DNA of 64,000 bases from Deltaproteobacteria bacterium (GTDB lineage: Bacteria; Desulfobacterota; Desulfobulbia; Desulfobulbales; Desulfocapsaceae), in the NCBI GenBank assembly GCA_026388715.1, contig JAPLJF010000010.1, positions 124,001 through 188,000 on the forward strand. The letters are read 5' to 3'. Position numbers and translations under genes: made by a program. Below are positions 1 to 64,000 of the stretch, in pieces (positions within the stretch are counted from its first letter, which is position 1; every line of letters starts with the position of its first letter). The notes under the pieces are model-generated. The model worked only from the letters and a program-made list of their open reading frames with translations. It was not told where the DNA came from and did not search any database.

Positions 1-2
1 AT

Positions 3-518
3 CTTCAGGCATTTCCAGATCTGGTCCTGCTTCATCTCGACGCCCATGCTGATCTGCGGGATGAATATCAGGGCTATCATTACTCCCATGCCTCGATCAT
101 CAGAAGGTGCCTGGATCATTTCGGACCGGGTCACCAACTGCTCCAGTTCGGTATCCGCTCCGGCACCAAGGATGAATACGCCTGGATGCGTGAACATCAG
201 ACCCTGGCATCAAGCCTTGATGCGTTCGTCGCCTTCATCGAAGGGTTGCCCGCCCGATGCCCGATCTATCTCACCCTGGATCTGGATTACTTTGATCCCG
301 CCTTTCTCCCCGGCACCGGCACCCCCGAACCGGGTGGTCAGGATTTTTTCTCCTTTGTCAGGATCGTCCAGGCCCTGCGCCATAAAAACATGGTGGCGGC
401 TGATGTGGTGGAGCTGTCGCCGCCGGTGGATGCCACCGGCAACAGTGATGTCTTTGCCACCAAGGTGGTCAGGGAGCTGATCCTTGCCTTTCATCGGGAG
501 AGTGGAAATGATCAATGA
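3..518 (+). CDS. speB: Agmatinase (ureohydrolase), 5' end outside window
   Basis: The reading frame is already open at base 3 and ends at TGA 516-518, so only about the C-terminal 170 residues are present. The frame carries the ureohydrolase metal motif HLDAHADL near its start and LTLDLDYFDPAF in the middle, which together supply the dimanganese Asp/His ligands of the arginase/agmatinase fold. The family hydrolyses agmatine to putrescine and urea in the cytoplasm. The stop overlaps the start of speA by 11 bases, so the two genes are translationally coupled and make an arginine-to-agmatine-to-putrescine route. A guanidinobutyrase or arginase cannot be excluded from the fragment, but the speA neighbour favours agmatinase. 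Confidence 0.9.
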   Translation, partial: LQAFPDLVLLHLDAHADLRDEYQGYHYSHASIIRRCLDHFGPGHQLLQFGIRSGTKDEYAWMREHQTLASSLDAFVAFIEGLPARCPIYLTLDLDYFDPAFLPGTGTPEPGGQDFFSFVRIVQALRHKNMVAADVVELSPPVDATGNSDVFATKVVRELILAFHRESGNDQ

Positions 519-2424
519 TCCTGTCAGTATAGCCGCGGAAAACTGTGATCGCTACCATGTCAGCCATTGGGGGAATGGCTATTTTTCAGTCAACAGCAAA
601 GGGCACCTCTGCGTCTTGCCGGAAAAGCGGGAAGATGGTCCTACCATTGACTTTCTCGAGGTCATTGAGGAGATCAAGAATCTGAAGATCTCCTTTCCCG
701 CTGTTATCCGCTTCCATGATATCCTCCGCTTCCAGGTGCGCCTCCTCAATACCACCTTTCGTGCGGTGATCGAAGAATGTGAATACCAGGGGCAATTTCT
801 TGGGGTTTATCCGGTCAAGGTCAACCAGATGCGGGAGGTGGTCGAAGAGATCATTGACGCTGGTCAGCCCTTTGATTACGGCCTGGAGGCCGGATCCAAA
901 CCGGAGCTGCTGGCGGCCCTGGCCCTGAACGATAACCATAATGCCCTGACCGTACTCAACGGCTACAAGGATGAGGACTATATCCGACTGGCCCTGCTCG
1001 GCCGTAAACTGGATCGCAAAATAATCATTGTGGTTGAACGGTTCTCGGAGATCTCCTTGATTATCAGGATGGCCAAGGAGTTGGGGGTCGAGCCGATGAT
1101 CGGGTTTCGCGCCAAACTGGCGGCGCATGGCACTGGCCGCTGGGCCAGTGCCAGCGGAGAGCGGGCTAAGTTTGGTCTCACCTGCAGCGAGATCCTGAGC
1201 GGGGTGGCGCTGCTGCGAGAGCAGGGGATGGCCCACTGCCTGAAGCTCCTGCACTTTCATGTGGGCAGCCAGATCCCGGACATTCGCTTTATCAAGGAGG
1301 CCATCACCGAGGCGGGCCGCATCTTTGTTGACCTGGTTGCCCTGGGGCTCCCCCTGGAATATTTTGATGTGGGCGGCGGGCTGGGCATTGATTATGACGG
1401 TTCCCGTTCCGCCAGTGAGTCATCCAGGAACTACAATCTAGAGGAGTATGCCTTTGATATCATTGATGGCCTCCAGTATATCTGTGACCTGGCCGGTGTT
1501 GCCCATCCCCACATTGTCAGTGAGAGCGGCCGTTTTGTGACCGCCCATCACTCCTGTGTGATCACCAATGTGATTGACAATATTCATCAGACCAGGAATA
1601 CACTCAGCACCGAGCAAGAGGCAGGAGAGCATAATCTGGTCTCCACCATGCGTGCATCTGCCCATGACCTGAATGCAGACAATTACCAGGAGATATTCAA
1701 CGATATCCAGCAGTGTAAGGATGACGCTATCAGTGCCTTCCGTTTTGGGGTGATCTCCATTGGCGAGCGGGCGAAGATTGAGACCTTGTACTGGAATACC
1801 CTGGCCCGTATTCAGAAAATTGCAGCAGTTCAACCCTTTATTCCCCAAGAACTGCAACGCTTGGGTGAGCTGCAGGCCAGCCAGTACCTCTGTAACTTCT
1901 CGATCTTTCAGTCGGCTGCCGACAGTTGGGCCATCAAGCAGCTCCTGCCCATCATGCCGGTGATGCGTCTTGATGAACGTCCGGATGTAAGCTGTTCACT
2001 GGTGGATATCACCTGCGATTCCGACGGCAAGATTGACCGTTTTATTGCCAAGACCGGTTTTGACAAAACCCTGCTCCTGCACACTCTCCGACAAGATGAA
2101 GAATACTATATCGGCCTCTTCCTCACCGGGGCGTATCAGGACGTGATGGGTGATATGCATAATCTCTTTGGCCGGCTCAATGAGGTGCACATCTACTGCG
2201 ATGATGACGATCCCAATGATTTTTATATTGAAGAGATGATCAAGGGAACTTCTGCCCAACAGGTATTGACCACCATGCAGTATAATCCGGAGCTTATGGC
2301 CAGGACCATCAAAAAAGAGATTGATCAGCAGGTGCATCATGGCAAGGTCCAGCCCCGCGAAGGGGTAAGGCTTGTGGATTTTTATGAAAACTGCCTGGCG
2401 GACTATACCTATTTGAAGTTTTAG
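508..2424 (+). CDS. speA: Biosynthetic arginine decarboxylase
   Basis: A PLP-dependent fold-III decarboxylase converting arginine to agmatine, the first step of putrescine synthesis by the agmatine route. The 638-residue length matches the biosynthetic (SpeA) family. Visible motifs are YPVKVNQ (Schiff-base lysine), FDYGLEAGSKPE, the lysine/arginine stretch GFRAKLAAHGTGRW, LLHFHVGSQ, the glycine loop YFDVGGGLGIDYDG for the PLP phosphate, and SESGRFVTAHHS. An in-frame ATG exists at 484, but the ATG at 508 has GGGAG at 496-500 and gives a conventional N-terminus, so 508 is preferred. It overlaps the agmatinase stop, which makes an operon. Confidence 0.95.
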   Translation: MINDPVSIAAENCDRYHVSHWGNGYFSVNSKGHLCVLPEKREDGPTIDFLEVIEEIKNLKISFPAVIRFHDILRFQVRLLNTTFRAVIEECEYQGQFLGVYPVKVNQMREVVEEIIDAGQPFDYGLEAGSKPELLAALALNDNHNALTVLNGYKDEDYIRLALLGRKLDRKIIIVVERFSEISLIIRMAKELGVEPMIGFRAKLAAHGTGRWASASGERAKFGLTCSEILSGVALLREQGMAHCLKLLHFHVGSQIPDIRFIKEAITEAGRIFVDLVALGLPLEYFDVGGGLGIDYDGSRSASESSRNYNLEEYAFDIIDGLQYICDLAGVAHPHIVSESGRFVTAHHSCVITNVIDNIHQTRNTLSTEQEAGEHNLVSTMRASAHDLNADNYQEIFNDIQQCKDDAISAFRFGVISIGERAKIETLYWNTLARIQKIAAVQPFIPQELQRLGELQASQYLCNFSIFQSAADSWAIKQLLPIMPVMRLDERPDVSCSLVDITCDSDGKIDRFIAKTGFDKTLLLHTLRQDEEYYIGLFLTGAYQDVMGDMHNLFGRLNEVHIYCDDDDPNDFYIEEMIKGTSAQQVLTTMQYNPELMARTIKKEIDQQVHHGKVQPREGVRLVDFYENCLADYTYLKF

Positions 2425-2521
2425 GATATAAAAGGAAGTACCCTTGGGTGTGAAGAGCGACTGGCGATCACGGCATTTCAATGTTACGGTTATTTTTGAA
2501 CGACGGCTTATGGTGAACTGA

Positions 2522-3895
2522 GTGGATTATAAAATTCTCATTATAAAATCAAGCGGATGGATTTTTCTGCTGTTGACGGCGCTGTTGACGGCTCCTGTCG
2601 TTTTTGCGCAGGCCGGTGATAAGATCGTCATTGCCCACCGGGCCGCGTCCGGCTATCTGATGGAACATAACCTGCCGTCTGTGGCCCTGGCGGTGGCCAT
2701 GGGCAGTGATTATATCGAGCAGGATCTGGTCATGACCAAAGATGATCAGGTCATTGTGCTCCATGATCCTACTCTCGATAGGGTCACGAATGTAGCCGAG
2801 CTTTTTCCGGGCAGAGCTCGGCAGGATGGAAAGTTTTATGCCCTTGACTTTACCTTGGCTGAAATCAAACAACTGCACCTGAAAGAGCCCTATCCCAACA
2901 GTGGGCGGTTCCCCGACACCAACACCAACCTGCAACTGGCCGTTCCCACCTTTAAGGAAGAGCTGGAGCTGATCAGGGGGCTGGAAAAAACCATGCGCAA
3001 GGACATTGGGATCTATCCCGAGATCAAACAACCCTGGCTGCATCGCAAGGAGGGTAAGGATATCTCCATGGCCGTCCTCAAGATTCTGCGCGAGTATGGG
3101 TTCACAGGCAAAGAAGACAAAATCTATCTCCAGTGTTTTGACCCGGATGAACTCAAACGCATTCATGACGAGCTGATGCCGGCACTGCAGATGGAGCTGA
3201 AGCTGATTCAGCTTATTGATGACAATAATGGCAATGAAACAAAGTCCTTGCAGTGGGGGGAGTGGGTCAATTATAATTATGACTGGATCAGCAGTAAGTC
3301 AGGGCTGCGTACCTTGTCGGCCTACATCTCCGGGATTGGCATGGATAAGTCCATGCTGGTTGATGAGGCCGGGAATCTTCTTCGCCCCGAGCTGGTCAGT
3401 GACGCCCACAGCCTGGGTATGGTGGTCCATCCCTACACCTTCCGTCGGGAAAAAGAATCGCTGCCGCCCTATGCTGCCAGCTTTGAGGCATTATTGGAAT
3501 TCTTCTACTTCAAGGTCGGTGTTGACGGTGTTTTTACCGATTACTGCGGGGATGCCGTGTTTTTCCTCCAGAAAAGGTCTGCTGCGCCTGCACCTGCAAC
3601 TGTTCCTGCAAGCAGCGAAACGCTCCCTGCCCAGCCAACCGCGCCAGAGGCGCCCCAGCCTCCTGCCGCACCCTTGGCGGTTCCTGTTTCCCGGCCTGAC
3701 TTGACGCCATCTTCTGCACCTGTCCCAGTGGCAGAGCCACCAGCACCGATGATCACTCCGGAACCAGCCCAAGCACCAACTCTTGATCCAGCTCCCGCGC
3801 CAGCTCCGGTGCCGGAAGCGGCAGGGGAAGCTGCCCCTGATCGGGTGCAGCCTGCAGCCCCTGCGTCCGCGCCTCTTGAGGTCAAGTATCAATAG
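2522..3895 (+). CDS. Secreted glycerophosphodiester phosphodiesterase with Pro/Ala-rich tail
   Basis: 457 residues starting at GTG 2522 (GGTGA just upstream; the ATG at 2510 is closed at once by TGA). Residues 1-30 form a signal peptide ending PVVFAQA. The mature part shows the GDPD fold signatures IAHRAASGYLMEHN (catalytic HR), DYIEQDLVMTKDD and VLHDPTLDRVTN, as in periplasmic GlpQ enzymes that release glycerol 3-phosphate from glycerophosphodiesters. After about residue 350 the protein continues into a roughly 105-residue tail made almost only of Ala, Pro, Glu, Ser and Val, which is not part of the enzyme fold and may be a periplasmic or wall-spanning linker. The enzyme class is secure; the role of the tail is unknown. 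Confidence 0.88.
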   Translation: MDYKILIIKSSGWIFLLLTALLTAPVVFAQAGDKIVIAHRAASGYLMEHNLPSVALAVAMGSDYIEQDLVMTKDDQVIVLHDPTLDRVTNVAELFPGRARQDGKFYALDFTLAEIKQLHLKEPYPNSGRFPDTNTNLQLAVPTFKEELELIRGLEKTMRKDIGIYPEIKQPWLHRKEGKDISMAVLKILREYGFTGKEDKIYLQCFDPDELKRIHDELMPALQMELKLIQLIDDNNGNETKSLQWGEWVNYNYDWISSKSGLRTLSAYISGIGMDKSMLVDEAGNLLRPELVSDAHSLGMVVHPYTFRREKESLPPYAASFEALLEFFYFKVGVDGVFTDYCGDAVFFLQKRSAAPAPATVPASSETLPAQPTAPEAPQPPAAPLAVPVSRPDLTPSSAPVPVAEPPAPMITPEPAQAPTLDPAPAPAPVPEAAGEAAPDRVQPAAPASAPLEVKYQ

Positions 3896-3918
3896 GTGAA
3901 TTTTTCTGGAGCAGAAAG

Positions 3919-4800
3919 ATGTCCTTGATTCCTCTGTGCATTGGCGCCACCAAGATCCATTGGCTCAGCGGCGGCGATTTTCGTCTGGATGGGGGAACGA
4001 TGTTCGGTCCTGTGCCCAAATCGCTCTGGCAGAAGAAGGTCCAGGCCGCTGCGGACAATACTATTCTCCTGTGCAATGATCCGCTCTTGATTAGAACGCC
4101 AGACATGAATATCCTTGTTGACACCGGTCTTGGCAACAAGCTTACCCCAAAACAGCACGCCATTTTTAAGACGACCAGCCCGTGGAGCCTGCTCTCGCAG
4201 CTTGCGTCCTTAGGGCTCGGCCGCCAGGATATTGATGTGGTGATTCTGACCCATGGCGATTTTGACCATGCCGGCGGTGTGGTCATGGAGTGTGAGCAGG
4301 GCCAGGAAGAAGTCACCTTTCCGGCTGCCACCCATCTGATTCGGGAGGCGGAGTGGCAGGATGTGACCTCACCCTGCTGCCGGGCCCAGGAGAGCTACTG
4401 GCCCATCAATTTCCGGCAACTGATAAAAAGCGGCAGGATCCAGTTTGTCCAGGGTACTCATCAGGTGTGCCCGGAGGTCAAGGTTTGCCTGACCGGCGGC
4501 CACACCCTGGGCCATCAACTGGTGGAAATCGCCTCCCAGGGCGAAACCGCAGTCCATCTTGGCGATCTTTTCCCCACCCATGCCCATGTGAATCCACTCT
4601 GGGTTATGGCCTATGATAATTTCCCGCTGGAAGTTATCGCCTGCAAGGAGCGATACTTCACGGAATACCGTAAGCGGGATGCCTGGTTTACCTTCTACCA
4701 CGACCCTCTGGTCAAGGCCTGCAAGCTTGGCGCCAAGGGAATACTCACTGATCGCTGGCCGCAGGGCGCCGATCAGGCCGCTGATCCATCATTTATATGA
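3919..4800 (+). CDS. Metallo-beta-lactamase-fold hydrolase with altered HxHxDH motif
   Basis: 293-residue cytoplasmic MBL-fold protein of the YtnP/lactonase-like group: NILVDTGLG, the metal loop THGDFDHAGG (residues 111-120), GGHTLGHQ and VHLGDLFPTH. No signal peptide is seen. In the metal loop the usual HxHxDH reads H-G-D-F-D-H, so the second histidine is replaced by aspartate, which would change the site-1 metal. Its substrate cannot be told from sequence. It follows the phosphodiesterase by 23 bases on the same strand and its 3' end overlaps the convergent MFS gene by 8 bases. Confidence 0.8.
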   Translation: MSLIPLCIGATKIHWLSGGDFRLDGGTMFGPVPKSLWQKKVQAAADNTILLCNDPLLIRTPDMNILVDTGLGNKLTPKQHAIFKTTSPWSLLSQLASLGLGRQDIDVVILTHGDFDHAGGVVMECEQGQEEVTFPAATHLIREAEWQDVTSPCCRAQESYWPINFRQLIKSGRIQFVQGTHQVCPEVKVCLTGGHTLGHQLVEIASQGETAVHLGDLFPTHAHVNPLWVMAYDNFPLEVIACKERYFTEYRKRDAWFTFYHDPLVKACKLGAKGILTDRWPQGADQAADPSFI

Positions 4801-6142
4801 TTTTAATGGTTTTTTTTGGTAAAAATGCGGAAAGGAAGACAGCGGTGAGAGCTAACAAGGCCGCCATGAGAAAGCTGCTGGTAAAACTGCCGGTTGCCTC
4901 GGCCAGGAGCCCCGTCAGAAAAGGGCCGATAACCTGGCCCAGGCCAAAGACAAAGGTGATAAATCCAAAAATCGCCGCCATCCGCTCGGCCCCGGTGTAA
5001 TCTCCTACCAGGGCCGCCATGATGGAGGGAACACTCCAGACGACAATCCCGTAGCAGCCAATGGAAAGATACAAAAAGATCTGGGGCAGATCGAGGGCAA
5101 TCAGGAGGTAGGCCACGGATTGAATGGCAAAGACCAGCATCAATGCCGGTCTGCGGCCAAATCGGTCAGAAAAGATCCCGAAGACCGGCCCGGAAAACAG
5201 GCTGAGCAGGCCCACCCAGGACCAGAAATTGCCGGCCACGGCCTCGCTGAATCCCTTTTCCTGGATCAGGGTGGTCACGATAAAGGTCGCATAGATCACA
5301 TAGGTAAAACCGAACAGAAAATAAATAGCGGCACAGTGCAGGACAATGGAAGAGCGGATCCGGGGAGACTCGGCAAAGGAATTATGGTGTTTGTCGGGAT
5401 GGGGCTCGGTCATGCCCACAGGCAGAAGCCCGCATTCCTGGGGGTTATTTCTGAGGACGAGAGAACATATCGCCGCGACACAGAGGACAATAATACCGAG
5501 GACCAGCCAGCTTACCCGCCAGCCTTGTTCAAAGACAGTGTTAAGATAGGGAATCAATTTCCCGGACAGGATAATGGCAAAACCGCTGCCGATGGCCACA
5601 AATCCAGTGGCCCGGCCTCGTTTATTGCTGGCAAACCAGCATGAGATCAGCGATACCATCGGCACATTGGACAGGCCGCTGCCGATCCCGGTCAACAGAT
5701 AGAGCGCCAGGATCAGATACAGGTTACGGGCCCAGCCAATAAGGAGCATGGAGACGCCAATGATGGTAAGGGCCGCCCCGATCAGCCTGCGGGCGCCAAA
5801 ACGTCTGGTCAGTCGACCGCAGAGCAGCACCGCGATCAGGTAGCCAACAAAGTTCAAGGTCCCGATCAGCCCCATCTGCAGATAGGAGAGTTGTAAGGCC
5901 TTACCCATGGACGGCAGGAGCATCCCTAAGGAAAACCTGCCCAGTCCCAGGCTGGCAAAGAGACAGAGGGTTCCGGTGACCATTACATACCAGCCGTAAT
6001 GGACGGTGGAAAAGCCCTTTTTGCAGAAGATGTTGTGAGAACCCATTTTTTTTTCAATTGTGTTTGATTTATATCCCTTTGGAACTGTTCTGTCAGGGGC
6101 AGATGATAAGGGCATGATAGCAGATTCCTGTCCGTTCTCCAC
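4793..6142 (-). CDS. MFS transporter, YbfB/YjiJ-like
   Basis: Up to 449 residues with about twelve hydrophobic segments and an MFS-type loop between helices 2 and 3 (GRLTRRFGARRLIG) and again in the second half (FGIFSDRFGRRPAL). The N-terminal transmembrane segment LGLGRFSLGMLLPSM resembles YbfB/YjiJ-type permeases. It would sit in the inner membrane; the substrate is unknown. Two starts are plausible: GTG at 6142 with AGGAT upstream, and ATG at 6115, also with AGGA; a later ATG at 6046 lacks a ribosome site. It is divergent from dtd and convergent with the MBL-fold gene. Confidence 0.82.
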   Translation of the reverse strand: MENGQESAIMPLSSAPDRTVPKGYKSNTIEKKMGSHNIFCKKGFSTVHYGWYVMVTGTLCLFASLGLGRFSLGMLLPSMGKALQLSYLQMGLIGTLNFVGYLIAVLLCGRLTRRFGARRLIGAALTIIGVSMLLIGWARNLYLILALYLLTGIGSGLSNVPMVSLISCWFASNKRGRATGFVAIGSGFAIILSGKLIPYLNTVFEQGWRVSWLVLGIIVLCVAAICSLVLRNNPQECGLLPVGMTEPHPDKHHNSFAESPRIRSSIVLHCAAIYFLFGFTYVIYATFIVTTLIQEKGFSEAVAGNFWSWVGLLSLFSGPVFGIFSDRFGRRPALMLVFAIQSVAYLLIALDLPQIFLYLSIGCYGIVVWSVPSIMAALVGDYTGAERMAAIFGFITFVFGLGQVIGPFLTGLLAEATGSFTSSFLMAALLALTAVFLSAFLPKKTIKII

Positions 6143-6254
6143 CTGTTTTTATCCTGAGATATGCCGGTATTTCTCTTGCAAGCCAGTTGACACCCTCTTT
6201 GGTTTGTGGGTACAGTGGGGCGCGTGATTTTGTATTGGTATCGGAGGCAGGAAT

Positions 6255-6704
6255 ATGCGCGCAGTCATTCAACGGGTCAGCCGGGCAGCGGTCACTGTTG
6301 ACCAGGAACAAGTCGGGGCCATTGGCCCGGGTCTGGTTGTCCTGCTGGGCATCCATCGCGAGGACCAGGAGACAGACCTGGACTGGCTGATCGACAAGAT
6401 AGTTCATTTGCGGATTTTTGAGGACGCGGCAGGGAAAATGAATCGTTCTCTGCTCGACACCGGTGGAGCCATGCTTATTATCTCTCAGTTCACCCTCTAT
6501 GGAGATTGTCGCAAGGGGCGCCGGCCGGGGTATTCGCAGGCGGCCAGGCCTGAGCAGGCGGAAGCCCTTTATGAACGGTTTATCAAGGCCGTGCGACAAC
6601 ATGGCATTCAGACAGAAACGGGTCGTTTTCAGGCAATGATGGCAGTGGAACTGGTGAATGACGGACCGGTCACCCTGCTTCTGGATTCAGCAAAGATGTT
6701 CTAA
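6255..6704 (+). CDS. dtd: D-aminoacyl-tRNA deacylase
   Basis: 149 residues, the normal length for Dtd. It begins MRAVIQRV and carries the two cross-subunit motifs SQFTLYGD and NDGPVT, which form the chiral proofreading site in the dimer. The enzyme removes D-amino acids mis-charged on tRNA and also deacylates Gly-tRNA(Ala). The ATG follows GGAGG at 6242-6246. Nothing unusual is seen. Confidence 0.96.
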
Positions 6705-6728
6705 TATTATTCAATTTCTCAAATTCTC

Positions 6729-9650
6729 ATGCCTTTTATCACTGGACAATCTTATTCTTCCTTTACCTTGAAGCGACAGGCGCATATCGCCGAGATCCAA
6801 TCCGATGTCTATCTTTTTGAGCATGACGTCCTCGGGTGTCCCTTGCTTGCCATCAAAAACAGCGATCCCAACAAGACCTTTGCCGCCGCCTTTAACACCA
6901 TCCCCACGGATTCCACCGGCGTGGCCCATATCCTCGAACATTCGGTGCTGATGGGATCAAAGAAATATCCGGTCAATGATGTCTTTGGTGAGATCCACAA
7001 GGGCGGGCTCATGACCTTCTTGAATGCCATGACCGGATCGGATGTCACCTATTATCCCTTCGCCACCCGGAATCTGAAGGAATATTTCAACATCATGGAT
7101 GTGTACTGCGACGTGGTGTTCAATCCGCTGCTCAGTCGCGCCACCTTTGAACAGGAGGGCTGGCATTACCATCAGGAAGAGGAAAATGGGGAGCTGGAGT
7201 TTCAGGGGGTGGTCTATAACGAGATGAAGGGCGCCTTTTCCGACCCGATCCGTCTGCTGTTTCATCATATCTTTGGCGGACTCATGCCCGGTTCTACCTA
7301 TGCCCATGAATCCGGTGGCGACCCCAAGGATATTCCGGATCTCTCCCATGAGGCCTTTTGTGCCTTTCACAAGGAACACTATCATCCCTCCAACAGCACC
7401 TTCTTTGTCTATGGGGATGCGCCGCTTGCCGATGAACTGCAGTATCTCCAGGATAATTTCCTTAAGGCCTTTCCGGCAAGAGGGAGCAGGGCCGAAGTTG
7501 AGGCGGGACGGGATATTGACCAGATCACCTTTATTGAAGACTGCTACGGTGTGGAATCGACAGACACTGCGGCCAAGACCTTTCTGGCCGTGGGCCAAGC
7601 GGTCTCCACGGTGCTCAATCGTCAGGAAAACGCTGCCTTTCAGGTTATTGCCGGGATCCTCTACAATTCAGATGCCTCGCCCCTGAAAAACAAGATCGTC
7701 TCCAGTGGCCTCTGTAAGGACTTCGGCGGGCTTTATCTGTGTACCTCAAGCTTCAAGACCTTCATGATCACCTATCTGGTTGGCAGTGATCCTGATAAAC
7801 GGGCCCCTTTTCTGTCCCTGTACAATGAGACCTTACAGGAGATGGTCAGAACCGGCCTTGATCGCGACCTGTTGCTCTCGGAACTGAACAAGTATGAATT
7901 CTCGGTGCGGGAAGAGTCGAGCAAGGCCCAGCGCGGTCTTGATCTGATCGGCAAGGCCATGCCTGCCCTCAAGTACGGCACGGATCCCTTTGAATCCCTG
8001 GAGATCGAAGAGCTGTTTCGGACCATTCGCCACAAGGCGCTTGAAGAGGGATATTTTGAGGAGTTAATTGAGCGCTATCTTCTGGAGAACAAGGCCACCG
8101 TGGTGGTCACCCTGATCCCTGATCCTTCCAAGCTGGCCCAGACCCAAGATGAGGAGACCAAACGGCTGGAGACGTACGCGGCGACCTTGACTGGAGCCCA
8201 GCGGCAGGAACTGATCGCCAGAACCGCTGAACTGCGACAACAGCAACAGACGCCCAACAGTCCTGAAACCCTTGCCCTGTTGCCGCAACTGAGCCACAGC
8301 GACCTGGATTCGCATCTTTCCTTTCATGCGGTGCAGCCCACCGGGATGTTTGGTGGGACGCAGGTGCTGGTCAGTGCCCTTGCCACCGAGCACATCTCCT
8401 ATGTGGATATGGGCTTTGATATCTCGGCAGTCCCTTCCCGGCTTCTGCCCTGGCTGGACCTTTTTGCCACCATTGTTACCGAGATCGGCACCCGGAAGAT
8501 GGATTTCATGCATCTGGCCCGGGAGCTGGGTACCTGTACTGGCGATTTTTCGCACTCCTTTAACGTCTATAGCAAGTTGGGCAGTGCCGAGCTGGTGCGT
8601 CCCGTTCTCTGGTTTCAGATGAAGTGCCTGCCGGAATACCAGGAGCGGGCCCTGCACCTGATGACGGAAATCTTTACCGAACTTTCTTTGGATGATAGAA
8701 TGCACATTCAGGAAATTGTGCACCGGGAGGTTGCCTGGTCAGAACACAGTGCCCAGAGTGAAGGGTACAGCCTGGCGGCCTCACGGGCCTTTGCTCATCT
8801 CGGTCTTGCCGGGGCATACAATGAGATGATCTCCGGCGTTACCTCGTACCGGGCGGAAAAAGAACTGGACCAGAATTACCCCCGGATGGAAGAGGAGTTT
8901 CTGGGGGCCCTGCTGGATATGGCCACCCTCATTTTCAATCGGAATAACCTGATCCTGGCCATCACTGCCGATCCTGAAGAAGTCGAGACCTTTTCTCACC
9001 ATGGGAACGCCCTGGTGATGGCCCTTCCAGGTAGCGCTGTTGCCAGACAGATCCTGACCCTGCCGGCTCTGCCGGCTCATGAGGCGTTTATCACTTCCGC
9101 TGAGATCGTCTTTGCGGTGCAGACCGGAGCCCTATTGCCAAATGGTATTGGCTATAATGGTCACTTCGAGGTTCTGAAAAACTATCTCTCCCGCGACTAT
9201 CTGTGGAACACGGTGCGACAGATGGGCGGGGCCTATGGTTGCTTCATCCAGTTCAGTCATATCACGGGGAACCTGGGTATCATCAGTTATCGGGATCCCC
9301 AGGTACGTAAGACCTATGACAGCTATGCGGCTATTCCCGCCATCGTCTCCGGCCTGCAACTCTCGGACAAGGTATTGGAACAACTGGTGATCGGCACCTA
9401 CGGTAACTTTAATCCGTTGCAGAGTCCTGCCGCCAAAGGGGCGACTGCCAGAAATGAATTCCTGAGCGGGATAACACCCGCCCATAAGCAACAGCGTATC
9501 GAAGAGATAATCGCCACCCGGGTCCCGGATATGCAAGCCTTTGCCCCGGCCTTTACCCGGATGCTGTCCACTTCTCATCGGGTCATTATCGGTAATCGCG
9601 GCAAGATCGAGAAAGACCGGGATTTGTTTGAACGGATCAGCGAACTTTGA
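6729..9650 (+). CDS. M16C zinc peptidase, presequence-protease-like
   Basis: 973 residues, the single-chain size of the M16C (Cym1/PreP-like) family rather than of paired M16B proteins. The inverted zinc motif HILEH is at residues 67-71, with the downstream glutamate in VVYNEMKGAFSD. The N-terminal half carries the active site; the C-terminal half (from about residue 520) is the catalytically silent M16C-associated half. No signal peptide is visible, so it is probably a cytoplasmic oligopeptide-degrading enzyme. It starts 24 bases after dtd and is probably co-transcribed. Confidence 0.92.
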   Translation: MPFITGQSYSSFTLKRQAHIAEIQSDVYLFEHDVLGCPLLAIKNSDPNKTFAAAFNTIPTDSTGVAHILEHSVLMGSKKYPVNDVFGEIHKGGLMTFLNAMTGSDVTYYPFATRNLKEYFNIMDVYCDVVFNPLLSRATFEQEGWHYHQEEENGELEFQGVVYNEMKGAFSDPIRLLFHHIFGGLMPGSTYAHESGGDPKDIPDLSHEAFCAFHKEHYHPSNSTFFVYGDAPLADELQYLQDNFLKAFPARGSRAEVEAGRDIDQITFIEDCYGVESTDTAAKTFLAVGQAVSTVLNRQENAAFQVIAGILYNSDASPLKNKIVSSGLCKDFGGLYLCTSSFKTFMITYLVGSDPDKRAPFLSLYNETLQEMVRTGLDRDLLLSELNKYEFSVREESSKAQRGLDLIGKAMPALKYGTDPFESLEIEELFRTIRHKALEEGYFEELIERYLLENKATVVVTLIPDPSKLAQTQDEETKRLETYAATLTGAQRQELIARTAELRQQQQTPNSPETLALLPQLSHSDLDSHLSFHAVQPTGMFGGTQVLVSALATEHISYVDMGFDISAVPSRLLPWLDLFATIVTEIGTRKMDFMHLARELGTCTGDFSHSFNVYSKLGSAELVRPVLWFQMKCLPEYQERALHLMTEIFTELSLDDRMHIQEIVHREVAWSEHSAQSEGYSLAASRAFAHLGLAGAYNEMISGVTSYRAEKELDQNYPRMEEEFLGALLDMATLIFNRNNLILAITADPEEVETFSHHGNALVMALPGSAVARQILTLPALPAHEAFITSAEIVFAVQTGALLPNGIGYNGHFEVLKNYLSRDYLWNTVRQMGGAYGCFIQFSHITGNLGIISYRDPQVRKTYDSYAAIPAIVSGLQLSDKVLEQLVIGTYGNFNPLQSPAAKGATARNEFLSGITPAHKQQRIEEIIATRVPDMQAFAPAFTRMLSTSHRVIIGNRGKIEKDRDLFERISEL

Positions 9651-9654
9651 TGGC

Positions 9655-9775
9655 GTCGCGAAAAGGCCCAAATACTTCGTTGCACTGCATCCTTCGTCAC
9701 TGCGGCGTACCCAAAAGTACGCCTCATTCCTCAGGATTTGTGCGCCTTGTCTTTGGACATTTTCGCTTAGCCATC
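9655..9775. repeat. Intergenic imperfect inverted-repeat element
   Basis: About 120 bases between the M16C peptidase and the methyltransferase form a long imperfect hairpin. Its core is GGCGTAC (9704-9710) and GTACGCC (9717-9723) round a 6-base loop. The flanks are weakly complementary: AAAAGGCCCAAATAC at the left end against GTCTTTGGACATTTT at the right, with ATCCT and AGGAT between. The composition resembles dispersed intergenic repeats of Desulfobacterota as I remember them, but only this copy is in the window. Confidence 0.55.
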
Positions 9776-9826
9776 CCTACCTCCTATGACCCTTCCCATG
9801 TGGTCAATCAACTATAACGACAGGAC

Positions 9827-10459
9827 ATGCCCATGAGTGGAAAACATTTTGATAAGGCTGCGGCTGGTTGGGATCAGAAACAGCGCCGGGTGGAACTGGC
9901 GGCCAAGATTGCGGCTGCCATCAGCAGTACCCTGCCATTGAACAAAAAAATGGCTGCTCTGGAGTATGGCTGCGGCACAGGACTGGTGGGGCTGGCGTTG
10001 GCGCCACAGCTTGCAACGCTCACTGCTGTTGATACCTCAACTGGAATGCTTGAGGTGCTGGCCCAGAAAATCAAGAGTGACGAGATCACCAATGTGACCC
10101 CACTGCGTCTGGACCTGCTGCAGGAGTCTCTGACGGACAGGTTTGACCTGATCTTCTGCGCCATGACCCTGCATCACATCAAGGAGGCTGACCAGCTGCT
10201 GGCCCGTTTCTGTGACCTGCTGGCCGATGGCGGCTATCTGGCCGTGGCGGACCTGAAAACAGAGGATGGCTCTTTCCATGATGCGGAGGCCGATGGGGTC
10301 ATGCATCATGGGTTTAATCCGGAAGAGCTGGTAAAAACCTTGACAAAGCTTGGCCTGAATCAGGTGGCAGTTCAAGAGGTTCATTCCCTCACCAAGACCA
10401 ATGACGTAGGGGTTGAACGGGCCTATCCCATCATCCTGCTTACCGGAAGAAAGGGATAG
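9827..10459 (+). CDS. Class I SAM-dependent methyltransferase
   Basis: 210 residues. Motif I is ALEYGCGTGLVGLALA, followed by the acidic strand TAVDTSTGML, and motif IV is LIFCAMTLHHI; this is the Methyltransf_11/25 Rossmann fold. The N-terminal pattern HFDKAAAGWDQ is typical of small-molecule methyltransferases. The substrate is unknown. ATGs at 9827 and 9833 both fit an upstream AGGA, so the start is uncertain by two residues. It stands alone, with the repeat element upstream. Confidence 0.85.
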   Translation: MPMSGKHFDKAAAGWDQKQRRVELAAKIAAAISSTLPLNKKMAALEYGCGTGLVGLALAPQLATLTAVDTSTGMLEVLAQKIKSDEITNVTPLRLDLLQESLTDRFDLIFCAMTLHHIKEADQLLARFCDLLADGGYLAVADLKTEDGSFHDAEADGVMHHGFNPEELVKTLTKLGLNQVAVQEVHSLTKTNDVGVERAYPIILLTGRKG

Positions 10460-10582
10460 AACGGCAATAGACAATAGTCAGGAACAGAAAAACAATATTG
10501 GCCGGAGTGCTGCTGTTTTTTCCTTTCAACTTTTCAATTTTATCCTGTTATTTTTTTAATAAACCCCTCATAGGAGCATAGT

Positions 10583-11275
10583 ATGCAATACTCTTCTGAA
10601 GTACAAAAAATGTGCCCGGTGGCCCAGGGCGCGTGTCACGGGGCGTCGCCCATTCCGCAGGAAGGCGGGTGGACTAAGGCCCGTGAGATCAAGGATATCA
10701 AAGGGCTCACCCACGGGGTCGGCTGGTGCGCCCCGCAGCAGGGTGCCTGCAAGCTGACCCTGAATATCAAGGACGGGATCATTGAAGAGGCCCTGATCGA
10801 GACCATTGGCTGCACCGGAATGACTCATTCGGCAGCCATGGCCTCTGAGATCCTGCCCGGCAAGACCATTCTTGAGGCCCTGAATACGGATCTGGTCTGC
10901 GATGCCATTAATACGGCCATGCGCGAGCTCTTTCTGCAGATCGTCTATGGCCGCAGCCAGTCTGCCTTTTCTGAAGGCGGCCTGCCCATCGGCGCCGGAC
11001 TGGAAGATCTGGGCAAGGGTCTGCGTTCGGTATGCGGCACCACCTATGGCACCCGGATCAAAGGCCCCCGTTACCTGGAGGTGACAGAGGGGTATGTGCT
11101 GGAGCTGGCCCTTGATGGCGACGATGAGATCATCGGCTACAAGTTTGTCCATCTGGGCCGGATGATGGATGCGATCAAAAAGGGTGTGGAGCCCGCTCAG
11201 GCGCTGGCGGATGCCACAGGAACCTACGGCCGCTTCGACCAGGCCGTTAAAAAAATTGACCCCCGAAAGGAATAA
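10583..11275 (+). CDS. NifU-like iron-sulfur scaffold protein, partner of GGGtGRT protein
   Basis: 230 residues with an IscU/NifU N-domain-like organisation: GWCAPQQGACKLTLNI, then ETIGCTGMTHSAAMASEIL, where Cys and His stand where scaffold proteins hold a cluster, and a later cysteine in SVCGTTYG. An extra N-terminal stretch MCPVAQGACHG adds two cysteines. It lies 11 bases upstream of the GGGtGRT gene, and in anaerobes the two are regularly adjacent. The pair is assumed to work in Fe-S or redox chemistry; no reaction has been established as far as I know. Confidence 0.82.
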   Translation: MQYSSEVQKMCPVAQGACHGASPIPQEGGWTKAREIKDIKGLTHGVGWCAPQQGACKLTLNIKDGIIEEALIETIGCTGMTHSAAMASEILPGKTILEALNTDLVCDAINTAMRELFLQIVYGRSQSAFSEGGLPIGAGLEDLGKGLRSVCGTTYGTRIKGPRYLEVTEGYVLELALDGDDEIIGYKFVHLGRMMDAIKKGVEPAQALADATGTYGRFDQAVKKIDPRKE

Positions 11276-11286
11276 GGAGGAGGACC

Positions 11287-12282
11287 ATGGCACTGTTTGA
11301 AAGTTATGACCGGCGGATAGATCAGATCACTCCTGTTCTTGCAAAATATGGGATGAAGAGCCTGGAAGAGGCCAAAGAGGTGTGTGATGGCTACGGCGTG
11401 GACGTGGCGGCGATAGTAAGAAAGATCCAGCCCATCTGTTTTGAAAACGCCTGCTGGGCCTATACCTTGGGGGCGGCCATCGCCATCAAAAAGGGCGAGA
11501 AGCGGGCGGTGGATATTGCGGCGACTTTGGGTGAGGGGTTGCAGGCCTTCTGCATTCCCGGGTCGGTGGCCGATCATCGGCAGGTGGGTATTGGTCATGG
11601 CAATCTCGCCTCCATGCTGCTGCGCGAAGAGACCCGATGCTTTGCCTTTATTGCCGGCCATGAGTCTTTTGCCGCGGCGGAAGGGGCCATTGGGCTCGCC
11701 AGGTCAGCCAACCGGGTCCGCAAGGAGCCGCTGCGGGTGATCCTCAACGGTCTGGGTAAGGACGCAGCCCAGATCATTTCGCGGATCAACGGTTTTACCC
11801 ATGTGGAAACCTCCTATGATTACGCCACCAGTAAACTGACCGTGGTCAAGGAGAAGGCATATTCTCTCGGAGAACGGGCGGCGGTGCGCTGCTATGGGGC
11901 TGACGATGTGCGTGAGGGGGTGGCCATCAACCATCTGGAAGGGGTGGATGTCTCCATTACCGGTAATTCCACCAATCCCACCCGTTTTCAGCATCCGGTG
12001 GCCGGCACCTACAAGAAAGAGTGTGTTCAACAGGGCAAGAAATACTTCTCGGTGGCCTCCGGTGGCGGCACCGGCCGTACCCTCCATCCCGATAATATGG
12101 GGGCTGGCCCTGCCTCATATGGCATGACCGACACCATGGGGCGGATGCATTCGGACGCCCAGTTTGCCGGTTCATCCTCTGTCCCCGCTCATGTGGAGAT
12201 GATGGGGCTTATCGGTATGGGCAACAACCCCATGGTGGGCGCCTCTGTCTCGGTGGCGGTGGCGCTGGAGCAGGCTTCCTGA
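11287..12282 (+). CDS. GGGtGRT family protein
   Basis: 331 residues with the family name motif SGGGTGRTLHPDNMGAG near residue 260 and the conserved tail MGMTD/MGRMHSDAQ/GMGNNPMVGA type segments. A strong Shine-Dalgarno AAGGAGGAGG precedes ATG 11287. The family occurs mainly in anaerobes and is linked to the NifU-like protein encoded immediately upstream; its molecular function is undescribed. Cys and His residues at CFENACWAYTLG are possible ligand positions. Transcription probably stops at the palindrome directly after the stop codon. Confidence 0.85.
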   Translation: MALFESYDRRIDQITPVLAKYGMKSLEEAKEVCDGYGVDVAAIVRKIQPICFENACWAYTLGAAIAIKKGEKRAVDIAATLGEGLQAFCIPGSVADHRQVGIGHGNLASMLLREETRCFAFIAGHESFAAAEGAIGLARSANRVRKEPLRVILNGLGKDAAQIISRINGFTHVETSYDYATSKLTVVKEKAYSLGERAAVRCYGADDVREGVAINHLEGVDVSITGNSTNPTRFQHPVAGTYKKECVQQGKKYFSVASGGGTGRTLHPDNMGAGPASYGMTDTMGRMHSDAQFAGSSSVPAHVEMMGLIGMGNNPMVGASVSVAVALEQAS

Positions 12283-12283
12283 A

Positions 12284-12327
12284 ACAACATGACAGGCGCA
12301 GCAGCACTGCTGCGCCTGTCATGTTGT
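12284..12327. terminator. Perfect 21-bp inverted repeat, probable bidirectional terminator
   Basis: The arms 12284-12304 and 12307-12327 are exact reverse complements (ACAACATGACAGGCGCAGCAG and its complement), beginning two bases after the GGGtGRT stop. There is no uridine tract, so a classical intrinsic terminator is not complete. Its place between convergent transcription units suggests termination or 3'-end protection. Confidence 0.65.
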
Positions 12328-12402
12328 CATTCCACTTATAGGTTGGGCATATCTGCGGGTGCGTCCAACCTGTCTGGCTCATCATCTGACGAATTGCTAT
12401 TT

Positions 12403-12462
12403 AGAAGCCGTTACGAAATAACTATGCCATTTCAAACTGTTTCGTTGCGGCTCCTTATGCCT
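12403..12462. repeat. Dispersed stem-loop repeat, copy A
   Basis: On the minus strand it reads GGCATAAGGAGCCGCAACG, then a short middle, and returns as TTATTTCGTAACGGCTTCT, so it folds into a hairpin. It matches copies at 18441-18482 (degenerate), 35737-35795 and 49467-49524. It lies downstream of the selenoprotein operon and could end its transcription. Confidence 0.7.
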
Positions 12463-12512
12463 TTTTTGACGTTCAGATGGTCATGTTATTTCTTTTCAGC
12501 GTCCTAGTTGTT

Positions 12513-12770
12513 TCAGCAGAGGATATTGTCGAGATAGTCCGCCATTTTCTCTTTGGATGTGGCTATATCCAAAGGAACCCATTGCTGATTGATAAATATA
12601 TTGGTTGACCCCTTTAGAGAATAGGCCGCAGCTTCGGGTGAATCTGTGGTATAGATGTGCAGGTCAAGCTGATCCTTGAATGTTTCCTGCATGGCCCTGG
12701 CCACACCTGTGGCCTTCTGACATGTTGCTCAAGCAGGATTGCCGCTGTGGAATAAAATCATCTCTATCAC
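12513..12770 (-). CDS. Thioredoxin-like selenoprotein with UxxC motif (UGA at 12731-12729)
   Basis: If UGA 12731-12729 is read as selenocysteine, an unbroken small thioredoxin-fold protein appears: VIEMILFHSGNPA-Sec-ATC, then helix QKATGVARAMQETF, strand DLHIYTT, and a C-terminal beta-alpha unit SLKGSTNIFINQ...ADYLDNILC. The Sec is residue 11 counted from ATG 12761, and Sec-Ala-Thr-Cys is a redox pair at the usual end of strand 1. GTG 12770 with GGAGG five bases upstream is the better start (85 residues); ATG 12761 gives 82. Fourteen bases after the UGA comes a 6-bp hairpin GGCCAC-AGGU-GUGGCC (12714-12699), an excellent bacterial SECIS. Without recoding, only a 63-residue fragment lacking the active site would be called. 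It is the last gene of the ArsR-led operon. Its substrate is unknown. Confidence 0.85.
12699..12714 (-). promoter_or_regulatory. SECIS-like hairpin of the UxxC selenoprotein
   Basis: A perfect 6-bp stem with apical loop AGGU starts 14 bases after UGA 12731-12729. Bacterial SECIS elements read by SelB lie just after the UGA and carry a GGU-type apical loop; both features are present. Confidence 0.75.
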
Positions 12771-12832
12771 GATCGCCTCCTTCTTTGCTGGTGAATAGGT
12801 TTTTAGAATTTTTTCTGACTCTTGGGCAATTG

Positions 12833-13123
12833 TCATTCGGCTGTTGTCTTTTCCGGACATGGCAATCCCAAGTGGCGGCAGAGGCACGCCTCTACTACAT
12901 CCAGGGCTACATCCGCCCCCTCAACCACAATCTCTTCTTCCACCATCACCGCCGGGGCCACCGGCAGATCCAGCTCAAACCAGGAATCGGTCTGGTATTC
13001 GGCCCGCGGTTTTGCAATGATCTCAATGGCGATATCATATTTTGCGCCCAACCTGGGCATCATTTCCAGGAAATGGCCTCAGGCCTTGCCGTTGGGTTCA
13101 TTCAGAAAAAATCGCACCAACAT
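12833..13123 (-). CDS. Small thioredoxin-like selenoprotein (UGA at 13081-13079)
   Basis: 96 residues once UGA 13081-13079 is read as Sec (residue 15): MLVRFFLNEPNGKA-Sec-GHFLEMM. ATG 13123 follows AGGAGGAG and begins 3 bases after the stop of the upstream selenoprotein gene. Strand 1 (LVRFFLNEP), the Sec-headed helix, and the segment LPVAPAVMVEEEIVVEG with its probable cis-proline give a thioredoxin-like fold. There is no cysteine two residues after the Sec, so it would act as a single selenol. CLCRHLGLPCP near the C-terminus holds three cysteines. The UGA is followed by hairpins at 13075-13061 and 13058-13046; the second has an AGGUU loop. It may correspond to a small thioredoxin-like (seleno)protein named in database families, which I cannot test here. 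Confidence 0.83.
13046..13075 (-). promoter_or_regulatory. SECIS-like structure of the second selenoprotein
   Basis: Three bases after the UGA comes CAUUU-CCUGG-AAAUG (13075-13061), then GCCC-AGGUU-GGGC (13058-13046). The second loop shares the AGGU motif of the two neighbouring elements. Which hairpin SelB would use is not decided by sequence alone. Confidence 0.55.
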
Positions 13124-13126
13124 GAA

Positions 13127-13591
13127 TTACTCCTCCTCTGATTGGATTTTTTGTTCTCGTCTCAGCTTGGCAAGCAGAAATGTAGCGCCACTGTGCGAGA
13201 ATCCAAGATTGTTCGAAAGATCTTCTGCTTTACTGTCGGGGTGCTGTTGGAGAAAGGTCATCACCTCATCTTCCAGTTCTTCAAGCCAATCCTCAAAAAG
13301 GATTAATAGCTCAGGATCAGTAACAGATTGGAGCTGTCTGGAGCGAGCCACTTTATCCACCAGGCTTTGACACATCTTTGTGGGGTCGACACCTTCGCCC
13401 ATGCACTCCGCCAGTCAGAGATGGACGAGGCTGGCCACCTTGTCGGCACCAGCTTCACCAATGAGATTGACAACAAAGTCCAGACGAAGCTCTTCGCTTA
13501 CTTGGGAGAAAAGTCCGCGGAGAACAACTCCCAACCTGGTCAGGGCCTTTTCCGGTTCTATCTGGTTAATTATTTTTTGAATTTCATCCAT
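13127..13591 (-). CDS. Selenoprotein with C-terminal helix-turn-helix-like segment (UGA at 13417-13415)
   Basis: 154 residues when UGA 13417-13415 is read as Sec (residue 59): KVASLVHL-Sec-LAECMGEG, a Sec-x3-Cys pair. ATG 13591 lies 23 bases after the ArsR stop, with GGGGGAG upstream at a slightly long spacing. Reading through the UGA joins a helical N-terminal part (residues 1-58) to a C-terminal part whose segment AEDLSNNLGFSH-SGATFLLAKLRR looks like a winged-helix DNA-binding unit. The hairpin UGGG-CGA-AGGUG-UCG-AC-CCCA (13401-13381) starts 13 bases after the UGA. I do not recognise the family. A selenol/thiol redox switch on a DNA-binding or scaffold protein is possible but inferred. Confidence 0.82.
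13381..13401 (-). promoter_or_regulatory. SECIS-like hairpin of the HTH-like selenoprotein
   Basis: Seven base pairs in two blocks (UGGG/CCCA and CGA/UCG) with a two-base bulge and apical loop AGGUG, starting 13 bases downstream of UGA 13417-13415. Spacing and loop sequence match bacterial SECIS rules and the other elements of this operon. Confidence 0.72.
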
Positions 13592-13614
13592 ACGAACAGG
13601 TACTCCCCCACATG

Positions 13615-13932
13615 TTAAAAGGTTGTTCTTTCACTGAGTAATGCCGTGCCCAGTTCATCCAGTCCTGCCAATATTATAAGAATCCGTTGATCTGTCATCT
13701 CATAGTAAACGAAGGGACCGCTTCGCTCAACCTTCACCAGTAAGGCCCTTTTCAGTTCCTTTAGATGATGGGAAACAAGAGGTTGTGATAAGCCGAGTTC
13801 TTCAACAATCCTGGAGACAGATTTCTTTTCCTTGCTGACACAGAACAGGATGCGCAGCCGATTCTCATCAGCCAGGCATTTGGCAAGGAAGGCAAGACTG
13901 TGGGTGTTCAGGTTATCTGCGCGGTTATCCAT
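13615..13932 (-). CDS. ArsR/SmtB-family transcriptional regulator
   Basis: 105 residues from ATG 13932: LADENRLRILFC, then the winged helix-turn-helix SVSRIVEELGLSQPLVSHHLKEL and the wing LLVKVERSGPFVYYEMTD. These are the standard ArsR dimer features. The classical ELCVCDL metal site is not present; cysteines are at LAKCLAD and ILFCVSK, so the sensing chemistry may differ. An upstream in-frame start at 14025 would overlap the preceding gene and has no ribosome site. The gene lies 25 bases after the RHH-like gene and directly precedes the three selenoprotein genes, so it probably autoregulates the operon. Confidence 0.88.
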   Translation of the reverse strand: MDNRADNLNTHSLAFLAKCLADENRLRILFCVSKEKKSVSRIVEELGLSQPLVSHHLKELKRALLVKVERSGPFVYYEMTDQRILIILAGLDELGTALLSERTTF

Positions 13933-13957
13933 GTCATGGTAAAACAGAGAGAAAGAC

Positions 13958-14242
13958 TCAGTATGGAAATTTGCCAAAAATTTCTTCGATGGTCTTGTCA
14001 TGAACCCCGTGTGCTGCGAGCACATCTTTAGCGTGGGTCAGAAATTGCTGTCGTTTCAGTTGGGCGCTGCTGTTTATCAATCCTTGTTGGGCATAACAAA
14101 GGATAAGGGAATGAAGATCGGTCTTTGCCAAGGCTGCCGCTTCTTTTAATTGTCCCAAGAGATCGACAGGGATTTCTAATGTTAACGGAGCGTGATCCTT
14201 ATTGTCTGAAGTCATTTGACATTGGCATGTATTTTCTTTCAT
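13958..14242 (-). CDS. Small ribbon-helix-helix-like protein, first gene of selenoprotein operon
   Basis: 94 residues from ATG 14242, chosen because AAGGAGGT lies six bases upstream. The N-terminus KENTCQCQM is Cys-rich and could bind metal. LTLEIPVDLLGQLKEAAALAKTDLHSLILCYAQQGL has the strand-helix-helix pattern of CopG/Arc-type proteins, followed by a helical tail. I do not recognise a named family. As the leader gene ahead of arsR it may be a second regulator or a small metal-binding protein. Confidence 0.65.
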   Translation of the reverse strand: MKENTCQCQMTSDNKDHAPLTLEIPVDLLGQLKEAAALAKTDLHSLILCYAQQGLINSSAQLKRQQFLTHAKDVLAAHGVHDKTIEEIFGKFPY

Positions 14243-14306
14243 AATTAGACCTCCTTGTAGATTGACGGTGTAATGGGTCTCCACCATTGAGACACCTATT
14301 CTTTAG

Positions 14307-14346
14307 CATATGATTATATGTATAGACGTTTATGTGTTGATGTCAA
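14307..14346 (-). promoter_or_regulatory. Predicted promoter and operator of the selenoprotein operon
   Basis: On the minus strand, -35 TTGACA (14346-14341) and -10 TATACA (14324-14319) are separated by 16 bases. A 14-base palindrome CATAT-AATC-ATATG (14320-14307) overlaps the -10 edge and the expected start site. This is where an ArsR-type repressor would block transcription. The leader to ATG 14242 is about 65 bases. Confidence 0.6.
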
Positions 14347-14601
14347 GAGGAATCCTGGATCATTAGTAAACAACAAAAAACAAAAGAAAGGATTTCCCTT
14401 CTCTTCATTTTTTACGGGAATATTGACACCGTGGATCAATTCAGGAAAATCTATCAGCCCAGCCCACGGCTTCAGGATAAAAAATGGCCATTCGTCCCTC
14501 GGCAATTCCTGCTCTCTGTTCCATGACGTCCAGTCTCTTCCCCATAGCATCCATCTCTATGACGAATCATCCGCATCAACACCCCGGTTAATGAGGGTGC
14601 T
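14347..14601. other. Intergenic stretch without a supportable gene
   Basis: Between hslO and the selenoprotein operon promoter. Short open frames exist on both strands, but none has a ribosome site with a protein-like composition. I see no tRNA, repeat copy or terminator hairpin in it. Confidence 0.5.
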
Positions 14602-15516
14602 TCAGGTGGAGGACTGTTTTTCCTGACAGATGTCTGCCAGGGTCTTTTGATCGAAAAGGTATTGTTTGTTACAGAAATGGCAGGTTACCTGCACCGGGAA
14701 GGGGCCATTGGCATGCATTTCTTCGAGGTCGGCCAAGGGCAGGTGGAGCAGGAGGAGACGCATGCGCTTGGCATCGCAGCGACAATGAAACTGGACAGGA
14801 TGTTCTTCCAGGATGTCAGGTGGAAAGGCAGAAAATTGCTCGTTGAGCCATGATTCCATCTTCCGGCCTTCCGCAAGCGCCTTGCCCAGAGATGGCAAGG
14901 TTTGCGTCTTCTGGTCAAGGATTGCAAATATCTTGGCGCTGGCCCCTGGCATGGCCTGTAATAAGAGGCCGCCAGCCCCGATTACCCTGTCATGGATATC
15001 AAAAACAAGACTGAGATGAATTGCAGTCGGGATCTGTTCAGAGAGGAGATAATAGTGGGCCACCTCGGAGGCAATATTTCCAGCTTGCAAAGCCACACTG
15101 CCGCTGAAAGGTTGTCTGCCTTCTTCCAGATAGCGGGTAATGGTGAGAAAACCGTCTCCCCAGAAGGGGCTGAGGTCGTCTCTTTCGTCAAAGGGTTGCA
15201 GAGGGTCTGTCCGGGGAATGGGAACCTGCTTGAGGTAGCCACGGATCTCACCAGTGGCAGTGGCCTCGGCGACAAGGCCCTTGATCGGTCCCGAGCAGTC
15301 TATTCTCAAGCCTATCTCGTCGTGACCTTTCAGCGATGAGGCCATGAGTGCGGTCACTTGCAAGGCCTGACCAAGAATCAGCGTTTCCAAGGGGCCAAGC
15401 CCATGACGGGTCCGCATCTCCTGGACCAAGGTGGTGCCATCAAGGATCACTCCCCGCACCGACTTCTCAGCCAGAAGAAAGGTAAGGATATGGCTGGTCT
15501 CAGTGGTTACTTCCAT
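14602..15516 (-). CDS. hslO: Redox-regulated chaperone Hsp33
   Basis: 304 residues with the Hsp33 layout: an N-terminal substrate-binding domain (GLGPLETLILGQALQVTALM, GNIASEVAHYY) and a C-terminal redox switch with four zinc cysteines, HCRCDAKR near residue 247 and VTCHFCNKQYLF near residue 282. On oxidation the cysteines form disulfides and the chaperone is activated. It is cytoplasmic and single-copy here. The upstream neighbour on the same strand is a universal stress protein. Confidence 0.95.
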   Translation of the reverse strand: MEVTTETSHILTFLLAEKSVRGVILDGTTLVQEMRTRHGLGPLETLILGQALQVTALMASSLKGHDEIGLRIDCSGPIKGLVAEATATGEIRGYLKQVPIPRTDPLQPFDERDDLSPFWGDGFLTITRYLEEGRQPFSGSVALQAGNIASEVAHYYLLSEQIPTAIHLSLVFDIHDRVIGAGGLLLQAMPGASAKIFAILDQKTQTLPSLGKALAEGRKMESWLNEQFSAFPPDILEEHPVQFHCRCDAKRMRLLLLHLPLADLEEMHANGPFPVQVTCHFCNKQYLFDQKTLADICQEKQSST

Positions 15517-15597
15517 ATTCTCAACCGCTTCTCCCTTGTCTCTCCTGTTTCTTGTCTCTCAAAGGTCTGTCCGGTGGCAGTTGTTGGCATGGGCGCC

Positions 15598-16083
15598 TTA
15601 TTTTGCAAGACAACAGGTGTAGGGATTAACGGTCATGATCGGACAGGGGGCGGCCTTGACCACCTTGTCGGCGATACTGCCGAACATGATTTTTTCCAGA
15701 CCTTTATAACCGTGGGTCCCCATGACGATCAGATTGCCTTGCCCGTTTATGGCATAGTCAATGATCTGCTCCGCGACATCACCCATCAGAACTTTGGAGT
15801 TCAGGGCAGTTACTCCCAGGGCCTTGAATGATTCTTCGTTGTCCTGACAAAATTTATCCATCCTTTCTTCGGCACTGGTAAATAACTCCTGCATCAGATC
15901 AGGGGCATTGATCTGGGGCACAAAAAATCCAGAGTAATCTGCAAAACTCTGGACGACAAAGATCAGACTCAGAGAGGCCTTGAAGCTTCCGGCTACATAA
16001 GCTGCTGATTCGGCTATCAATGGGGCATTTTCAGAGAAATCAATGGGCGTAATCACTCGCTTAATATCATTAATTCTTGTCAT
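15598..16083 (-). CDS. Universal stress protein (UspA family)
   Basis: 161 residues of the USP alpha/beta fold: start RVITPIDFSENAPLIAESAAYVA and ATP-binding loop GTHGYKGLEKIMFGSIADKVV, fitting G-x2-G-x9-G-S. The C-terminus PYTCCLAK carries a vicinal cysteine pair not typical of the family. The ATG is preceded by AAAGGAGAG. The role, beyond stress-linked nucleotide binding, is not specified by sequence. Confidence 0.9.
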   Translation of the reverse strand: MTRINDIKRVITPIDFSENAPLIAESAAYVAGSFKASLSLIFVVQSFADYSGFFVPQINAPDLMQELFTSAEERMDKFCQDNEESFKALGVTALNSKVLMGDVAEQIIDYAINGQGNLIVMGTHGYKGLEKIMFGSIADKVVKAAPCPIMTVNPYTCCLAK

Positions 16084-16222
16084 GGCTCTCCTTTGAAGGG
16101 GTAAATGGTTGGGGCGTTGGACACAGCTATTCTTGATAAAATCTTCTCACAGCTTGCCCCTTGAGGCAAGGACTAAATGGCTCCCGGTATTATCAGACCT
16201 GCATAAGGGGTAGATTAGTTAT

Positions 16223-18421
16223 TTAGTCTCCCACTGTTCCTTGTTTCTTTTGCTCAGGAGAAGTGTCTGCGCCGTTCTCTTTTTGAATTGCTTCTTTTTT
16301 ATCCACCTGTTTGGGCAATTCTTGCAAAGGCTGCTTCTCTGTCACTGTTGGCAGGAGTTTTGCCACGTCGGCTTCCTGGCTCAGATCGGTAAAAGGGCCG
16401 ACGATAGTATAGGGAATAATCTTACCGACAAACTCGGCTAATCCCATATCCTTATCCTGAGTAAGATGCGGGGCAAGAGAGACGTTGAGTTTGAAATCGA
16501 GTTGTCTGTCGACAAGATCAATCTCGCCGCCACCCGTTATTTGCATCAACTCTGATGCCGCCATTAAATCGTTATTATACAAGATTCCACCTTCAAAGAT
16601 ACCGGTGCCGGTCAGACGGTCAAACTCCGTTGCCTCATCGCCAGTCATGGGTGGTGGCGTCTCCTGTTGGTGCAGAGCCCGTGCTGTTCGGATTCCCTGC
16701 AGGATCTTTAATGGTTTTATCTCACCGTTTAAAAATTCAAACCGCATCGTTCCTTTGACATGACTGCGGAATTCCTCCCAGGTTAGGCCGCTGGTGTTGA
16801 TATCGACCTCGACGAGCGCTACGCCTGTGATATCTTTCTTGCCGGTCATGTCCTGAAAGAGTGGGGCCAACTGGACCTTGTTGATTTTTTGTTTGACCTG
16901 GACCTGGGGGACATCTCCCGTGACATCCATTCTGGCCTCAAGTTTCATGTTGCCGTCATATAAATGGGCAGTCAACGGAGCCATTTGGAGAATCCCGTCT
17001 TTTCCGGCAATCTTCATCTGTACCTGTGATAACAGTGCCCCGCCCACTTGCAAGGAGTCGAGCTGAAGATCGAGTTGAAGAAGAAGGGAGTTGAGGAAAT
17101 CTACCGGAATAAGAGGAGGAGAGGCCCCTGACTGTTCTTCGGTTGCAGGCGGCGTTACAGTTTTTTTCGGGGTATAACGGTCAAGATCCAGATGATTGAT
17201 ATGAATGGTTGCCTCATAGGCAGGACTGCTTTCGTTTTGTTTCGTGATTGTTCCGGTCACTGTTGTTTCATCAACCATGACCGTAAGATCCGTAATTTCT
17301 GTCATCTCCATATTGCCTTTGATCAGCATTCCTGCGCTCAAACGGGTCAGGGCGTCAGGATCCTGCAAGATCGGCAGAGCTGGGTAGAGTTGTTTCAGAA
17401 GAGATGCTGGCGAACATTCAGGAATCTTGAGGGCGCCACTGAAACGGGGTGATGAAAAGTCTTCCAGGGTGCCACTGCCTTGCAGGGTGACATCTTCATG
17501 GGTCAATGAAAAATCTTTTATGGTGATTTTTTGTGGTTGCAGCTGAATGTCACTGATAGTTGAAAGGACGACCTTCAGGCCTCTTTTGGGCAGGTCCTTA
17601 CCCTTTATTGCCCCTTCTATTCGTAAATCTTCGAGGAGCAGGTGGGGGTCCTGCAAAAACAGGGTTGCATTCCCCTGCATTGCTATGTCGCCTGAACGAA
17701 TGATGGCGGGTTTGGTCGCGGCCTTATTGTCCAGGGTAAGGTTAAAGCCGGCTTCAAAGGGGAACTGTCTTCCTTCCTTGAGCCGACCGGTTTTCAAATT
17801 CAACTCTTTGAAAAAGATGATTTTGTCTGTCTGTCGATTCTCATAGCGTATATTGATATGAGTCAGTTGCAGCTTGCCAAGATCAAGATCGGTCGTGTCC
17901 GGGAGTAATTTTATCAGCCAAGACAGCTTGTGGTCACTGTCTATGGCTGCTGGTTCGCCAGTTGGTTCTTCAGTGGTTTCTTTAATGGCCTCTTTTGCTG
18001 TTTCAGACGGCTTGGGCAGTTCTTCCCAATTGGTTACACCCTCTTTGTTGCGCAGAAGATTCAAGGTAACGCCATCCAGTATGATGTCTGTCATGTGCAA
18101 GCGTTTTTGGAGCAGAAGAGGCCAGAGCGACAGTTCTATTGTTACCTGATCGCTTTCGATAAATGTGCTGTTAGCAAAGGGCACATTATTGGCAAGACGT
18201 ACCTTGCCAAACACGCAGGTCACATTGAGCCATGGTGAGATCTGCATTTGGATATCACCAGAAAGGACCAGTTCCCTTCCTGTTTTTTCTCGAACCAGAT
18301 CGGTGACGAGCGTCTTGTAATCATTGGGGTTAATCAGATAGGGCAGGGCCAGTATCAGCAGGAAAATGGACACGGCCAGACTAAACAGAACGCCCATAAT
18401 CCACCGCAAACATGTAGTCAT
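16223..18421 (-). CDS. AsmA-family outer-membrane biogenesis protein
   Basis: 732 residues. A single N-terminal membrane anchor (WIMGVLFSLAVSIFLLILALPYLI) is followed by the AsmA start LINPNDYKTLVTDLVREKTGREL and, near the C-terminus, the AsmA_2-type block FDRLTGTGIFEGGILYN...GGGEIDLVDRQLDFKLNVSL. Such proteins span the periplasm as repeating beta-groove bridges and affect outer-membrane lipid traffic. The last about 40 residues are charged and low-complexity. It is separated from ligA by a dispersed repeat copy. Confidence 0.88.
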   Translation of the reverse strand: MTTCLRWIMGVLFSLAVSIFLLILALPYLINPNDYKTLVTDLVREKTGRELVLSGDIQMQISPWLNVTCVFGKVRLANNVPFANSTFIESDQVTIELSLWPLLLQKRLHMTDIILDGVTLNLLRNKEGVTNWEELPKPSETAKEAIKETTEEPTGEPAAIDSDHKLSWLIKLLPDTTDLDLGKLQLTHINIRYENRQTDKIIFFKELNLKTGRLKEGRQFPFEAGFNLTLDNKAATKPAIIRSGDIAMQGNATLFLQDPHLLLEDLRIEGAIKGKDLPKRGLKVVLSTISDIQLQPQKITIKDFSLTHEDVTLQGSGTLEDFSSPRFSGALKIPECSPASLLKQLYPALPILQDPDALTRLSAGMLIKGNMEMTEITDLTVMVDETTVTGTITKQNESSPAYEATIHINHLDLDRYTPKKTVTPPATEEQSGASPPLIPVDFLNSLLLQLDLQLDSLQVGGALLSQVQMKIAGKDGILQMAPLTAHLYDGNMKLEARMDVTGDVPQVQVKQKINKVQLAPLFQDMTGKKDITGVALVEVDINTSGLTWEEFRSHVKGTMRFEFLNGEIKPLKILQGIRTARALHQQETPPPMTGDEATEFDRLTGTGIFEGGILYNNDLMAASELMQITGGGEIDLVDRQLDFKLNVSLAPHLTQDKDMGLAEFVGKIIPYTIVGPFTDLSQEADVAKLLPTVTEKQPLQELPKQVDKKEAIQKENGADTSPEQKKQGTVGD

Positions 18422-18440
18422 CTTTTTCCTTTGTTAAATG

Positions 18441-18482
18441 AGAAGCTGTTACGAAAGAACCATTCCATCTTTGACTGTTTTT
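18441..18482. repeat. Dispersed stem-loop repeat, copy B (degenerate right arm)
   Basis: AGAAGCTGTTACGAAAGAAC at 18441 matches copy A at 12403 with few changes over about 40 bases, but the returning arm is lost, so the hairpin is no longer complete. It lies between the ligA stop and the AsmA gene start. Confidence 0.55.
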
Positions 18483-18485
18483 TCA

Positions 18486-20543
<2,058 letters not shown>

Positions 20544-20732
20544 TTATTTTGGAGACTGGAGCAGGGTTCCGCCTTTGGCGATATTTTCATGGGCAACTTC
20601 ATCGATAAAGATGAGGATGGTCTCAGGTGGTTTGGCCGCCTCCCTGGCAATGACCTCGGTTACTCCTTTACAGATATTTTCTTTCTGCTTCTTGCTCAAT
20701 TTGCCGGCCACCCGGATGTTTACATAGGGCAT
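20544..20732 (-). CDS. 4-oxalocrotonate tautomerase-like protein
   Basis: 62 residues starting MPYVNIRVAGKL. ATG 20732 is chosen over 20744 because GGAG lies six bases upstream and because it exposes the catalytic N-terminal proline after Met removal. The rest (KKQKENICKGVTEVIAREA, ETILIFIDEV) fits the beta-alpha-beta tautomerase subunit. The natural substrate is unknown. It ends 6 bases before ligA on the same strand. Confidence 0.88.
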   Translation of the reverse strand: MPYVNIRVAGKLSKKQKENICKGVTEVIAREAAKPPETILIFIDEVAHENIAKGGTLLQSPK

Positions 20733-20790
20733 GTTATTCTCCATTTATTGTATTCTTATTGATCTTCTGTTGTGAATCACAATGGTCATA

Positions 20791-21315
20791 TTAGGCATTT
20801 TCCCCGCATAAATTTAGCTGTTTATTTTCCTTTGTACGGATTATCCCTGTTTGCAGAAAGGCTACGAAGTCATCTTGGGTACATTCAATTACTTCACATT
20901 CTTTCACTGCTGTTTTTTCTTCGTTTGGTCGATAAACTTTGAATATTAGAGACCCATATTTTAGCCGTTGTTTTTTGACAACTAAACCATCATTTGTCTT
21001 TGTTTCGTCAGTTACATATCCAGATGATGAGACAGATTGAACCTGCACACATAGTTTTAAATGCTTAAGTGCTTCTCCCCATTCCTTGTATGCCAGTTTG
21101 GTATCATAAAGAGTATCTCCTTCATGAAAGTTATAAATGAGCCCTTTAGTCCATAACATTTCTCTTTTACCTGCAAGTATCCTTGCGGTTAGCTTAATAT
21201 CGAGAGCTTCTTTGAAAGATTCTGGGACAGCCATTTTCCAGCCAAGCGCAAATCCATCGACGAAATTTATAATTAGGGCATCGCGACGTTTCTCTCGCTT
21301 TGCTTTAATTTCCAT
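20791..21315 (-). CDS. Uncharacterised protein, AT-rich, partner of SWIM protein
   Basis: 174 residues, no signal peptide, mixed alpha/beta with the N-terminus KAKREKRRDALIINFVDGF. I do not recognise a function; it weakly recalls DUF2786/DUF7168-like accessory proteins. Its ATG overlaps the last base of the SWIM-protein stop codon, so the two are coupled. The DNA is clearly richer in A and T than the neighbours, which suggests transfer. Confidence 0.6.
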   Translation of the reverse strand: MEIKAKREKRRDALIINFVDGFALGWKMAVPESFKEALDIKLTARILAGKREMLWTKGLIYNFHEGDTLYDTKLAYKEWGEALKHLKLCVQVQSVSSSGYVTDETKTNDGLVVKKQRLKYGSLIFKVYRPNEEKTAVKECEVIECTQDDFVAFLQTGIIRTKENKQLNLCGENA

Positions 21316-21659
21316 TATTTCAGCCCTTCTTTCATTGAACGGGAGATTTCCTCTTTCATGTTTTTGACTTTTTCCTTTACAGCTTCTAATTCCTTTTCGG
21401 AATTCCGAAGTTTTGCTACTAAAAAAGGATAGTCTGATTCAGAAATCCATTTTGATACTTTATTGAAATTTTCGATCTGTTCATCATTATAGAGTATTTT
21501 GGCATCGCCTAATACGATCGCCATTTTATGTTTGCAGTATTTTCCCCATTCCCCAGCTGGGCAATTGCAGAAAAAGGATAGCCCAGTTTCTGTTAACGAA
21601 ATTGCTACTGCATATGGTTCATCTCTGCTGCTGCTTTTTGCGAGTATTGTTGTTTCCAT
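21315..21659 (-). CDS. SWIM zinc-finger protein
   Basis: 114 residues. The SWIM signature CxCx(n)CxH is complete in FFCNCPAGEWGKYCKHKMAIV at about residues 30-50. The C-terminal half is a charged coiled coil (SEKELEAVKEKVKNMKEEI). SWIM domains bind DNA or protein and occur in transposon- and chromatin-related factors. It forms a two-gene AT-rich cassette with the downstream protein. The function is unknown. Confidence 0.72.
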   Translation of the reverse strand: METTILAKSSSRDEPYAVAISLTETGLSFFCNCPAGEWGKYCKHKMAIVLGDAKILYNDEQIENFNKVSKWISESDYPFLVAKLRNSEKELEAVKEKVKNMKEEISRSMKEGLK

Positions 21660-21804
21660 AAATTCTCACGATTTCATATTGTTGTCATGTAAAAGGTATG
21701 GTTGTTTTTTACAATGGCTTTTTGGTTACTCTTTCAAATATACCTTGTTTTTCTTCCGGCACCAAGGATTCGTCTTTTATTTTTTGGTCGTGCTCTGCCG
21801 GATT

Positions 21805-22407
21805 CTATTCGTGGCAGAACAGATGGATCTCTTGAGGGATTTGCTCTTCTGCAATCCCAAGCTCATGGGCGAAAAGAGTGAGGTCATGAATGCTGCAGTT
21901 GAAAACGGCGGCGAGGGAAGACCGTCTGTCGATCGAGCCAGGGATGGCGGATGAGTGACCAGAAGAGCGGGGGGTGTTTGTGGCGTGCGTGACCTTTTTT
22001 AGTAAAATCAGAAAGGCTTCTGCCGTGCTGCTACGGTCGCTCTTTATCTGTCCGTGGAGTGAGCGACACTCGGCCATTCCCGGTCTGCGTAGGTTGTGAC
22101 AGTTGGTGTCCTGCCGTTCACAGAAGACGACAAAACGGTGCCAGTTAAAAATAGCCCGCCGTACCCCCCGATAGACTGTGAGCTCCCGGTTTTCAAAGCA
22201 AAGATCTCGCCGGATGATCTCCTGGTAGCGTGCGGTGGCAGCTTCTCTTAAGTACTGCATTTCCTCCACACTTAATCGCAGTTGCGGGCCATTGAGATCT
22301 TCCGTAAGATAATAGAATGCGGAGTGGAGGGCAATCTCCGGGATTTCTCCTGAATGACGAACAAGAAGCCATTCATCTTCCAGAAGTTCCTGGCGCGGAC
22401 GGGACAT
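21805..22407 (-). CDS. Uncharacterised protein downstream of hemA
   Basis: 200 residues, soluble, with many Cys and His residues in the second half (CERQDTNCHNL, AECRSLHGQ, FNCSIHDLTLFAHELG, HLFCHE). I do not recognise the family. The start ATG overlaps the final base of hemA, so it is part of the tetrapyrrole operon. The length and coupling support a real gene. Confidence 0.6.
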   Translation of the reverse strand: MSRPRQELLEDEWLLVRHSGEIPEIALHSAFYYLTEDLNGPQLRLSVEEMQYLREAATARYQEIIRRDLCFENRELTVYRGVRRAIFNWHRFVVFCERQDTNCHNLRRPGMAECRSLHGQIKSDRSSTAEAFLILLKKVTHATNTPRSSGHSSAIPGSIDRRSSLAAVFNCSIHDLTLFAHELGIAEEQIPQEIHLFCHE

Positions 22408-23681
22408 CAGTCTTTATCCACCAGGCCAAAGGCGGCGCGGATCATCTCTACCTTGACTTCATTCTGCTCCTGGCAGTTTTCGTCTTTCAGGTAAGAGAGG
22501 GGGTCATGCAGAAGCTTTGAGCTTATGGCTGAGGCCATTTTTGCAATCGCTTTCTGCTCATCGGCGGTAAGATGCTGCAGGCGGCTCAGGGTTCGTTCCA
22601 GCTCGGCCTGGCAGATGTCATCCGCTTTTTTCCTGAGTGCGGTAATGGTGGGAACCACGGATAAACCATCCAGCCAGTTCTGGAATTTCAGGGCCTCCTC
22701 ATCAACAATGCGTCGGGCCTTGACCGCCTCTTTGTCTCGTTCTGATTTATTTATCTCCACCACATTATGCAGATCGTCAATGTCGTAGAGATAGACATTG
22801 TTGAGATCATTCAGCTCCGGATCCAGATCACGGGGAACTGCAATATCGATAAAAAAGATCGGTTCATTGCGGCGGGTGCGCATAATTGGTTTGACATCTT
22901 TTTTATGCAGGATAATGTTGGGCGCCCCGGTGGAGCTGATGACGATATCTGCCTGTTCGAGCTGAGAAAATAATTCATCGAGGGAAACGGCGGTCCCATT
23001 GAATCGTCTGGCCAGTTCCATTGCCCGTGACAGGGTTCGATTTGCCACTACCACCTTGCTTACACCCTGACTAACCAGATGTTCGGCGGCAAGCTCTGCC
23101 ATTTCTCCTGCCCCGATCAGGAGGACATTTTTGTTCTCAAGGGTGCCGAAGATCTTTTTGGCAAGCTCAACCGCCGCATAGCTGATAGAGACGGCGGAGG
23201 CGCCGATCTGGGTCTCGCTCCGCACCCGCTTGGCCACGGAAAAAGATTTGTGCAGCAGTCTGTTCAGAACTGGCCCGGTACATTTAATCTCTGCGGCGTG
23301 GCGATAGGCCTCTTTCAGTTGCCCCAAGATCTGGGCCTCTCCCACAATCATGGAGTCAAGGCTGGTAGAGACCATAAAAAGGTGATGCACGGCCTCATTG
23401 TTGCGGTAGACATAGAGATAGTCCTGACGTTGTTCCGGCGCTACCGAAGTACCAAAAAGAAGTTTGGCTATATCCTCTTCCACCTGGGCGTTTGCCTCGG
23501 CGACAACGACTATCTCCACCCGGTTGCAGGTGGAAAGCAGGTAACATTCCTTGCAGCCGGCAATGTTGCGAAGGGCATGTAAGGGCTCCTCGTAACCCTT
23601 GTTAAGGGCCAACTGCTCGCGCACGGCCAGAGGGGTTGTTTTATGATTCACCCCCAGCAGTAGGATCATATCACTGGGCAT
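22407..23681 (-). CDS. hemA: Glutamyl-tRNA reductase
   Basis: 424 residues. The N-terminal catalytic domain holds the active cysteine in LLSTCNRVEI (Cys52); the NADPH domain has VLLIGAGEMAELAAEHL; the C-terminal dimerisation domain is helical. It reduces glutamyl-tRNA to glutamate-1-semialdehyde, the first step of the C5 tetrapyrrole route that supplies heme and siroheme. It overlaps the cytochrome assembly gene by 11 bases, an arrangement common in sulfate reducers. Confidence 0.96.
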   Translation of the reverse strand: MPSDMILLLGVNHKTTPLAVREQLALNKGYEEPLHALRNIAGCKECYLLSTCNRVEIVVVAEANAQVEEDIAKLLFGTSVAPEQRQDYLYVYRNNEAVHHLFMVSTSLDSMIVGEAQILGQLKEAYRHAAEIKCTGPVLNRLLHKSFSVAKRVRSETQIGASAVSISYAAVELAKKIFGTLENKNVLLIGAGEMAELAAEHLVSQGVSKVVVANRTLSRAMELARRFNGTAVSLDELFSQLEQADIVISSTGAPNIILHKKDVKPIMRTRRNEPIFFIDIAVPRDLDPELNDLNNVYLYDIDDLHNVVEINKSERDKEAVKARRIVDEEALKFQNWLDGLSVVPTITALRKKADDICQAELERTLSRLQHLTADEQKAIAKMASAISSKLLHDPLSYLKDENCQEQNEVKVEMIRAAFGLVDKD

Positions 23682-24498
23682 AGCTGTGTATCCCTCCGAG
23701 CAGAAATGTTACTCCCCAGAGGGTAAAGAGTACCGAGGCAAAACCGACAACAGCCATGACTGCTGCCCGTTTGCCTCGCCAGCCCGCGGAAAAACGCTGA
23801 TGAATCTGGGCGGCATAGAGAAACCAGGTGATCAATGACCAGGTCTCTTTTGGGTCCCAGTGCCAGTAGGTTCCCCAAGCCTGACGGGCCCAGATGGAGC
23901 CGGTAATGATGCCAAGGGTCAACAGGACAAAACCGGTGGCCAGGCAGTGGCTGTTCAATTGGTCCAGGGAATCGAGCGAGGGCAGGCGACTGAAGAAATA
24001 GCCGAATCGTTTGCTCTTCAGTTCGCGTTCCAACAGGAGATACATGATCCCACCGCAGAAGGCCAGGGCCAGGAAGGCATAAGATATGACTGAAATCCCG
24101 GCATGGATTGGCAGCCACCAGCTTTGCAGGGCTGGTGGCAGAGGGTTTATGGTACGGGATGCGCCTGCGGCAAGCAGGATCAGGATAAAAAGCAGGAGGG
24201 AGATAAAGACACCAAAATTTTTGACTGTATATCGCCACCGGAAGGAAAAATAGGCCCAGGTTATCGACCAGGCAAAAAAAACAATCGTCTCATGCTGCGA
24301 GGTAATGGGTGTATATCCGGTCTGCAGAAATCGGAGCAGGACATACAGGGTCTGTAGTACGCCTACGGCCACCAGGGTCATCCTGGCAAGAGTCCTGATG
24401 CTTTCCTGCTGCTTGACAAAAAAGATGCCATAGAAGATCAGGTTGGTGAAGCTTACAGCCAGAATCACCCAAAAAAGTAAATAACTTATTTCACCCAT
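23671..24498 (-). CDS. Cytochrome c assembly protein, CcsB/ResC/HemX-like
   Basis: 275 residues with about eight membrane spans and the heme-handling WWD-type loop WGTYWHWDPKETW near residue 208. Histidines flank the loop in neighbouring spans. System II CcsA/ResC proteins carry heme to apocytochromes at the outer face of the membrane; HemX-type relatives adjoin hemA. No CcsB/ResB partner is in the window, so which of the two roles applies is open. Confidence 0.85.
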   Translation of the reverse strand: MGEISYLLFWVILAVSFTNLIFYGIFFVKQQESIRTLARMTLVAVGVLQTLYVLLRFLQTGYTPITSQHETIVFFAWSITWAYFSFRWRYTVKNFGVFISLLLFILILLAAGASRTINPLPPALQSWWLPIHAGISVISYAFLALAFCGGIMYLLLERELKSKRFGYFFSRLPSLDSLDQLNSHCLATGFVLLTLGIITGSIWARQAWGTYWHWDPKETWSLITWFLYAAQIHQRFSAGWRGKRAAVMAVVGFASVLFTLWGVTFLLGGIHSYAQ

Positions 24499-24582
24499 TA
24501 TTATTAGTCAGGTTAAGGGATGGATATCAGGAGAACAAGCCATTATCCAGGCATACAGGATGCCTTGCATTACGTCGCATGG

Positions 24583-25254
24583 TCAATATCCTCGTATCTT
24601 TTGCACTATATTTTTTGTATTTATTGCCGGTGGCAGAATTTCATCCAGTTGTTCATGCAGCAGTTGCCAATCTTTTCTTCTGAGAAGAGAAAGAATATTC
24701 GTCTGGAGGAGCCTTTCAAACAGCAATTTATGTTCTTCCTGAGTAGAGCCCTGACCCACTGTAAGTTGCCGGATCTCAGCAAGCAGCTTCACGAGCTCAC
24801 CATATTCCGGCCCATACTGCAGTTCCAGCTCTTTGCGGATAGTGGAGGCCAGGGCCGGACTGCCGCCGCCTGTTGAGATCGAGATCAGGAGCTCACCCTG
24901 GCGGATGTTGGCGGGGATTTGAAAGGTGCAGGCTTCGGGATTGTCGGCAATATTTACCGGAATCCCCTGTTTTTTGGCCTCGGTCGCTATCTGAAGCTGA
25001 ACATCCGGGCGGTCCGTCAAGGCAAAGGCAAGGCTTGCTCCCTGCAGATCCCCAGTCATATAGGCCCTTGGAATCCATTCCAGGTGGTTCTTGTCTATGA
25101 GTCGTTTTACCCCGGCAGAAAGCTCTGGACTAATAACCCGCACTCTGGCATCACAACCTAGGAGAGAGGTTATTTTTCGCGTAGCAACACTACCACCACC
25201 TATGACTACGCAGAGTTGACCAGTAATATTCAGATTGATTGGGTAAAATACCAT
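24583..25254 (-). CDS. Precorrin-2 dehydrogenase / sirohydrochlorin ferrochelatase-like
   Basis: 223 residues equal to the N-terminal half of CysG (Met8p/SirC type). The NAD-binding Rossmann motif is CVVIGGGSVATRKITSLL; later motifs are NIADNPEACTFQIPA and LLISISTGGGSPALAS. It oxidises precorrin-2 and may insert iron to make siroheme, the cofactor of DsrAB encoded at 58 kb. It begins the operon with the ccsB-like gene and hemA. Confidence 0.9.
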   Translation of the reverse strand: MVFYPINLNITGQLCVVIGGGSVATRKITSLLGCDARVRVISPELSAGVKRLIDKNHLEWIPRAYMTGDLQGASLAFALTDRPDVQLQIATEAKKQGIPVNIADNPEACTFQIPANIRQGELLISISTGGGSPALASTIRKELELQYGPEYGELVKLLAEIRQLTVGQGSTQEEHKLLFERLLQTNILSLLRRKDWQLLHEQLDEILPPAINTKNIVQKIRGY

Positions 25255-25348
25255 CTCATTCCGTGGCTCAGACCTTAAATGGTCACATCAAAACCGGAGG
25301 CTCATCCTGCAAGCAGACGAGTTGTTAAGATATTTCCTCTGAAAAAAA

Positions 25349-25380
25349 AAGGGCTGATTGATGTACATCAATCAGCCCTT
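25349..25380 (-). terminator. 32-bp perfect palindrome, intrinsic terminator, distal copy
   Basis: The core gggctgattgatgtacatca and its mirror make a self-complementary hairpin, followed on the minus strand by nine uridines (25349-25341 region). It is nearly identical to the palindrome at 25672-25705, which suggests duplication. Confidence 0.75.
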
Positions 25381-25655
25381 GTAAACTAACTAAAAACAAA
25401 GATTATGTCAATTGGTAGCCTTCTCGATAATGACAATTTTGACGTTATCCGGCTTCTCCATAATTGATGAACTTTAAGGACGATTCAACCTGATGACAGT
25501 ATTTTTCAACAATTGTTTGTATTCTTTTTCGTTACTGATGATGGTCAGATTTTTAGCCCCATCGTTCCGTTATCTCATTTTAAATAACGTGAGGCGTCTC
25601 TTGCAAGGAGTCGCTTTCTATAAATTTCTCTCATTGACCGAAAGGCTCTAAGTGA
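25381..25655. other. Intergenic stretch with possible gene remnant
   Basis: Between the two duplicated terminators. On the minus strand a 30-codon open frame without a start (containing KNLTIISNEKEYKQLL) and a later short frame (NVKIVIIEKATN then stop) look protein-like but are in different frames and have no ribosome site. A decayed small gene is possible; nothing is certain. Confidence 0.3.
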
Positions 25656-25671
25656 TCAGCCCCTAAAAAAG

Positions 25672-25705
25672 AAGGGGCTGATTGATGTACATCAATCAGC
25701 CCCTT
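25672..25705 (-). terminator. 34-bp perfect palindrome, intrinsic terminator, proximal copy
   Basis: It lies 31 bases after the small secreted protein gene and is followed on the minus strand by CTTCTTTTTT. A third segment TCAGCCCC (25656-25663) can pair with the GGGGCTGA of the palindrome, giving an alternative, mutually exclusive hairpin. Confidence 0.8.
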
Positions 25706-25736
25706 TCAAGATAATTAAAAACAAGAATTCTGTTAA

Positions 25737-25976
25737 TTAACAACCTTCAATGGCAGCTTTCTTGGCAGCGGGAGCTGCTATTTTGCCATCTTTTACAGTT
25801 ACCTTGTCGCCAACTTTAGCGGCACCCTCAGCGGTGACATCTTTACCATCATCACAGGTTACGGTTACTTTTGTACCATCAACGGCTTTAACGACACCGG
25901 TGCAGGCAAAAGAAGAAACTGCAGCACAAACCATGAATGACAGAGCAACAACGACAGAAACGATTCCTTTTTTCAT
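25737..25976 (-). CDS. Small secreted protein with Cys-bearing beta-rich mature part
   Basis: 79 residues from ATG 25976, which has GGAG six bases upstream; a TTG four codons earlier is less likely. Residues 1-24 form a signal peptide (IVSVVVALSFMVCAAVSSFA). The mature chain repeats a short strand pattern (VVKAVDGTKVTVTC, DKVTVKDGKI) like a small OB- or SH3-type barrel and holds three cysteines, one at the extreme C-terminus (EGC). I do not recognise the function. A strong terminator follows, and the gene looks well expressed. Confidence 0.78.
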   Translation of the reverse strand: MKKGIVSVVVALSFMVCAAVSSFACTGVVKAVDGTKVTVTCDDGKDVTAEGAAKVGDKVTVKDGKIAAPAAKKAAIEGC

Positions 25977-26101
25977 TTTTTTCTCCAATAGTATTTAGAT
26001 TATTCTTATCTGGATTTTTCCAGGATAAACAAACTATCTTTAGTCAATAATTTACTCATCTGGTGGGTATATGTCAAATGAAAATCCGAAAATAATGAAT
26101 G

Positions 26102-26605
26102 CTAATTCATTATTTTTTTGATGTCCTGTTCAAGAACTGTGTGGGGCACATAGCCTGGATATTTTTTTACCACATTTCCTTCTTTGTTGACAAGAAATGA
26201 GGTGGGGATGCCGACTACTCCACCAAAATTACGGGCAGTGGCAGCATCTGCCATTAAAACAGGATAGTTGATGGAACGTTTTTCAACAAGCTTGGCCACA
26301 ATTTCTGGCCCGCCTTCATCCACAGAAAGTCCTACCACTGAAAAATTGGCCTTGGAAAATTGTTGGTGTAATTCTATCAGTGTTGGGACTTCTTGCATGC
26401 AGGGAGGGCACCAGGTTGCAAAAAATGTTATGAGTAAGGTTTTTCCACTAAATTCGGTGCTGTTGACGGTAGAACCACTGACAGCATTAGTGAGGCTGAA
26501 TGAGGGCATTTTTGCCGCCGCATAAGCTGAACTGATGGAAAACAGCAGGCAGAATATCACGGTTTGGGATATCTTACCGAGAAAGGTGTTGGCAATTATT
26601 TTCAT
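26102..26605 (-). CDS. Periplasmic thiol-disulfide oxidoreductase, TlpA/ResA-like
   Basis: 167 residues with a signal peptide (VIFCLLFSISSAYAAA) and a thioredoxin fold with active site FFATWCPPCMQEVP and cis-proline in VVGIPTSFLV. Such proteins keep apocytochrome heme-binding cysteines reduced, which would fit the ccsB-like gene nearby. Expression is probably separate: 113 bases lie between it and the small secreted protein gene. Confidence 0.9.
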   Translation of the reverse strand: MKIIANTFLGKISQTVIFCLLFSISSAYAAAKMPSFSLTNAVSGSTVNSTEFSGKTLLITFFATWCPPCMQEVPTLIELHQQFSKANFSVVGLSVDEGGPEIVAKLVEKRSINYPVLMADAATARNFGGVVGIPTSFLVNKEGNVVKKYPGYVPHTVLEQDIKKIMN

Positions 26606-26965
26606 TCGCTTGACTCCAGATTGTTAGTAAAAGTTTTAGTTTTGCATACATTTCACAATAGTAAAATATGTTATTTCTGCAGAAAGTCAACCGGTAAAGA
26701 GGGGATTGGTGGCGACAGTACTGGAATTTTCTATTATATGATAAAAAAATCATAACATGATGTGGCAAAATAAATTTTATGGTACATTCATTTATTGAAA
26801 AAAGAGTCAGGAGCTGTCAAGGAATGAGTAATGCTTTTTTGGTCATTCGCTTATAGCTCCTTAGTCGTTCCCGCCATTGTAAGGTTGATGTTGTCCTTAA
26901 ATGATGGTTTAAGGGTTGTTGTGTCCAATTTTATTTCCTCCTTTTCGGATTTAAGGTGCCCCCCC
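26606..26965. other. Divergent intergenic region, AT-rich
   Basis: It should hold the promoters of the TlpA-like gene (minus) and the SurA-like gene (plus). I see no hairpin, repeat copy or convincing small gene. An in-frame extension of the SurA-like gene back to 26831 is open but lacks a ribosome site. Confidence 0.45.
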
Positions 26966-27988
26966 ATGAATATCCTGTCTGTTGTTGCTGCGCGTTTTTT
27001 ATCTTTTTCTGGAACGGCCATTCTGCTTATCCTTACCCTCGTTCTTCCGGGGAATTGCCTTGCTGAACTGGTTGATCGGGTTGTCGCGGTGGTGAATGAC
27101 GATGTCATCACTATGTCGGAGGTCAATGAAGAAGGGCGAGGCTTCTTTCAGAAAATAACGGAACAGGCCCCAGCTGAAGAGCTGGCTGCAGCCCTCAGGC
27201 GCGCCAGAGAAGAAGTGCTTAATGGACTTATTGATAAAAAACTTATTGCCCAGGAGGCGGTAAAACAGAAGGTAACGGTTACTGATGCGGAACTTGAGGC
27301 CGCGTTCAAGCAGATGGTCGCCACCAATAACATGAGCCCTGAACAGTTTCGTGATCAATTAACTAATATGGGCCTGACCGAGGCAACATATCGGGATAAT
27401 TTAAGGAATCAGATTCTCCAAAGCAAGCTTCTCAATTATGAGGTGCGCTCAAAGATTATCATCACCGATGATATGATTCTTGATTATTATGACACCCGTT
27501 ACACCAAACATGTGGAGCCAGGTGGCTATTATCTCCTGCAGATGGGTTTTGTCTGGAAAAAAGATCCGAAGAACCCTGACAAGGTAGACGCAGCCGCAAA
27601 ATCTGATGCCCAGAAAAAAGCAGAGCGAGTGCGTAGTCTGGTGGAAAGCGGCCAGGAATTTTCCACTCTTGCCAAGAAGTTTTCAGAGCTTCCTTCGGCT
27701 GCAGATGGCGGAAATATTGGAACATTCCAAAAAGAGGAAATGGCTGACTATATGTGGACGGCCGTTTCCCCCCTTAGTCCGGGTCAAGTAAGCAAGGTTG
27801 TGGAGACACCTGACGGATATCAGTTTTTTAAACTTCTTTCCAGTCAGGAAGGAGGGATTGTGCTTCAGGCCCCCTACGAATCGGTGAAAGAAGAGATCAA
27901 AAAAACACTGTATGAAGAAAAGTTGAAAAAGGAGTTTGATGCCTGGGTTACGAAAATAAAAGAGGCCTCATATATTAAAAAGATGTAA
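26966..27988 (+). CDS. Periplasmic SurA-like peptidyl-prolyl isomerase chaperone
   Basis: 340 residues from ATG 26966 (AAGGTG upstream). A signal peptide (TAILLILTLVLPGNCLA) is followed by a SurA N-domain starting VDRVVAVVNDDVITMSEV, a helical part, and one parvulin PPIC domain (about residues 190-300; FSTLAKKFSELPSAADGGNIGTF type motif). SurA proteins escort outer-membrane proteins. E. coli SurA has two parvulin domains; this one has one, as is usual in this phylum. Confidence 0.88.
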   Translation: MNILSVVAARFLSFSGTAILLILTLVLPGNCLAELVDRVVAVVNDDVITMSEVNEEGRGFFQKITEQAPAEELAAALRRAREEVLNGLIDKKLIAQEAVKQKVTVTDAELEAAFKQMVATNNMSPEQFRDQLTNMGLTEATYRDNLRNQILQSKLLNYEVRSKIIITDDMILDYYDTRYTKHVEPGGYYLLQMGFVWKKDPKNPDKVDAAAKSDAQKKAERVRSLVESGQEFSTLAKKFSELPSAADGGNIGTFQKEEMADYMWTAVSPLSPGQVSKVVETPDGYQFFKLLSSQEGGIVLQAPYESVKEEIKKTLYEEKLKKEFDAWVTKIKEASYIKKM

Positions 27989-28092
27989 CGTTCTTAAGGG
28001 AGAGTTCGTTCGAAGGTTAGGGGGCTGAACTTGCAGACTCTGGACAGGAAGCAGGGGCGAATTAGCCGTATCATTTGAGCAGTTGTTATATC

Positions 28093-28869
28093 ATGTCCGA
28101 GCCTGGTAAAGAGTTTGCCGCGATTGTCCTTGACTGTCATGATCATGGTGAAGCGGATCAGATCATTACTTTTTACTGCCGAGATATCGGGAGGATGACG
28201 GGTATTGCCAAGGGGGCAAAACGGAGTCAAAAACGTTTTGTCAACAAGCTTGAACTCTTTAGTTTTCTCTCCATCCGTTATACGGAACCACGGCGCGGCA
28301 ATATGGTCTTCATTGTTGAGGCGGAACTGTTCGAGAGCTTTATCCGTCTTCGACAGAGTATGTCTCTCTATGTGGCGGCCACAGTTATTCGTGAACTGAC
28401 CCTTGTGGCAACCCGTGACCTTGATGGTGACAATGGATTTTTCTCTCTTCTGCATTGGGGGCTGCAGTCGCTGGAGACTGGACGACCTGCCATGACCGTT
28501 CTGGCCTTGTTTCAAATAAAATTTTTTGAGCAGATAGGCTACCGGCCCAATTTAAGCTCCTGTCTGCGATGTAATCAGCCATTTGGCGCCATTCGAGACT
28601 ATGGTTTTGATAGCCGGGCCGGGAGCATCGTGTGTCGATATTGTCAGACAGAGCGGGGACAGGCGCCGGTTCTGCCCCTTTCTCAGGGTACGATCAAGAT
28701 CCTGGCATCAGCCCAGAATCAACCCCTGAACCGTTTGCATCGGCTTCATTTGTCTGGTTCCAGTCTTCACGAAGCCCTTTCCCTTTTGTATCATTACGGA
28801 CGGCATCTATTGCAGCGAGAGATCTGCTCCTTGAAACTACTCAGTGATGCTCATTGGCGAGGGCGATAA
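28093..28869 (+). CDS. recO: DNA repair protein RecO
   Basis: 258 residues from ATG 28093 (a TTG at 28075 is in frame but less likely). The N-terminal OB fold shows IVLDCHDHGEADQIITFYC and GIAKGAKRSQKRF; the C-terminal half has the zinc site C-x2-C...C-x2-C (SSCLRCNQPFG, SIVCRYCQTERG). RecO anneals SSB-covered strands and loads RecA with RecR. It is co-oriented with and 105 bases after the SurA-like gene. Confidence 0.92.
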   Translation: MSEPGKEFAAIVLDCHDHGEADQIITFYCRDIGRMTGIAKGAKRSQKRFVNKLELFSFLSIRYTEPRRGNMVFIVEAELFESFIRLRQSMSLYVAATVIRELTLVATRDLDGDNGFFSLLHWGLQSLETGRPAMTVLALFQIKFFEQIGYRPNLSSCLRCNQPFGAIRDYGFDSRAGSIVCRYCQTERGQAPVLPLSQGTIKILASAQNQPLNRLHRLHLSGSSLHEALSLLYHYGRHLLQREICSLKLLSDAHWRGR

Positions 28870-28890
28870 AAACGAATGAGATAAGAATGC

Positions 28891-29838
28891 TCATAGGTAT
28901 TGCAGTTCCCCGCTATGTTCAATAATTTGATTGCCATCGTCAAGTCGCATGACAATAGCTCCATCTGGTCTGATTCCAGTTACCCTTGCCTCGTATTGCG
29001 GTTTTTTTTGGATATCATAACCATAGAGTACTCGTCTTCCCAAGGTGTCCGATAAATTTTTCCACTGTTCAAGCAGGAGATGATTTTTCTGTTCTTCCGA
29101 ATTTCCTGAATCCTTCCAAGAACAATCACAATGAAGCTCTTGTTCTTCTTCATAACAGAGCAGCCCTATATTCCAGGTCATTTTTGCTAAAAATGAAAGG
29201 GTAAAGTCATGGAGATTGACTGGCTTACCCAGGGTATGGCTCAGTGATACCGCCATATTAGCCAGAGTTTCAGGAAAGCAGTTATTATTGATGTTGATAC
29301 CAAAACCAAGCAGATGGTATCCCTCTCCATATCGGGGACTGCGAAAACTTTCCACCAGAAAACCACCGATTTTTTGTCCGGAAACCAGGACATCATTGAC
29401 CCAGCGCACACAGGCCTTCTTGGCGCCCAGATCACGAACGGCCTCGCAACAGGCAACTCCAAGAGCAAGAGGCAAGAGGGTTCTGGCCCGGGGCATGAAG
29501 GTGTCGGCCAAAATTATACAACCCCAGAGCCCACCTGGCGGGGCGTGCCAGGTCCGAGCAAATCGGCCCTTTGAGTGAATCAGCGTGTCGGCAAGAATCA
29601 CGGTTCCGCTGGCCGCTGAACCGCCTGCCTCTTCAAGGTTGACAATATGCTGGCGGGCTTGTTCCATGGCCCGGCCCATTGAAGAATGGCACTGCATCAC
29701 TGAGCCGATAATGGCCCCATAACGGATGATTTTTTCAGGAGAGGGGGGCTGGGGATTCTTCTGTCGGCGGTTGGGTAGTTCATGCTTCCAGAGATATTCC
29801 TGCAAAGAGGCAGGGGTTGGGCAATTTATTGCCGTCAT
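28891..29838 (-). CDS. Biotin--protein ligase (first of two in the window)
   Basis: 315 residues. The catalytic core is recognised by the biotin-loop region HSKGRFARTWHAPPGGLWG, the lysine segment VRWVNDVLVSGQKIGGFLVES, and the C-terminal SH3-like cap (RPDGAIVMRLDDG). The N-terminal about 75 residues are not an HTH of the BirA regulator type. It lies 98 bases downstream of a gene for a biotin-carrier-like protein on the same strand, which suggests a dedicated pair. The usual GRGR appears here as SKGR, so the loop is slightly divergent. Confidence 0.85.
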   Translation of the reverse strand: MTAINCPTPASLQEYLWKHELPNRRQKNPQPPSPEKIIRYGAIIGSVMQCHSSMGRAMEQARQHIVNLEEAGGSAASGTVILADTLIHSKGRFARTWHAPPGGLWGCIILADTFMPRARTLLPLALGVACCEAVRDLGAKKACVRWVNDVLVSGQKIGGFLVESFRSPRYGEGYHLLGFGININNNCFPETLANMAVSLSHTLGKPVNLHDFTLSFLAKMTWNIGLLCYEEEQELHCDCSWKDSGNSEEQKNHLLLEQWKNLSDTLGRRVLYGYDIQKKPQYEARVTGIRPDGAIVMRLDDGNQIIEHSGELQYL

Positions 29839-29936
29839 GGAAGTGGCACAAAAAAGAATTTCAGCATAAGGGGTTGGCTGTCAAGGAATTTGGATTGACG
29901 AGGTTTGTCTTATAGTAATCTCTCATCAATCCAATG

Positions 29937-30617
29937 CTACTCTTCTTCTAAGTGGGCAGGTTCTATCAGCTTGTCCCAGTCCGCCTTGACCCTGGTAATG
30001 ATCTTTTGGATCAGCGGCAATTTGTCCGAGGCGCAGACGCCGATCAGTGGTTGCCCCTGATCGACCGAGACCCCAGGGGTGAAGTAAACCGAATGAATTA
30101 CTCCCGTTTCACCGGTATAATAGATAGGGGTATCACGCTTCATCAGAGACATGATAATGATTTCATCACCGGGTTTGACGGTGAGTGTTCTTGCCCCATT
30201 TTTTTCGATTCGGGATTGAATATCAAGGGAGAAAAAATATTTTGCCCTCTCCGGGGCCGGAAAAAGATACAGGACTTCCTTGAGGATGCCTTCGATAACC
30301 TCTTTCTTTTTCAGCGGGTGACGGATAGTCAGCAGTCTTTCTCCTGCCTCTACAAACTGCCCTTCAAGCTCCGTGCGTACAGAAGAGATCGTGCCATTGG
30401 TCTTTGCTGTAACAAGTTTTGGGTTTCGTTCCCTGGTAATTTCAAAAAGTGGGCTACCGGGAATATGCAACCATTCACCACTTGGTGAATTGACATTACT
30501 TCCTTCCGTAACCTTGAAACTTACACGGCCGGTATGCGTTGCGCAGATCTCTATATAATCATAGGGATCAGAGTGATACTTGCCTAAAATTGCATCAAAA
30601 TCTATCTCTTCAGCCAT
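29937..30617 (-). CDS. Protein with two biotinyl/lipoyl-like barrel domains
   Basis: 226 residues. Two barrel-sandwich units are visible: residues about 28-100 (TGRVSFKVTEGSNV...GTISSVRTELEGQFVEAGERLLTI) and about 140-194 (VKPGDEIIIMSLMKRDTPIYYTGETGVIHSVYF). In the second, SLMK places Lys160 where biotin is attached in AMKM carriers. The neighbouring biotin ligase supports biotinylation. No carboxylase domain is present, so partner subunits must be elsewhere. Confidence 0.7.
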   Translation of the reverse strand: MAEEIDFDAILGKYHSDPYDYIEICATHTGRVSFKVTEGSNVNSPSGEWLHIPGSPLFEITRERNPKLVTAKTNGTISSVRTELEGQFVEAGERLLTIRHPLKKKEVIEGILKEVLYLFPAPERAKYFFSLDIQSRIEKNGARTLTVKPGDEIIIMSLMKRDTPIYYTGETGVIHSVYFTPGVSVDQGQPLIGVCASDKLPLIQKIITRVKADWDKLIEPAHLEEE

Positions 30618-30707
30618 TCATTAACCTTGTTTGTAAGGGTGTCGTAACGGGTATGTGCTCCGTTAGCAATTTTTTGTAACCGACCTGCTTGTTTTTCCGG
30701 GGTTGTG

Positions 30708-31241
30708 TCAGTGATGCGTGTCAGGCATGGTGTCCTGTGCTTCCTGATGGCTGCTGCCATGACCGGAGTCTGCACCACTGCCGCGGTGTATGGCGATAAG
30801 CGGTGATTGTGCCCTCTTCATATCCACAATCTGGCATTGTGAGGCAGAGGCCCTGTTGCTTACATATTTTTTTGAGGTGGAGGAGAAAATCCCGTTGGCA
30901 TGGGCCTTGATGGTATCGTAGATGACCCATTTGTCTCGACCTTGTTCAATTCCCGCATTATCCAGAAGTGTGCAGAGAATTTCAATATTTTTTATGTCGT
31001 GATTGCTGTTGTTGTCAATGGCAAAAGCGGCATGGGCCAGATGTCCCTCCTCCTGCACAGCTACCTCAGAACGGGCAAGAATAACGGTGTCCAGCAGTTC
31101 CTGGGCCGTTGCAGAGACCTGCACTGGTGGCAGCAGGATTGTGGCTATATCGGGAGATTTGTTGAAGGTGTAGAAGGCAAAGATGAAAAGACCGAGAATA
31201 ACTGTACTGATTCCCACCTTACTCCAAAAATTACCATTCAT
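30708..31241 (-). CDS. Uncharacterised single-span membrane protein
   Basis: 177 residues from ATG 31241 (GAGG upstream; ATG 31253 is an alternative). One N-terminal transmembrane helix (VGISTVILGLFIFAFYTF) is followed by a periplasmic domain with a possible beta-sandwich (LAHAAFAIDNNSNHDIKNIEI) and a His/Ser-rich tail. The domain resembles the DUF/FxLYD-type extracellular folds in outline. I do not recognise it as LptC despite its place near lptA, and it is on the other strand. Confidence 0.6.
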   Translation of the reverse strand: MNGNFWSKVGISTVILGLFIFAFYTFNKSPDIATILLPPVQVSATAQELLDTVILARSEVAVQEEGHLAHAAFAIDNNSNHDIKNIEILCTLLDNAGIEQGRDKWVIYDTIKAHANGIFSSTSKKYVSNRASASQCQIVDMKRAQSPLIAIHRGSGADSGHGSSHQEAQDTMPDTHH

Positions 31242-31253
31242 GAAAAGCCTCAT

Positions 31254-31577
31254 TTCTTCAGTATGTTGATCATTTGCTGTAAGAATAGAATAAATAAATC
31301 AATGTCTCAAAGCTTGTTACGTTGTCAGTCAGATATTGAGATAAAGGACATATTCTTCCAACCCATCATATTTTATACTTATATAACTGCCACATGGCAA
31401 CATTATTCGTAACTATGTCTTGCAACATTGCAAGCAATGCTACCACTTTTCCGCAAGATCGACTACGCTTTGCCATCCCGCACCTTTACAATTTATATAG
31501 GTCCGAGTATCATAGGCTCAATAATTGCATTACATTCTCAATGTTGTTATAAATTTCAATCTGAACAGGAGTTCCCT
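31254..31577. other. Divergent intergenic region, AT-rich
   Basis: It separates the membrane protein (minus) from lptA (plus). A short inverted repeat TTGCAACATTGCAAG lies at about 31420-31434. An open frame runs upstream of lptA from 31428 without a ribosome site and is not considered coding. Confidence 0.4.
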
Positions 31578-32114
31578 ATGCGTCTTTCCCTCCTCGCCAA
31601 CCCTCGGCTTTTTGTCCATGCCCTGTTGTTGTTTCTGCTGTTCATAGCCGCTCCTGCATGGTCTGCCGACAAAGCCACTACCAATAAGGCCCCTATTAAT
31701 ATCGAGGCCGACCGGATGGTCTCGCTCGAACAAAAGAATAGTGTCCTGTTCTCTGGCAATGTTCATGCCACCCAGGCGGATGTCCGGATCAATTCAAACG
31801 AGATGACCGTTTATTACAGTCAAGCAAGCAAGGATGGCGGCGGACAGGAGGTTAAAAAGCTTCTCTGTGTGGGCAATGTAGAGGTCACTAAAGGCGACTG
31901 GCTTGGCACGGGGGACAAGATGGACTATCTGGCCCCGGAAAGAAAAGTCATCCTCTCAGGAGGGGCTAAGGCCTGGCAAGGTAAAAATCAGGTATCTGGC
32001 GAGACCATTGTCTATTACCTGGATGAAGGTCGCTCTGAGGTCATTCCTTCCAAAGCATCCACTCCTTCCGGCAAAAAAGGCGGGCGGGTCAATGCCACCA
32101 TCATCCCGAAATAA
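31578..32114 (+). CDS. lptA: Lipopolysaccharide transport periplasmic protein LptA
   Basis: 178 residues from ATG 31578, which has GGAG six bases upstream. A signal peptide ends near PAWSADK. The OstA-type fold is shown by INIEADRMVSLEQKNSVLFSGNVHATQADVRI and by repeats of short strands such as GDKMDYLAPERKVILSGGAKAW. LptA bridges the periplasm to carry LPS to LptDE. It precedes lptB and rpoN, the common proteobacterial order. Confidence 0.92.
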   Translation: MRLSLLANPRLFVHALLLFLLFIAAPAWSADKATTNKAPINIEADRMVSLEQKNSVLFSGNVHATQADVRINSNEMTVYYSQASKDGGGQEVKKLLCVGNVEVTKGDWLGTGDKMDYLAPERKVILSGGAKAWQGKNQVSGETIVYYLDEGRSEVIPSKASTPSGKKGGRVNATIIPK

Positions 32115-32132
32115 CTAATCAGATATTCACCC

Positions 32133-32855
32133 ATGGCCCAGCTTGAAACCAATAAAATCGTCAAACGCTATCGTGATCGCACCGTGGTCGATGGCGTCAG
32201 CCTGCAGGTGAATACCGGTATTGTGGTTGGTCTGCTTGGCCCAAACGGTGCCGGCAAGACCACCTCGTTCTATACCATTGCCGGATTTATCCGGCCAGAC
32301 AGCGGGCAGGTGTTGCTCAATGGTGAGGATATCACCGCCCTTCCTATCCACAAGCGGGCCTTGAAGGGTATTTCTTATCTTGCCCAGGAACCTTCAGTTT
32401 TTAAGAAGCTGACCGTTGAAGAAAACGTCCGTATCATCCTTGAACCGCTCGGCCTCTCCAGAAATGAAATCAATAATCGGATCAATGAATTGATGGCAGA
32501 TCTGAAAATTGAATACCTGCGCCACAACAAGGGTCATGCCCTCTCAGGCGGTGAACGACGGAGGGTAGAGATCATGCGTGCCCTTTCTACCCGGCCAAAC
32601 TTTATCCTGCTGGATGAACCATTTGCAGGTATTGATCCACTGGCAGTCGCCGATCTGCAGAAGATTATCATCGGACTGAAGGATAAAGGCATCGGTGTTC
32701 TGATCTCTGATCATAATGTCCGTGAGACCCTGCAGGTCTGTGACTTTGCCTATATCATGAACTCTGGGCAGATTCTTACCAGTGGCGTGGCCGATGACAT
32801 CATCGCCAGTGAAGTTGCCAGGAAAATGTATTTGGGCGAAAACTTCAGCATGTAA
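32133..32855 (+). CDS. lptB: LPS export ABC transporter ATP-binding protein LptB
   Basis: 240 residues, ABC ATPase with Walker A GPNGAGKTT, Q-loop YLAQEPSVFKKL, signature LSGGERRRVEI, Walker B FILLDEPFAGIDP and switch histidine SDHNVRETL. YLAQEPSVF is diagnostic of LptB. It powers LPS extraction by LptFG. It lies between lptA and rpoN, with only 18 and 8 bases of spacing. Confidence 0.96.
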   Translation: MAQLETNKIVKRYRDRTVVDGVSLQVNTGIVVGLLGPNGAGKTTSFYTIAGFIRPDSGQVLLNGEDITALPIHKRALKGISYLAQEPSVFKKLTVEENVRIILEPLGLSRNEINNRINELMADLKIEYLRHNKGHALSGGERRRVEIMRALSTRPNFILLDEPFAGIDPLAVADLQKIIIGLKDKGIGVLISDHNVRETLQVCDFAYIMNSGQILTSGVADDIIASEVARKMYLGENFSM

Positions 32856-32863
32856 GCGACACC

Positions 32864-34315
32864 ATGGCCCTGGAACTGAGACAACAGCTCAAACTGACCC
32901 AGAAACTGGTGATGACTCAACAGTTGCGTCAGGCGATCAGGCTGTTGCAACTCAATCGTCTGGAACTGAGCAACGCCCTGCAGGCAGAACTGGAACAGAA
33001 TCCAGCCCTGGAAGAAGATTTCGGTATCCAGGAAGAGGGCAGCAACCCCCAGAGCCTCTCCTCGGTCGAAGAAGTGCAGGGTGTCGGCCAGGAAACCGAT
33101 TTTACCGAACCCGTCAGGGCAGCAGATACCATGCCCGAGACCAATTGGGAGGATTACGCCAATAATTTTGACGACAATTTCTCCTTTTCCCATGAGACCC
33201 CGGCGGCTGATGCCCCCAGTCAGTTTGACTTCATCTCGCAGAAGCCGGGACTCTCCGCCTATCTCCATTGGCAACTGGCCCACAGCGATCTTGACTCAGA
33301 AGAGTGGGATATTGCCCTCTTTATCATCGGCAATCTCAACCGTTATGGCTTTCTTGAAGTTGATCTGCCGGAGATCATGGAGGAGACAGGCTGTGATCAT
33401 GATGCGGCTGAGTACGTTCTTGAACTTATTCAGGATCTTGACCCGCCAGGGATAGCCGCCAGAAATGTCAGTGAATCGCTCTTCCTCCAGCTTGAACGGA
33501 AAGGTCAGGGGAATTCCTTGGCCGCCGAGATCGTCCTTCATCATCTCGATCACCTCCAGACCAGCAATCATGCGGCTATTGCCAGGGCAACCGGACGAAA
33601 AAAGCCTGAGATTATTAAGGCCATCGATTTTATTACCTCCGAACTCTCCCCCTACCCTGGGCTGCCCTATGCGGAAGAAAACACCAATTATATAGTCCCT
33701 GATATCTATGTGAAAAAGATTGATGGACAGTATGTGGTGCAGCTCAATGACGATGACCTGCCTCACCTCAAGCTTTCCTCTCATTATCAGGAACTGCTGC
33801 AGAGCAACGCCACCATGCAGAAGGATTCACGCGCTTATATCAAGGAAAAACTCAAGGATGCCGAATGGTTTCTTAAATCCCTCCACCAGAGACAGCGCAC
33901 TATTTTCAAGGTCATGGAGAGTATCCTTCGTTTTCAACATGATTTTTTTGAATATGGCCCTACCCGGCTTAAACCCCTCATCCTCCGCGATGTGGCTGAA
34001 GACATCGGGATGCATGAATCTACAATCAGCCGGGTCACTTCCAACAAATATGTTCATACCCCGCAAGGCATCTATGAACTGAAATATTTCTTTTCCACCT
34101 CCATTCCAAGAGAGGGTGCAGATCCTTTGGCCGCTGAATCTATTCGGGAACGGATTCGCAGACTGATCAAGGATGAGGACCCGCATAAACCGCTCAGCGA
34201 TGATGCCCTTTCCAAAAAACTTGCCGAGACCAATGTCCAGATTGCCAGGCGTACCGTAGCCAAATACCGGGAACAGATGAAAATCCTGCCGGTTAAACAC
34301 CGTCGGAAGACTTGA
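32864..34315 (+). CDS. rpoN: RNA polymerase sigma-54 factor
   Basis: 483 residues. Region I is glutamine/leucine-rich (ELRQQLKLTQKLVMTQQLRQAIRLLQ); an acidic region II follows; the core-binding and HTH parts include LRDVAEDIGMHESTISRVTSNKY; the C-terminal RpoN box is ARRTVAKYREQ at about residues 461-471. It directs RNA polymerase to -24/-12 promoters under enhancer-binding proteins. It is part of the lptA-lptB-rpoN operon. Confidence 0.97.
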   Translation: MALELRQQLKLTQKLVMTQQLRQAIRLLQLNRLELSNALQAELEQNPALEEDFGIQEEGSNPQSLSSVEEVQGVGQETDFTEPVRAADTMPETNWEDYANNFDDNFSFSHETPAADAPSQFDFISQKPGLSAYLHWQLAHSDLDSEEWDIALFIIGNLNRYGFLEVDLPEIMEETGCDHDAAEYVLELIQDLDPPGIAARNVSESLFLQLERKGQGNSLAAEIVLHHLDHLQTSNHAAIARATGRKKPEIIKAIDFITSELSPYPGLPYAEENTNYIVPDIYVKKIDGQYVVQLNDDDLPHLKLSSHYQELLQSNATMQKDSRAYIKEKLKDAEWFLKSLHQRQRTIFKVMESILRFQHDFFEYGPTRLKPLILRDVAEDIGMHESTISRVTSNKYVHTPQGIYELKYFFSTSIPREGADPLAAESIRERIRRLIKDEDPHKPLSDDALSKKLAETNVQIARRTVAKYREQMKILPVKHRRKT

Positions 34316-34448
34316 TTAGAAAAAGAATAAGCAGGTTTGTGGTGCTGAGTTACCTTGAATCAATGATACTATGATGCGTTCAAGTAATTGGCCGGAGCCA
34401 CAACGTGTTCATTGTTGAGTCCCATAATGGGAAGTCGCTTTGGGCGTA

Positions 34449-35345
34449 TCAGGATGTTGGGTTTCTTTTAAGAAAGGTCTCAAGACATTCCATTTTATCT
34501 TCACATGTTTGAAGGATTTTTTTGAGATAGTTAAGATTGTTCCCGATATTAGTGTAATAGAGATTGTCGTTGATCTGCCATCGCTCATGAAAATGTGCTT
34601 GCATGGCCTGTGCTGTATTGGTGAACGTCTTTTCTAATCTTGCGGTAATGGTGTTGTGATAAAAAAACGTGGTGTCTTGTATGAGCTCAATGGCGGAGTC
34701 GTAAGCTCTCAGGCCACCATCTTTGTGTTCCTGAAATAAAGAAGGCAAGCGTTCAAGGTAGCATCGGTCGGCCATTTGGGCTAGAATATCAGCGGAGCCT
34801 AATATGTGTCCAGCCAGTTTTGACGCCGGTGATGGAAAGGCAATATCTCTTGGGTCAAGGGTAAGATCGGTACACTTGATGACAGCGGTGCATTCCTGAA
34901 TAAGGGTATGAGAAAGATTGTTGCTCTCAAGATATTGTGTCATAACCGTTATAGAGCGCTCTTCATGATTTTGGATATAGATTGCTCCTGAGAGAGCCTG
35001 GTCTGAAGTTTTCGTGAGCAGACCGGTGTCATGAAAATAAGCGCTGTATAGGGACTGTTCCATGACCTGAATGGAAACATCCTGGCCGGCGCAGGTCAGA
35101 CCATGCAACAGTCTTGCTGTGGCCAGGACCACGCTGTAGGTATGTTTGAGGTCATGGTATTGGGTATTGCTGGCACGAAATCCTGGATAGGTCCCGGCAA
35201 AGAGTCGTGCTGTATCATGATGCAGTTGCCGGAGGAGGAAAGGGTTGAAGGTCGGCTGGATCAGGGCGACCAAGGAAAGAATTTCGTCTAAAGGATCACT
35301 GGTTGCTCCTGATTCAAATATTTTTGTTAATTGTTGATGGTTCAT
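34449..35345 (-). CDS. HD-domain protein
   Basis: 298 residues from ATG 35345, which lies after the ferredoxin stop; an in-frame ATG at 35402 would overlap the ferredoxin gene. Metal-ligand motifs are YHDLKHTYSVVLATARLL and AYFHDTGLL, followed by helical segments with NHEERSITVMTQYL, the pattern of HD phosphohydrolases. No sensory domain is seen. The substrate, possibly a cyclic or polyphosphorylated nucleotide, is unknown. Confidence 0.78.
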   Translation of the reverse strand: MNHQQLTKIFESGATSDPLDEILSLVALIQPTFNPFLLRQLHHDTARLFAGTYPGFRASNTQYHDLKHTYSVVLATARLLHGLTCAGQDVSIQVMEQSLYSAYFHDTGLLTKTSDQALSGAIYIQNHEERSITVMTQYLESNNLSHTLIQECTAVIKCTDLTLDPRDIAFPSPASKLAGHILGSADILAQMADRCYLERLPSLFQEHKDGGLRAYDSAIELIQDTTFFYHNTITARLEKTFTNTAQAMQAHFHERWQINDNLYYTNIGNNLNYLKKILQTCEDKMECLETFLKRNPTS

Positions 35346-35359
35346 ACCTTTCACAATTG

Positions 35360-35563
35360 TCAAGGTAGGCCCTTTGGCAGCGAGATACATTTGGCGGGAC
35401 AATAGGCTGCCGCTTCTTCGAGCCGGGGTGTGATTTCGGCATTGGGGTTTATGACCGCAGCTTTTTCTCCAGTCTCATCCATCATGAAGACATCAGGACA
35501 GATCTCCACGCATGATCCGCAGCCATTGCATTCGTAGGTATCTATGGAAATTAAGTCTTTCAA
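35360..35563 (-). CDS. 4Fe-4S ferredoxin
   Basis: 67 residues. The first motif is CNGCGSCVEICP; a lone later cysteine pair is in YCPAKCISL, typical of a one-cluster ferredoxin in which the fourth ligand comes from the C-terminal CP. It carries electrons in the cytoplasm; the partners are unknown. It is upstream of and close to the HD gene on the same strand. Confidence 0.9.
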   Translation of the reverse strand: MKDLISIDTYECNGCGSCVEICPDVFMMDETGEKAAVINPNAEITPRLEEAAAYCPAKCISLPKGLP

Positions 35564-35697
35564 GGTGTTCTCATTTGTTTATTTCTTGAATCAAGTCGTC
35601 GTTTAAAAACAATTTTGACTTTAAAATAACGAACAGGGCAGGTTGCTACGCATTATTTCTGAATGACCTCTTGTATATTGTCTGCCAGACGCCACTC

Positions 35698-35731
35698 AAA
35701 GAAAAAGCCGGAAAAGATTGGCTTTTTCTTT
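35698..35731. terminator. 12-bp perfect hairpin downstream of purF
   Basis: The arms AAAGAAAAAGCC and GGCTTTTTCTTT enclose a 10-base loop. It lies beyond the purF stop on the minus strand and upstream of the ferredoxin gene, where a transcription stop is expected. Confidence 0.55.
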
Positions 35732-35736
35732 GAAGC

Positions 35737-35795
35737 GGCATAAGGTGCCGTAATAAAATAAGCAAAAAAGCACTGCTTATTTTATTACGGCACCT
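35737..35795. repeat. Dispersed stem-loop repeat, copy D, overlapping the purF stop
   Basis: It begins GGCATAAGGTGCCGTAATAA like the other copies. The arms 35743-35764 and 35774-35795 are perfect 22-bp reverse complements round nine bases. The second arm covers two bases of the purF stop codon. Confidence 0.7.
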
Positions 35796-37215
35796 AAATA
35801 TCCAGCGCTTCTTTATGAAAATTGAGGTCTGGCTCTACCGGATATTTACCATTGAAACAGGCCAGGCAGTAATTTTCCTTACCCAGACCAGCGGCCTCAA
35901 CCAATCCTTCCAGGCTCAGATAATAGAGAGAATCCAGACCCAGATAGTCGGCAATTTCAGCTACAGATCTCTTCGTGGCGATCAGCTCTGTAGAAGAGGG
36001 AAAATCAATGCCATAATAGCAGGCATTCCGCGTTGGCGGACAACTGACCAGCATGTGGACCTCTTTGGCTCCGGCGTCGCGGAGCGAACGAACCCTGCTT
36101 TTGCCAGTGGTTCCCCTGATAATTGAGTCTTCGACGATGATAATCCGTTTATCTTTCAGAAGCGGGCGGACCGGATTCAGCTTTACCTTCACGTTAAAGT
36201 CGCGCATCGATTGGGTGGGCAGGATGAAGGTCCTGCCCACATAATGGTTACGGATCATGCCCATCTCCATGGGCAGGCCGGATGCCTGTGAATAGCCAAG
36301 GGCCGCATAGTTCCCGGAGTCAGGGAAGGGCATGACAAAATCACCGTCGATGGGACATTCACGGGCCAGGATCTCGCCCATCCGTTTTCGGGTTTCATAG
36401 ACATTGATTCCGAATATGTCGGAGTCGGGCCTGGCAAAATAGACCTGCTCAAAGATACAGAAGCTGGTCTTCTGTTTTGGCCAGGGGAAGATTGAGCGCA
36501 TCTCATCCTTGTTGATGATGAGCATCTCACCCGGTGCTATATCCCGCACATACTTGGCTTCAATCAGATCAAGGGCGCAGGTTTCTGAGGCGACAACCCA
36601 GCCGCCATTATTGAGCTTGCCCAGACAGAGCGGTCTGAAACCGCCGGGATCACGCACGGCCACCAGGGTATCCGGGGTCATGAGCAGGATGGAGTAGGCG
36701 CCTTTGAGGCAGGAAAAAGATTCTGTGAGGGCTCGGTCTAGGCCAAGATGGGTGGTGCGTGCCATGAGGTGCAGCACGACCTCGCTATCCATACCGGTCT
36801 GGAAGATGGAGCCCTTTTCTTCCAGATCATGCCGCAGCTCAATGGCATTGACCAGATTGCCATTGTGAGCAACCGCCAGGGTGGTGCCCTTGTGGGTTAC
36901 CAGCAGGGGCTGGGTATTGGTGATATGGGAGGAGCCGGTGGTGGAGTAGCGGACATGGCCAACTGCCATATGTCCAGGCAGACCTTGGAGGATGGATTCT
37001 GTAAATATTTCCGGAACCAGACCCATGGCTTTATGGATAGAGACCTTCTTCCCATCTGAGGTGACAATCCCGGCGCTTTCCTGGCCCCGGTGCTGGAGGG
37101 CATAGAGCCCGAAATAGGTAAGTTTTGCCGCATCTTCATGGCCAAATATACCGCATACGCCACATTCATGCCTTGGTCGTCCTGACTCAGGGTGCTGTTT
37201 ATTGTTGTTTATCAT
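35794..37215 (-). CDS. purF: Amidophosphoribosyltransferase
   Basis: 473 residues from ATG 37215 (an upstream in-frame start at 37278 runs into a hairpin and is unlikely). The short propeptide ends at the catalytic cysteine in HECGVCGIFGHEDA. The glutaminase half has ALQHRGQESAGI and YSTTGSSHITNTQP; the PRPP loop is IIIVEDSIIRGTTGKS. Cysteines in CPPTRNACYYG and NYCLACF match the Fe-S form of the enzyme known from Bacillus. It makes phosphoribosylamine, the first purine step. Confidence 0.95.
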   Translation of the reverse strand: MINNNKQHPESGRPRHECGVCGIFGHEDAAKLTYFGLYALQHRGQESAGIVTSDGKKVSIHKAMGLVPEIFTESILQGLPGHMAVGHVRYSTTGSSHITNTQPLLVTHKGTTLAVAHNGNLVNAIELRHDLEEKGSIFQTGMDSEVVLHLMARTTHLGLDRALTESFSCLKGAYSILLMTPDTLVAVRDPGGFRPLCLGKLNNGGWVVASETCALDLIEAKYVRDIAPGEMLIINKDEMRSIFPWPKQKTSFCIFEQVYFARPDSDIFGINVYETRKRMGEILARECPIDGDFVMPFPDSGNYAALGYSQASGLPMEMGMIRNHYVGRTFILPTQSMRDFNVKVKLNPVRPLLKDKRIIIVEDSIIRGTTGKSRVRSLRDAGAKEVHMLVSCPPTRNACYYGIDFPSSTELIATKRSVAEIADYLGLDSLYYLSLEGLVEAAGLGKENYCLACFNGKYPVEPDLNFHKEALDI

Positions 37216-37267
37216 GTCTATTTCTCGCAAGATGATGTGCCAGTTATCTTTCAGGTGCCAAAATGGG

Positions 37268-37303
37268 GAAAGGCACAAAGAGGAAATTGTCTTTGTGCCT
37301 TTC
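37268..37303. promoter_or_regulatory. 14-bp perfect hairpin between purF and selD
   Basis: GAAAGGCACAAAGA (37268-37281) pairs exactly with TCTTTGTGCCTTTC (37290-37303). It lies in the region upstream of both divergent genes, 52 bases before the purF start. It could be a leader hairpin or an operator; no T tract follows. Confidence 0.45.
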
Positions 37304-37430
37304 TCTCAAATCTGATAATAATCATTTATAATGAAGTTGTGCAGAAATTCAACAAGAAAGAATGATGTGGTAATTTTTTCTCTTGAACTGTCCCTGAAAG
37401 ACCGGATCGAGGAAAAGGAGGTGAAGGAAA

Positions 37431-38483
37431 ATGATAAAACTGACAACTACAGTTAAAGCTGCTGGTTGAGCGGCTAAACTGGGCCCAGGGGACCTGGGTC
37501 AGATACTTTGCGGGATTACCCTGCCTAGAGATCCGAATCTTATTGTGGGAGCTGAAACCGGCGATGATGCCGGAGTTTATCGTCTCAACGATGAGACAGC
37601 CTTGATTCAGACCCTGGATTTCTTCACCCCCATTGTTGACGATCCGTTCAGCTTTGGCCAGATCGCCGCGGCCAACGCCTTGAGCGACGTGTATGCCATG
37701 GGCGGCAGGCCACTCCTGGCCATGAATATCCTGGCCTGTCCGGTGAAGACCATGGATATCTCGGTGTTCCGGGAAGTGATCCGCGGGGGCTTAGACAAGG
37801 TGCAGGAGGCAGGTGCCCTGCTGGTGGGAGGGCATTCCATTGAGGATACTGAATTGAAGTATGGTCTTTCGGTCACGGGCGTCGTCCACCCTGATCAGGT
37901 CCTGCTCAATGCCGGGGCCCGTCTGGGAGACCGGTTGATTCTGACCAAACCGCTGGGGATTGGGATTCTGTCAACGGCCATTAAGGGCAATCTGGCCGGG
38001 CCAGAGGTGGAGGCCCGGATTGTGGAGGTGATGGCGACCTTGAATCGGCTGGCTGCCGAGGTCATGCAGGAGCTGCGGGGCCGTGGCGAGAAGGTGCATG
38101 CCTGTACCGATATTACCGGGTTTGGTCTGCTGGGACATCTCTCGGAGATGCTGCTGGCCTCAGGGGTGGCCGCCAGGATCTTTGGCGAACAGGTTCCGGT
38201 GCTTGCCGGGGTCAGGGAGTTTGTTGACATGGGCATTATTCCCGAAGGCGCGCATGTGAACAGGAAACATTATGCCGGGATGCTTATGGGCAGGCGGCCC
38301 GATCAGGATTCCCTGGAGATGATTCTGGCCGATCCGCAGACCTCAGGCGGCCTGCTGATTGCGGCCAGCCCAGGCGCTGCCGCTGCTATCTTGCAGGAGC
38401 TGCGGGCGCAGGGATATCCCCTGGCCTGTGCCGAGATCGGCGAGATTGTCGCCGGTACTCCAGGGCAGATAGAGCTTGTGTGA
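37431..38483 (+). CDS. selD: Selenide, water dikinase, itself a selenoprotein (UGA at 37467-37469)
   Basis: 350 residues when UGA 37467-37469 is read as Sec13: TTTVKAAG-Sec-AAKLGPGDL, where the catalytic Sec/Cys and Lys16 of SelD are expected. ATG 37431 follows AAAAGGAGGTGAAGGAAA. The remainder carries TGDDAGVY, TLDFFTPIVDDPFSFGQIAAANALSDVYAMGG-type metal/ATP segments and the C-terminal ADPQTSGGLL. An 8-bp hairpin (37482-37500) lies 12 bases after the UGA. Callers would start it at 37545 and lose the active site. It makes selenophosphate for Sec synthesis, which supports the UGA readings at 12.5-13.6 kb. Confidence 0.95.
37482..37500 (+). promoter_or_regulatory. SECIS-like hairpin of selD
   Basis: GGCCCAGG and CCTGGGTC pair round the loop GGA, 12 bases after the UGA at 37467-37469. 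Position and guanosine-rich loop fit a bacterial SECIS. Confidence 0.65.
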
Positions 38484-38539
38484 GATGGGCTGGGAATGGA
38501 TGCCCGTTGCTGTTTTTACATATAGATCGGGGGAATGAT

Positions 38540-40424
38540 ATGGTGAGTGGAATTTCTTCGGAAGCTGGTCTCCAGGAGCTATGCCGGGTGGGTGTGGCCC
38601 TGTCCGAGGAAAAGGATATCAATAAGCTGCTGGAGATGATCGCCAGCGTGGCCAGACGCTATACCAATGCCGAGGGTTGTACCCTTTTCTTTGCAATGAG
38701 GAAAAGGGCTGTCTGGAGTTCTCCGTGGTCCAGAACGAGAGGCTTGCTATCTATCAGACCGGGCCGGGCCGTGAAAGTGACTGGCCCTGTGTTCCGCTTT
38801 ATTTGGTTGATGGTTCTGAGAATCACTGAAATGTTTCGGCCCACTGCGCCCTCACCGGCCAGACGGTCAATATCAGCGACGTGTATCATGAAACGGGTTA
38901 TGACTTTCGCAGTACCCGCGAGTTTGATCAAGCGGCCGGCTACCTTTCTTGCTCCATGCTTCTTGTGCCCATGCAGGATAAGCAGGGGGATGTGATCGGG
39001 ATTCTGCAACTCCTCAACGCCCGCTCCAAGACCGATGCGGCAATTATGACTTTCCCGGAGAGGCGCTAGTCATGGTCAAGACACTGGCCTCTCAGGCCAG
39101 TGTCTCGGTGGTCAACATTCGGCTCCTCAACCGGTTGAAAAAAATCACCAGCCGAGGGGTGTACGGTCTATCTCTGCAATGAGGCTCGGGATATTCTGGA
39201 ATTTGCGGTGATCCAGAACGAGAAGCTGAATACCTCCCTGAAGATGAACGGGGAGAAGAGGGCGTGGCCGCTTATCAGTCTCTATCTGGAGGACGGCAGT
39301 GAAAACCATCGCAATGTCTCGGCCCATTGCGTTCTGACCAGAGAGATCATCACCATCCATGATGTTTATAGCGAGGATGGGTGCGATTTTCACGGCACCC
39401 GTGAGCTTGATGCTATCTTCGATTACCGGTCGAAATCCATGCTCCTTGTTCCTATGACCGACCATGAGGACGAGGTGATCGGGGTGCTCCAGCTTCTCAA
39501 CGCCCGGCGGGGAATCTCCCTATACCGCCGGTCATATCCAGCGGGTGGCCAGATTGACCGAGATGATGGTGAGCGGGATCAACAAGACCCGGACCGGTCC
39601 TTTTGCCGATGTCCATTTTTCCGAGGAGCAGAGGGAGTAAATCAATCTGGCGGCCTGGATGCACGATATCGGCAAGATCACTACTCCGGAGCATGTGGTG
39701 GACAAGACGACCAAGCTGGAGACGATCTTTGACCGGATTGAACTGGTCCGGTTGCGGATTGAGCTTCTGCGCAAGGATCGGGAGATCGCTGATCTGCGGT
39801 TAGAGCTGACCTCAGAGCGGAACCAGCCCTGTCCATCGGCCGGCGCAAAGCAGGACCACGATTTTGACCGGATCTTCCAATTTATCAGCCAGGCCAATAT
39901 CGGTGGGGAGTTCATGCAGGATGAGGATTTGGCCGAGATCGAACGAATCGCCTCGCTTCACTTTGATCTGGGTGGGAATTCCACCCCCCTCCTCAATGAG
40001 AATGAGGTGGAATGCTGCTCTATCCGCAAAGGTACCCTGACCGAGAAGGAGAGGCAGATCATCAACCATCATGTGACGGTGGGCATCCGAATGCTGGAGA
40101 GTCTGCCCTTTCTCAAAAAAATGGAACAGGGTTCCCGAGTACGCGGGGATGCATCACGAAAAACTTGACGGTAGCGGCTATCCCAGAGGGAAGAGGGGTG
40201 AAGAGATCTCCCTACCTGCCCGGATTCTGGCGGTGGCCGATGTCTTCGAGGCCTTACGGATCATGGAGCTTATGGTCAAGGACTCCCATCTTGACGGCGC
40301 CATCTGTGATTTTCTGGTGGAGAGCGGGATCGTCAGCAGATACGTGGCGGAGCATCTTGCCGACAAACAGCAGGGGCGTTACTGTTGGAAGGGTAAGGAA
40401 TATCAGGGTTTATTGCCTGTTTGA
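38540..40424 (+). pseudogene. Broken GAF-GAF-HD-GYP-like signalling gene
   Basis: An intact ATG with a GGGGG site (38540) opens a protein whose parts fall in different frames: a start EAGLQELCRVGVALSEEKDI, a first GAF end (MLLVPMQDKQGDVIGILQLLNAR), a second GAF (ENHRNVSAHC...MLLVPMTDHEDEVIGVLQLLNAR), and an HD-GYP half ([61 protein letters not shown]). The frame changes near 38690, 39060, 39180, 39505 and 40130, and an in-frame TAA stands at 39638-39640. Intact homologues degrade cyclic di-GMP. Damage is confined to this gene, which argues against general sequence error. Confidence 0.85.
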
Positions 40425-40576
40425 AGAGCCGGTTCTAGCTAATTATTTCTTCACATTTTTCTTGACAACTGCTAAAGCTTGCAACAAGGTGTCTCTGCTC
40501 TCAATGTGTAGTGAGGAAGCATCCGGCAGTTCGTAATATCACTCTCTTATCTTATTTACCCAGCAGGAGGATTGTC

Positions 40577-40999
40577 ATGGGAGAGCAGTTTAGTGTCCAG
40601 GTTCGGGATGGACAGGTTCGGACCAAGCCATCTTTTTTAGGCGCCGTGATTGCGACGGTTCACTATGGAGATCGGCTGGCGGTTGTGCAGACCAAGGAGT
40701 CTTGGGTGGAGGTCGCCCTGACCGGATCAAAACAGGGCTGGATTCACCTTTCCGCCCTGACTGAAAAGGAGATCATTCTCAATACGAACATCCAACAGGT
40801 CAGTCAGGCGGCGAGCAGTGACGAGCTGGCCCTGGCCGGCAAGGGCTTCAACAAGCAAGTGGAGGATCAGTTCCGTAAGCAGAATAGTCAGGCCAATTTT
40901 GCAGGGGTGGACAAGATGGAGACCTTTCGAATCTCCCAGGAGGAGATGGCGCAATTCTTGAAAGCAGGTGACCTGAAGCCTCAGGGAGGTGCGTCATGA
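40577..40999 (+). CDS. SH3-domain protein
   Basis: 140 residues from ATG 40577, with AGGAGG six bases upstream. An SH3b-type domain covers residues 1-65 (VQVRDGQVRTKPSFLGAVIATVHYGDRLAVV...WVEVAL...GWIHLSAL). The rest is helical and polar. No signal peptide is present, which is unusual for an SH3b protein. Its stop overlaps the start of the M48 peptidase gene, so it belongs to a three-gene operon with the peptidase and the cyclase. Confidence 0.8.
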   Translation: MGEQFSVQVRDGQVRTKPSFLGAVIATVHYGDRLAVVQTKESWVEVALTGSKQGWIHLSALTEKEIILNTNIQQVSQAASSDELALAGKGFNKQVEDQFRKQNSQANFAGVDKMETFRISQEEMAQFLKAGDLKPQGGAS

Positions 41000-41925
41000 A
41001 GGTACGAAGATTGAACAGAAGGACATTTCTCGCCACTGGCGCCAGGATTGGTATGACCGGTCTTGCCCTGAGTGGCTCCTCTCTGCTTCTCCAAGGTTTT
41101 GGTTTCGGTGATCTTGGCTCCACCATCGAGCAGGCCTCTAAGCTTACGGAATCTGCGACCAAGAGTTTCACCGCGGTATCCAAGGCCATGGAGGATATTA
41201 CCCCGGAACAGGAGTACTATATCGGGCGAACCATCGGGGCCATTGTTCTCAATAAATACAAGCCCTGTGAGCAGGAGGCCGGCAACCATTATCTTAACCT
41301 CCTGGGTCAGACCCTAGGCCGCTTTTCTGATTTACCTGAACTCTTTGACAGCTATCATTTTCAGATTCTCGATTCGGCTGAGATCAATGCCTTCGCCACT
41401 CCGAGCGGATTGGTCTTCGTTACCAGGGGGATGCTTCGGTGCTGTGACCACGAGGACGCCCTGGCCGCTGTTCTGGCCCATGAGATTGGCCATATCCAGC
41501 TCAAGCACGGGCTGCATTCCATTGAAAAAGATCGCATCACCAAAGCCACCTCAATTCTGGCCATAGAGGGGACCAAGAATTTTGCTCAATCCGATATTGC
41601 CAGTCTCACCTCGTCCTTTGAGGACTCGATCAACGATATCACCAGCACCATGATCAATAACGGTTACTCTCGCTCCTTTGAAAATGAGGCGGATGCCGCG
41701 GCGGTGACCCTGCTCGGACGTGTCGGCTACAATCCGGCAGGACTCATCAATATGCTTCGGATCATGAGCAAACAGCTCAAACCGGGCGGTCTTGATTTTG
41801 CCAAGACCCATCCCTCGCCGGAGAGCCGGATCGAGAACTTGGAGAAGCTGGTTGCGGGAACAGGGGCACAAATGCCAGCGGCATCTCAGCAGCGTCGCTT
41901 TGAGTCAGCCTTGAAAGGGGTATGA
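40996..41925 (+). CDS. Exported M48-family metallopeptidase, Tat-type signal
   Basis: 309 residues. The N-terminus NRRTFLATGARIGMTGLAL is a twin-arginine-like signal. The zinc motif is AHEIGHIQLKHG at about residue 162, with the third ligand expected in SFENEADAAAVTLL. This matches the periplasmic BepA/LoiP-like M48 group, which act on misassembled outer-membrane proteins. It overlaps both neighbours by 4 bases. Confidence 0.87.
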   Translation: MKVRRLNRRTFLATGARIGMTGLALSGSSLLLQGFGFGDLGSTIEQASKLTESATKSFTAVSKAMEDITPEQEYYIGRTIGAIVLNKYKPCEQEAGNHYLNLLGQTLGRFSDLPELFDSYHFQILDSAEINAFATPSGLVFVTRGMLRCCDHEDALAAVLAHEIGHIQLKHGLHSIEKDRITKATSILAIEGTKNFAQSDIASLTSSFEDSINDITSTMINNGYSRSFENEADAAAVTLLGRVGYNPAGLINMLRIMSKQLKPGGLDFAKTHPSPESRIENLEKLVAGTGAQMPAASQQRRFESALKGV

Positions 41926-44063
41926 GCAAAACAGGGCGGGCCAGGCTCCTTCAGGCCGCCGCAATATCCGGCGCCGGAATCCTGATCGCCCTGATTCTCT
42001 GGCTCAATGGTTTTCTCGCTGGTTGGGAGGATCGGGTCTGGGACCTGGAAAGCAGGTGGTTTGCCGCCCCCGGCCCTCATACCACGGAAATCGTTCTGGT
42101 CCTGGTTGACCAGAAGAGTCTGGAGTGGGCCCAGTCGCAACTGGGAGTGACCTGGCCCTGGCCCCGTGAACTGTATGGGGCTATTCTCGACAACTGCCGC
42201 CGGCATCAGGCACTGGTGGTGGGTTTTGACGTCCTTTTTACCGAGCCCTCAAGTTTTGGCGTGGATGACGACCTGGCGCTCGGCAATGCCATCAAGGCCA
42301 TGGGCCGGTTCGCGGCCGGGTCGGTTTTTCCGGGTAAAGGGGATGGCAGGCATCAGCCGTGGCCCGCTGATATACCCCTTCCCGCATCCCGCTTTGGTAA
42401 GGGAAAGGGTGGCGACTTTTTTCCTGCTCCTCATTATGGCTCTGCAACCATGCCTATCAAGGAGGTTGCCGCCAGGCCCTCCATCCTCTGTAATGTTCAC
42501 CAGGATCCGGACCGGGATGGCATCTACCGCGCTTTGCACCCTCTGACCTTCTTTGACCAGCAGCCGCTCCCGGGTCTGGGAGTCGGCGTCTATCTGGCGG
42601 CCCACCCTGAAGCTCGGATGACCTGGGAGGCGAAGTCGGTGACGGTGGATGGAACGACCATTCCGGTTGATAAACAGGGCAGGACTCTTCTTCGTTTCCG
42701 GGGGCCGGCCGGAACCTTTCCGGCCCTCAGCGCCGCCTCGCTCCTGGCTGAGGAGCTGGCCCTGCGTGCAGGGCAAAACAAGGGTGTGGGGCAAGGCGGA
42801 GAAAAACTGCGGGGCAAGTATGTCGTGTTCGGCTTTTCGGCGCCCGGTCTTTTTGACCTGCGGCCAACCCCGGTGGACGGTATCTTCTCTGGGGTGGAGA
42901 TCAATGCCACCCTCCTTGACAACCTGCTGGGCAACGATTTTATCACCAGGGTCAATCCGAAAAAAGAGTTTGGTATGCTCTGCCTGCTCGTCATTCTGGC
43001 CGGGATCCTTACTGCCCTCTATCCCGGACCCGCTACCCTGACCGGATTTTCCCTCTGTTTTTTTCTGCTGCCGCCCATCCTGGCCGCGCTCTGTTATCGC
43101 CAAGGAGTGCGGCTGGAGATCCTGTCTCTTGAGATTGGTATTCTCGTCACTATCGGTCTTGCCATTTTTCTTGATTATCGGCGGGAGGGGAAACAGCGTC
43201 GTTTTATCAAACACTCCTTCCGCCATTACCTCAGCCCGCACGTCATTGAACAACTGATCGAAAATCCTGAGAAACTGCGTCTTGGCGGTGAGCGCCGGGA
43301 GCTCTCTATTTTTTTCTCCGACCTTCAGGGCTTTACCACCATCTCCGAGGGCCTGGAACCAGAGGCGTTGACCGCCCTGCTCAATGCCTATCTGTCGGCC
43401 ATGACCGATATTATTCTGGAGGAGGATGGGACAGTGGATAAATACGAGGGAGATGCGATCATCGCCTTCTGGAATGCGCCGATCGACGTGGCTGACCACG
43501 CGGTGCGGGCGGTGCGGGCTGCCTTGCGTTGTCAGTCCAAGCTGGCCGCGCTTCGGCCGCGCTTCAAGGAGCAGTATGGTCATGACCTGTTTATGCGGAT
43601 CGGGATCAATTCCGGCCCGGCCGTGGTCGGCAATCTGGGCTCATCCACCCGTTTTGATTATACCATGCTGGGGGATGCGGTGAACCTGGCGGCCCGCCTG
43701 GAGGGTGCCAACAAGCAGTTCGGCAGTTATCTGATGATCTCCGGGGCCAGTCGGGAGCAGATTGGAGATGCCTTTCCCTGTCGGGAGCTGGCCAAGCTGA
43801 CCGTGGTTGGCCGGAAGGAACCGGTGCGAGTTTATGAGCCCTTTCTGCCCGAAGAATTTCAGCGTGCAGAGGCCAGGTATCGGACCTTTGATCAGGGGCG
43901 TCAGGCCTTTTACCAGGGGCAGTTTCAGAAGGCCATAACCTTGTTCACTGCAATTGCCGACGAAGACCCACCTTCTGCCCATTATCTCACTCAATGCCGG
44001 GAGTTAGTTGAAAGAGGGATTGGTGACAACTGGCAGGGGGTCTGGTCACTCACCAGCAAGTAA
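41922..44063 (+). CDS. CHASE2-domain class III adenylate cyclase
   Basis: 713 residues: an N-terminal membrane helix (ISGAGILIALILWLNGFLAG), a periplasmic CHASE2 domain (about 40-330, with VDQKSLEWAQ and GFDVLFTEPS), three further spans (about 350-415), then a cyclase catalytic domain (LSIFFSDLQGFTTISEGL with the metal Asp, DKYEGDAIIAFWNAP, DYTMLGDAVNLAARLEGA). The Lys and Asp of these motifs are the adenine-specifying residues. It should make cAMP in response to a periplasmic cue. A TPR-like tail follows. It is the last gene of the SH3/M48/cyclase operon. Confidence 0.9.
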   Translation: MSKTGRARLLQAAAISGAGILIALILWLNGFLAGWEDRVWDLESRWFAAPGPHTTEIVLVLVDQKSLEWAQSQLGVTWPWPRELYGAILDNCRRHQALVVGFDVLFTEPSSFGVDDDLALGNAIKAMGRFAAGSVFPGKGDGRHQPWPADIPLPASRFGKGKGGDFFPAPHYGSATMPIKEVAARPSILCNVHQDPDRDGIYRALHPLTFFDQQPLPGLGVGVYLAAHPEARMTWEAKSVTVDGTTIPVDKQGRTLLRFRGPAGTFPALSAASLLAEELALRAGQNKGVGQGGEKLRGKYVVFGFSAPGLFDLRPTPVDGIFSGVEINATLLDNLLGNDFITRVNPKKEFGMLCLLVILAGILTALYPGPATLTGFSLCFFLLPPILAALCYRQGVRLEILSLEIGILVTIGLAIFLDYRREGKQRRFIKHSFRHYLSPHVIEQLIENPEKLRLGGERRELSIFFSDLQGFTTISEGLEPEALTALLNAYLSAMTDIILEEDGTVDKYEGDAIIAFWNAPIDVADHAVRAVRAALRCQSKLAALRPRFKEQYGHDLFMRIGINSGPAVVGNLGSSTRFDYTMLGDAVNLAARLEGANKQFGSYLMISGASREQIGDAFPCRELAKLTVVGRKEPVRVYEPFLPEEFQRAEARYRTFDQGRQAFYQGQFQKAITLFTAIADEDPPSAHYLTQCRELVERGIGDNWQGVWSLTSK

Positions 44064-44141
44064 TTTCTCAATAACCCGGGTTTGTTGATTTTTAGCTAAC
44101 AACCACCACTTTTTTCCTTGAAGAACAGAAATTCTTGATTC

Positions 44142-44915
44142 TCAACCTGGTTCCTGGTCTGAGCAAGAAAAATAGGCCGAGAGATCAAGGCGCTTGTGGC
44201 GGAGCACTGATTCAAGCAGATCGCGGCTCTTCAAGACCACGGTGGAAGGATCTAGGTAATGGACAAACTCCGAGGAAGGATTGTGCATCTCGACAAAGAT
44301 CCTGGCCTTTTTATTCATGCTCTGGATCCGGGAAACAGCATGGAGGGTTTTGATGTCCGGTTCCTGGAAACGGGCGTTGGAAAAGACAAAGATGTAAGCG
44401 GCCTCTTCGATATTGGCCTGTTTCAATGCCGATGGGCTGATTGGCACTCCGTGGACGAAAGAGGTATGCGGATAGGGATTGACCGCCACCAGATCTGTGA
44501 CCACTATGGCGTCACGCCCGGCAAGTTCAGGATAATGGGGGATGGTTTGTAAGAGTTCATCGGCAAAGGCTGTATATTCACAGATTACGATATGGTTTGT
44601 GCTGTGTATCTGGGCTGTACCCAGACGATCCCGATGCATGAGGTTGTGCAGTTTTTCCGCGGTCAGGGTGATGAAGTTGGTGTAGCAGTAAATGCCGGTG
44701 ATGATGGTGATGGCCCCGGCAATCCGTCCCTGCAGGGTGAAAGGTGAAATATCGCCATAGCCTACGGTGGTGGAACTGATCAACCACCACCACACTACAT
44801 CGCCCATGGAGTGAATGGAGGGATTGACCGGCCGTTCATAGACCCAGAAGATCCTGGCGGAAATGGCAAAACTGATGATGAGGATGGCCCCAAGGAATCG
44901 AGATTGTTTTTTCAT
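44142..44915 (-). CDS. Potassium channel with RCK/TrkA-N domain
   Basis: 257 residues. The selectivity filter TTVGYGD is at residues 49-55, between a first span (FLGAILIISFAISARIFWVY) and a second (IAGAITIITGIYCYTNFITL). The cytoplasmic part (about 105-245) is a Rossmann RCK domain with HIVICEYTAF in place of the usual GxGxxG. This two-span layout resembles MthK. The gene ends the minus-strand run from 50 kb. Confidence 0.88.
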   Translation of the reverse strand: MKKQSRFLGAILIISFAISARIFWVYERPVNPSIHSMGDVVWWWLISSTTVGYGDISPFTLQGRIAGAITIITGIYCYTNFITLTAEKLHNLMHRDRLGTAQIHSTNHIVICEYTAFADELLQTIPHYPELAGRDAIVVTDLVAVNPYPHTSFVHGVPISPSALKQANIEEAAYIFVFSNARFQEPDIKTLHAVSRIQSMNKKARIFVEMHNPSSEFVHYLDPSTVVLKSRDLLESVLRHKRLDLSAYFSCSDQEPG

Positions 44916-44955
44916 GGATGTGATGGAGTTTTCTGATAGCGGTATGGTGATTTAT

Positions 44956-45828
44956 TTATTTGAAACAGTAAGGCATGCTTTTTTTTCTTAATTGCTGACA
45001 ATTTCTTGCCACTTTAAAAGGAATGGTGAGACATGCCTTACCCATTCGCAGAAGAGGATTTGTAATCAGATGTCTTCGATAGATTCGGCCCCAGCTTTTT
45101 GATGAGAGCTTTCTTTTGTCTTCAGAAACGGATGTGAGAACTCTATCGTAAACGATTTTCCGGGTGGCTGTTGCTTTTTGTTGAAGAAATTTGTCAATTG
45201 CCGAGGTTACTTTTTCGTGAAAGGTAAAAGGTTCCATGATCAAGGAGATGAGCTTGAATTGAAGGGAGGGATATTGCTTTTCAATAGCGTCCCGGAACCG
45301 TATGGATTCGGACTCAAGCCTGGATAATTTTTCATCTATTGAATAATCATTGTTCTCAGCGTAATTGCCGTTCAGAGGCTCGTCATACTGTCGATAATAA
45401 AGAAAGACGGTTTGACGGTTTGTGTCTTTCAGTATCTTTTGGAATCGTTCACTTTTCCTTTTGAACGATTGCAGGGTGTCGATGGTGTGTTTGTAGTGAT
45501 AAAAGACAATATTGACAAAATGTCTGCTCACCAGCATGTTTTGGGTCGTTCCCGGGGGGTTGGCACACAGTGAAATGGGTTTCAGCTCAATGTTGGTATT
45601 CCATTTGGGGTGAGGATAGAGGCATAAATCATCCATTTCCTGAAAATCCTGAAAATCATTCAGGATGATCTGGGTACAGGTATCAAGCCCGTCAAAATTC
45701 CCCAGATAATCAAAAAAGAGGGCAGGTTGTTCCGGAAAGTATTTCCTGATGAGTTCCGTTTTAACAGCACATCCATAACCAAGTGAAATGACATTAAGAT
45801 TATTGATAAACGGATGGCAGATTTTCAT
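44956..45828 (-). CDS. DUF1796-like putative cysteine peptidase
   Basis: 290 residues, soluble, AT-rich. The N-terminal VISLGYGCAVKTELIRKYF and LFFDYLGNFDGL agree with the DUF1796 papain-like family, in which the Cys after the SLG motif is the proposed nucleophile. Relatives occur in surface-polysaccharide and capsule islands. GC content is lower than in both neighbours, suggesting transfer. The assignment is from motif memory only. Confidence 0.6.
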   Translation of the reverse strand: MKICHPFINNLNVISLGYGCAVKTELIRKYFPEQPALFFDYLGNFDGLDTCTQIILNDFQDFQEMDDLCLYPHPKWNTNIELKPISLCANPPGTTQNMLVSRHFVNIVFYHYKHTIDTLQSFKRKSERFQKILKDTNRQTVFLYYRQYDEPLNGNYAENNDYSIDEKLSRLESESIRFRDAIEKQYPSLQFKLISLIMEPFTFHEKVTSAIDKFLQQKATATRKIVYDRVLTSVSEDKRKLSSKSWGRIYRRHLITNPLLRMGKACLTIPFKVARNCQQLRKKSMPYCFK

Positions 45829-45861
45829 TTTTTTTCAAGGTGAGAAATTACAGGTTGCAGT

Positions 45862-47031
45862 TCAGGCAACAACAATGGCAAACAGCAGTTCTGTCAGGCG
45901 GACCAGGTCTTTCAGGTCAAGGCATTCGTTGGTGGTATGGACCTTGTCCATGCCGGTGGCGATGATGGCGGTGGGCAAACCGAAGCTGTTCAGGATGTTG
46001 GCATCGCTGCCGCCTCCGGCAATCTGAAACTCCAGGTTGCGGCCCAGATTCATGCCGGCCTGTTTGACTCGTGCCAGCACCTGATCGTTCAGTTTAAGGC
46101 GCATGGCCGGGTATTCCAGTTGGACGTTGATTTCCACCGATGGTGCGGGAGCCAGGGCCGGAGTCTCGCCTTCGTCTTGCTTACCTGGCGGGAGCGGCCA
46201 GCATTCGATTACCTGCTGAAATGTCCGTTTGATCTCTTCAGTATACGCAGTCAGTTTCTGCAGGGAGTGGCTTCTGACCTCTCCTTCAATGGTGATGTGG
46301 TCCGGGATGATGTTGGTGGCCACTCCTCCGTGAATGATCCCGAAGTTGGCCGTTGATTCCTCATCAAGGCGCCCCAGACGGAGGTCGGCAATAGCGCTTG
46401 CCGCCATGCACAGGGCGCTGATCCCCTGTTCTGGATGGAGTCCGGCATGGGCGGCAATACCGTGGACCTCGACCTTCAGCTTGTTGGCAGCCGGCGCTCC
46501 GGTTATAACCTGGTCAATGCCCGTTGAGTCGAGGGCGTACCCAAAGCTTGCGGTCATCCTGGCGCGGTCCAGGGCCTTGGCCCCGAGCAGACCTATCTCT
46601 TCGCAGGTGGTGAACAGGAGTTCGATCGGCCCATGATCGATCTTTTTTTCCTTAAGTACCCGGATCAGCTCAATGATGGCGGCAATCCCAGATTTGTCGT
46701 CACTGCCCAGCACGGTGTCGCCCCAGCTGGTGAAGATGTCGCCGTCTCGCCGCACCTCAACCCCATAACCAGGCTCCACGGTGTCCATATGACAGGCAAA
46801 AAAAATCGTTTCCTGATCCGGCCTGTTGCCGGGAATGGAGATGATGAGATTGCCGCAGTCAGAGCCGGTCTGTTCAGCAGAAGTATCCTCCACGATGCTT
46901 GCGGCTCCCAGGTCATGAAAAGTCCTGGTCAGGTAGTCGGATACCTCTCTTTCACTGCGGGATGGGCTGTCAATTTCACAGAGCTGCACAAAGGTGCGTG
47001 CCAGCCGTTCCAGATTAATAGGGATGTTCAT
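45862..47031 (-). CDS. M20-family peptidase, PepT-like
   Basis: 389 residues. The dimetal ligands are in FFACHMDTVEPG (His, Asp), GSDDKSGIAAIIELI and TTCEEIGLLGAKAL (Glu-Glu), with DSTG and a C-terminal AGGGSDANIL. This corresponds to the tripeptidase T/M20B layout with a lid-dimerisation domain between residues about 205 and 315. It probably cleaves small peptides in the cytoplasm. It begins 8 bases after ispDF on the same strand. Confidence 0.88.
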   Translation of the reverse strand: MNIPINLERLARTFVQLCEIDSPSRSEREVSDYLTRTFHDLGAASIVEDTSAEQTGSDCGNLIISIPGNRPDQETIFFACHMDTVEPGYGVEVRRDGDIFTSWGDTVLGSDDKSGIAAIIELIRVLKEKKIDHGPIELLFTTCEEIGLLGAKALDRARMTASFGYALDSTGIDQVITGAPAANKLKVEVHGIAAHAGLHPEQGISALCMAASAIADLRLGRLDEESTANFGIIHGGVATNIIPDHITIEGEVRSHSLQKLTAYTEEIKRTFQQVIECWPLPPGKQDEGETPALAPAPSVEINVQLEYPAMRLKLNDQVLARVKQAGMNLGRNLEFQIAGGGSDANILNSFGLPTAIIATGMDKVHTTNECLDLKDLVRLTELLFAIVVA

Positions 47032-47039
47032 CTGTCCTG

Positions 47040-48236
47040 TTACCTTTCTTGTTTGTCCTGATTGAACAACGGAATCAGCAGAACCACGGCATGGCAGCTG
47101 ATACCTTCTTCTCTGCCGGTAAAGCCCATTTTCTCGGTGGTGGTGGCCTTCAGGTTGATCTGTTCAGCACTTACCTGACAGGCTGTGGCCAGGGTCTGGC
47201 GCATGGTGTCGATATGGGGCGCCAGTTTCGGGGCCTGGCAGATGATAGTGATATCGGCGTTAGAGATGGTAAGACCTTTGCCGGTGGCCAGCTCCATGAC
47301 CTGTTCCAGCAGGGTGATGGAGTAGATATCCTTGAAACGCTGATCCGAGTCCGGGAAATGACGGCCGATATCACCGGCGCCAAGCGCCCCAAGCACGGCA
47401 TCACACAGGGCATGGGTGACTACATCGGCATCGGAGTGGCCGGCGAGACCCAGGTGGTGAGGGACGGTAACTCCAGCCAGGACAAGGTTTCTGCCGGGAA
47501 CAAGACGGTGGGCGTCATAGCCGTGGCCGATACGCATTGTCGGGGTGGAGGGTGTCTGCATCATGATTTTTTCTGCCAGGATCAGATCATCGGGTCGCGT
47601 GATTTTGATGTTGGTCTCGGAGCCTTCAATCAGGGTGACCGCAATCCCTGCCAGTTCCAGCAGGGCGGCCTCATCGGTTACTTCCTTGTCTCCAAACTCC
47701 GCATAGGCCTGCTTGAGCAGCGAGAGTCTGACTGCCTGTGGGGTTTGGGCCTGCCACAGGCCCTGTCGGTCAACGGTTGCCGCGATGGTATGATCCGGGT
47801 TAGACCTTTTCAAGGTGTCTTTGACTGGGATGGCGGCAATGGCCGCGCCATGCTGCCATGCTGCCTTAAGGCATCGTTGGATGAGATTCGATGTGACCAG
47901 TGGTCGTGCTCCATCATGGACGAGGACGATCTCGGTTGCCTCCGGCAGGCATTCCATGCCAGCCAGCACCGAATCCTGCCGTCTTCGGCCGCCGCCGGTG
48001 ATGATGATGGCGGTGCTGGTCAGGTGGTATTCCGTGAGGAGCTGGCGGGTCTCAGCAATAAAGTCCTGGGGGACAACAACGATAATGCGCTTGATAGAGG
48101 CGGAAGCGGCGACAAAGGCCCGGATGGTATGAATCAGGATTGGGGCGCCGGCAAGGTGGAGGTACTGTTTCGGCTGGCCCAGGCCCATTCTGGTTCCGCT
48201 TCCCGCGGCAGGAATAATGACAGCGGCAGATGGCAT
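47040..48236 (-). CDS. ispDF: Bifunctional IspD/IspF enzyme of the MEP isoprenoid pathway
   Basis: 398 residues combining two enzymes. Residues 1-230 are IspD (AVIIPAAGSGTRMG nucleotide loop, LVHDGARPLV), which makes CDP-methylerythritol. Residues 234-398 are IspF (MRIGHGYDAHRLVPG and GHSDADVVTHALCDA metal ligands, DIGRHFPD), which makes the cyclic diphosphate. Such fusions are regular in alpha-, epsilon- and some delta-type proteobacteria. The fused protein misses IspE, which must be elsewhere. Confidence 0.95.
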   Translation of the reverse strand: MPSAAVIIPAAGSGTRMGLGQPKQYLHLAGAPILIHTIRAFVAASASIKRIIVVVPQDFIAETRQLLTEYHLTSTAIIITGGGRRRQDSVLAGMECLPEATEIVLVHDGARPLVTSNLIQRCLKAAWQHGAAIAAIPVKDTLKRSNPDHTIAATVDRQGLWQAQTPQAVRLSLLKQAYAEFGDKEVTDEAALLELAGIAVTLIEGSETNIKITRPDDLILAEKIMMQTPSTPTMRIGHGYDAHRLVPGRNLVLAGVTVPHHLGLAGHSDADVVTHALCDAVLGALGAGDIGRHFPDSDQRFKDIYSITLLEQVMELATGKGLTISNADITIICQAPKLAPHIDTMRQTLATACQVSAEQINLKATTTEKMGFTGREEGISCHAVVLLIPLFNQDKQER

Positions 48237-48257
48237 AAAAGAGGTAAAATAAAAAAA

Positions 48258-48620
48258 ATGAAGCGGGTTATAAGCCGAATTCTGTTCCCCGTAAACGGGG
48301 CCATGATCATTTCACTATGGATGCCGGTTGCCCGGCATCTCTTGCAACCTACCCGGAGACAATGAGCGGGCAGCCCTTAAACGTCTCCCTATTTGGTCTT
48401 GCTCCGAATGGGGTTTGCCGTGCCCTGGAATGTCGCCATCCAGGCGGTGAGCTCTTACCTCGCCGTTTCACCCTTACCCAGCACCTTCCTGGGCGGTTTA
48501 TTTTCTGTGGCACTTTCCCCCGGTCACCCGGCGTTCGCGTTACGAACCATCCTGCCCTGCGGAGTTCGGACTTTCCTCCCCGGCACAAGGCCGGAGCGAT
48601 CATGCACCCGCTTCACCCCA
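48258..48620 (-). ncRNA. rnpB: RNase P RNA, bacterial class A
   Basis: On the minus strand the 5' part carries GAGGAAAGTCC (48578-48568), the universal core of helix P4, and the 3' part returns with AACCCGCTTCA, which pairs with GAAGCGGGT at the 5' end to form P1. The segment GGGTGAAACGGCGAGGTAAG and the AATTCGGCTTAT 3' end are also diagnostic. A T tract (48257-48250) follows. It lies between ispDF and the zinc-ribbon gene. RNase P trims the 5' leaders of tRNAs. Confidence 0.95.
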
Positions 48621-48679
48621 TATCATAGCGTGGGAACAGAAAAGTTGAAAGGAGAAAGTCACTCGGCTGCCGCTATTCT

Positions 48680-49399
48680 CTATTCCTGATTTTCCGGCGC
48701 CTGATAATAGATGATGCGTTGACAGACCGGGCAGTCAAGGTGGCGATCCCCTCGTAGAAGGATGTTATATTGCTGGGGAGGGATACTCATGAAGCAGCCC
48801 TGACAGACACCCCCAAGGACGTTGACCACGGCCAGGCCCTTGCGGCGTTCTCGCAGGATATTGTATTTATTAAGAAGTTTTCCTTCCACTTCACTGGCGT
48901 GTTTTTGCCGTTTGCTGCTTTGTCCTTGTTTGGTTTTGGCAATTGTCTCAATGGTTTCTTTGGTCTTGGCTGTTTCTGCCGTCAGGCTTTTTGCTTCTTC
49001 CTGCAAGAGCTCCTGTTGTCTGGTGATCTGGGCAGTCAGGGATTCCACTTCCTCCATGATGGCGACAATTTTTTCCTCTTTTTCCTTGATGCTCCGTTTG
49101 CCATCTTCGATTTCCTTGAGCAGGGCGGTCTGCTCCCGTCCGGTCTGGACCTGCATCATCTTTGATTGACGGGACTTTACATGGGCCAGGTCCTCGCTCA
49201 TTTCCAGATCCAAGGTGCGGCGTTCTTTTTCGAGAGTGTTGATCTGTTCATGGAGATCGTCAATATCAGACTCCCGTTGGGTGAGCATGGCGCTTTGCTG
49301 GTCAAGGGCGTCCTGTTTCTGTTTTATTTCATTGTCAATGGTGTCAAGGTGCAGGTCAATTTTTTGCAGTGAAATGAGTTGTGAGATGACTTCGTTCAA
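48680..49399 (-). CDS. Coiled-coil protein with C-terminal C4 zinc ribbon
   Basis: 239 residues. Residues 5-175 are a near-continuous coiled coil (heptads rich in Glu, Lys, Gln). The C-terminus has VCQGCFMSIPPQQYNIL and HLDCPVCQRIIYY, giving the four zinc cysteines of the CT398/zf-RING_7 family. In this phylum the gene commonly lies between the Nif3-like gene and rnpB. A nucleic-acid or flagellar role has been proposed for relatives; its role here is unknown. Confidence 0.85.
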   Translation of the reverse strand: MNEVISQLISLQKIDLHLDTIDNEIKQKQDALDQQSAMLTQRESDIDDLHEQINTLEKERRTLDLEMSEDLAHVKSRQSKMMQVQTGREQTALLKEIEDGKRSIKEKEEKIVAIMEEVESLTAQITRQQELLQEEAKSLTAETAKTKETIETIAKTKQGQSSKRQKHASEVEGKLLNKYNILRERRKGLAVVNVLGGVCQGCFMSIPPQQYNILLRGDRHLDCPVCQRIIYYQAPENQE

Positions 49400-49466
49400 G
49401 GTGGCTCTCCTGGGTCGCTTGGTTGGGTGAAATGTTATATGAAATTATTTTGATGGTTGCAGGTTA

Positions 49467-49524
49467 GGGGCCGTTACGAAATAACCATTACATTCCTAAC
49501 CATTTCGTTACGGCTCCTTATGCC
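49467..49524. repeat. Dispersed stem-loop repeat, copy C, overlapping the Nif3-like gene
   Basis: GGCCGTTACGAAATAACC and CATTTCGTTACGGCTCC face each other as the arms of a hairpin; read on the minus strand it starts GGCATAAGGAGCCGTAACG. It encodes the last five residues and the TAA stop of the upstream protein. Confidence 0.75.
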
Positions 49525-50365
49525 GTTCTTGTTGTGTATAGGGTACGGTTATCTTGTTATAATGGCGAAAAGGGTGTTTTTCGGTCTGGGTCAAAAATAT
49601 GTCCAGTGACCAGTTGTTGGTCGCGGCCCATTCTTTAATTTTACCTTGCAGGAAAGGCATAACGGGTTGTTCGGTGCCATAATGGGTGCCGTCGATGACA
49701 CAGAATCCACAATCTTCTGTCCAGCGGGCAGTGCTGTGTTTGATTTCTGCCGAAAGATAGAGGTCTGCGCCTCTGGCTCGTGCTATCTCTGCAAGCTCTG
49801 ATCCGCTACCGCCGCAGAGAGCCATGGTCTTGACCTGTTCCGGGAGTCTGCCGGCTACCTGGATGGTTTTGAGCTGCAAGACCTGGAAGAGTCTGTTCAT
49901 AAAGGCAGGGGCAGACAGCGGGGGATCAAAGATACCCATGCGGCCCATGCCGGTTACACCTGTTTTCCCAATTTCTCCCGGACGAAGCGGAACAAGGGCG
50001 GTGAGACCAAGAGCCAAGGCCAGGGCATCGCTTGTTCCTCCGGCGGCATTGTCAAGATTGGTGTGACAACCGATGATATTGATCTTGTGGGTCAGCGCTT
50101 TTTCAAGAAAGATGCCGTCAGGGGTGTTGGTGATGACCGAGGCCAGGGGATGGAAGATACAGGGGTGGTGGGTGATAATGGTGTTTGCCCCACGGGCAAT
50201 GGCCTCGTCCAGGAGTTGGAGGCCTGGGTCAAGTCCAAGAAGGACTGAGGTGATGTGTGCCTCGGGATTGCCCACAAGCAGTCCCACATTGTCCCATTTC
50301 TCGGCCAGAGAAAAGGGGGCCAGCTGATCAATACAGGCAAGGAGTTGGTAGATTTGCACGTTCAT
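49508..50365 (-). CDS. Nif3-like dinuclear metal centre protein
   Basis: 285 residues. Metal-ligand motifs are KWDNVGLLVG, IITHHPCIFHPL and GCHTNLDNAAGG in the N-terminal half and a later GTHYGTEQPVMPFL. The family (YbgI/NIF3) binds two metals and may act as a GTP cyclohydrolase-like or nucleotide hydrolase, but its role is not settled. The last residues RHKEP and the stop are provided by a dispersed repeat, so the natural C-terminus has probably been altered. Confidence 0.9.
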   Translation of the reverse strand: MNVQIYQLLACIDQLAPFSLAEKWDNVGLLVGNPEAHITSVLLGLDPGLQLLDEAIARGANTIITHHPCIFHPLASVITNTPDGIFLEKALTHKINIIGCHTNLDNAAGGTSDALALALGLTALVPLRPGEIGKTGVTGMGRMGIFDPPLSAPAFMNRLFQVLQLKTIQVAGRLPEQVKTMALCGGSGSELAEIARARGADLYLSAEIKHSTARWTEDCGFCVIDGTHYGTEQPVMPFLQGKIKEWAATNNWSLDIFLTQTEKHPFRHYNKITVPYTQQERHKEP

Positions 50366-50403
50366 ATTGTCTGCCTGTGGACGGAGCTGGTGACTGGCAA
50401 TAA

Positions 50404-50437
50404 AAAAAGGTACATCCCAGCAGGGGTGTACCTTTTT
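50404..50437 (-). terminator. Intrinsic terminator after the tRNA
   Basis: The arms AAAAAGGTACA and TGTACCTTTTT (50404-50414, 50427-50437), with an inner CCC/GGG pair, make a strong hairpin followed on the minus strand by a run of T. It should end the tRNA transcript before the Nif3-like gene. Confidence 0.7.
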
Positions 50438-50577
50438 ATTTCATTTCGTCTGAGCCAGGGATCATCATCCTTGATGGCCAGATTGCGTATGGGAAATGTT
50501 GCCATTCCTGTTTTGTTTGTGAGAGCAGATAATGTATTCAAGGAACCTGGTGGTTGGGTGCAGATTCTGTAGTAATG

Positions 50578-50654
50578 TGGTGGGCGCAGTAGGACTCGAA
50601 CCTACGACCGACCGGTTATGAGCCGGTGGCTCTAGCCAGCTGAGCTATGCGCCC
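50578..50654 (-). tRNA. tRNA with CAU anticodon, probably tRNA-Met (elongator)
   Basis: The cloverleaf is complete: acceptor GGGCGCA, D arm GCTCAGCTGGCTAGAGC, anticodon stem ACCGG-CTCATAA-CCGGT, TPsiC arm GTAGGTTCGAGTCCTAC, and encoded CCA. CAU is shared by elongator Met and the lysidine-modified tRNA-Ile2; the sequence looks like elongator Met, but this is not certain. It is not the initiator, since the first base pair G-C is intact and three G-C pairs do not close the anticodon stem. Confidence 0.9.
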
Positions 50655-50674
50655 TTTCTGACAACAAACCTGTT

Positions 50675-50704
50675 ACTATACGAGCAGGTTGCCTGTATTG
50701 TCAA
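50675..50704 (-). promoter_or_regulatory. Sigma-70 promoter of the tRNA gene
   Basis: -35 TTGACA (50704-50699) and -10 TATAGT (50680-50675) on the minus strand are 18 bases apart. The -10 lies about 20 bases upstream of the mature tRNA 5' end. Confidence 0.7.
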
Positions 50705-50956
50705 CAAAAAAAAGATTTTTTGTAAGGAACAAGTAAAATGTCCGGCATTGACTGAGCCCAGGTTGTTCATTGGCGGGTGCCTGGTGGATAAGTGATGTGT
50801 TTTGCTAAAAGAAAATAGGGTGAATTCGTATTTATATAAATTATGATTAACCCCGTATTGACATGAGGTTTGACCTGTAGTTATATAATTATAAGTTGTT
50901 GAAAGCTCAAAAAATAATCCGCTTTGCTCTTATATCTCTTTGACCCTTGATTGTTC
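50705..50956. other. Intergenic stretch without a visible gene
   Basis: AT-rich sequence between the tRNA promoter and the decayed sensor gene. I see no ribosome site with a plausible frame, no hairpin and no repeat copy. Confidence 0.45.
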
Positions 50957-51620
50957 ATGAGCAAACATACGCCTAAAATACTCTTATTGTAGATGACGAT
51001 CCGGTAATCAGCTCGATGAGGGTTATGATTTTTTGCGATCAATGGGTGGGATGGTCTGGACAAAATCTTTTTCCTGATCCGCGAATTCTTTCGCCCTTAC
51101 GAATTAGTTGCCCTTGTCGCCGCTATACCAGGCTGACTGAGATCAAGAAGCGAATTTCCTTTAATGCGGAGACGGTAGCGTTTCTGAGTAAACCGGCCTC
51201 ATCTTTCGGTCTGGATAACATGGATGGGCAGGGCCTGATTGAGGCCCTGCCCGTACCGGTCTTCTTCAAGAACAGAGAGCGGGTCTTGATCCCGGCCAAG
51301 AACGGGAGGCGATTGTTAGTAAGACCTGCAAGGAGATCAGCATCGGCAGGCAGTTTATTGCCGGTGATCATGAAAGTGAATCTGCTCTTGTCGTGGATGG
51401 TGGTCTTGCCTGCTATGAGCAGATGATTACGGATCGACAGGGCCTATTTGCGGGAGAAGCTGGGGTTGAAAAAGAGGGACAACGTAAACCTCAGTACGAC
51501 CCTTCTCTCCCTGTAAACGAGATCAGGAAATCGAAGGGAATGCAGAGGAGCTTCGGTGGGGATTTTCCTTCTTTGGTGAATAAATGGCGAGGGCAACAAG
51601 AAACGATACAGGAGATGATA
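50957..51620 (+). pseudogene. Decayed receiver-PAS sensor gene
   Basis: ATG 50957 begins SKHTPKIL; a frame slip then gives LIVDDDPVISSMR (bases about 50987-51020), the start of a receiver domain. About 200 bases later GLIEALPVPVFFKNRERV resembles the opening of a PAS domain, again followed by frame changes. The pieces of a histidine kinase core are absent. This looks like a hybrid sensor that lost most of its middle and runs into the surviving receiver domain downstream. Confidence 0.6.
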
Positions 51621-52004
51621 ATGGAACAGATGCGAGGAAATGGCGAGCATGTCCTGATTGTCGAAGATGAGGAATTACTGCGGGATATGGCTACCGAGAT
51701 GCTGATGGCCCTTGGTTATTCGGCAGTGGCGGTGGCAAGCGGCGAGGAGGCGGTTTCTTACCTGACGCAGAATCAGGCCCATCTGGTCATGCTTGACATG
51801 TTGATGCGACCAGGGATAAATGGCCGGGAGACCTACGAGCGAATACTTGCCTTCAGGCCGGGCCAGCGGGCGATTATTGTCAGTGGATTTGCGGATTCCA
51901 GTGAGATCAGCAGGACCTTACAACTGGGCGCCAGCCAACTTGTAAAAAAACCATACACCCTCCGCGATCTTGGGGTGGCTATCAAGACGGCCTTGCTTGA
52001 TTGA
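51621..52004 (+). CDS. Response regulator receiver domain, remnant of a larger sensor
   Basis: From ATG 51621 about 127 residues remain: MEQMRGNGEHVLIVEDEELLRD. The receiver signatures are present: acid pocket VEDEE, the phospho-accepting Asp in LVMLDMLMRPGINGRE, the Thr/Ser position in AIIVSGFAD, and Lys in LVKKPYTLRDL. The frame is open further upstream (to 51393) but there belongs to decayed sensor sequence. It has no output domain and may be a stand-alone receiver or simply the intact end of a dead gene. Confidence 0.65.
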   Translation: MEQMRGNGEHVLIVEDEELLRDMATEMLMALGYSAVAVASGEEAVSYLTQNQAHLVMLDMLMRPGINGRETYERILAFRPGQRAIIVSGFADSSEISRTLQLGASQLVKKPYTLRDLGVAIKTALLD

Positions 52005-52147
52005 GACGGGATCTGATTGATTGGGGATAAGGCGGAAAACCTGCCCGGGTTGTCTGTAAATGAAGGGTACGAAAAAGAAAAAAGGGGGCAGGATGGTGAT
52101 TGATGTAAACGGCTCTGGACTGTCTGGCGCTCGGAACCGGGTGTGCC

Positions 52148-53992
52148 ATGTATAACAACCTTCTGTATTTCCTCATCGCCATTTTTCTTTTCAGTATGGA
52201 TACGGCCCCGGAGGTCCCCCGGCTGCCGGCCTGGGCCTCTGCTTCTTTGTTTGTTCTGAGTCTGATTTGTTATGAACGACTGGCGCAGTTTATTCACAGG
52301 AAAGCAGACAGTCGCAGCTCCGCAGGCTATTTCAGAGCAGAACGGAAGGCCTCGCTCCTGGCTCTTTTCTTCTTTACCCTGGCAATTTATGTCTGTGACC
52401 TCAAGTATTATCTCTCTGTCCTGTCATGGGCGAAGGCGTTGCCTTCTCTGGTGAATGTTGCGGGTTTATGCCTGTTTTTTTTCTATCTTTCGCTCATGTG
52501 GAGGGCAGGCAAATTTCATTATCAGAGAATCTTTGGGCGTACTTACACCACTGCCGGTTTTATCGCCTTAAATATCAAGGTGAATCTGCCCATAGTCCTG
52601 CCTTGGGCCCTGCTCTCTCTCTGTTATGACCTTTTTGCCCTGTTACCCTGGTCCGGCCTGCATGATTTGTTGCTCTCTGCCTGGGGCGATTTCCTGTTTT
52701 TTATCATGTTTCTCTTTTTCGTCCTGCTTGTTTTCCCGCCATTGGTGCGTCGTCTCTGGGGTTGCACCAGGATGCCGGCCGGTGAGCTCAGGGATCAGCT
52801 CATTTCTTTTTGTGCCCGGCAGAAGTTTGCAACCGAGCTGTATCTCTGGCCGCTCTTTGAGGGGCGGGTGCTTACTGCTGGAGTAATGGGCTTTGTGCCT
52901 GGCCTGCGCTATGTCTTGATTACTCCTGGTCTTCTGGAGGCATTGACCCTGGAAGAACTGGAAGCGGTTATGGCCCATGAGATTGGCCATGTCGAAAAAA
53001 AGCACCTCCTGTTCTATCTGATGCTGATTGCCGTATTCAGTCTTGTCGTTGGCTTGGGCACCGAGCCATGGACCTATTTTCTGCTTTCCCAGGACTCCTT
53101 TTATTTCCTGATGCGCTGGAGCGGGCTGTCGCCTGAGGCCATGCTGGTTGTTGGCACCGCCATTCCCTTACTCATGGTCATACTTCTCTATTTTCGGTAT
53201 CTGTTTGGCTATTTTATCAGAAATTTTGAAAGGCAGGCGGACCTTCATGTCTTTCCGGCTCTTGGCAGCAGTCATGCCCTGGTATCGGCATTTGAAAAGA
53301 TCGCTCTGCTGAGCGGGAACATCCGGGATCAACCCAATTGGCATCATTTTGGCATTGGTGAGCGGGTGGCTTTCTTGGAAAAATGTGAACAGGATCCACA
53401 GGAGCGAGGACGGCACCAACGGAAGGTGTGGTTCAGTCTGACAGCGTATCTGCTGGTGCTGGCAGCGGTTGTGCTCCTGCTGCGGCAGATGCCGGTGGAA
53501 GGGCTTGCCCGGCAGTATGAGGAAAAGTATATTGAGGCTGTCCTGTGGCAGAAGGTGCAGCAAGAACCGGATAAGGCCCTGTGGCTCCGACTGGCAGGAG
53601 ACTTGATGCAGCATAAGAAGATGGAGAAAAAGGCCCTTGCTGCCTATGAGAGGGCCCTGGCGTTTGCGCCTGTAAGTCCTGATCTTCTCAATAATCTGGC
53701 CTGGCTGCTATTGACCAGTGAGGATCTGCAACTGCGTGATCCGCAGCGGGCCTTGACATTGGCTCGTTCTGCCGCACTCTCTAAACCGCTGGCGTCTTTT
53801 CTTGATACGCTGGGACTGGCCTATTGGGCCAACGGATTAATTGAAGAGGCGGTAGCGGCGGAGCAGGAAGCGGTTCTTGCCGATCCTGCGGGCCGGGAGT
53901 ATTATCAGCAGCAGGTCGAGCGTTTCCGGCGTCTGAGCTATCAGCAGGAATTGAGACAGAAACAAGAAGATGAGTACCAGCACAGGGAGTAA
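52148..53992 (+). CDS. Membrane M48-family peptidase with TPR C-terminus
   Basis: 614 residues with six to eight N-terminal and central transmembrane spans. The zinc motif AHEIGHVEKKHL is at about residues 277-288, with further ligands in NFERQADLHVF. After the last span (about residue 445) comes a TPR-like region (ALWLRLAGDLMQHKKMEKKALAAYERALAFAP). This is an HtpX/Ste24-like membrane peptidase fused to a protein-binding tail. Substrates are unknown. Four bases separate it from nfo. Confidence 0.88.
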   Translation: MYNNLLYFLIAIFLFSMDTAPEVPRLPAWASASLFVLSLICYERLAQFIHRKADSRSSAGYFRAERKASLLALFFFTLAIYVCDLKYYLSVLSWAKALPSLVNVAGLCLFFFYLSLMWRAGKFHYQRIFGRTYTTAGFIALNIKVNLPIVLPWALLSLCYDLFALLPWSGLHDLLLSAWGDFLFFIMFLFFVLLVFPPLVRRLWGCTRMPAGELRDQLISFCARQKFATELYLWPLFEGRVLTAGVMGFVPGLRYVLITPGLLEALTLEELEAVMAHEIGHVEKKHLLFYLMLIAVFSLVVGLGTEPWTYFLLSQDSFYFLMRWSGLSPEAMLVVGTAIPLLMVILLYFRYLFGYFIRNFERQADLHVFPALGSSHALVSAFEKIALLSGNIRDQPNWHHFGIGERVAFLEKCEQDPQERGRHQRKVWFSLTAYLLVLAAVVLLLRQMPVEGLARQYEEKYIEAVLWQKVQQEPDKALWLRLAGDLMQHKKMEKKALAAYERALAFAPVSPDLLNNLAWLLLTSEDLQLRDPQRALTLARSAALSKPLASFLDTLGLAYWANGLIEEAVAAEQEAVLADPAGREYYQQQVERFRRLSYQQELRQKQEDEYQHRE

Positions 53993-53995
53993 CAG

Positions 53996-54871
53996 ATGCC
54001 ATTTTTAGGGGCCCATGAGTCGGGGGCAGGAGGACTGCACCTTGCCTTTGACCGGCTGCTGCAGGTTGGCGGGGAGGCCCTGCAGCTCTTTACCAGAAAT
54101 CAGCGCCAGTGGAATCCGCACCCGTTAACGGTAGACGAGATTTCCTTGTTTCAGGCCACCTGGCAACAAGCAAGTTATCTGCCAGTCGCCTCGCACGCCT
54201 CGTACCTGATAAATCTGGCCAGCGGCAAGCAGGAACTGATAGATAAATCCATTACGGCCTTGGCCGCTGAGATCCATCGCTGTGAGCAGCTTGGCATTCC
54301 CTTTGTGGTGATCCATCCCGGTTCCCATGGGGGTGCGGGAGTAGATGTGGGGCTTGTCCGTTTTACCAAGGCCCTTGATCTGGCGCTGGAAGAAACAGGG
54401 GCTGGGGTGACGGTGCTGCTGGAGACCACGGCCGGGCAGGGGGCCGGTCTGGGCAGTCGTTTTGAGGAGCTGGCCTTCATCCTTGAGCATTCACGGGTTC
54501 CGCAGAGGCTCGGGGTGTGCGTGGATACCTGCCATATCTTTGCCGCCGGCTACGATATCAGGACCTTATCTGCCTATACCCAGACCATGGAAGAGTTTGA
54601 TCGACTGGTGGGTGTTGGGAGGATCAAATTTTTCCATTTGAATGATTCAAAGCAGAAACTGGCCAGCCGGGTGGACCGGCACGAGCATATCGGGCAGGGG
54701 ACAATTGGGTTGGAAGGATTCAGAAGCCTGGTCAATGATCCCCGTTTTGCCGACCATCCCATGACCCTTGAGACCCCGAAGGGTGATGACCTGCAGGAAG
54801 ATCGGGATAATTTACAGGTATTGCGCAGACTTATTGATAAGCCCGTAGTAGCCTCACATATACAACCATAG
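53996..54871 (+). CDS. nfo: Endonuclease IV (AP endonuclease)
   Basis: 291 residues, a TIM-barrel with the usual nine zinc ligands spread over LGAHESGAGG, FVVIHPGSHGG, TVLLETTAGQG, CVDTCHIFAAGYD, FFHLNDSK and RVDRHEHIGQGTIG. The C-terminal METPKG-type ligand is TLETPKGDD. It cleaves DNA 5' to abasic sites in base-excision repair. It forms a short operon with the M48-TPR gene and probably the ATPase downstream. Confidence 0.95.
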   Translation: MPFLGAHESGAGGLHLAFDRLLQVGGEALQLFTRNQRQWNPHPLTVDEISLFQATWQQASYLPVASHASYLINLASGKQELIDKSITALAAEIHRCEQLGIPFVVIHPGSHGGAGVDVGLVRFTKALDLALEETGAGVTVLLETTAGQGAGLGSRFEELAFILEHSRVPQRLGVCVDTCHIFAAGYDIRTLSAYTQTMEEFDRLVGVGRIKFFHLNDSKQKLASRVDRHEHIGQGTIGLEGFRSLVNDPRFADHPMTLETPKGDDLQEDRDNLQVLRRLIDKPVVASHIQP

Positions 54872-54880
54872 GAAATTTTT

Positions 54881-56680
54881 ATGAATTTTTTGAACAGTGA
54901 CGAACTTCTTGATCTTTTGGAGCGACAGCAGATGCTTACCGGCCAGCAGCGGCAGTTGATAACTCTGGAGAAGGGAAAGCAGCGGCTCAAGTTGTTGAAA
55001 CGAGCTGACGACAATGGGGGAGGAGATAAGAGCTATCCCGATCTTGTTGACATTATTGACTCTTTTCAGTTGGAGGTAGGCGGCAGTAAAGGGGTGTTGC
55101 TGGATGCAGAGGCCATTATGCAGGCGGTGGCCCGCGATTACAAGCTGCCCTTTAAAAAACTTGATTCGTTGGCACTCGATATGGATATCGTCACCAAGAG
55201 TATCCCCAGAAATTTTGCCGTAACCCATCTGCTGCTCCCGTTTAATATGCAGAACGGAATTCTCGAGATCGCGGTTTATCATCCCGACAATAAAACTGTG
55301 CTTGCCGATATTGAGCAGGCCAATCAGGTCACGGTCAGGCCCTATATCGCTACCAAGGCTGATATTAAAAAGATTCAGGCTGATTTTTTTGGTTTTCAGA
55401 AATCAATCAGGGCTGCGGAGAGCCAGTTTGCCGGCCCAGGACTTGGCGGTTCGGTGGATATCGGCAATCTGGAGCAGTTCGTCAAGATCTCTTCCGCCAA
55501 AGAGATCTCCTCAACCGATCAGCATATCAAGTCGGCGGTCAATCATCTCTTTCATTACGCCCTCGATCAGCAGGCCAGCGATATCCATATTGAGCCGAAA
55601 CGGGATGCCTGTATGGTTAGATTCCGCATTGACGGCATGCTGCATCCGATCTACAAGCTGCCCAAGGCCGTGCATGCGGCAATTACGGCCCGGATTAAGT
55701 CTCTGGCCCGCATGGATATCTCGGAAAAGCGCAGGCCCCAGGATGGCCGGATCAAGCTGGGGGTCGGCGGCAAGAAAGAGGTTGAAATCCGGGTCTCCAC
55801 TGTGCCCGTCGCTTTTGGTGAAAAGACGGTCATGCGGATTCTGGACTCGGATATGATCTTTCAGGATCTGGATAATCTGGCCTTTTCGCACCGGGATCGT
55901 CAGGTCTTTGATTCCTTCATCTCCGCCCCGCATGGTATAGTGCTCGTGACCGGGCCCACGGGCAGCGGTAAATCAACCACCCTCTATTCGACCCTGAAAA
56001 AGATAGCCACCCCGGAAAAAAATATTGTGACCGTGGAAGACCCGGTGGAGATGGTGCATGAGGAGTTTAATCAGATCTCGGTACAGCCCCTGATTGATGT
56101 CACTTTTTCCACCATCCTCCGCAATATCCTGCGTCAGGATCCGGATATCATCATGATCGGCGAGATCCGTGATCTGGAAACTGCATCTCATGCAGTGCAG
56201 GCGGCGATGACAGGCCATCTGGTTTTGTCCACCCTCCATACCAATGATGCGGTCTCGTCCATTGCCCGGCTCATGGACATGGGGCTTGAGCCTTTTCTGA
56301 TCAGTTCCACCCTGTTGGGCTGTGTGGCCCAGCGCTTGGTTCGGACCATCTGTCCTGGATGTGTGGAGAGCTTTCAGATGGAGAAGGACGAGTTGTTGAA
56401 GTTAGGGTTTCCGGCCTCAGGCGGCGGTGTGATTGAGTTGAAGAGGGGTAAGGGCTGCCGGCAGTGTCGTGGCACTGGCTATAAGGGACGATGCGGGATA
56501 TTTGAGGTCTTTGTGTTCTCCGAGCAGATCAGCAGGATGCTGCGGGCCGGAGAAGGGGTAAATGAAATGCGAAAGGTTGCAATTCGTGAAGGAATGACTA
56601 CTCTACGGGAAGATGCATGGCAGAAGGTGAAGGCAGGGGTCACCACCTATCAGGAAGCCATGCGGGTGACATCTGAATAG
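54881..56680 (+). CDS. GspE/PilB-type secretion or pilus ATPase
   Basis: 599 residues. The N-terminal GspE_N/MshEN-like domain spans residues 40-180. The catalytic part shows Walker A GPTGSGKSTTLYS at about residue 357, the Asp box EDPVEMVHEEFNQISV, Walker B DIIMIGEIRDLETA at about residue 423, the His box HLVLSTLHTNDA, and a tetracysteine zinc site (CPGCVES, CRQCRGTG) at about residues 490-530. It drives type II secretion or type IV pilus assembly. No other pilus or secretion genes are adjacent. Confidence 0.9.
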   Translation: MNFLNSDELLDLLERQQMLTGQQRQLITLEKGKQRLKLLKRADDNGGGDKSYPDLVDIIDSFQLEVGGSKGVLLDAEAIMQAVARDYKLPFKKLDSLALDMDIVTKSIPRNFAVTHLLLPFNMQNGILEIAVYHPDNKTVLADIEQANQVTVRPYIATKADIKKIQADFFGFQKSIRAAESQFAGPGLGGSVDIGNLEQFVKISSAKEISSTDQHIKSAVNHLFHYALDQQASDIHIEPKRDACMVRFRIDGMLHPIYKLPKAVHAAITARIKSLARMDISEKRRPQDGRIKLGVGGKKEVEIRVSTVPVAFGEKTVMRILDSDMIFQDLDNLAFSHRDRQVFDSFISAPHGIVLVTGPTGSGKSTTLYSTLKKIATPEKNIVTVEDPVEMVHEEFNQISVQPLIDVTFSTILRNILRQDPDIIMIGEIRDLETASHAVQAAMTGHLVLSTLHTNDAVSSIARLMDMGLEPFLISSTLLGCVAQRLVRTICPGCVESFQMEKDELLKLGFPASGGGVIELKRGKGCRQCRGTGYKGRCGIFEVFVFSEQISRMLRAGEGVNEMRKVAIREGMTTLREDAWQKVKAGVTTYQEAMRVTSE

Positions 56681-56707
56681 CAGATCGGAGAAGCAGAGGA
56701 ATAGGCC

Positions 56708-57169
56708 ATGGCCGAAAAGATAGTGTGTCGTAATAAGAAGGCCTTTCATGATTACTCTATTGAGTCAACCATGGAGGCCGGTATGGTATTGAGCGGGCCC
56801 GAGGTGAAGTCGTTGCGGGCCGGCAAGGCCAATCTGCGTGATGGCTATGCCCAGATCGATGACCGTGGTGAGCTGATGCTGCTGAACGTCCATATTTCCT
56901 TTTATACCTTTGCCACCCATAACCCCAATGAACCTTTGCGGTCACGGAAACTCCTGCTGCATAAGCGCGAGATCAACAAACTGATCGGCAAGCTGCGGGA
57001 GAAAGGACTTGCCTTGATCCCTCTGAAGATATACTTTAATGAAAAAGGTAAGGCCAAGGTGGAACTTGGTCTGGCCCGTGGTAAAAAGCAGTATGACAAG
57101 CGGGCCTCTCTCAAGGAGCAGCAGAGTGACCGTGAGATCCAACGGGTCATGCGCCGCAATGAGATATAA
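56708..57169 (+). CDS. smpB: SsrA-binding protein
   Basis: 153 residues. Features are [38 protein letters not shown], the oligonucleotide-binding beta-barrel, and a basic C-terminal tail rich in Lys/Arg ([21 protein letters not shown]) that enters the decoding site. It escorts tmRNA to stalled ribosomes. The tmRNA gene follows 25 bases downstream. Confidence 0.96.
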
Positions 57170-57194
57170 TTGTACAATAAACTTTAACCATTAT

Positions 57195-57555
57195 GGGGGC
57201 GAAACGGATTCGACGGGGATATGTAAGCTCTACGTTGCATGCCGAGCTTCTGTCTGCTCGTAAAACTGATGGAAATTTAATTATAATCGCCGACGATTAT
57301 AACTACGCAGTAGCAGCTTAGTCTGCTCTGCCGTTCCCCCGGTCTCTGTCCGCAAGACCGGACCGGAGCGCCGACTCTGTGGGCTGGTCCTCTGGCAGCG
57401 CCTGTTTGCCGGAAGATAAGAACTTAGCAGGCTAGCAACAGGATATCTAAGCTCCGGCGGAGCTTCTGGCGCGAAAACTAAAGCCCGGAACTAAGCATGT
57501 AGATACGGGAGGGGAGTATTTTCGGACGGGGGTTCGACTCCCCCCGCCTCCACCA
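57195..57555 (+). ncRNA. ssrA: tmRNA
   Basis: The 5' end GGGGGCGAAACGGATTCGAC and the 3' end GTTCGACTCCCCCCGCCTCC with encoded CCA form the tRNA-like domain. The tag reading frame begins GCC at 57289 and ends TAG 57319-57321, giving the degradation tag ADDYNYAVAA (with an Ala charged on the tmRNA ahead). The pseudoknot region lies between. It rescues stalled ribosomes together with SmpB. Confidence 0.97.
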
Positions 57556-57590
57556 TTTGAACATCCAGTAACATCCAGTAAAGCACACTA

Positions 57591-57624
57591 AGCCCGCAGC
57601 CTTACAAGGTTTGCGGGTTTTTTC
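57591..57624 (+). terminator. Intrinsic terminator after tmRNA
   Basis: CCCGCA and TGCGGG enclose a 13-base loop and are followed by TTTTTT. Just upstream ACATCCAGTA is present twice in tandem (57561-57580). Confidence 0.8.
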
Positions 57625-57742
57625 ATGTGTTCAATGAAGTTTGTCAATTCCATTGAAAAACATTTAGGTGGTGGGTGGGTATAATGGAAAAAGTAAAAAT
57701 GAATATAGATTCATTTCAGGGTAAATTCCCATTCGTTTTTTG

Positions 57743-57771
57743 TTGACAAAAAAATTGTTCAGAGATATTGT
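57743..57771 (+). promoter_or_regulatory. Predicted promoter of the dsr operon
   Basis: -35 TTGACA (57743-57748) and -10 TATTGT (57766-57771) are separated by 17 bases, with an A-tract between. The leader to dsrA would be about 200 bases and includes the small Cys-rich frame at 57854. Confidence 0.5.
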
Positions 57772-57853
57772 CGGTCGCTGAATGATTATTCAAGAGTGTA
57801 TGGTTTTTGGTGAACTGTTACATGATGCCTCTTATTGAGGGGTGTTTAAAAAA

Positions 57854-57949
57854 ATGAAGCATTTGAAAGGTAATGGCCAGTGCTGTTTTGCTTGTGATGT
57901 AGATAGCAGAGTCAAACAGTGCTGGTGTGTATATTCTGGTAAGGGTTGA
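57854..57949 (+). CDS. Possible Cys-rich micropeptide upstream of dsrA
   Basis: 31 codons: MKHLKGNGQCCFAC, then DVDSRVKQCWCVYSGKG and a stop, holding five cysteines in two clusters. It lies inside the predicted leader of dsrA, 32 bases before its start. The ribosome site is weak (GAGGGG 12 bases before ATG). The high Cys content with otherwise ordinary composition suggests a real leader peptide or small metal protein, but chance is not excluded. Confidence 0.4.
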   Translation: MKHLKGNGQCCFACDVDSRVKQCWCVYSGKG

Positions 57950-57981
57950 AGTTAAACTAGTAATTTAAAGGAGGAAAATTC

Positions 57982-59262
57982 ATGGCAAAGCATGAGACGC
58001 CCCTGTTGGACGAGCTTGAAAAAGGCCCATGGCCAAGCTTCGTTACCGACATCAAGCGCCAGGCAGAGAAAAACCCGGCCTGTTGGGATATTCTTGGTCA
58101 GGTGGAACTGTCCTACAAAGAAAAGATTACCCATTGGAAACATGGTGGTATCGTAGGTGTTTTTGGGTATGGTGGTGGTATTGTCGGTCGTTATTCCGAC
58201 CTTCCAAAACGTTTTCCCGGTGTTGAGCATTTCCACACCGTTCGTCTGAACCAACCTGCCTCCAAATACTATTCCACTGAACATCTGCGTGCCATCTGTG
58301 ACAAGTGGGAGAAATATGGCTCCGGTATGACCAACATGCACGGTTCTACTGGTGATCTTGTTCTGCTCGGTTGCCGTACAGAGTCACTGGAGCCTTTATT
58401 TTATGAATTGACCCATGAGTTGCAGCAGGATCTGGGCGGCTCCGGTTCCAATCTGCGTACCCCCGCCAACTGCCTTGGCCAGTCTCGTTGTGAATGGGCC
58501 TGTTATGATACAGAAGAGGCCTGCCATCAGCTGACAATGCATTATCAGGATGAGATCCATCGTCCCGCATTTCCTTATAAGTTCAAGTTCAAGTTTTCCG
58601 GTTGCCCCAATGACTGTGTTGCCGCTATTGCCCGCTCAGATGTGGCGGTTATCGGCACCTGGCGGGATAACATCCGTATTGACCAGGCTGCCGTAAAAGA
58701 ATATGTCGCTGGTAAAATCCCATCAAACGGCGGTGCTCATGCCAGTCGTGACTGGGGTAAGTTTGATATCCAGAAAGAGGTGATTGCCCTTTGTCCAACC
58801 GGTTGTATGTGGATGGAAGGCGGTGATTTGAAGATCGATGATGCCGAGTGTACGCGTTGCATGCACTGCCTCAATGTTATGCCTCGTGCCCTTCGTCCAG
58901 GTGTAGAGCAAGGTGCAACCATCTGTGTCGGCGCCAAGGCCCCGATTCTTGATGGCGCCCAGTTCGCAACCATGATTGTTCCTTTCATGAAGGTTTCTGC
59001 TGATAATGAGTTTGAAGAGCTGATCGAGTTCATTGAGAAGATCTGGGATTGGTGGATGGAAGTTGGCAAGAACCGTGAGCGCGTGGGTGAGACCATGCAG
59101 CGCATTGGTTTGCCGACCTTTATCAAGGTGATGGATCTTGAGCCAATCCCCCAGCATATAAAAGAGCCTCGTTCTAATCCTTATGTTTTCTGGCAGGAAG
59201 AAGAGGTTGAGGGCGGATGGGATCGTGATGTTGAAGAGTTCCGTGCTCGTCACGCAGCTTAA
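57982..59262 (+). CDS. dsrA: Dissimilatory sulfite reductase alpha subunit
   Basis: 426 residues. The siroheme-[4Fe-4S] ligands are in NCLGQSRCEWAC and SGCPNDCVAAIARSD; the ferredoxin insert has CPTGCMW and CTRCMHCLN. ATG 57982 follows AAAGGAGG. DsrAB is a cytoplasmic alpha2beta2 enzyme reducing sulfite, with DsrC, to the trisulfide and sulfide level. Together with dsrB and dsrD this marks a reductive sulfate/sulfite reducer or disproportionator. Codon use looks optimised for high expression. Confidence 0.98.
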   Translation: MAKHETPLLDELEKGPWPSFVTDIKRQAEKNPACWDILGQVELSYKEKITHWKHGGIVGVFGYGGGIVGRYSDLPKRFPGVEHFHTVRLNQPASKYYSTEHLRAICDKWEKYGSGMTNMHGSTGDLVLLGCRTESLEPLFYELTHELQQDLGGSGSNLRTPANCLGQSRCEWACYDTEEACHQLTMHYQDEIHRPAFPYKFKFKFSGCPNDCVAAIARSDVAVIGTWRDNIRIDQAAVKEYVAGKIPSNGGAHASRDWGKFDIQKEVIALCPTGCMWMEGGDLKIDDAECTRCMHCLNVMPRALRPGVEQGATICVGAKAPILDGAQFATMIVPFMKVSADNEFEELIEFIEKIWDWWMEVGKNRERVGETMQRIGLPTFIKVMDLEPIPQHIKEPRSNPYVFWQEEEVEGGWDRDVEEFRARHAA

Positions 59263-59313
59263 TTAGAAGTTAAATCGAGTAATTATCTCGTATATATTAA
59301 GGAGATTAACATT

Positions 59314-60441
59314 ATGGCTTATGATCCAGCCAATCCGATGGTCGACAGAATTTCCGACATCGGTCCCAGATATTATTCTGAGTTTCATCCACCAGTTGTT
59401 AAAGCCAATAAGGGCAAATGGTTGTGGCATGAAATCACTCAACCAGGTGTTCTGGTACATAAATCAGAGACCGGTGCCGAGTGTTGGACGGTCCGTGTTG
59501 GGGCTGCCCGCTTGATTTCCATCGAACTTATCCGTGAGATGTGTGATATCGCCGATAAGCATTGCGATGGTTTCTTCCGGTTTACCACCAGAAATAACGT
59601 AGAATTCATGGTGGACTCCAAGGCCAAGGTCCAACCCCTGTTGGACGATCTGAAGGGCCGTGGCAACAGGTTCCCAGTTGGTGGAACCGGCTGCGGCGTG
59701 ACCAATATCGTCCATACTCAAGGGTGGGTTCATTGCCATACCCCAGCCACCGACGCCTCTGGTGTTGTGAAGGCCGTTATGGATGAGCTTTTTGATTACT
59801 TCACCTCCATGAAACTGCCAGCTCAGGTGCGTATTGCCCTTGCCTGCTGTCTGAATATGTGTGGTGCTGTTCATGCCTCTGATATCGCCATTCTTGGTGT
59901 GCATCGTAAGCCACCAATGATCGATCATCATCGTATCACCGGTGTCTGTGAGTTGCCTTTGGCTATCTCCGCCTGTCCACTGGGCGCTGTTAAACCTGCC
60001 AAGGCCATGGTGAATGGTGTGGAAATCAAGACCGTAGCTGTTAATGCTGAGCGTTGTATGTTCTGCGGTAACTGCTACACCATGTGTCCTGCCATGCCTC
60101 TTGCTGATCCTGATGGTGACGGTATTGCCATCCTGGTTGGTGGCAAGGTCTCCAACTCTAGAACAGCTCCAAAGTTCTCGAAGCTGGTTATCCCTTTCCT
60201 GCCCAACACTCCGCCACGTTGGCCTGAGGTCGTTGCCGCTGTTAAGGGTATCCTTGAGACTTATGCCAAAGATGCCCATAAGTATGAGCGTGTGGGTGAG
60301 TGGGCAGAGCGGATTGGCTGGGAGAAGTTCTTTGAGAAGTGCAATATTCCCTTCACCATCAAGAGTATTGATGACTATCGTCTGGCCTATGACACTTGGC
60401 GTACGACTACTCAGTTCAAGTACACCTCTCATGTGAAGTAA
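59314..60441 (+). CDS. dsrB: Dissimilatory sulfite reductase beta subunit
   Basis: 375 residues. It has the siroheme-Fe-S site ([18 protein letters not shown], then [16 protein letters not shown]) and a ferredoxin domain [16 protein letters not shown]. The ATG follows AAGGAGAT. It pairs with DsrA and lies 51 bases downstream. Confidence 0.98.
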
Positions 60442-60531
60442 TGACATGATGATCTGGCCGGTTTTAAATAGTTAAATCCGGCCAGATTTTCTGGTTGCTT
60501 GACTGTTCAAATTTTTTTTTAGGAGTATGCT

Positions 60532-60777
60532 ATGGCATTAAGTAGAGATGAACTCAAGGCTGCGATCTTGAAGAAGGCAGAAACTGCTCCGAAACCACAG
60601 CTTTATATCAAGGATTTTTACGCCTGTGATCCTGATACCAAACCACGGGAAATTAAGAACGTGGCCAATGATCTGGTCAAGGAAGGAAAATTGATGTTCT
60701 GGTCTTCCGGTTCCACCACCATGTATGCCATGAAAAGCCGTATCAAGAATGAAGAAGGCGACAGTGGTGTAAATTAA
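60532..60777 (+). CDS. dsrD: DsrD, sulfite-reduction accessory protein
   Basis: 81 residues, a small winged-helix protein (DELKAAILKKAETAPKPQLYIKDFYACDPDTK...IKNVANDLVKEGKLMFWSSGSTTMY). DsrD is found with reductive-type DsrAB and activates sulfite reduction. The start has TTTAGGAG upstream. It completes dsrABD; a terminator follows 39 bases later. Confidence 0.96.
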   Translation: MALSRDELKAAILKKAETAPKPQLYIKDFYACDPDTKPREIKNVANDLVKEGKLMFWSSGSTTMYAMKSRIKNEEGDSGVN

Positions 60778-60816
60778 GTATTGAATTTTTAACTTCTTTG
60801 AAGTTGAGAGTTGATG

Positions 60817-60850
60817 AAGTGCCGGGTTTTTGAACTCGGCACTTTTTTTT
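60817..60850 (+). terminator. Intrinsic terminator of dsrABD
   Basis: AAGTGCCG and CGGCACTT pair round a 12-base loop and are followed by a run of T to 60850. It separates the dsr genes from the biotin ligase gene. Confidence 0.85.
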
Positions 60851-60883
60851 TGCCTTTTACTCAAGGGAACGTTCAAGAATGTC

Positions 60884-61636
60884 ATGAAAGATACGCTTTT
60901 TTTTGAGACGGTTGATTCAACGAACCGGGTAGCACGGGAACTTGCAGGTGAAGATAAACCACACGGTTTTGCGGTTCTGGCTGGCAGCCAGACGGCTGGG
61001 CGGGGACGATTAGGGAAGGCGTGGCAATCGCCTTCGGGAAAAGGATTGTACTGCACGATTCTGGTGCGACCAGAACTTGCGGTTGAGGACTATTCCAAAA
61101 TAACATTAACCACAGGGTTGGCTGTGAGTCTGGCCTTGGAAGAGATATGCCAACTGCAACCACAGCTCAAATGGCCGAATGATATTTATATTTCTGGCCG
61201 GAAGTGTGGTGGTATTCTCGTGGAGACATCATCCTTGCAGGGCACTGGAGAAGGGAATTTCGCCCTTGTGGGAATAGGGGTAAATATTAATGGTGAGAAA
61301 GGTGCATTTCCGGCTGAGTTGCAGGAAACGGCAACAACCGTCTTTATTGAGACCGGGAGAGAATATGATATCTGGAGTATTTTTACAGGAATCCGGGTCA
61401 GGCTTCTGCAACTGTTGTCAAAAATGGAGAGTGAAGGCTTTACGGCGATCTTGAATCAGTGGCGAGAACGGGATATGTTGCAAGGCAAATGGATGAAGTG
61501 GGTTACCCCTGCGGGTGACGTCGTTTATGGTGAGTCTCTTGGGGTCGATAGCAGTGGTATGCTGATGGTGCGAGATCACGCGGGAATGAGACATGAGGTG
61601 ATGTCTGGTGATGTGACTTTGGCCGCAAGGTTGTGA
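60884..61636 (+). CDS. Biotin--protein ligase (second in the window)
   Basis: 250 residues from ATG 60884 (a TTG at 60830 lies inside the terminator loop and is rejected). The core motifs are canonical: VDSTNRVARELA, GSQTAGRGRLGKAWQSPSGKGLYC, LKWPNDIYISGRKCGGILVE and GIGVNIN. It lacks the N-terminal HTH of BirA, so it is a catalytic-only ligase. This copy matches the GRGR biotin loop better than the one at 28.9-29.8 kb and is probably the housekeeping enzyme. Confidence 0.93.
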   Translation: MKDTLFFETVDSTNRVARELAGEDKPHGFAVLAGSQTAGRGRLGKAWQSPSGKGLYCTILVRPELAVEDYSKITLTTGLAVSLALEEICQLQPQLKWPNDIYISGRKCGGILVETSSLQGTGEGNFALVGIGVNINGEKGAFPAELQETATTVFIETGREYDIWSIFTGIRVRLLQLLSKMESEGFTAILNQWRERDMLQGKWMKWVTPAGDVVYGESLGVDSSGMLMVRDHAGMRHEVMSGDVTLAARL

Positions 61637-61660
61637 CAAAAGACAGAAAAGGCAGAAAAA

Positions 61661-61709
61661 GCAGATGTAATATATTGAACAACTCTACTGGATTATATAT
61701 TACATCTGC
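61661..61709. terminator. 15-bp perfect hairpin between biotin ligase and ahcY
   Basis: GCAGATGTAATATAT and ATATATTACATCTGC (61661-61675, 61695-61709) are exact reverse complements around a 19-base loop. They lie between two convergent genes. Confidence 0.6.
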
Positions 61710-61730
61710 CTTCTACCTACCTTCTGACTT

Positions 61731-61860
61731 AGAGCTTGTCCGTAAATAAGCTTTTCAGGGATCGCGCCGGATTTTGAGACGAATTTGGCCGAGACGATTG
61801 AGTAAAACCGCAGCCGTAGCAGCGCTACGGCGAGGATTTTGCGATTGAGGAGCGGTCAAA
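61731..61860. repeat. Intergenic repeat element fused to the 3' end of ahcY
   Basis: It starts GAGCTTGTCCGTAAATAAGC and contains the hairpin GCCGTAGC-AGC-GCTACGGC (61813-61831) and two copies of CGATTGAG. The ahcY stop codon (61827-61825) is inside the hairpin. The sequence resembles a long dispersed repeat of this phylum, as I remember it, but no second copy is in the window. Confidence 0.55.
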
Positions 61861-63099
61861 GACGGCCTGGGTCAGGACAGTAAGATGGACCCCGATTTTC
61901 TGCAGGTGCAGTCTGGCGACCATTTCATCGAGATTTTTGGGCAGAAAATAAACCTTGTTCTCGTACTTTCCTGGATTTTTCCAAAGTTCAATCTGGGCCA
62001 GGACCTGGTTGGTGAATGAATTACTCATGACAAAACTGGGGTGGCCAGTGGCACATCCCAGATTAACCAGTCTTCCTTCGGCGAGGATGATAATCTTTTT
62101 ACCGTCGGGGAAGATCACATGATCGACCTGCGGCTTGATATTATCCCAAGGGAGATCTCTGATCGCGGCAATATCGATCTCTGAGTCGAAGTGGCCGATA
62201 TTGCATACAATGGCCTGGTCCGGCATCAGTTCCATGTGGGGCCGGGTGATGACGCGCAGGTTGCCGGTACAGGTAACAAAAATATTGCCAATAGGGGCAG
62301 CTTCCTCCATGGTGACCACTCGATACCCCTCCATCGCGGCCTGCAAGGCACAGATGGGATCGATCTCCGTGATATAGACGGTGGCACCCATGCCGCGCAG
62401 GGCCTGGGCACAACCCTTGCCTACATCGCCAAAACCAACGACTACCGCATTCTTGCCGGCAATCATCACATCGGTTGCCCGTTTAATGCCGTCGATCAAT
62501 GACTCGCGACAGCCATACAGGTTGTCAAATTTTGATTTGGTAACCGAGTCATTCACATTAAAGGCAGCGCACATCAGTTTACCGCTCTTGGCCATCTCGT
62601 TGAGTCGGTGGACACCGGTGGTGGTTTCTTCACTGATGCCACGGATATTTTTCATATCGTCTTTGTACTTGTCATGCATGATCAGGGTGAGGTCCCCCCC
62701 ATCATCAAGGATCATGTTTGGCCGCCAGTTGTCCGGTCCAAAGATGGTCTGATCGATGCACCACCAGAATTCTTCTTCATTTTCCCCTTTCCAGGCAAAG
62801 GTTGGAATTCCGGCAGCAGCCATGGCTGCTGCCGCATGATCCTGGGTGGAAAAGATATTGCAGGATGACCAGCGAATCTCGGCGCCGAGATCAATCAGGG
62901 TTTCCATGAGTACGGCAGTCTGGATCGTCATATGCAGGCATCCGGCGATACGGGCGCCTTTGAGTGGCTGCGCCGCATGATATTCATGGCGTAGAGCCAT
63001 CAGTCCCGGCATTTCCGTCTCGGCGATTTCGATTTCTTTCCTGCCCCATGCGGCAAGGGACATGTCGGCTACCTTGTAATCAATTTTAGGTGCGGTCAT
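61825..63099 (-). CDS. ahcY: Adenosylhomocysteinase with altered C-terminus
   Basis: 424 residues. The fold is clear: [15 protein letters not shown], substrate and NAD motifs [39 protein letters not shown] and the late segment [14 protein letters not shown]. Family members then end with a conserved block of about 20 residues finishing in GPYKPxHYRY, whose Lys and Tyr reach the NAD of the next subunit. Here it reads [14 protein letters not shown] and stops; these residues are coded by the repeat element. The enzyme splits SAH into adenosine and homocysteine. It follows metK in the same direction. Confidence 0.92.
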
Positions 63100-63145
63100 T
63101 AAAAAATACCTCGGTGTGAAAAGGATAAGTTAAAAAAAAGAAAGG

Positions 63146-63176
63146 CCCACCTGGAATGATGTACAGAACAGGTGGG
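63146..63176 (-). terminator. Hairpin terminator between metK and ahcY
   Basis: CCCACCTG and CAGGTGGG (63146-63153, 63169-63176) pair, followed on the minus strand by CCTTTC and a run of T. A further hairpin CTTGCC/GGCAAG lies at 63219-63238. They lie between metK and ahcY, so ahcY probably has its own promoter or is expressed by partial read-through. Confidence 0.65.
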
Positions 63177-63243
63177 GGGAGTGTCTGTTTTTTTAAAAAG
63201 TATTATGGGGTTATGGTCTTGCCGCTTGCGTGGCAAGAAACGC

Positions 63244-64000
63244 CTAAAGTTTGGCGTCCTCCCTTAAGATGGCGGCCTTATCGGTCTTCTCCCAGGTAAA
63301 GTCCTCTCGTTCTCGACCAAAGTGGCCGTAGGCGGCAGTGGCCTGATAGATGGGACGCAACAGGTTCAGGTGTTGGATAATTGCCTTGGGCCGCAGATCG
63401 AAGTGGCGCAGGATAAGAGCCTTGATAAGATCATCAGCGATCTTGCCTGTGCCAAAGCTATTTACATTGATTGATACCGGCTGGGAGATCCCAATAGCAT
63501 AAGCAACCTGAATCTCAATCTCCGTAGCCAGGCCGGCAGCCACAATGTTTTTGGCAATATAGCGCCCCATATAGGAAGAAGAACGGTCAACCTTGGAAGG
63601 ATCTTTTCCGGAAAAGGCCCCACCGCCATGGGAACCTTTGCCACCGTAGGTATCAACAATAATCTTCCGTCCTGTTACGCCGCAGTCACCAACGGGTCCG
63701 CCGATCACGAAACGACCAGTGGGGTTGATATAATATTTTGTGTTGGCATCAATCATGTCAGCGGGCAGGATCGGTTTGATGATCTCTTCCATAACGGCTT
63801 CTTTCAGGTCTTCATAGCTAACGGTTTCATTATGCTGAGTGGAGAGAACGACCGCCTCCACCCGCTTTGGTACATTATTCTCATATTCAATGGTTACCTG
63901 GCTTTTAGCGTCAGGACGCAGCCAGGGGAGACGGCCGGATTTACGTACTTCTGACTGACGTTTAACCAGACGGTGGGCATAGGTGATAGGCATTGGCATC
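63244..64000 (-). CDS. metK: S-adenosylmethionine synthase, N-terminus outside window
   Basis: About 252 C-terminal residues. The family motifs are [53 protein letters not shown] and the C-terminal [15 protein letters not shown]. The reading frame continues beyond base 64000. It makes SAM from methionine and ATP; AhcY, encoded next on the same strand, clears SAH. Confidence 0.95.

Follow-up and report, generated by a model that had tools for sequence, protein, structure and literature searches.

A TsoB-less, A-C-X member of the Tso selenoprotein system in a Desulfobulbaceae-like bacterium

The closest described system to the locus studied here is Tso, the 'three selenoprotein operon' (Haft & Tolstoy 2025, as cited in PMC13188914), whose selenocysteine (Sec) families TsoA, TsoC and TsoX are covered by a 2026 review. 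NCBIfam holds models for TsoA (NF045695), TsoB (NF045694), TsoC (NF045708), TsoX (NF045809), TsoY (NF047643) and the regulator TsoR (NF045707). In the 64,000-nt stretch of DNA that was analysed (the window), a minus-strand operon is headed by a gene for an RHH-like protein of 94 aa (14242-13958), followed by that for an ArsR/SmtB-type regulator (13932-13615), which scores 160 bits against the TsoR model (cut-off 115), and by three selenoprotein genes: tsoA (13591-13127; LULAXC motif, 154 aa, 228 bits, cut-off 170), tsoC (13123-12833; NEPxGxxU motif, 96 aa, 140.5 bits, cut-off 45) and tsoX (12770-12513; HSGNPxU motif, 85 aa from a GTG start, 135.7 bits, cut-off 52). The three selenoprotein matches span the UGA in each gene and lie far above chance. 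Judged by these profile scores, all far over the curated cut-offs, the operon is a member of the named Tso system and no new kind. It has Sec at the named motifs and the R-A pair at its head, as expected of Tso, but tsoX takes the third Sec position, the leading gene encodes an RHH-like protein without a family name, and the operon's own genome (94% complete) holds neither TsoB (best match 38 bits against a cut-off of 805) nor TsoY (no match) over cut-off. The copy is an A-C-X arrangement, a TsoB-less Tso member in a Desulfobulbaceae-like bacterium; of 60 genomes of the family, 3 have a TsoY over cut-off, and one of these belongs to the same genus. What the present case adds is this A-C-X copy without TsoB or TsoY, a nearly fixed TsoR-TsoA pair, a cysteine-poor TsoR, a palindromic promoter element, an RHH-like companion of TsoX and flavoprotein-rich neighbourhoods; the compact operon also outlines predicted SECIS hairpins, a likely operator and strict Sec use.

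A first-pass annotation of this DNA had described an ArsR regulator followed by three selenoprotein genes in a row, each with a Shine-Dalgarno sequence and 3-62 nt from its neighbour, and the coordinates, the conservation of the UGAs and the covarying hairpins all agree with it. The intergenic gaps from the RHH-like gene to tsoX are 25, 23 (between tsoR and tsoA), 3 and 62 nt, and by eye a Shine-Dalgarno sequence precedes all three Sec genes and the RHH-like gene. None was found by eye at the tsoR start as used (13932); this start is uncertain, the reading frame being open up to 14025. The GTG of tsoX is preceded by AAGGAGG, and an alternative, open ATG at 12836 overlaps the tsoC stop. The same annotation had wondered whether the genes belong to Sao (selenocysteine-assisted organometal) or are new. 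Sao is likewise a multi-selenoprotein operon with one thioredoxin-like member, but of the five operon proteins only the tsoX product gave any Sao match, to SaoT and with 17 bits where the cut-off is 65. Neither suggestion holds, the families being those already named TsoA, TsoC, TsoX and TsoR in NCBIfam.

The UGA codons lie in frame on the minus strand at 13417-13415 (tsoA, Sec59), 13081-13079 (tsoC, Sec15) and 12731-12729 (tsoX), where they had first been placed. Among distinct sequences matching at 100 bits or more, with the window included, UGA is kept in 94/95 for TsoA, 78/79 for TsoC and 19/19 for TsoX. The lone TsoA exception (L054) has CGA at this position, and the lone TsoC exception (L089) is a natural Cys form, the only Cys found at any of the U positions; Sec use is strict, with one Cys form among 79 TsoC and none seen for TsoA or TsoX. 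Within 395 genomes of the phylum, 20 of 21 over-cut-off TsoX matches hold one UGA, and the sole UGA-free match, considered as a possible Cys form, carries Leu there. No homologues ending at the UGA were found, and selA, selB, selC and selD are all present in the genome; selD (37431-38474, plus strand; TIGR00476, 383 bits, cut-off 125) has its own UGA at 37467-37469, as had been noticed at first pass. Because the UGAs are kept in relatives, are followed by conserved, covarying hairpins and occur in a genome with the four sel genes, all three are predicted Sec codons. That they are ordinary stops or frame damage is a negligible prospect, for which one can cite the unexceptional folding energy 3' of the UGAs and against which stand their near-complete conservation, the covariation of the hairpins and the sel genes.

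The SECIS element of Escherichia coli fdhF is a hairpin with an AGGU-type apical loop. A putative SECIS hairpin directly follows each of the three UGAs, and the case for it is convincing from covariation, not from energy alone. In tsoA (13400-13383, minus strand), GGGCGA-AGGUG-UCG-a-CCC forms 6 pairs in 61/61 distinct segments, with covariation at pair 20-33: a Gly-to-Asp change at codon 6 is accompanied by GAC-to-GAT at codon 10 in 11/11 cases, compared with 1/50 otherwise. The codons 3' of this UGA are frozen in the same segments (GAA in 61/61, GTC in 60/60 Val), including a GGT kept in 60/61 that accounts for 18% of Gly codons in the same loci. In tsoC (13058-13046, minus strand), GCCC-AGGUU-GGGC forms 4 pairs in 73-74 of 75 segments, and pair 24-36 is a standard pair in 73/75 with five pair types. 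The tsoX hairpin, GGCCAC-AGGU-GUGGCC (12714-12699, minus strand), forms 6 pairs in 18-19 of 19, pair 21-30 being C-G in 11 and U-A in 8. Folding energies of the three UGA segments were not outstanding against dinucleotide shuffles (z +1.24, -0.89 and -1.15) or against synonymous shuffles (mean z -0.08 for A, -0.97 for C and -1.09 for X). The AGGU-type loop, starting at 24 or 28 from the U of UGA, recalls fdhF; the stems differ, however, and AGG is absent at this place in 4/19 tsoX and 11/75 tsoC segments.

Upstream of the RHH-like gene, a predicted promoter/operator (14346-14307, minus strand) comprises a -35 TTGACA (14346-14341) and, by eye, a -10-like TATACA (14324-14319); a consensus scan instead pairs TCAACA at 14340 with a TATAAT ending at 14313. 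A diverged CATATAA...TTATATG dyad, with arms at about 14336-14330 and 14313-14307, overlaps this promoter. The putative TsoR operator dyad is CATATAAA-N6-TTTATATG; the dyad ATAAA-N6-TTTAT occurs in 35 of 89 upstream regions, where the best dyad after mononucleotide shuffling (10 rounds) reached 2-3 each time, and the element was also examined in a TTGACA-anchored alignment. The operon appears to start from a promoter with a conserved palindrome. The window's own copy is imperfect, and a search allowing 3 mismatches from the consensus misses it. The idea of a larger TsoR regulon in the same genome was dropped: that search gave 10 sites, compared with 12 for a reversed-pattern control, so there is no signal beyond chance. 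The RHH-like protein, of which 14 sequences were aligned, has no match in NCBIfam or Pfam even with E allowed to reach 1, and it co-occurs with TsoX across loci.

TsoR lies directly upstream of TsoA in 89/92 distinct loci with room for it (104/107 with duplicates counted), a nearly fixed pair. In 105 TsoR sequences, aligned over the part that follows any N-terminal extension, no Cys column is conserved above 60%; on this count of cysteines, the metal- or thiol-sensing repressor proposed at first pass is unsupported by the sequence. Of the ArsR-family models whose signal is named, BigR gave the best, though weak, match (39.6 bits, cut-off 155), with the Cd/Pb sensor CmtR barely below it at 37.4 bits. 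TsoR shares family membership and this weak similarity with the BigR-type, sulfur-sensing regulators but lacks conserved cysteines.

The TsoC model (pLDDT 93.9) suggests a thioredoxin fold, its best structural matches being thioredoxins at E 0.009 and up; none reached E <= 0.001, and the best hit of a TsoC profile among PDB sequences (0.054) was of no use. TsoX is thioredoxin-like, and its Sec takes the attacking place in a UxxC motif, the U aligning, in our reading, with Cys32 of E. coli-type thioredoxins. Among 80 loci with score limits applied, tsoA is accompanied by B in 40, C in 56, X in 15 and Y in 5. Cultured relatives that carry tsoA include Desulfoprunum benzoelyticum DSM 28570 and Desulforhopalus sp. 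IMCC35007. TsoB, a rhodanese plus DsbD, is absent at 300 bits from 27 of the 62 related loci that extend 3.5 kb or more downstream, and specifically from 10/14 with X compared with 17/48 without it (P = 0.03, the sequences being related), which is only suggestive of X occurring without B. In L111, a DsbD-like stretch with a UGA (38 bits) was considered as a TsoB and rejected, the UGA lying, by eye, past a stop.

The neighbourhood of tsoA is rich in disulfide-reductase-type flavoproteins. Among 150 sampled same-strand genes near it (of 172), Pyr_redox_2 was found in 15, VTT in 12, FA_hydroxylase in 8 and DsrE in 3, whereas the 25 families listed for 150 genes sampled more than 5.5 kb away (of 277, both strands) include none of the four, and there no family exceeds 3. 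TrxB-type genes cluster in 9 loci, upstream of tsoA in 7 of them and downstream in 2; the single gene scanned exceeds the TRX_reduct cut-off. In other loci, tsoA is followed by SQR-like and NapH-like genes. A TusC/DsrF-like gene lies near tsoA in L073 (38.7 bits, cut-off 94); of eight loci inspected, only this one and L109 have DsrE/TusC-like genes.

We put at about even odds (roughly 0.5) the reading that Tso is a selenol redox relay that draws on flavoproteins and probably serves sulfane sulfur or selenium, with the present operon a TsoB-less member. TsoR would repress its own operon, and a flavoprotein disulfide reductase would take electrons from NAD(P)H or quinol and hand them to TsoX and TsoC. 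These would deliver them to a reactive, sulfur-like substrate carried by TsoA or by a partner module in the membrane. This module would vary by genome, being the rhodanese-DsbD protein TsoB, the SQR-like and NapH-like proteins or the SLAC1-like TsoY, and the likeliest substrate class would be sulfane sulfur or a selenium analogue, handled reductively. Because no membrane module is encoded at the window's locus, A-C-X may serve a cytoplasmic step there or borrow a module from elsewhere. The relay is supported by the family assignment, the Sec recoding, the thioredoxin folds, the flavoprotein and TrxB neighbours, the composition of TsoB and the SQR-like and NapH-like genes, as well as by the TusC/DsrF-like gene and the first, if weak, place of BigR. 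It is weakened, as far as persulfide sensing goes, by the lack of conserved TsoR cysteines and, as far as sulfur goes, by the presence of DsrE/TusC-like genes in only two of the eight loci inspected and by the absence of every sulfur-linked partner from the window's operon. A further weakness is that the gene census sets near genes of one strand against far genes of both. The dedicated redox pathway proposed at first pass remains plausible, from the thioredoxin folds and flavoprotein neighbours; the metal or organometal substrate attached to it is one of several readings. The question of Tso function narrows to the inducer of the promoter, a TsoA-TsoR contact and the flavoprotein that reduces TsoX and TsoC.

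A metalloid or organometal substrate, with arsenic, mercury or a methylated metalloid bound or reduced by the selenols and sensed by TsoR, is the next reading, and a rather unlikely one. The regulator belongs to the ArsR family, and ArsM-like methyltransferase genes lie 320-358 nt after tsoA in L051, L056 and L070 (only that of L056 was scanned); a further ArsM-like gene lies upstream of tsoA in L101. Members of a TsoA-like subfamily have an ArsR nearby in 4 of the 6 loci L191-L196; the one in L191 precedes an MbdU-like gene (400 bits, cut-off 600, the match covering part of the model). These ArsM-like and MbdU-like genes point to metalloids and against sulfur. However, TsoR lacks conserved cysteines, the partners that occur most often are flavoproteins, VTT proteins and TsoB rather than metal exporters, and the SaoT score is far under its cut-off.

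The R-A pair, with its otherwise variable partners, would also fit TsoA being a sensor for TsoR, a selenol/dithiol HTH protein that informs the repressor of the redox or sulfur state, with C, X, B, Y and others as exchangeable effectors. TsoA appears to be a selenol/dithiol protein, helical and with a helix-turn-helix at its C terminus; its motif is U59-LAE-C63, and the invariant columns in 89 sequences include U59, C63 and C74, whereas TsoR has no conserved Cys. The C-terminal part of its model is weakly like DNA-binding HTH domains (E about 1), and its paralogues near ArsR genes are consistent with such a role. The full-length model is uncertain, though (pLDDT 78, pTM 0.43), with no PDB structural match at E <= 0.001; a repeat protein (7.6e-4) and three weaker matches of the TsoA profile among PDB sequences are read as chance. 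TsoA is moreover acidic (pI 4.57), so direct DNA binding is doubtful, R-A adjacency may only mean that R regulates A, and G033 retains C and X though it lacks R and A. We regard the sensor as improbable, and hold to the same degree of doubt the specific proposal that a Sec-Cys-Cys centre of TsoA senses reactive sulfur, selenium or a metalloid and controls TsoR or the operator through the HTH. We know of no prokaryotic selenoprotein shown to act as a transcriptional sensor; were TsoA one, this would be a new role for selenocysteine.

Equally improbable is a general defence against peroxide or disulfide stress by Sec thioredoxins. The thioredoxin folds and the nearby TrxB and other disulfide reductases would suit it, as would a putative Hsp33-like gene that lies upstream both in the window and in G033. 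Against it, no peroxidase is among the 25 families listed for the genes near tsoA, and the distribution is patchy, TsoA being found in 43 of 116 genomes of the order.

The operon comprises five genes on the minus strand, running from 14242 to 12513 and separated in order by 25, 23, 3 and 62 nt, that encode an RHH-like protein, an ArsR-type regulator (TsoR) and three proteins interrupted by UGA (13417-13415, 13081-13079 and 12731-12729). Each recoded protein matched one NCBIfam selenoprotein family (TsoA, TsoC and TsoX), with the match running across the UGA. Profiles were built from homology-sampled loci (29 stretches from same-order genomes, together with the copy in the window itself, and 80 named contigs), which were read in six frames with UGA left open; hits below 100 bits were excluded from the UGA counts. 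UGA occupied the Sec position in 94 of the 95 distinct TsoA sequences, in 78 of 79 for TsoC (69 called by motif and nine by eye from a printed list) and in 19 of 19 for TsoX. The remaining TsoC sequence carries a natural Cys, the kind of homolog that the first-pass annotation had proposed looking for. In a survey of 395 genomes from the phylum, one UGA is present in 20 of the 21 TsoX hits over the cut-off; the other has none and carries Leu at that place. The host's ability to make Sec, previously deduced from selD, was borne out: selD lies in the window and carries its own UGA, and the genome encodes selA, selB and a tRNA-Sec with a UCA anticodon. Together, these data indicate that the three UGAs are Sec codons, and the proposal of three consecutive selenoprotein genes in one operon is well supported. 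An additional hit to the tRNA-Sec family (L126, G000:C4:19021-19119) scored 58.5 bits, over the gathering score, and was not called as a tRNA by ARAGORN.

The operon had been thought perhaps to belong to the Sao (selenocysteine-assisted organometal) group or to be new. Neither suggestion holds, as the three families already exist in NCBIfam and a review (PMC13188914) lists TsoA, TsoB, TsoC, TsoX and TsoY and names Tso the 'three selenoprotein operon', citing Haft & Tolstoy 2025. In a literature search covering the Tso names, the name of the operon and related terms, this review was the only relevant item among the matches listed. We conclude that the window's operon is a member of the Tso system with a variant gene content.

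Among the 80 named loci, with score limits applied, the 6 kb after tsoA contained TsoB in 40, TsoC in 56, TsoX in 15 and TsoY in 5; in the 62 loci whose downstream sequence reached 3.5 kb or more, they were 35, 50, 14 and 5, and six had none of the four. Gene orders (R, TsoR; A, B, C, X and Y, the Tso proteins) include R-A-B-C(-C) and R-A-C-SQR-like-NapH-like-X. Of the closest relatives, L031 and L032 have RHH-R-A-C-X-Y and L042 has R-A-C-X-Y; the window and L033 have RHH-R-A-C-X only. In the window's own genome (94% complete), TsoB was not found (best score 38 bits versus 805) and TsoY gave no match. R lies immediately upstream of A in 89 of the 92 distinct loci with room; L100 lacks R, and L038 and L039 failed the distance rule (R slightly further off or the A hit split). 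In G033, a genome of the same genus, the flanking genes and C-X are retained and another gene replaces RHH-R-A, so C-X can stand alone. In a same-genus genome, what we take to be an HDOD/EAL-like gene (L177:5440-6636) occupies the RHH-tsoR-tsoA place, with tsoC and tsoX remaining. Just upstream of the operon, on the same strand and in an order identical in G033, are genes at 14602-15516 and 15598-16083, presumably Hsp33-like and universal-stress-protein-like.

The 94-aa RHH-like protein (13958-14242, minus strand) represents an unnamed family with no NCBIfam or Pfam match. It is associated with TsoX, which occurs in 8 of 9 loci having RHH versus 8 of 54 without; this count omits the window, L001, L005, L006, L007 and L012 as copies, together with short stretches without X, and includes the short stretches L004, L009 and L010 solely because X was found. 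In a single case (L187), RHH stands beside TsoX without R or A. The tsoX start is most likely GTG 12770, judging from an upstream AAGGAGG and the fit to the family profile; ATG 12836 is also open and overlaps the stop of the second gene. The tsoR start is uncertain and lacks a clear Shine-Dalgarno. Between the tsoX end and a convergent gene (11287-12282), a long near-perfect inverted repeat seen by eye (12286-12325) is perhaps a two-way terminator.

The 45-46 nt 3' of each UGA had no special folding energy in any of the three genes, yet by their evolution these segments are special. The codons after the TsoA UGA are GAA in 61/61, GGU in 60/61 and GUC in 60/61 distinct segments, whereas GGU is used for 18% of the glycines encoded in these loci. 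Each of the three genes has a SECIS hairpin whose loop is of the AGGU type; numbering from the U of UGA, the loop begins at position 24 in tsoA (AGGU in 60/61), 24 in tsoX (AGG in 15/19) and 28 in tsoC (AGG in 64/75). Pair 21-30 of tsoX covaries (C-G in 11, U-A in 8), as does pair 24-36 of tsoC (five standard types, paired in 73/75); at tsoA pair 20-33, a Gly-to-Asp change at codon 6 accompanies GAC-to-GAT at codon 10 (11/11 versus 1/50). Covariation p-values are too small because the sequences are related, but the pattern stands. When the pairing partners were slid by one base, some of the pairs were lost, with the clearest effect in tsoX; 2/4 slid pairs in tsoA, and 2/4 (+1) or 2/3 (-1) in tsoC, still form in the majority of rows, as the stems consist of runs of C and G.

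The regions preceding the first gene have in common a dyad, centered roughly on CATATAAA-N6-TTTATATG, that lies close to a TTGACA hexamer. In 35 of 89 distinct upstream regions it takes the exact form ATAAA-N6-TTTAT, whereas in 10 mononucleotide shuffles no dyad occurred in more than 3; the window's version (14346-14307, minus strand) is imperfect and common to its closest kin. TsoR is inferred to bind this palindrome, and as a genome-wide scan gave no further sites above chance, control looks local.

The TsoC model has a thioredoxin fold (pLDDT 93.9) with Sec in a GxxU motif; its best structural matches were thioredoxins at E about 0.009, with none at 0.001. In a profile comparison TsoX resembles thioredoxins, matching one of known structure at E 7.5e-4, and by our reading of the alignment its Sec would correspond to the attacking Cys. 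TsoB combines rhodanese with DsbD, and TrxB-type, SQR-like and TusC-like genes occur near tsoA in relatives. Among 150 sampled same-strand tsoA neighbors (of 172), domains included Pyr_redox_2 (15), VTT (12), FA_hydroxylase (8), methyltransferase (6), DnaJ (4) and DsrE (3); among 150 genes sampled from 277 on both strands more than 5.5 kb away, no family exceeded 3. Taken together, TsoB, these neighbors and the census favor, as the best reading of Tso, a relay that handles sulfane sulfur or selenium reductively. A metalloid role may apply instead, with ArsM-like and MbdU-like genes among the neighbors. That TsoA is a selenol sensor of the Cys-poor TsoR, in which no cysteine column is conserved above 60% (105 aligned sequences), seems improbable to us.

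TsoA has invariant U59, C63 and C74 (89 sequences; U written as C), and its model, of moderate quality (pLDDT 78, pTM 0.43), is all-helical with a C-terminal helix-turn-helix and no significant match among solved structures. A second, TsoA-like subfamily (L191-L196, from G007, G083, G106, G088, G010 and G020) scores 73-93 bits, below the NCBIfam cut-off, each member having one UGA within a UIKEC-like motif. Its members lie near another ArsR in 4 of the 6 loci, and in L191 the gene lies upstream of an MbdU-like gene.
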